DNA of 15,999 nt, taken from positions 1-15,999 of the forward strand of contig JANWYC010000006.1 of the NCBI GenBank assembly GCA_025057245.1. Reading direction: 5' to 3'. The position numbers and the translations under genes are program-made. This document shows positions 1 to 15,999 of this stretch, one piece after another (position 1 is the first letter of the stretch; every line of letters starts with the position of its first letter). Below the pieces are notes generated by a model. It ran no database searches. It saw only the letters and a program-made list of their open reading frames with translations, and was not told the origin of the DNA. This stretch comes from Aquificaceae bacterium. GTDB taxonomy: Bacteria > Aquificota > Aquificia > Aquificales > Aquificaceae.

Positions 1-1
1 T

Positions 2-442
2 AATGGCGAGTTTTTCTTGGTTATAGAAATAACGGAGAGGCTATTCATGGAAGATTTTGACAGGGCGGTTGATATCTTACAAAGGCTCAGAAATAAAGGT
101 TTATACAAGGTTGCTCTGGATGACTTTGGCACTGCCTACTCCTCCCTTAGTTACCTTTCAAAGATACCAGTGGACGTGCTTAAGATTGACATATCCTTCG
201 TTCGTGAGATGTTAACGGATAAAAGGATAAACTCCATAGTAAGGTATCTTATAAAACTGGCGGACGAGCTGGGTATAGAGACTCTGGCGGAGGGCGTAGA
301 AAGAGAAGACCAATTAGAGTTTCTGCGGTATAGCGGATGCACCTATGTTCAAGGCTATCTACTCGGCAAACCCATGCCTGAAGATGACGCCTTAGAAATT
401 GTTAGACGGAATGGTAATTCATCGGACATAGAAAATGACTAA
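2..442 (+). CDS. EAL-domain cyclic-di-GMP phosphodiesterase, C-terminal part (5' end off window)
   Basis: The reading frame is open from base 2 and has no convincing internal start, so this is the 3' part of a longer gene cut by the window edge. It holds the second half of an EAL domain: the metal-binding glutamate segment (VIEITERL), the DDFG motif (LDDFGTAYSSL), the KID motif (LKIDISFV), the AEGVE motif and the closing QGYLLGKPMP. These residues are the usual catalytic and metal ligands, so this half gives no sign of an inactive EAL domain. EAL domains hydrolyse c-di-GMP to pGpG in the cytoplasm. GGDEF, PAS or membrane segments may lie upstream but cannot be seen. The stop codon overlaps the stop of the convergent SLC13 gene by 4 bp. 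Family is certain; the overall architecture is unknown. Confidence 0.93.
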   Translation, partial: NGEFFLVIEITERLFMEDFDRAVDILQRLRNKGLYKVALDDFGTAYSSLSYLSKIPVDVLKIDISFVREMLTDKRINSIVRYLIKLADELGIETLAEGVEREDQLEFLRYSGCTYVQGYLLGKPMPEDDALEIVRRNGNSSDIEND

Positions 443-1875
443 AGTAGCATTGACCATACGAATACTGTGGTAAAGGTCAACACTATAAGAAGCACCACGC
501 TCATAACTATACCATGTTTGAAAAAGTCCGCGGGCGTAAACTGGTTTGAGCCGTAGGCTATGGCATTGGGCGCCGCACCTATAAGTAAAATAAAGGGCAT
601 GCCGGAAGTTGCCAGAGCGGTATAAAGAACAAGCTCAGGCTTTACGCCCAGATAACTGGCTATAACCAAGGTTATGGGTAGGCTGATGGCTATAGCCGCT
701 ACGTTCATTATGAAGTTGGTCAGCACTAGAATAAGAAAAGCAACTCCTAAAAGGAAAACAAGCCAGTGGGCATCCTTAAAAAGACTGAGCCAATGCACAG
801 CCATCCACTGAGCTGCGCCAGTTTTCCAAAGACAAAAACCCAAGCTCATGGCACCGCTGAAAAGTAGGATTATGTTCCAAGGTATCTCCTCAAGCTCCTT
901 TAGCGTGAGTATGCCAGTTAGGAAAAAGACTAACGTGCAGATAAGTATTATGGCAGACCTGTCTATGGGTTTGAGCTGAGGCAGAACGGACTGTAAAGCC
1001 ATCATAGTTATCACACCAAAAACAGTTAGAAGAACCAGTTTTTCCTGATAGGTCATAGGACCCATTTCCCGAGACATGACCCTTATCCTCTCCCTCAGAC
1101 CGGGAATGCGATCCTTTTCTGGCTTAAGAAATAAAATGAAGTAAAGCCATATAATTAGAACCATTAGCCAGCCTATGGGGAGCATGAATTTGGTAAGCTC
1201 AAAAAAGCCTATATCTCTACCAGTAAACTCTCTAAACATACTTACCGCCGCAGGCGTCCTTGCGGCACCGAGGAAGGTTACCACGCTACCCGCACCTGCA
1301 GAGTAAGCCATTCCTATGAAAACAGCCTTTCCAAATTGGGTCCCTCTATCTCCATCCGCATACAGAGCATGCACCGCAAGAAGTATGGGGAAGACAGTAG
1401 CCGCCGCCGCCGTATGAGCCATAATGTGAGAGAGACCAGCGGTTATGACTATACAACCGAGTAGTATTAGGCTCGTCCTCTCTCCGACAAACTCCAACAT
1501 TTTGTAAGCTATTCTTCTAGTAAGACCGGTTTTGGTAAAAGCGGCACCCATTACCACAGAGCCAAATATAAACATCACCGCAGGGTCCATGAAATCTCTA
1601 AAGGCTTCTTTGGCAGGTCTTATGAAAAAGAGCACCTGAAGAACGCCGATGGCTATAGAAGTGACACCTATGGGAATAACCTCCGCAACCCACCACACTC
1701 CTGCGAGAAGAAAGAGGGCTATTGCACCCTTTCCTTCCTTACTAAGAGTAAACCTGTTGCCAGATGGGTCTATAGCATCGGGCAAAGGAGGTGAAAAATA
1801 TACTGCGAGAAAAAGAACTATACCAAGAAGTATAAAGAAAATCCTTCTCCAGTTTACTTTCTCTCCCTCAACCAT
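439..1875 (-). CDS. SLC13/DASS-family anion (dicarboxylate/sulfate-type) transporter
   Basis: A 478-residue polytopic inner-membrane protein with about 11-12 hydrophobic segments, the usual size for the divalent anion:sodium symporter (DASS/SLC13) family. The family signature near the C-terminus is clear (LIGAAPNAIAYGS, residues 432-443, followed by FTPADFFKHG). The duplicated hairpin layout is also visible (AHTAAAATV at 153-161; TNFIMNVAAIAI at 386-397). The Ser-Asn-Thr motifs that bind sodium and substrate in characterised members are replaced by AHT and MNV, so substrate and coupling ion should not be transferred by homology. It is the last gene of a leftward operon, its start overlapping the CBS gene by 8 bp; that gene may be a regulatory partner. 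Substrates could be dicarboxylates, sulfate or another oxyanion. Family confident, substrate unknown. Confidence 0.9.
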   Translation of the reverse strand: MVEGEKVNWRRIFFILLGIVLFLAVYFSPPLPDAIDPSGNRFTLSKEGKGAIALFLLAGVWWVAEVIPIGVTSIAIGVLQVLFFIRPAKEAFRDFMDPAVMFIFGSVVMGAAFTKTGLTRRIAYKMLEFVGERTSLILLGCIVITAGLSHIMAHTAAAATVFPILLAVHALYADGDRGTQFGKAVFIGMAYSAGAGSVVTFLGAARTPAAVSMFREFTGRDIGFFELTKFMLPIGWLMVLIIWLYFILFLKPEKDRIPGLRERIRVMSREMGPMTYQEKLVLLTVFGVITMMALQSVLPQLKPIDRSAIILICTLVFFLTGILTLKELEEIPWNIILLFSGAMSLGFCLWKTGAAQWMAVHWLSLFKDAHWLVFLLGVAFLILVLTNFIMNVAAIAISLPITLVIASYLGVKPELVLYTALATSGMPFILLIGAAPNAIAYGSNQFTPADFFKHGIVMSVVLLIVLTFTTVFVWSMLL

Positions 1876-2395
1876 CTTGTTTACCTGTTATCAACTTTGC
1901 TACTTCCGTAAACACATCTACGAAGCGCACTACACCTAAAACTTTACCCTCTTGCACCACTGGCAAGACCATTATATTACCGTTAAGCATCAAGTAAAGA
2001 GCCTTGGTTATGGGGTCTTCTGGGCTCAAAGTGGCACTAACAGGGCGAAGAACTTCCTTTATTTTTCTGCTTTTGGCTATTCTTTTTGCATCCGAGAGAA
2101 TATCTTGCCAGATAAAGCTCAGAGCTACATGCTCCTGAAGCTGTCCCTGATACCCTTTTACTTCTCTTAGGAAAGAAGGAAGTATGCCTTCTATAAGGTT
2201 CATCATAGACAAAATTCCTACAAGCTTTGCGTCTTTACTGAGAACCAAAACATTTCTGTATTCCCTACCTTCTTCAAATGTCTTTTCAAGAAGGGAAAAG
2301 GCATTTTCCAAAGGCTCGTCCTCTCCAAGAGAAGGATATAGGCTTATTGGAACCATCAGGTCTTTTGCCTTTGTGTTTTTATCAAGCCCACCCAT
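1868..2395 (-). CDS. Two-CBS-domain protein
   Basis: A 175-residue soluble protein built almost wholly of a CBS-domain pair. The first spans about residues 8-72 (KDLMVPISLYPSLGEDEPL, then VLVLSKDAKLVGILS). The second spans about 115-170 (EVLRPVSATLSPEDPITKA, then VLPVVQEGKVLGVVRFVDVF). CBS pairs bind adenine nucleotides, S-adenosylmethionine or other ligands and gate partner proteins. No catalytic domain is attached. The gene starts inside the 3' end of leuD (14-bp overlap) and its end overlaps the SLC13 start by 8 bp, so the three are surely co-transcribed and probably translationally coupled. The tight link to the transporter suggests it senses energy state for that transporter, which is inference only. 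Ligand unknown. Confidence 0.88.
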   Translation of the reverse strand: MGGLDKNTKAKDLMVPISLYPSLGEDEPLENAFSLLEKTFEEGREYRNVLVLSKDAKLVGILSMMNLIEGILPSFLREVKGYQGQLQEHVALSFIWQDILSDAKRIAKSRKIKEVLRPVSATLSPEDPITKALYLMLNGNIMVLPVVQEGKVLGVVRFVDVFTEVAKLITGKQDG

Positions 2396-2891
2396 CTTTC
2401 TTCAGACGCCCCTTTGCGTATTCCATCAGACCACCCGCTTTAAGTATTTCCATAAGAGTTTCAGGAAACTTGGTAGCATGATATTCTTTGCCCTTCGTTA
2501 AGTTCCTTACAACTCCTTTTTCTAAATCCACTTCCACCTCGTCGCCGTGGTCTGTCTCCTCCACCGCCTGTGGAGCTTCAACTATGGGAAGTCCTATGTT
2601 TATGGCGTTTCTGAAAAATATTCTGGCAAAGGAAGCGGATATAACCACTGGCACGCCTGCGTATTTTATGGCTATGGGAGCGTGTTCCCTTGAAGAGCCT
2701 GAACCAAAGTTCCTACCAGCGAGAATTATGTCTCCCTGCTGGTGCTGTTTTGCAAACTCTGGATGTTCCGAGTCTTCCATTACATGTTGGGCAAGCTCGT
2801 AGGGGTCTGAAGTGTTGAGATACCTTGCTGGTATAATCTGGTCTGTATCCACATTATCACCGAACTTCCACACTCTGCCTCTAATAATCAT
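2382..2891 (-). CDS. leuD: 3-isopropylmalate dehydratase small subunit (LeuD/HacB-type, short form)
   Basis: A 169-residue swivel-domain subunit of the aconitase superfamily, matching the short LeuD form of archaea and thermophiles. Landmarks are GDNVDTDQIIPARYLN (12-27), GRNFGSGSSREHAP (59-72) and FFRNAINIGLPI. With a large LeuC subunit carrying the 4Fe-4S cluster it isomerises 2- to 3-isopropylmalate in leucine synthesis. No leuC is present here, so the enzyme must be assembled from a distant gene. The substrate-loop sequence YLNT is close to the YLRT I recall for archaeal homoaconitase-type subunits, so a related 2-oxoacid role is not excluded. It heads the operon with the CBS and SLC13 genes. 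A TATAAT lies 8 nt upstream of the ATG and no Shine-Dalgarno is evident, which supports this start. Confidence 0.9.
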   Translation of the reverse strand: MIIRGRVWKFGDNVDTDQIIPARYLNTSDPYELAQHVMEDSEHPEFAKQHQQGDIILAGRNFGSGSSREHAPIAIKYAGVPVVISASFARIFFRNAINIGLPIVEAPQAVEETDHGDEVEVDLEKGVVRNLTKGKEYHATKFPETLMEILKAGGLMEYAKGRLKKDGWA

Positions 2892-2899
2892 GGTAAGAA

Positions 2900-2905
2900 A
2901 TTATA
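2900..2905 (-). promoter_or_regulatory. -10 box of leuD, predicted leaderless transcript
   Basis: On the minus strand TATAAT (6/6 consensus) ends 8 nt before the leuD ATG (spacer TTTCTTACC including the A before it is AT-rich and lacks a ribosome-binding site). Transcription would begin at or within a few bases of the start codon. No good -35 was found. Confidence 0.6.
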
Positions 2906-3101
2906 TTACAGAACGCTTTGGGTGAGATACATGCTCAGTTTTTTGAGGTTTAATTAAGCACGCTAATATCCACAATTAGCCTTTGAACTCTAAAACTAAG
3001 AAAACTCCTGCTCATTAGGAGCGAATTTTTATATTGTTATATAGTTGAACTCAAATTCCAAAGTGGCTGAATATCCAGCCTTACAGAGCTTTTAGGTGAG
3101 G

Positions 3102-3137
3102 CATTTCTAAACTCTTTTAGAAAAGTGTTGAAAAATG
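3102..3137. repeat. 36-bp imperfect palindrome upstream of terC
   Basis: Arms of 17 bp (CATTTCTAAACTCTTTT and AAAAGTGTTGAAAAATG) flank a 2-bp centre, with 14 of 17 positions complementary. It lies about 87 bp upstream of the terC -10 box. It could be an operator, an RNA hairpin or chance structure in AT-rich DNA; no run of T follows that would make a standard terminator. Confidence 0.55.
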
Positions 3138-3223
3138 GAACATTCTTAGACCCATCAGACGATTGGTTTTTAGAGTGGAGCTATACCGTCACAACTTTTC
3201 ATACAACTTGCTTTTTTGTGGAC

Positions 3224-3229
3224 TATAAT
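3224..3229 (+). promoter_or_regulatory. -10 box of terC, predicted leaderless transcript
   Basis: TATAAT (6/6) ends 8 nt before the terC ATG at 3238, and the intervening AAGAACGT holds no Shine-Dalgarno. This leaves no room for a 5' leader, so a manganese riboswitch (yybP-ykoY type), common before terC-family genes elsewhere, is not expected in the transcript from this promoter. Confidence 0.6.
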
Positions 3230-3237
3230 AAGAACGT

Positions 3238-4143
3238 ATGGAACTAAACTGGGTTATATTTGGAGTAGTAGTATTCATTGCACTTTTCCTTGACCTTTTT
3301 GTCTTTCATAGAAATCCTCATAAGATATCTCTAAAGGAAGCTCTCCTGCTTTCCGCTTTTTGGATAGCTGTAGGTGTTGCCTTCGGGGCTTACGTATACT
3401 ACACAAAGGGCTACGATAGAGGAGTAGAATACATGACCGGTTACCTCCTTGAGAAGGCTCTTAGTCTTGATAACATATTTGTGTTTATCTTGATTTTTTC
3501 CTACTTTAAAGTTCCAGAAGAGTTCAGGCATAAAGTGCTTTTTTGGGGCGTGTTTGGGGCTATTTTTTTCAGGGCTATTTTTATCTTTGCGGGCTTAGAG
3601 CTTATAAAACACTTTCACTGGATTGTATATGTGTTTGGTATAATCCTTATAGTATCCGCTATTAAGCTCTTGACTACGGAAGAAAAAGAATTCCATCCAG
3701 AGAAAACTCTGGTTTATAGAATAGCAAAAACCTTTATACCACTCAGACCAAACTACATTGACGGTAAGTTTTTTATAAAAGAAGGTGGAAAGTTATTTGC
3801 CACACCCATGTTCCTCGCTCTTATGTTCGTTGAAAGTTCTGATATTATGTTTGCCATAGACTCCGTGCCTGCCATTCTTGCCATATCCAACGACCCTTTC
3901 GTAGTTTACACTTCTAACATATTTGCCATACTTGGGTTAAGGTCTCTGTATTTTGCGGCTGCTGGCATTTTACCTTTGTTCCATCTTCTTCACTACGGAT
4001 TATCCTTCATACTCGGCTTTATAGGCGTGAAAATGCTCATTTCCGACTTTTACAAGATACCGGTGGAAGTTTCCCTTCTCCTTATTGGAAGCGCCATTTT
4101 CATCTCAACAATAGCATCTCTGATAATAAAGAAAAAAACTTAA
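3238..4143 (+). CDS. TerC-family integral membrane protein (Alx/TerC-like)
   Basis: A 301-residue protein with about 8-9 membrane segments, usual for the TerC/Alx family. The family signatures are present: YLLEKALSLDNIFVFILIF (about residues 68-86), with the acidic EKALSLDN helix, and SSDIMFAIDSVPAILAIS (about 200-217), with paired aspartates, followed by NIFAILGLRSLYF. These conserved acidic residues lie in the membrane and are thought to carry metal ions. Characterised relatives export Mn2+ (Alx, MntP-like role) or give tellurite resistance. It stands alone between the divergent leuD operon and transposon debris. A cytosolic loop around 140-180 separates the two halves. Metal specificity is inferred from the family, not shown. 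Confidence 0.92.
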   Translation: MELNWVIFGVVVFIALFLDLFVFHRNPHKISLKEALLLSAFWIAVGVAFGAYVYYTKGYDRGVEYMTGYLLEKALSLDNIFVFILIFSYFKVPEEFRHKVLFWGVFGAIFFRAIFIFAGLELIKHFHWIVYVFGIILIVSAIKLLTTEEKEFHPEKTLVYRIAKTFIPLRPNYIDGKFFIKEGGKLFATPMFLALMFVESSDIMFAIDSVPAILAISNDPFVVYTSNIFAILGLRSLYFAAAGILPLFHLLHYGLSFILGFIGVKMLISDFYKIPVEVSLLLIGSAIFISTIASLIIKKKT

Positions 4144-4149
4144 CATACG

Positions 4150-4300
4150 GGGTTAGAAATTAGGGAATTATAATGCTTTGTCCAAAAATGCCATCTGACA
4201 TCTGACATTTTAGTCACTCTCAAATTTGAGCCCGATTTTATAAAAGCTCTTGAAAATCTTACGAGTCAGAGAAGAAAGCTTATCAGACAATTAGATATTA
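4150..4300 (+). repeat. Dispersed repeat copy A (transposase-derived)
   Basis: This begins GGGGTTAGAAATTAG and about 70 bp later encodes KFEPDFIKALENLTSQRRKL followed by IRQLDI in one frame. The same two blocks, a (G)GGTKAGAAATT motif and an (E)FEPD(F/Y) reading frame, occur at 11462-11532 (copy C) and 12676-12813 (copy B), in the same orientation. The copies are diverged and contain indels, so this is an old family. A short tandem CATCTGA repeat sits at about 4192-4207. Confidence 0.7.
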
Positions 4301-4571
4301 GACGTAGCAGAAGTGAGAATAATCATAAACAGAACTGTATCACTCTACGGACCTACAAGGCTCGTGGTGGAAGACTTGAAATACTCTCTCTCAAAAGGTT
4401 GATAATCAACTTTCTGAAGGCGTTAAAGAGAGTATTTATAAGTTGGGGGTTAGAGAGATAAAAAACAAGCTAAAAGAACTTCAGGAAGAGTATGACGTAG
4501 AGGTGATTTGCTTCAATCCAGCGTATACTTCTCAGGCTTTTAGTGAATGTGGCTAAGTGGATGTCGTAAAC

Positions 4572-4865
4572 TTCCTGTAAGCCAAAGCGGAGATGCTTAT
4601 TAGACAATTGCGTATTATAGTATAATACATAATGCATTGCAAAAAAGGGTAAATACATTAAGAAGGAATACAGAAGTTGGTATTGTATGTAGTTAAGAGA
4701 GCTCTGTGAGATTTGGTAAGCATGTGGATAGCCCAAGACAGGTTTTTAGAGAGGTGTATGAGAGTGCTGTGAGTTGTTTGGGTTCATATAGGTCCTCTCG
4801 TGAGAGTTTTGGAAACATCCTTGAGCTTTCTGCATGAAGTTCTGTTTTATACTATAGACAAAGCA
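4572..4865 (+). other. Sequence interrupting the tnpB zinc finger
   Basis: About 290 bp separate the two halves of one zinc finger. It includes a near-copy of 4278-4292 (GCTTATTAGACAATT at 4595-4609, 14 of 15 identical), a perfect 17-nt palindrome, and an open fragment at 4639-4837 that reads GKYIKKEYRSWYCM, then after stops and a shift DSPRQVFREVYESAVSCLGS and YRSSRESFGNILEL. This resembles the N-terminal helical part of a transposase or TnpB. A likely reading is that the remnants of two tandem, internally deleted element copies abut here, rather than a clean insertion; no flanking target duplication was seen. Confidence 0.55.
4612..4628. repeat. Perfect 17-nt palindrome
   Basis: GTATTATA-G-TATAATAC: two perfect 8-nt arms around a single G. 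It contains TATAAT and reads as a -10-like box on both strands. It sits inside the decayed element region and may be a former element end, a promoter relic or chance. Confidence 0.5.
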
Positions 4866-5107
4866 AATAACAAGTAGAAGTGAGTTTGAATGTCCACTCT
4901 GTGGCAAAAACTTCACGCTGACTTGAATGCATCCAGAAACATGCTTAGCCGTGTCAAGTGAAGGATGCGTTTATACGGCTTAAGGCAAGAGCCCTTGCTA
5001 TTCAGGTTAGAGGGTTTTCAGAGAGCCCTGAGTAATGAGCGGAATGAACGCTTACGGGGTAAGACATTGAACTCACTCACAGGTTTACCTGCCACAGTCC
5101 CTAAACA

Positions 5108-5135
5108 TTAGACATGGAATAAATTCCCATGCTAA
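5108..5135. repeat. Bulged hairpin after the tnpB remnant (possible element right end)
   Basis: TTAG-A-CATGGAAT / AA / ATTCCCATG-CTAA forms a 12-pair stem with a 2-nt loop and two single-base bulges. It lies about 70 bp after the tnpB remnant stop and 46 bp from the sulP stop. IS200/IS605 elements carry imperfect subterminal hairpins at their right ends, and the tnpB guide RNA 3' end maps there, so this is a plausible fossil right end. No T run follows on either strand, so a standard terminator is less likely. Confidence 0.5.
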
Positions 5136-5180
5136 GGAATACTCTCTTGAATGTGCTAAACACGGCTATATTTAGGAATT

Positions 5181-7244
5181 TTACTCCTTTCCAACCATTT
5201 TCAGAAGATTCTTGGTTATCTCCTCGGTGCTACTGCCCGCATACACAAAGCCGTTTTTCATACTACAATCCTTCTTGCCACACAGGCTACCCAGAGATAC
5301 CGTCTCTTCTTTTACCTTAAGAAGTAGGCTGGATGGTAGGAATAGGGATTGTCCGTCAGTGTAGAAGTCGTTAGCCTTTATGGAGAGCTCTACACCATCC
5401 GCTTTAAGAGTTAAACTACGATAGGCTTTTCCTAAGTATACTTCCACATCCTCACGAGAAGAGAGGCGTTCGTATATGTCTTTTATTGGACCTTCTGCTG
5501 GTTCAAACTTTACATAATCCTTTACGGTGTAGCATTCGTTAAACAAGGCGTAGGGGCAAGTTCTTGCACAGTAAGAGTGGTCTATGCTTTTGAAAAGCTC
5601 ACCTAAGGCGTAGCCCTTAGATGGAAGTATGTTTTCCTTACCGAGCTTGTCTAAAAAGCCAGAGCGTCTCATAACATCTTCCACAGGTCCTTTGACGTTG
5701 ACGAATACCAGATTTATACCCCTCTTCCTGGTGTTCTCAAGAAAGTCGTTCAGGGCATCAAGTGCGGTTCCATCCATGTAGTTAACGGATTCACAGTCTA
5801 TTACCAGATGTTTAAGAGCGGGTTTTTGCTCCGCAATATCTCCGATTTCTTCCAGTATGTTGTCAGTATTGGCGTAGTAAAAGGATGCCTCTGGTCTTAC
5901 CATCTCTATTTGCGGACAGGTGGGGAGGTTGCTACTCTCTGCGTTCACAAAGGTCTTGCTTACTGGGTCTCTGGACATTCTCACTATCCTAGGATAAAGA
6001 CTTCTCCACAGGAAAAGGGACAAGGAGAGGAACATGCCTATAAAAATGGCGTAGTCTGGTTTCATGATAAAGGATAGGGCAAAGGTGGTTATGGCGGATA
6101 TGCCGTCGTATCGGTTTGTCTTCCAAAGGTGGCGGAAGTATTCTGGTTTTACCAAACTAACTACTGCGGTAATAACCACCGCAGAGAGAACCGCCCTTGG
6201 AAGGTAGTAAAGAAGGGGTGCTACAAAGAACACAGTAGCCAGAACAAAGCTGGCGCTTACGATGTTTGCCATGCCAGTTTTTGCACCAGACTGGAAGTTT
6301 ACCGCAGAGCGGGAGAAAGAACCACTGACTGGAAAGCTTTTAAAGAAAGAACCTATAAGGTTTGCAAGACCTTGACCTATAAGCTCTTGATTTACATCTA
6401 TCTTTTGCTTGGTTTGACTGGATATAAACTTGGCTATGGCGTAGGCTTCCATAAAACCCACCATGGCAACTATAAAAGCCTTGCCTACCATGGTGTCAAG
6501 CAGTTCAAGGTCTATCGAAGGTAAGGAAGGAAAGGGTAAGCCTTGAGGTATGTTTCCTACAACCCTTATGCCAAGACTTTCAAGGGAGAAGAAGTAAGAC
6601 AAAGCGGTAAACAGCACTACCACCACCAAGGCGGACGGAAAGTTTTTGTTTATCTTCCTGAGACCTACTATAAGTGCTATGGATGTCAAACCCACTAAGA
6701 GTGTGTATACATTAGTCTTTGGTATGTTTATGATTATTTCGTATATGTTCTGAAATATGAGCTCCTTCTGTTCTATCTTTATGCCTAAGATGGCTGGCAC
6801 TTGAGTAGTCATTATGATGATAGCCGCTGCGTTGGTAAAGCCCACTATGACTGAGTGGGAGACAAAGTTCACCAAAAAACCCAGTCTGAAAACACCAAGA
6901 GTGAGTTGGATTATACCCACTATAAAAGCCATGAGAATGGCAAGTTCTATAAACTTCTCTTCACCCGGCTTTGCGAAGGAGGAGATAGACACAAAGGTAA
7001 GGAAGGCTACTATGGCTACAGGACCAGTGGCAAGCTGGGCGGAGCTCCCAAAAAGAGCGGCTATAATGACTGGTATGGAAGCGGCGTAGAGACCGTATAC
7101 GGGCGGTAAGCCGGCTATGAGTGCATATGCCATGGACTGGGGAACAAGCACCACCGCTACAGTAAGACCAGCTATAAGGTCAGAGCTAAAAGTGTTCTTG
7201 TCGTAGCCTTTAAACCATTTGAGAAAGGGCAGGAACTTTTCCAT
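5181..7244 (-). CDS. SulP/SLC26-family anion transporter with STAS domain and Cys-bearing C-terminal extension
   Basis: A 687-residue inner-membrane protein. The transporter core (about residues 10-400) has the SulP signature LTVAVVLVPQSMAYALIAGLP and the second conserved block GSFFKSFPVSGSFSRSAVN. A STAS domain follows (about 440-550), with LVIDCESVNYMDGTALDAL. SulP proteins move sulfate, bicarbonate or other anions; in an autotroph either sulfate or bicarbonate uptake would fit. About 130 residues beyond STAS is unusual and contains C559, C563 and C571 (CARTCPYALFNEC) plus C655 and C660 (CGKKDC), which could bind zinc or respond to redox. I chose the ATG at 7244: the core begins just after it, an upstream in-frame ATG at 7334 would overlap the divergent amidase gene, and a TAGTAT box ends 8 nt before 7244. 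Substrate unknown. Confidence 0.9.
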   Translation of the reverse strand: MEKFLPFLKWFKGYDKNTFSSDLIAGLTVAVVLVPQSMAYALIAGLPPVYGLYAASIPVIIAALFGSSAQLATGPVAIVAFLTFVSISSFAKPGEEKFIELAILMAFIVGIIQLTLGVFRLGFLVNFVSHSVIVGFTNAAAIIIMTTQVPAILGIKIEQKELIFQNIYEIIINIPKTNVYTLLVGLTSIALIVGLRKINKNFPSALVVVVLFTALSYFFSLESLGIRVVGNIPQGLPFPSLPSIDLELLDTMVGKAFIVAMVGFMEAYAIAKFISSQTKQKIDVNQELIGQGLANLIGSFFKSFPVSGSFSRSAVNFQSGAKTGMANIVSASFVLATVFFVAPLLYYLPRAVLSAVVITAVVSLVKPEYFRHLWKTNRYDGISAITTFALSFIMKPDYAIFIGMFLSLSLFLWRSLYPRIVRMSRDPVSKTFVNAESSNLPTCPQIEMVRPEASFYYANTDNILEEIGDIAEQKPALKHLVIDCESVNYMDGTALDALNDFLENTRKRGINLVFVNVKGPVEDVMRRSGFLDKLGKENILPSKGYALGELFKSIDHSYCARTCPYALFNECYTVKDYVKFEPAEGPIKDIYERLSSREDVEVYLGKAYRSLTLKADGVELSIKANDFYTDGQSLFLPSSLLLKVKEETVSLGSLCGKKDCSMKNGFVYAGSSTEEITKNLLKMVGKE

Positions 7245-7294
7245 GGAATAAAATACTACCACAAAAAATACCCTTAAGTCCTTCAGAATTAACT

Positions 7295-7300
7295 TATAAT
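7295..7300 (+). promoter_or_regulatory. -10 box of the amidase-pyrG unit, predicted leaderless
   Basis: TATAAT (6/6) ends 7 nt before the GTG start at 7308, with no Shine-Dalgarno in between. The 63-bp divergent gap to sulP must hold both promoters. Confidence 0.55.
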
Positions 7301-7307
7301 CTTGTAA

Positions 7308-10747
<3,440 letters not shown>

Positions 10748-10751
<4 letters not shown>

Positions 10752-11428
10752 AGACTTAATTTATAACCAAACCCTCTCACCGTTTGCACCGCCTTTCCTT
10801 CTTCTCCCAACTTTTCTCTGAGCTTTTTTATGTGAACGTCCACAGTTCTGTCATAAACGTCCCTCTTAAGCACGCTATCTATAAGATACTCCCTGCTTAC
10901 TGGCTTTCCGTGGTTCTCTAAAAGGGCGGATAGGATGCGAAACTCTGTGGGCGTAAGGTCTATAAGCTCCCCACCTCTCCTAACCTCCTTCTTGTCAAGG
11001 TCTATCTCAAGACTTCCAAGTTTAAAAATGGTGTTTTTCTTCTCCTTTCCCGCTCTACGCAAGACAGCCTTTACCCTCGCTATTAATTCCTTAATGGAGA
11101 AAGGCTTCGTTATGTAGTCATCCGCACCAAGAGAGAAACCCTTTAGCTTATCCCTTTCCATATCTCTGGCGGTTATGAAGATAATGGGTAGGTCTTTCAG
11201 CGTAGGGTTGTTCCTCACATACTGGGCTATTTTAAAGCCGTCATAGTCAGGAAGCATTACATCAAGAAGTAATAGGTCAGGTGTGTGAGACTCTAAGGTC
11301 TCTATGGCTTCTTTCCCTCTTAACCTTACTACAGGCTCATAACCTTCTTTCCTAAGGTTATAGGCTATAAGCTCCGCAAGGTCCCTATCGTCCTCCACCA
11401 CAAGCACGTTTTCACTTTTTTTAACCAT
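10748..11428 (-). CDS. OmpR/PhoB-family response regulator
   Basis: A 226-residue two-domain regulator. The receiver domain (1-120) carries the acidic pair Asp13/Asp14, the phosphoacceptor Asp56 (LLLLDVMLPDYDG), the Thr of IFITARD and the Lys of YITKPF. The C-terminal winged-helix DNA-binding domain (about 130-226) has LTPTEFRILSALLENHGKPV and ends TVRGFGYKLSL. The sequence is close to the PhoB/PhoP subgroup, but the regulon cannot be read from it. No kinase gene is adjacent; the soluble histidine kinase at 14323-15309 is a candidate partner. It heads the unit with the metallophosphoesterase. Unlike its neighbours it has no -10 box 7-8 nt from the ATG; TATATT/TATTAT lie 15-17 nt upstream. Confidence 0.93.
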
Positions 11429-11461
11429 GGCTTTACTTACTTAATAATATAGCAACACGCC

Positions 11462-11532
11462 GGGTGAGAAATTGGAAAATCACAAATTATGGTGCTCCAC
11501 ACTCAACCGCTTCAGAATTTGAACCTGACTAT
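11462..11532 (+). repeat. Dispersed repeat copy C
   Basis: This carries GGGTGAGAAATTGG at 11462-11475 and, about 50 bp on, TTCAGAATTTGAACCTGACT, which reads SEFEPDY. Both blocks match copy B at 12676 closely (GGTGAGAAATTG is identical) and copy A at 4150 less well. It fills most of the 126-bp gap between the gph-like gene and the response regulator. Confidence 0.7.
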
Positions 11533-11554
11533 GCAGAAACCTGATAAAAAACTT

Positions 11555-12181
11555 CTAAACCAGCTTTTTTAAATCCAAAGGGCTTTCAAGTATGAAGTCT
11601 GGCTTTTCCTCCTTTACCCTTACGTAGCCCCACATAGCTAAGCCTCTGTTTACACCAGCCAGCCTTCCCGCCTTCAGGTCCGTATCCGTATCACCTATCA
11701 TAATAGCCTCTTCTGGAGAAACCCTCACAGACTTCATAACTTCCAACAAAGGCAGCGGCGACGGTTTTTTCTCAGGATAGGTATCGCCGCCCACAAGACA
11801 ACAAAAGTAGTCCGTAAGACCAAGCTTCTCTAATATAAAGCTGGAGAGGCTTTCCATTTTGTTAGTTACCACCGCAAGCTTTATGCCCCTATCTTTTAGA
11901 TATTTCAATGCTTCCTCCACACCCTCAAAAGGTTTTGTATAGCAAACCGGCTCAGCCATGTAGTGTTCTCTAAAAACTTCAAGAGCCTCTTCAAGGAGCT
12001 CATCTGAGAAAAACCTGCTAAGGAGTTCCCTTGCTCCACCTCCTACCATATGTTTTACATCCTCTATATCTACTTGCTGTCTTCCGAATTGTCTAAGTGT
12101 TTTGTTTAAGTGTATACCAATGTCTTTGTAAGAGTCTATCAACGTTCCATCAAGGTCAAAAAGAACCGCTTTTAAATACAT
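11555..12181 (-). CDS. gph: HAD-family phosphatase, phosphoglycolate phosphatase-like
   Basis: A 208-residue haloacid-dehalogenase hydrolase with an alpha-helical cap (about 15-85). The four HAD motifs are visible: nucleophile Asp9 and Asp11 (VLFDLDGT), Thr106 (AVVTNK), Lys139 (KKPSPLPL) and Asp164/Asp168 (MIGDTDTDLKAG). The KPSPxPL segment and overall length match the Gph/PGP group that dephosphorylates 2-phosphoglycolate, a by-product of DNA repair or of Rubisco oxygenation; other small phosphate monoesters or pyrophosphate are possible. Its ATG lies within the end of the thioredoxin-like gene (10-bp overlap), so they form one unit. The pair is flanked by direct repeats. Family sure, substrate inferred. 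Confidence 0.85.
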   Translation of the reverse strand: MYLKAVLFDLDGTLIDSYKDIGIHLNKTLRQFGRQQVDIEDVKHMVGGGARELLSRFFSDELLEEALEVFREHYMAEPVCYTKPFEGVEEALKYLKDRGIKLAVVTNKMESLSSFILEKLGLTDYFCCLVGGDTYPEKKPSPLPLLEVMKSVRVSPEEAIMIGDTDTDLKAGRLAGVNRGLAMWGYVRVKEEKPDFILESPLDLKKLV

Positions 12182-12642
12182 TTTGTTTTCATGTAATCCA
12201 TGTATTTTTCTTCTTTATACATCTCTTCTTTGACAAACCTTATGCTACAGGCAAGGTTTTTCGGTGGCTGATATCCGGGTAAGTGTAGTAAGATTTTACC
12301 CTCCTTGTTGTAGAAAAAAACCTGAGGAAAAGAGTTTACCTTTAGATACCTTGCCAGCTCTTCCTCCGTGCTTATAGTCTCTTTACCTTTCAATATATGC
12401 CTGACCTTTGCATTACTCTCATAAAGTATGCTTTGAACATCCATACCCTGAAGCTCTCTTGCTATCTCTTCTTTCTGAAGGTCTCTTCTAAGCTGTTTAC
12501 AGTATATACAACTTTCACTTTCCACTATTAGCATTGCATAATCGTTTTTTGGTATTAGACTCTTTGTTTCAATCTGAGACGTATCCTTTTTCTGACAGGA
12601 TAAAAGACTTAAAACACCTAATGCCAGAAGCCACTTCCTCAT
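12172..12642 (-). CDS. Thioredoxin-like lipoprotein (SoxW/DsbD-gamma-like fold)
   Basis: A 156-residue protein with a lipoprotein signal peptide: a basic start, hydrophobic stretch and lipobox LLSC with Cys16, so the mature protein should be anchored outside the cytoplasmic membrane. The mature part is a thioredoxin fold with the redox pair CIYC (Cys45, Cys48) and the conserved cis-Pro at 106 (NSFPQVFFY), followed by KEGKILLHLPGY. Such proteins (for example SoxW and thioredoxin_2 families) reduce disulfides or handle thiols in the periplasm. Two more cysteines occur, Cys132 and Cys155. Co-transcription with a cytosolic HAD phosphatase is not explained by function. A TAAAAT box ends 8 nt before the ATG. 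Confidence 0.85.
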   Translation of the reverse strand: MRKWLLALGVLSLLSCQKKDTSQIETKSLIPKNDYAMLIVESESCIYCKQLRRDLQKEEIARELQGMDVQSILYESNAKVRHILKGKETISTEEELARYLKVNSFPQVFFYNKEGKILLHLPGYQPPKNLACSIRFVKEEMYKEEKYMDYMKTKCI

Positions 12643-12650
12643 GAGTAATA

Positions 12651-12656
12651 ATTTTA
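12651..12656 (-). promoter_or_regulatory. -10 box of the thioredoxin-like/gph unit
   Basis: On the minus strand TAAAAT (5/6) ends 8 nt before the ATG at 12642; the spacer TATTACTC has no ribosome-binding site. Same geometry as at leuD, terC and purK. Confidence 0.5.
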
Positions 12657-12675
12657 ACCAGAATACAGTAAGTCA

Positions 12676-12860
12676 GGTGAGAAATTGTTTCGTCTAAAAA
12701 ATAATTTCTGATGTCTCACGCTTGGCAACTTCAGAATTTGAGCCTGATTATATAAGAGTTCGTAAAACTCTTGTGAATCAAAGACGAGAGATTTATTAAA
12801 CAGTTGGATATTAACACTACACAGACCGCACGAAGATTTGGATGTAAAGTCTTAGAGAAT
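12676..12860 (+). repeat. Dispersed repeat copy B (transposase-derived, with internal hairpin)
   Basis: This starts GGTGAGAAATTG and contains an imperfect hairpin (GTGAG at 12677 and AGAAATT at 12680 against AATTTCT at 12703 and CTCAC at 12715). It then encodes SEFEPDYIRVRKTLVNQRRE, and after a frameshift DINTTQTARRFGCKV, which looks like a transposase helix-turn-helix (compare the FEPDF...QRRKLIRQLDI of copy A). The nucleotide alignment with copy A over 4264-4300 needs one indel. Non-coding now. It fills most of the 243-bp gap between two gene starts/ends. Confidence 0.65.
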
Positions 12861-12885
12861 GTTTTTTTGAACACCGCAGAAACTA

Positions 12886-13185
12886 CTAAGCTTTTAACCT
12901 GAAGCCCTTCTTAAGCGCCTCCTCTACCCACCCAAAGCAGATGTTGTGGTTTTCCTCAAGTCTTTTCCTCAGTCTGTTTAAAAAATCCCTTAACTCTTCA
13001 AGCTCCTCCGCACTCATGGTTGGTATGTCTTTTAACAGCTCTTCCAGCCCCTCTCTCAGTGGTTCTACGTTGAAGGGGTCTGTGGATAGCTTCTCAAGAT
13101 TTTTGAGCCTCTCTTTCAGATTTTGCATGTCTTTTATTATAGATTGCATTTGCTTTTTTCGGGAATAATCCTTGAAGCTTGACAT
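12886..13185 (-). CDS. Small coiled-coil protein of unknown function
   Basis: A 99-residue, highly charged, mostly alpha-helical protein that I do not recognise. Residues 10-40 (KQMQSIIKDMQNLKERLKNL) and 58-80 (SAEELEELRDFLNRLRKRLE) look like two coiled-coil or paired helices. A short C-terminal segment (CFGWVEEALKKGF) is more hydrophobic and has the only cysteine. No signal peptide or membrane segment. It is read divergently from purK and abuts repeat copy B downstream. The minus-strand composition matches real genes here (Arg AGA/AGG, low serine) and the opposite frame is serine-rich shadow, so it is probably a genuine gene. Its start has a weaker TAAAGT box 6 nt upstream. Confidence 0.7.
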   Translation of the reverse strand: MSSFKDYSRKKQMQSIIKDMQNLKERLKNLEKLSTDPFNVEPLREGLEELLKDIPTMSAEELEELRDFLNRLRKRLEENHNICFGWVEEALKKGFRLKA

Positions 13186-13239
13186 TCAAACACTTTAGAC
13201 ACCGCATAAATGACTATGAGGATGGGAACTACAAAGCTT

Positions 13240-13245
13240 TATAAT
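13240..13245 (+). promoter_or_regulatory. -10 box of purK, predicted leaderless
   Basis: TATAAT (6/6) ends 8 nt before the purK ATG at 13254, spacer TTTAATCT, without a Shine-Dalgarno. No convincing -35 was seen 17 bp upstream. Confidence 0.6.
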
Positions 13246-13253
13246 TTTAATCT

Positions 13254-14336
13254 ATGCGCGTAGGTATATTGGGTGGTGGACAGCTGGGCTGGATGACGGT
13301 GATGGAAGGTAAAAGAATGGGTTTTAAGTTTTCCGTTCTTGACCATGACCCAGAATCACCAGCCAGTAAGGTAGCAGACCGCTGGTTTCCACCAGAGAGG
13401 GTAGAAGACTTTATAAAAGCATCAGAAGTCATAACTTACGAGTTTGAACATATACCTCAGGAAGTTTTGGAAAAGGTTTACGACCTTACCATTCCCTCCG
13501 TTAACCTATTGGAGCTAAAAAGGAGTAGAATAAGGGAGAAAGAATTTTACAGAAAGGAAGGTTATCCCACACCAGATTTTATTATATCCAGCGGAGACAG
13601 ACTAAGCGAAGATATTAAGACCTTTGGGTTTCCTTGCGTGGTAAAGGCTGAAAAGCTAGGCTACGACGGGAAAGGTCAATATAGAGTTTTTTACTCTGAA
13701 GACGTAGACTACATCTTAAAAAACCACCACTCTGAAGAGAAGTTCTTGGTAGAAAGGCTTGTGGACTTTAACTTTGAATTTTCCCTCATAGGCGTTAGAG
13801 ACTCAAGAGGTAACAGGAAGATATATCCTCTCACCGTAAATTATCACGAAGGAGGCATACTTCTTTACAATTCCACCAGAGCTCTTCAGATAAAAGAAGC
13901 GGAGGAAATTCTGTTGTCTCTTATGGAAAATCTTAACTTAGTGGGTCTCATTGCGGTGGAGTTTTTCTACACATGGGATGGTAAAGTGCTTATAAACGAA
14001 ATGGCACCCAGACCTCATAACACTGGGCACTATAGCTTGGATGGATGCTACACTTCTCAGTTTGAAAACCTTCTTAGGGCTGTATGCGGATTGCCTCTCG
14101 GTTCCACAAGACTAAAAGCACCCTCTGGCATGGTTAACATCCTCGGTTTGTCTCTTGAGGATATAAGCTTACAAGAGCTCCTCTCTGTAGATGGGTCAAA
14201 GCTTTACTGGTATGGTAAAAGTAAAAAGCCAAGGAGGAAGATGGGGCATATAAACATTACAGCTACAACAGAGCAGGAGCTGGAAGAGAAGATTGAAAGA
14301 CTTCTCAACCTTATATACTCTCATGAGCCTTCTTAA
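13254..14336 (+). CDS. purK: N5-carboxyaminoimidazole ribonucleotide synthase
   Basis: A 360-residue ATP-grasp enzyme of purine synthesis. It has the N-terminal nucleotide-fold start (RVGILGGGQLGWMTVMEGKR), the preATP-grasp block TYEFEHIPQEVLEKV, the ATP-grasp lysine and glycine loop (VVKAEKLGYDGKGQY) and the C-terminal metal-site block NEMAPRPHNTGHYSLDGC. With ATP and bicarbonate it converts AIR to N5-CAIR; PurE then rearranges it. No purE is present in this window, so the usual purEK pairing is broken. The start is supported by the conserved N-terminus and by a TATAAT just upstream. The last 14 bp overlap the ATG of the histidine kinase gene, so the two are co-transcribed. Confidence 0.95.
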   Translation: MRVGILGGGQLGWMTVMEGKRMGFKFSVLDHDPESPASKVADRWFPPERVEDFIKASEVITYEFEHIPQEVLEKVYDLTIPSVNLLELKRSRIREKEFYRKEGYPTPDFIISSGDRLSEDIKTFGFPCVVKAEKLGYDGKGQYRVFYSEDVDYILKNHHSEEKFLVERLVDFNFEFSLIGVRDSRGNRKIYPLTVNYHEGGILLYNSTRALQIKEAEEILLSLMENLNLVGLIAVEFFYTWDGKVLINEMAPRPHNTGHYSLDGCYTSQFENLLRAVCGLPLGSTRLKAPSGMVNILGLSLEDISLQELLSVDGSKLYWYGKSKKPRRKMGHINITATTEQELEEKIERLLNLIYSHEPS

Positions 14337-15309
14337 GGAATTTTTAAGTCAGGTAGGGGAGGGCTATCTTCTCATAGATAAGGATAACAGAGTGATTTTT
14401 GGAAACGAGTTTCTTATAAAAAGGGGTATTCTAAAAACAGATTTTGAAGGAAGACCATACTACGAGTGCTTGAATAACCTTACTGTAGTCAGTTGTATTG
14501 CGGAGGCAATCTCGGAGAAAAAGAGTAAGCTATGCCACTTCCATCACGAAGATAGCGAGTATTCTCTGTACACCTTCGTTGGAACTGAGCTTACAGTAGC
14601 TCGTTTTTCCGACATCACAGAGCTAAAGAGATATGAAAGGTCAAGAAGGGAGTTTGTCGCCAACGTCTCTCACGAGCTTAAAACACCCATAGCAGTGTTA
14701 AAAAGCCTTCTGGAGACACTTTACGAGGAAGAGGAAAGGGAAGAAAGAAAGGCTTTCCTTGAAAAGGCACTGAAGCGAGTAGAAGACATGAGAAGGCTGG
14801 TAGAAGACCTTTTAATTATCACCAAACTGGAGTCTGGCGAGGAGAGGATAAAAAGAGAAGAGGTGGATTTGAGGTCTTTGACAGCAGAAGTTTTTGAGCT
14901 TTTTGAGCCTAAGGCTAATACTATGTCAGTTTCGTTGAAAAATCTGGTGCAGGAGGACATAAAAGTTAAAGGAGATTGGGATAAACTCTTTCTTCTTTTG
15001 AAAAACCTTGTGGACAACGCCATAAAATACAACAGAGAGGGTGGCACTGTAGAGGTAAAGGCTTACTTAAATAACGATAGTTGTGTCTTAGAAGTTCACG
15101 ATACTGGCATAGGTATACCTAAAGAACACTTACCTTTTATTTTTGAGAGATTTTACAGAGTGGAACCCTCTAGGTCAAGGGAGATGGGTGGAACGGGTCT
15201 CGGACTTTCTATAGTCAAACACATAGCCTTATCTCACGGAGGCAGGGTTGAAGTTAAAAGCAAAGAAGGAAAGGGTAGCACTTTTACCGTATATCTGCCC
15301 TTAGAGTAG
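14323..15309 (+). CDS. Soluble PAS-domain sensor histidine kinase (PhoR-like)
   Basis: A 328-residue kinase without membrane segments. A PAS-like domain lies at about 10-100 ([17 protein letters not shown]), the HisKA domain at about 106-172 with His117 ([13 protein letters not shown]), and the ATPase domain at about 220-328 with N-box [12 protein letters not shown]1 DTGIGIP, F-box [10 protein letters not shown] and G2 GGTGLGLSI. The HisKA/ATPase part is closest to the PhoR type. It autophosphorylates on His117 and passes phosphate to a response regulator; the only candidate here is the PhoB-like protein at 10748-11428. I chose the ATG at 14323 (14-bp overlap with purK) over a TTG at 14293; neither has a strong ribosome-binding site. 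The stop overlaps the convergent ribBA end by 9 bp. The input signal is unknown; a cytosolic one is implied. Confidence 0.92.
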
Positions 15310-15999
15310 ATGTCCGAGTTTAAGTTTTTTAGTTTCTAAATATCTCTGGTTATGCTCGCATGTTTGAGTCTTGAGCGGAACTCTTTCTACCACCTCCAGA
15401 CCATAACCTTCCAGAGCGACTATTTTTCTCGGATTGTTAGTAAGTATTCTCATCCTTTTCACACCCAGGTCAAGGAGTATTTGAACCCCTATGCCGTAGT
15501 CTCTCAAGTCCGCTGGATATCCCACCTTTTCGTTAGCTTCCACGGTATCGTAACCTATGTCTTGCAGATGGTAAGCTTTTATCTTGTTGACTATGCCTAT
15601 CCCCCTACCCTCGTGACCCATGATATATACCAGCACGCCCTTACCTTCCTGTGCTATAGCTTCCATAGCGGACTCAAGTTGTGACCTACAATCACAGCGA
15701 AGAGACTTAAACACATCCCCCGTAAGGCACTCAGAATGCACTCTGACAAGCACAGGCTCATTTTCTTTCCACTCACCCATAGTTAAAGCTACCTGTTCTT
15801 CACCAGTTAGTATGTGTTTGTATGCGTGTATCTTAAAGAACCCATACCTCGTAGGCAAGTTTGCAGTAGCCTCTCTTACCACTAATCTTTCCCTTCTAAG
15901 CCTGTAGCGTATTAGGTCCGCTATGGTTATTATCTTTAGGTTAAACTTCTTAGCAAACTCCATAAGGTCTGGAAGCCTTGCCATGGTGCCATCATCCTT
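15301..15999 (-). CDS. ribBA: RibBA, GTP cyclohydrolase II part (N-terminal RibB domain off window)
   Basis: The frame stays open to the window edge (KDDGT before MARLPDL), so the gene is cut at its 5' end. The visible 232 residues are the linker that ends a DHBP-synthase (RibB) domain ([18 protein letters not shown]) and a complete GTP cyclohydrolase II domain. The latter has the zinc cysteines ([17 protein letters not shown]), the GHEGRGIG nucleotide loop, the [12 protein letters not shown] block and the LTNNPRKI motif. RibA opens the imidazole ring of GTP, the first step of riboflavin synthesis; RibB makes the four-carbon precursor from ribulose 5-phosphate. The linker strongly suggests the bifunctional RibBA form, but that is inferred since the RibB catalytic part is not visible. 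It converges on the kinase gene with 9-bp overlap. Confidence 0.93.

Follow-up and report, generated by a model that had tools for sequence, protein, structure and literature searches.

Leaderless genes have been predicted in the Aquificae before. In the available parts of the study of Zheng et al. (2011; PMC3160421), leaderless (TA-led) genes are predicted in two of five Aquificae genomes, at 20.7 and 32.4% of genes, through a TAtaaT signal whose first T lies about 12 bp upstream of the start, with Aquifex aeolicus VF5 as the illustrated case. The boxes described below come from the same phylum and carry the same signal; the prediction in those parts is made from upstream signals and, for the Aquificae, compares neither orthologues nor initiators nor lineages within the order. 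Leaderless initiation in the Aquificae is thus not a new idea, and the genome studied here is a new example of the phylum-level prediction. Added here are a new uncultured genome, conservation at the level of orthologues, a base signature at the start, and the absence of enrichment in one sister-family genome. An Aquificales genome comparison (Lechner et al., 2014; PMC4227106) reports, in the parts available, both Shine-Dalgarno (SD) and Pribnow motifs, and its main text as available has no words beginning with "leader" or "UTR".

Similar arrangements are known in other phyla. A TANNNT -10-motif adjoins almost a third of the ORFs of Deinococcus radiodurans, and according to the reporter tests in the available parts of that paper transcription depends on it, it functions in the absence of a -35 element and a ribosome binding site cannot take its place (Zhong et al., 2025; PMC12340547). 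Compared with that description, the Aquificaceae boxes are closer to the full TATAAT and are spread over 6–9 nt. In Mycobacterium tuberculosis, extensive leaderless transcripts were mapped experimentally by RNA-seq, and the term TANNNT is used in the sections available (PMC3898074). The parallel with Deinococcus and Thermus is analogy, not kinship: the boxes work alike without being members of that lineage's set, and the closest relatives of the pyrG gene described below are Aquificaceae, not Deinococcota. Our own control heads, in small counts, gave 7/47 in Thermus (background 1.5), 8/41 in D. deserti plasmid stretches (1.8) and 2/43 in E. coli (2.3). These controls agree with expectation and are too small for a firm comparison of spacing; for instance, 7 of the 8 D. 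deserti matches within 6–9 nt lay at 6–7 nt. We know of no experiment in the Aquificota on a start-adjacent -10-motif. Among the titles covered, a part of the open-licence PubMed Central literature, none concerned 5′-end mapping of Aquificaceae mRNAs.

The window is the whole stretch of DNA analysed, 15,999 nt from an Aquificaceae bacterium (GCA_025057245.1, contig JANWYC010000006.1, positions 1–15,999, forward strand). Its host is a heat-loving, uncultured bacterium with a draft genome, and the sequence has 43% GC. The first-pass annotation had proposed -10 boxes at a fixed short distance from the start at most unit heads of the window, and widespread leaderless initiation in the lineage. Its six strong boxes (leuD, terC, amidase, pyrG, thioredoxin-like gene, purK) are letter-exact in position and spacing, no SD lies in the 7–8 nt that separate them from their starts, and its two weaker motifs, TAGTAT and TAAAGT, are also present as described (Table 1). 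The TAGTAT of sulP is directly preceded by TGG, an extended -10 form. The response regulator gene, which the annotation had left unlisted, starts in a gap of 126 nt and has no TANNNT at 5–10 nt.

Table 1. Start-proximal -10 motifs of the window and one gene lacking them.
Feature	Motif	Position	Strand	Distance to start	Gene
leuD -10 box	TATAAT	2900..2905	-	8 nt	Start 2891; CDS 2382-2891; Aconitase_C domain
terC -10 box	TATAAT	3224..3229	+	8 nt	terC 3238-4143; TerC domain
sulP weak -10 box	TAGTAT	7253..7258	-	8 nt	ATG at 7244; CDS 5181-7244
Amidase -10 box	TATAAT	7295..7300	+	7 nt	GTG start; CN_hydrolase amidase 7308-8045 (Pfam)
pyrG -10 box	TAAAAT	8043..8048	+	8 nt	pyrG 8057-9634; box overlaps amidase stop codon
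Response regulator gene, counter-example		10748..11428	-		Start 11428; no TANNNT at 5-10 nt before it
Thioredoxin-like gene -10 box	TAAAAT	12651..12656	-	8 nt	12172-12642
Coiled-coil gene -10 box	TATAAT	13136..13141	-	7 nt	12886-13128; probable corrected start 13128
Motif before longer coiled-coil start	TAAAGT	13192..13197	-	6 nt	Start 13185; probably not the promoter box
purK -10 box	TATAAT	13240..13245	+	8 nt	purK 13254-14336

The pattern extends beyond the window. The own-genome sample comprised the window and 40 further contigs (41 of 265 contigs, 256,251 bp, about 20% of the genome); G005 is of the same genus, G014 of another genus in the family, G023 a further same-family genome and G036 a sister-family genome, and mixed other phyla were also sampled. 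The principal figures come from G000, G005 and G014. Genes at contig edges or with less than 60 nt upstream were dropped (own 60/226, G005 24/399, G014 11/194), and expected counts come from 200 dinucleotide shuffles of the upstream regions. TANNNT at 6–9 nt before the start was found in 23 of 36 divergent heads of the own genome, against 5.1 expected and a shuffle maximum of 12. The corresponding figures are 50/88 against 15.7 (maximum 29) in G005 and 27/46 against 6.9 (maximum 13) in G014. For near-consensus boxes the own heads gave 16/36 against 1.2 (maximum 5). G023 is less clear, with TANNNT in 12/22 (5.7 expected, maximum 13) and near-consensus boxes in 11/22 (2.3, maximum 7). TANNNT is a frequent word, met in about 10% of own divergent heads per 4-nt window (background 3.5/36), so that matches picked by a reader from a 43% GC sequence might be suspected; however, in the own genome, G005 and G014 every one of the 200 shuffles fell short of the observed count, orthologues keep the boxes as described below, and coincidence is thereby refuted and of negligible probability. 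The enrichment over shuffled upstream regions, whose absence would have refuted the annotation's claim, is present in three same-family samples. The observation is real: predicted promoters lie this near to start codons, and the pattern recurs in relatives.

The details qualify two words of the original claim. "Fixed" is too strong for the spacing, although clustering near the start is evident: own-head matches at 6, 7, 8 and 9 nt number 13, 11, 13 and 5, the remaining distances up to 35 nt have 1–6 apiece, and the amidase box lies at 7 nt in the window and at 10 nt in most same-family orthologues. The 9-nt spacing is not above background in own heads and is above it in G014 (8) and in the named loci (11), a set with repeated pyrG neighbourhoods. 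"Most unit heads" narrows to about half of the divergent heads (near-consensus in 19/36 own heads when alternative starts are allowed) and to a smaller share behind a same-strand upstream gene, the enrichment there being weaker (own 13/45, background 5.8). On restriction to unit heads the picture is mixed: the signal is strongest at divergent heads (own 23/36, background 3.5), but operon-placed genes are also above background. TANNNT occurs in 12/85 of the latter in the own genome, 40/224 in G005 and 25/112 in G014 (backgrounds 6.5, 22.8 and 10.0), and near-consensus boxes in 6/85, 31/224 and 15/112 (1.8, 7.5 and 2.0). These boxes may be internal promoters such as that of pyrG.

Orthologues of six window genes were compared with their starts placed by alignment to the window protein. 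A near-consensus box at 6–10 nt occurs in 86 of 100 same-family rows and in 1 of 13 sister-family rows. By gene, the same-family box is kept in 15/15 rows for leuD (window included; row G003 mostly masked upstream), 11/14 for terC, 13/15 for the thioredoxin-like gene and 16/20 for purK; for sulP, TANNNT lies at 8–9 nt in 9 of the 12 rows whose start could be placed, the window counted among them, row G010 being without one. Doubtful starts are those of the four purK rows of sister family f3, G015 amidase, G015 leuD and G023 pyrG. Fragment or paralogue loci were left out (purK L126-L131, leuD L249-L251, amidase L289-L291, thioredoxin-like L337-L347, sulP L377-L383, coiled-coil L397), as was L011 from the named-loci comparison of pyrG, its match beginning at a contig end.

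In sister family f3, leuD has no start-abutting box and an SD word in 4/4 rows. G036 shows no enrichment (divergent heads 6/62 against 11.8 expected), nor do the mixed other phyla (divergent heads 7/102 against 12.0; both kinds of heads 41/373 against 41.5). Family f2 is intermediate: its leuD box lies at 8 nt in 3/4 rows and its pyrG box out at 15 nt in 7/7. Its 80 kb sample gave TANNNT in 12/40 heads against 4.3 expected (maximum 10) and near-consensus boxes in 4 against 0.9 (maximum 4). We lean slightly towards the view that homologous genes changed their mode of initiation at a family boundary within one order, leuD being the clearest case, and that in Aquificaceae the pyrimidines lying between box and AUG fix the register of the start site, the A of AUG being the sole usable start at many genes. 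Such a family contrast, which pairs leaderless genes with leadered homologues, offers a direct setting for asking what drives the gain or loss of leaderless expression.

RNA polymerase usually starts about 7–9 nt past the -10 box. The boxes, ending 6–9 nt before the start codon, would be part of housekeeping (sigma-A type) promoters in which a modest TRTGn extension precedes the box and a -35 element is nearly absent. Transcription would begin with the start codon's first base or 1–3 nt before it, giving an mRNA without a leader or SD site, whose 5′-terminal start codon the ribosome would recognise directly by a 70S or IF2-assisted leaderless route. From the motif, spacing, enrichment, conservation, SD scarcity and start base signature, all read directly, we infer that the promoters are active, where the transcripts begin and that they are translated without a leader. 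TRTG is matched in at least 3 of 4 places at 38 of 144 boxed genes, against 130 of 1622 boxes inside genes; heads with a distant box gave 12/52, and scores of at least 3 at other offsets reached up to 21/144. A -35 scan of 223 boxed genes over spacers 5–35 found at least 4 matches in 21/223 at spacer 17 and in 3–20 at other spacers, a slight rise barely above background, and a -35 element was rejected.

SD words of at least 5 bases are rare at boxed heads (own 0/25, G005 0/43, G014 1/24) compared with unboxed heads (13/56, 36/108 and 19/47); words of 4 bases are excluded less strictly (0/25, 6/43 and 3/24 boxed). Operon genes do use SD, with words of at least 4 bases in 55/85 of the own genome. 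Two same-genus 16S genes have an intact anti-SD; a 16S match sought in the window's own draft genome was not found. Bacterial start regions are often AT-rich, and the boxes could be decoys that keep the start region unstructured while real promoters further upstream make ordinary leaders; a second promoter is conceivable at some boxed genes. Nevertheless, the enrichment is specific to the order and position of TATAAT and absent in G036 and other phyla, and SD scarcity at boxed heads and the enriched TRTGn extension also speak against decoys, which we regard as very unlikely. TATAAT itself occurs 39 times at 6–9 nt in the 303 heads of the own, G005 and G014 samples, followed among A3T3 hexamers by the overlapping ATAATT (22) and then TTATAA (11), and in-frame internal ATGs of the own sample gave 74/1299. 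AT-richness as the cause is rejected on three grounds: the shuffles, the permuted hexamers and these internal ATGs.

The base before the start codon bears on where transcripts would begin. A pyrimidine stands at -1 in 80 of 92 boxed heads, against 168/325 unboxed operon genes (P=2e-10), 95/146 unboxed heads (P=2e-4) and 36/52 heads with a distant box only (P=0.015), in tests that ignore gene relatedness and possible start-calling errors. Among the 21 heads with the box at 9 nt, 18 have a pyrimidine at -2 and none has an A there. Both biases are as predicted for a start at the A of ATG, and at sulP, the thioredoxin-like gene and purK this A is the sole purine 6–10 nt past the box. They argue against very short leaders of 1–5 nt, with the start site set 1–3 nt upstream at most genes. 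That possibility is the less likely one. In its favour, at 8-nt spacing the canonical position 7 is -2, and the purine that pyrG and terC have there would produce leaders of 2 nt; for the amidase orthologues spaced at 10 nt, leaders of 2–3 nt are expected. Together, conservation, SD scarcity and the pyrimidine before the start point to transcripts that are leaderless or have leaders of 0–3 nt. It is very probable that about half of the divergent heads carry extended -10 promoters whose mRNAs are leaderless or almost so. Widespread leaderless initiation in the lineage, as originally proposed, draws support from these lines of evidence and from the enrichment, and leaders of 0–3 nt fit as well.

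A gap of 11 nt separates the amidase stop codon from pyrG, whose TAAAAT overlaps this codon, and therefore the window alone does not show pyrG as a unit head. Its own box is nevertheless kept near consensus at 8–9 nt in 27 of 32 same-family rows, and also in loci bearing the labels Hydrogenobacter, Thermocrinis and Aquifex aeolicus, at least some of these named loci being not independent of the G genomes owing to identical upstream sequence (e.g., L002 and G001). In 18 of the 27 boxed rows no amidase was found next upstream, 6 of these 18 having no upstream gene called. That the box is merely the amidase stop codon is ruled out by its retention beside other neighbours. For the amidase, the box falls at 6–10 nt in 12/14 same-family rows; set against the 7 nt from GTG in the window, 8 of 13 same-family orthologues have it exactly 10 nt from an ATG.

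Apart from the family contrast and a use in annotation, the result agrees with the existing prediction. The -10 box can serve as a marker for start-codon annotation in Aquificaceae, as the coiled-coil gene illustrates. Among its orthologues, 10 of 12 rows besides the window start 19–20 codons later than 13185, with TATAAT or TAAAAT 7–8 nt upstream, and 7 of these 10 begin at GTG. The window holds a matching arrangement, in which an ATG (13126-13128) follows TATAAT at 7 nt. Because those rows do not share the longer start and the window arrangement favours the later one, the start with TAAAGT given by the first-pass annotation is probably wrong, and the true start is probably 13128.

A box, here a TATAAT-like -10 motif ending about 6–9 nt before the start codon and thus a putative leaderless promoter, is common at the heads (first genes) of transcription units in this Aquificaceae genome. 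The first-pass annotation had listed eight in the window, and all read exactly at the positions it gave. Its names for leuD, terC, sulP, the amidase (CN_hydrolase), pyrG, the thioredoxin-like gene and purK are backed by Pfam, while the coiled-coil protein has no Pfam match. The window is an entire contig (C232) of a draft genome of 265 contigs and 1.31 Mb. The nearest pyrG relatives are Aquificaceae metagenome genomes (at most 84% identity), and Hydrogenobacter and Thermocrinis reach 73–74%. From the names of these relatives, family f1 was taken as the Aquificaceae; f2 and f3 are sister families of the same order.

Genes were called by a codon-usage model blind to upstream sequence, and TANNNT was then counted before the called starts. 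Among 81 heads in 256,251 bp of this genome, the motif occurs 13, 11, 13 and 5 times at 6, 7, 8 and 9 nt, and 1–6 times at every other distance from 0 to 35. The predicted enrichment over shuffled upstream regions is borne out at divergent heads, those whose upstream gene lies on the opposite strand: 23/36 carry TANNNT, against a mean of 5.1 and a maximum of 12 in 200 dinucleotide shuffles. With TATAAT matched at five or more places, the count is 16/36 (1.2 expected). The excess recurs in a genome of the same genus, G005 (50/88, 15.7 expected), and in another genus, G014 (27/46, 6.9 expected). For a third genus, G023, TANNNT gives 12/22 (5.7 expected, shuffle maximum 13) and near-consensus boxes 11/22 (2.3 expected, shuffle maximum 7). 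No excess is seen in the f3 genome G036 (6/62, 11.8 expected) or in mixed other phyla (7/102, 12.0 expected). As a control, TANNNT precedes 74 of 1299 in-frame internal ATGs of the own sample. The order of letters matters, as TATAAT ranks first of the 20 A3T3 arrangements, with 39 at 6–9 nt before the 303 heads of this genome, G005 and G014.

Boxes had been claimed for most unit heads. They are indeed common, but the share is lower. When called or alternative in-frame starts are considered, near-consensus boxes precede 19/36 divergent heads here, 41/88 in G005 and 22/46 in G014, with 5/62 in G036; for same-strand genes at least 50 nt apart the counts are 13/45, 13/63 and 4/25 in the first three. 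"About half of divergent heads" is therefore the better wording.

Conservation among orthologues was also found. For six genes, a near-consensus box lies at 6–10 nt in 86 of 100 same-family rows (each an orthologue with its upstream stretch), the window included.

Near-consensus boxes among same-family orthologues, and coordinates at the coiled-coil gene
Feature	Window position	Rows with box at 6–10 nt
leuD		15/15
purK		16/20
terC		11/14
amidase		12/14
pyrG		19/22
thioredoxin-like gene		13/15
coiled-coil ORF	12886-13185	
coiled-coil later ATG	13126-13128	
coiled-coil TATAAT	13136-13141	

A 4-base SD-like (Shine-Dalgarno-like) word occurs in the scanned stretch of 23/100 same-family rows, several touching or preceding the box. 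The f2 rows have the box in 3/16. The f3 rows have it in 1/13 and an SD-like word of at least 4 bases in 11/13, a contrast drawn from one sampled f3 genome and 13 orthologue rows, with doubtful starts in four purK rows. Of the 12 sulP rows with a start, nine have TANNNT at 8–9 nt, six of them as TAGTAT. The coiled-coil gene is probably not transcribed from the weak TAAAGT assigned to it, for 10 of 12 orthologue rows start 19–20 codons later, with TATAAT or TAAAAT 7–8 nt upstream and GTG as start in 7/10. As annotated, the ORF is probably 19 codons too long at its 5′ end, and 13128 is the conserved start. With this correction, a near-consensus box precedes all eight genes but sulP, whose box is weak.

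SD words of at least 5 bases are found at 0/25, 1/24 and 0/43 boxed heads in this genome, G014 and G005, and at 13/56, 19/47 and 36/108 unboxed ones; 4-base words occur at 0/25, 3/24 and 6/43 boxed heads. The region upstream of the box shows barely any -35 hexamer. A TRTGn extension is enriched there: with at least 3/4 matches it precedes 38/144 boxes versus 130/1622 boxes inside genes, and up to 21/144 match TRTG equally well at other offsets.

RNA polymerases favour a purine following a pyrimidine, 7–9 nt past the box. The base at -1 is a pyrimidine in 80/92 boxed and 95/146 unboxed heads, 36/52 heads whose only box is distant, and 168/325 unboxed operon genes; given this preference, the pattern agrees with transcription starting at the A of ATG. 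No purine other than that A lies 6–10 nt past the box at sulP, trx and purK. ATG starts 89/92 boxed heads versus 289/325 unboxed operon genes (P=0.024), to which start-calling errors may contribute. Where the box lies at 9 nt (21 heads), pyrimidines occupy -1 in 19 and -2 in 18; across a larger set (34 genes, operon-placed ones included) the fractions are 0.85 and 0.79. Alternatively, part of the boxed genes may have leaders of 1–3 nt and the others none. At pyrG and terC transcription could also begin two bases upstream of the ATG, and a short leader is expected for amidase orthologues with 10-nt spacing. A response-regulator gene without a box is a counter-example to the leaderless reading, and boxes at some operon-placed genes also speak against it. 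Given these cases, the strict leaderlessness that we infer may cover only part of the genes.

In G005, 31 of 224 genes close behind a same-strand gene (L132–L151) have a near-consensus box at 6–9 nt (background 7.5), and 15 of the 31 also have a 4-base SD-like word. These boxes are possible internal promoters within operons.

Using TA-like signals, Zheng et al. 2011 (PMC3160421) predicted that 20.7 and 32.4% of genes are leaderless in two of the five Aquificae genomes they covered, a proportion of genomes that already hints at a family-level split; Aquifex aeolicus VF5 was their illustration. The same box-start arrangement was tested in Deinococcus by Zhong et al. 2025 (PMC12340547), and Lechner et al. 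2014 (PMC4227106) list SD and Pribnow motifs for Aquificales. The boxes here are thus a well-supported case of something already known. Among the literature matches listed, neither 5′-end mapping of Aquificaceae mRNAs nor an orthologue-level contrast with a sister family was found.

The clearest case of a box independent of gene context is pyrG, where it is kept at 8–9 nt in 27/32 same-family rows, with a recognisable amidase next upstream in only 9 of the 27. Among 23 named pyrG loci, 17 of the 19 not of f2 type have a near box, including some labelled Hydrogenobacter, Thermocrinis and Aquifex aeolicus; in the remaining 4 it lies at 15 nt, as in f2. Two Aquificaceae-labelled loci (L013, L016) are without a near box, one having none and the other TACAAT at 12 nt; pyrG can thus lose its box or have it shifted. 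In all 7 f2 genomes (L312, L314–L319), TAAAAT lies 15 nt upstream, followed by five or six C, GTT or GTA, and ATGGG, and the same layout is seen in four named loci (L022–L025). AC often precedes ATG in Aquificaceae pyrG, unlike the f2 C-run. In CTP synthase mRNA that run would lie among the first bases and could pair with the G-run at AUG, an arrangement that suggests CTP-responsive initiation or start-site switching.
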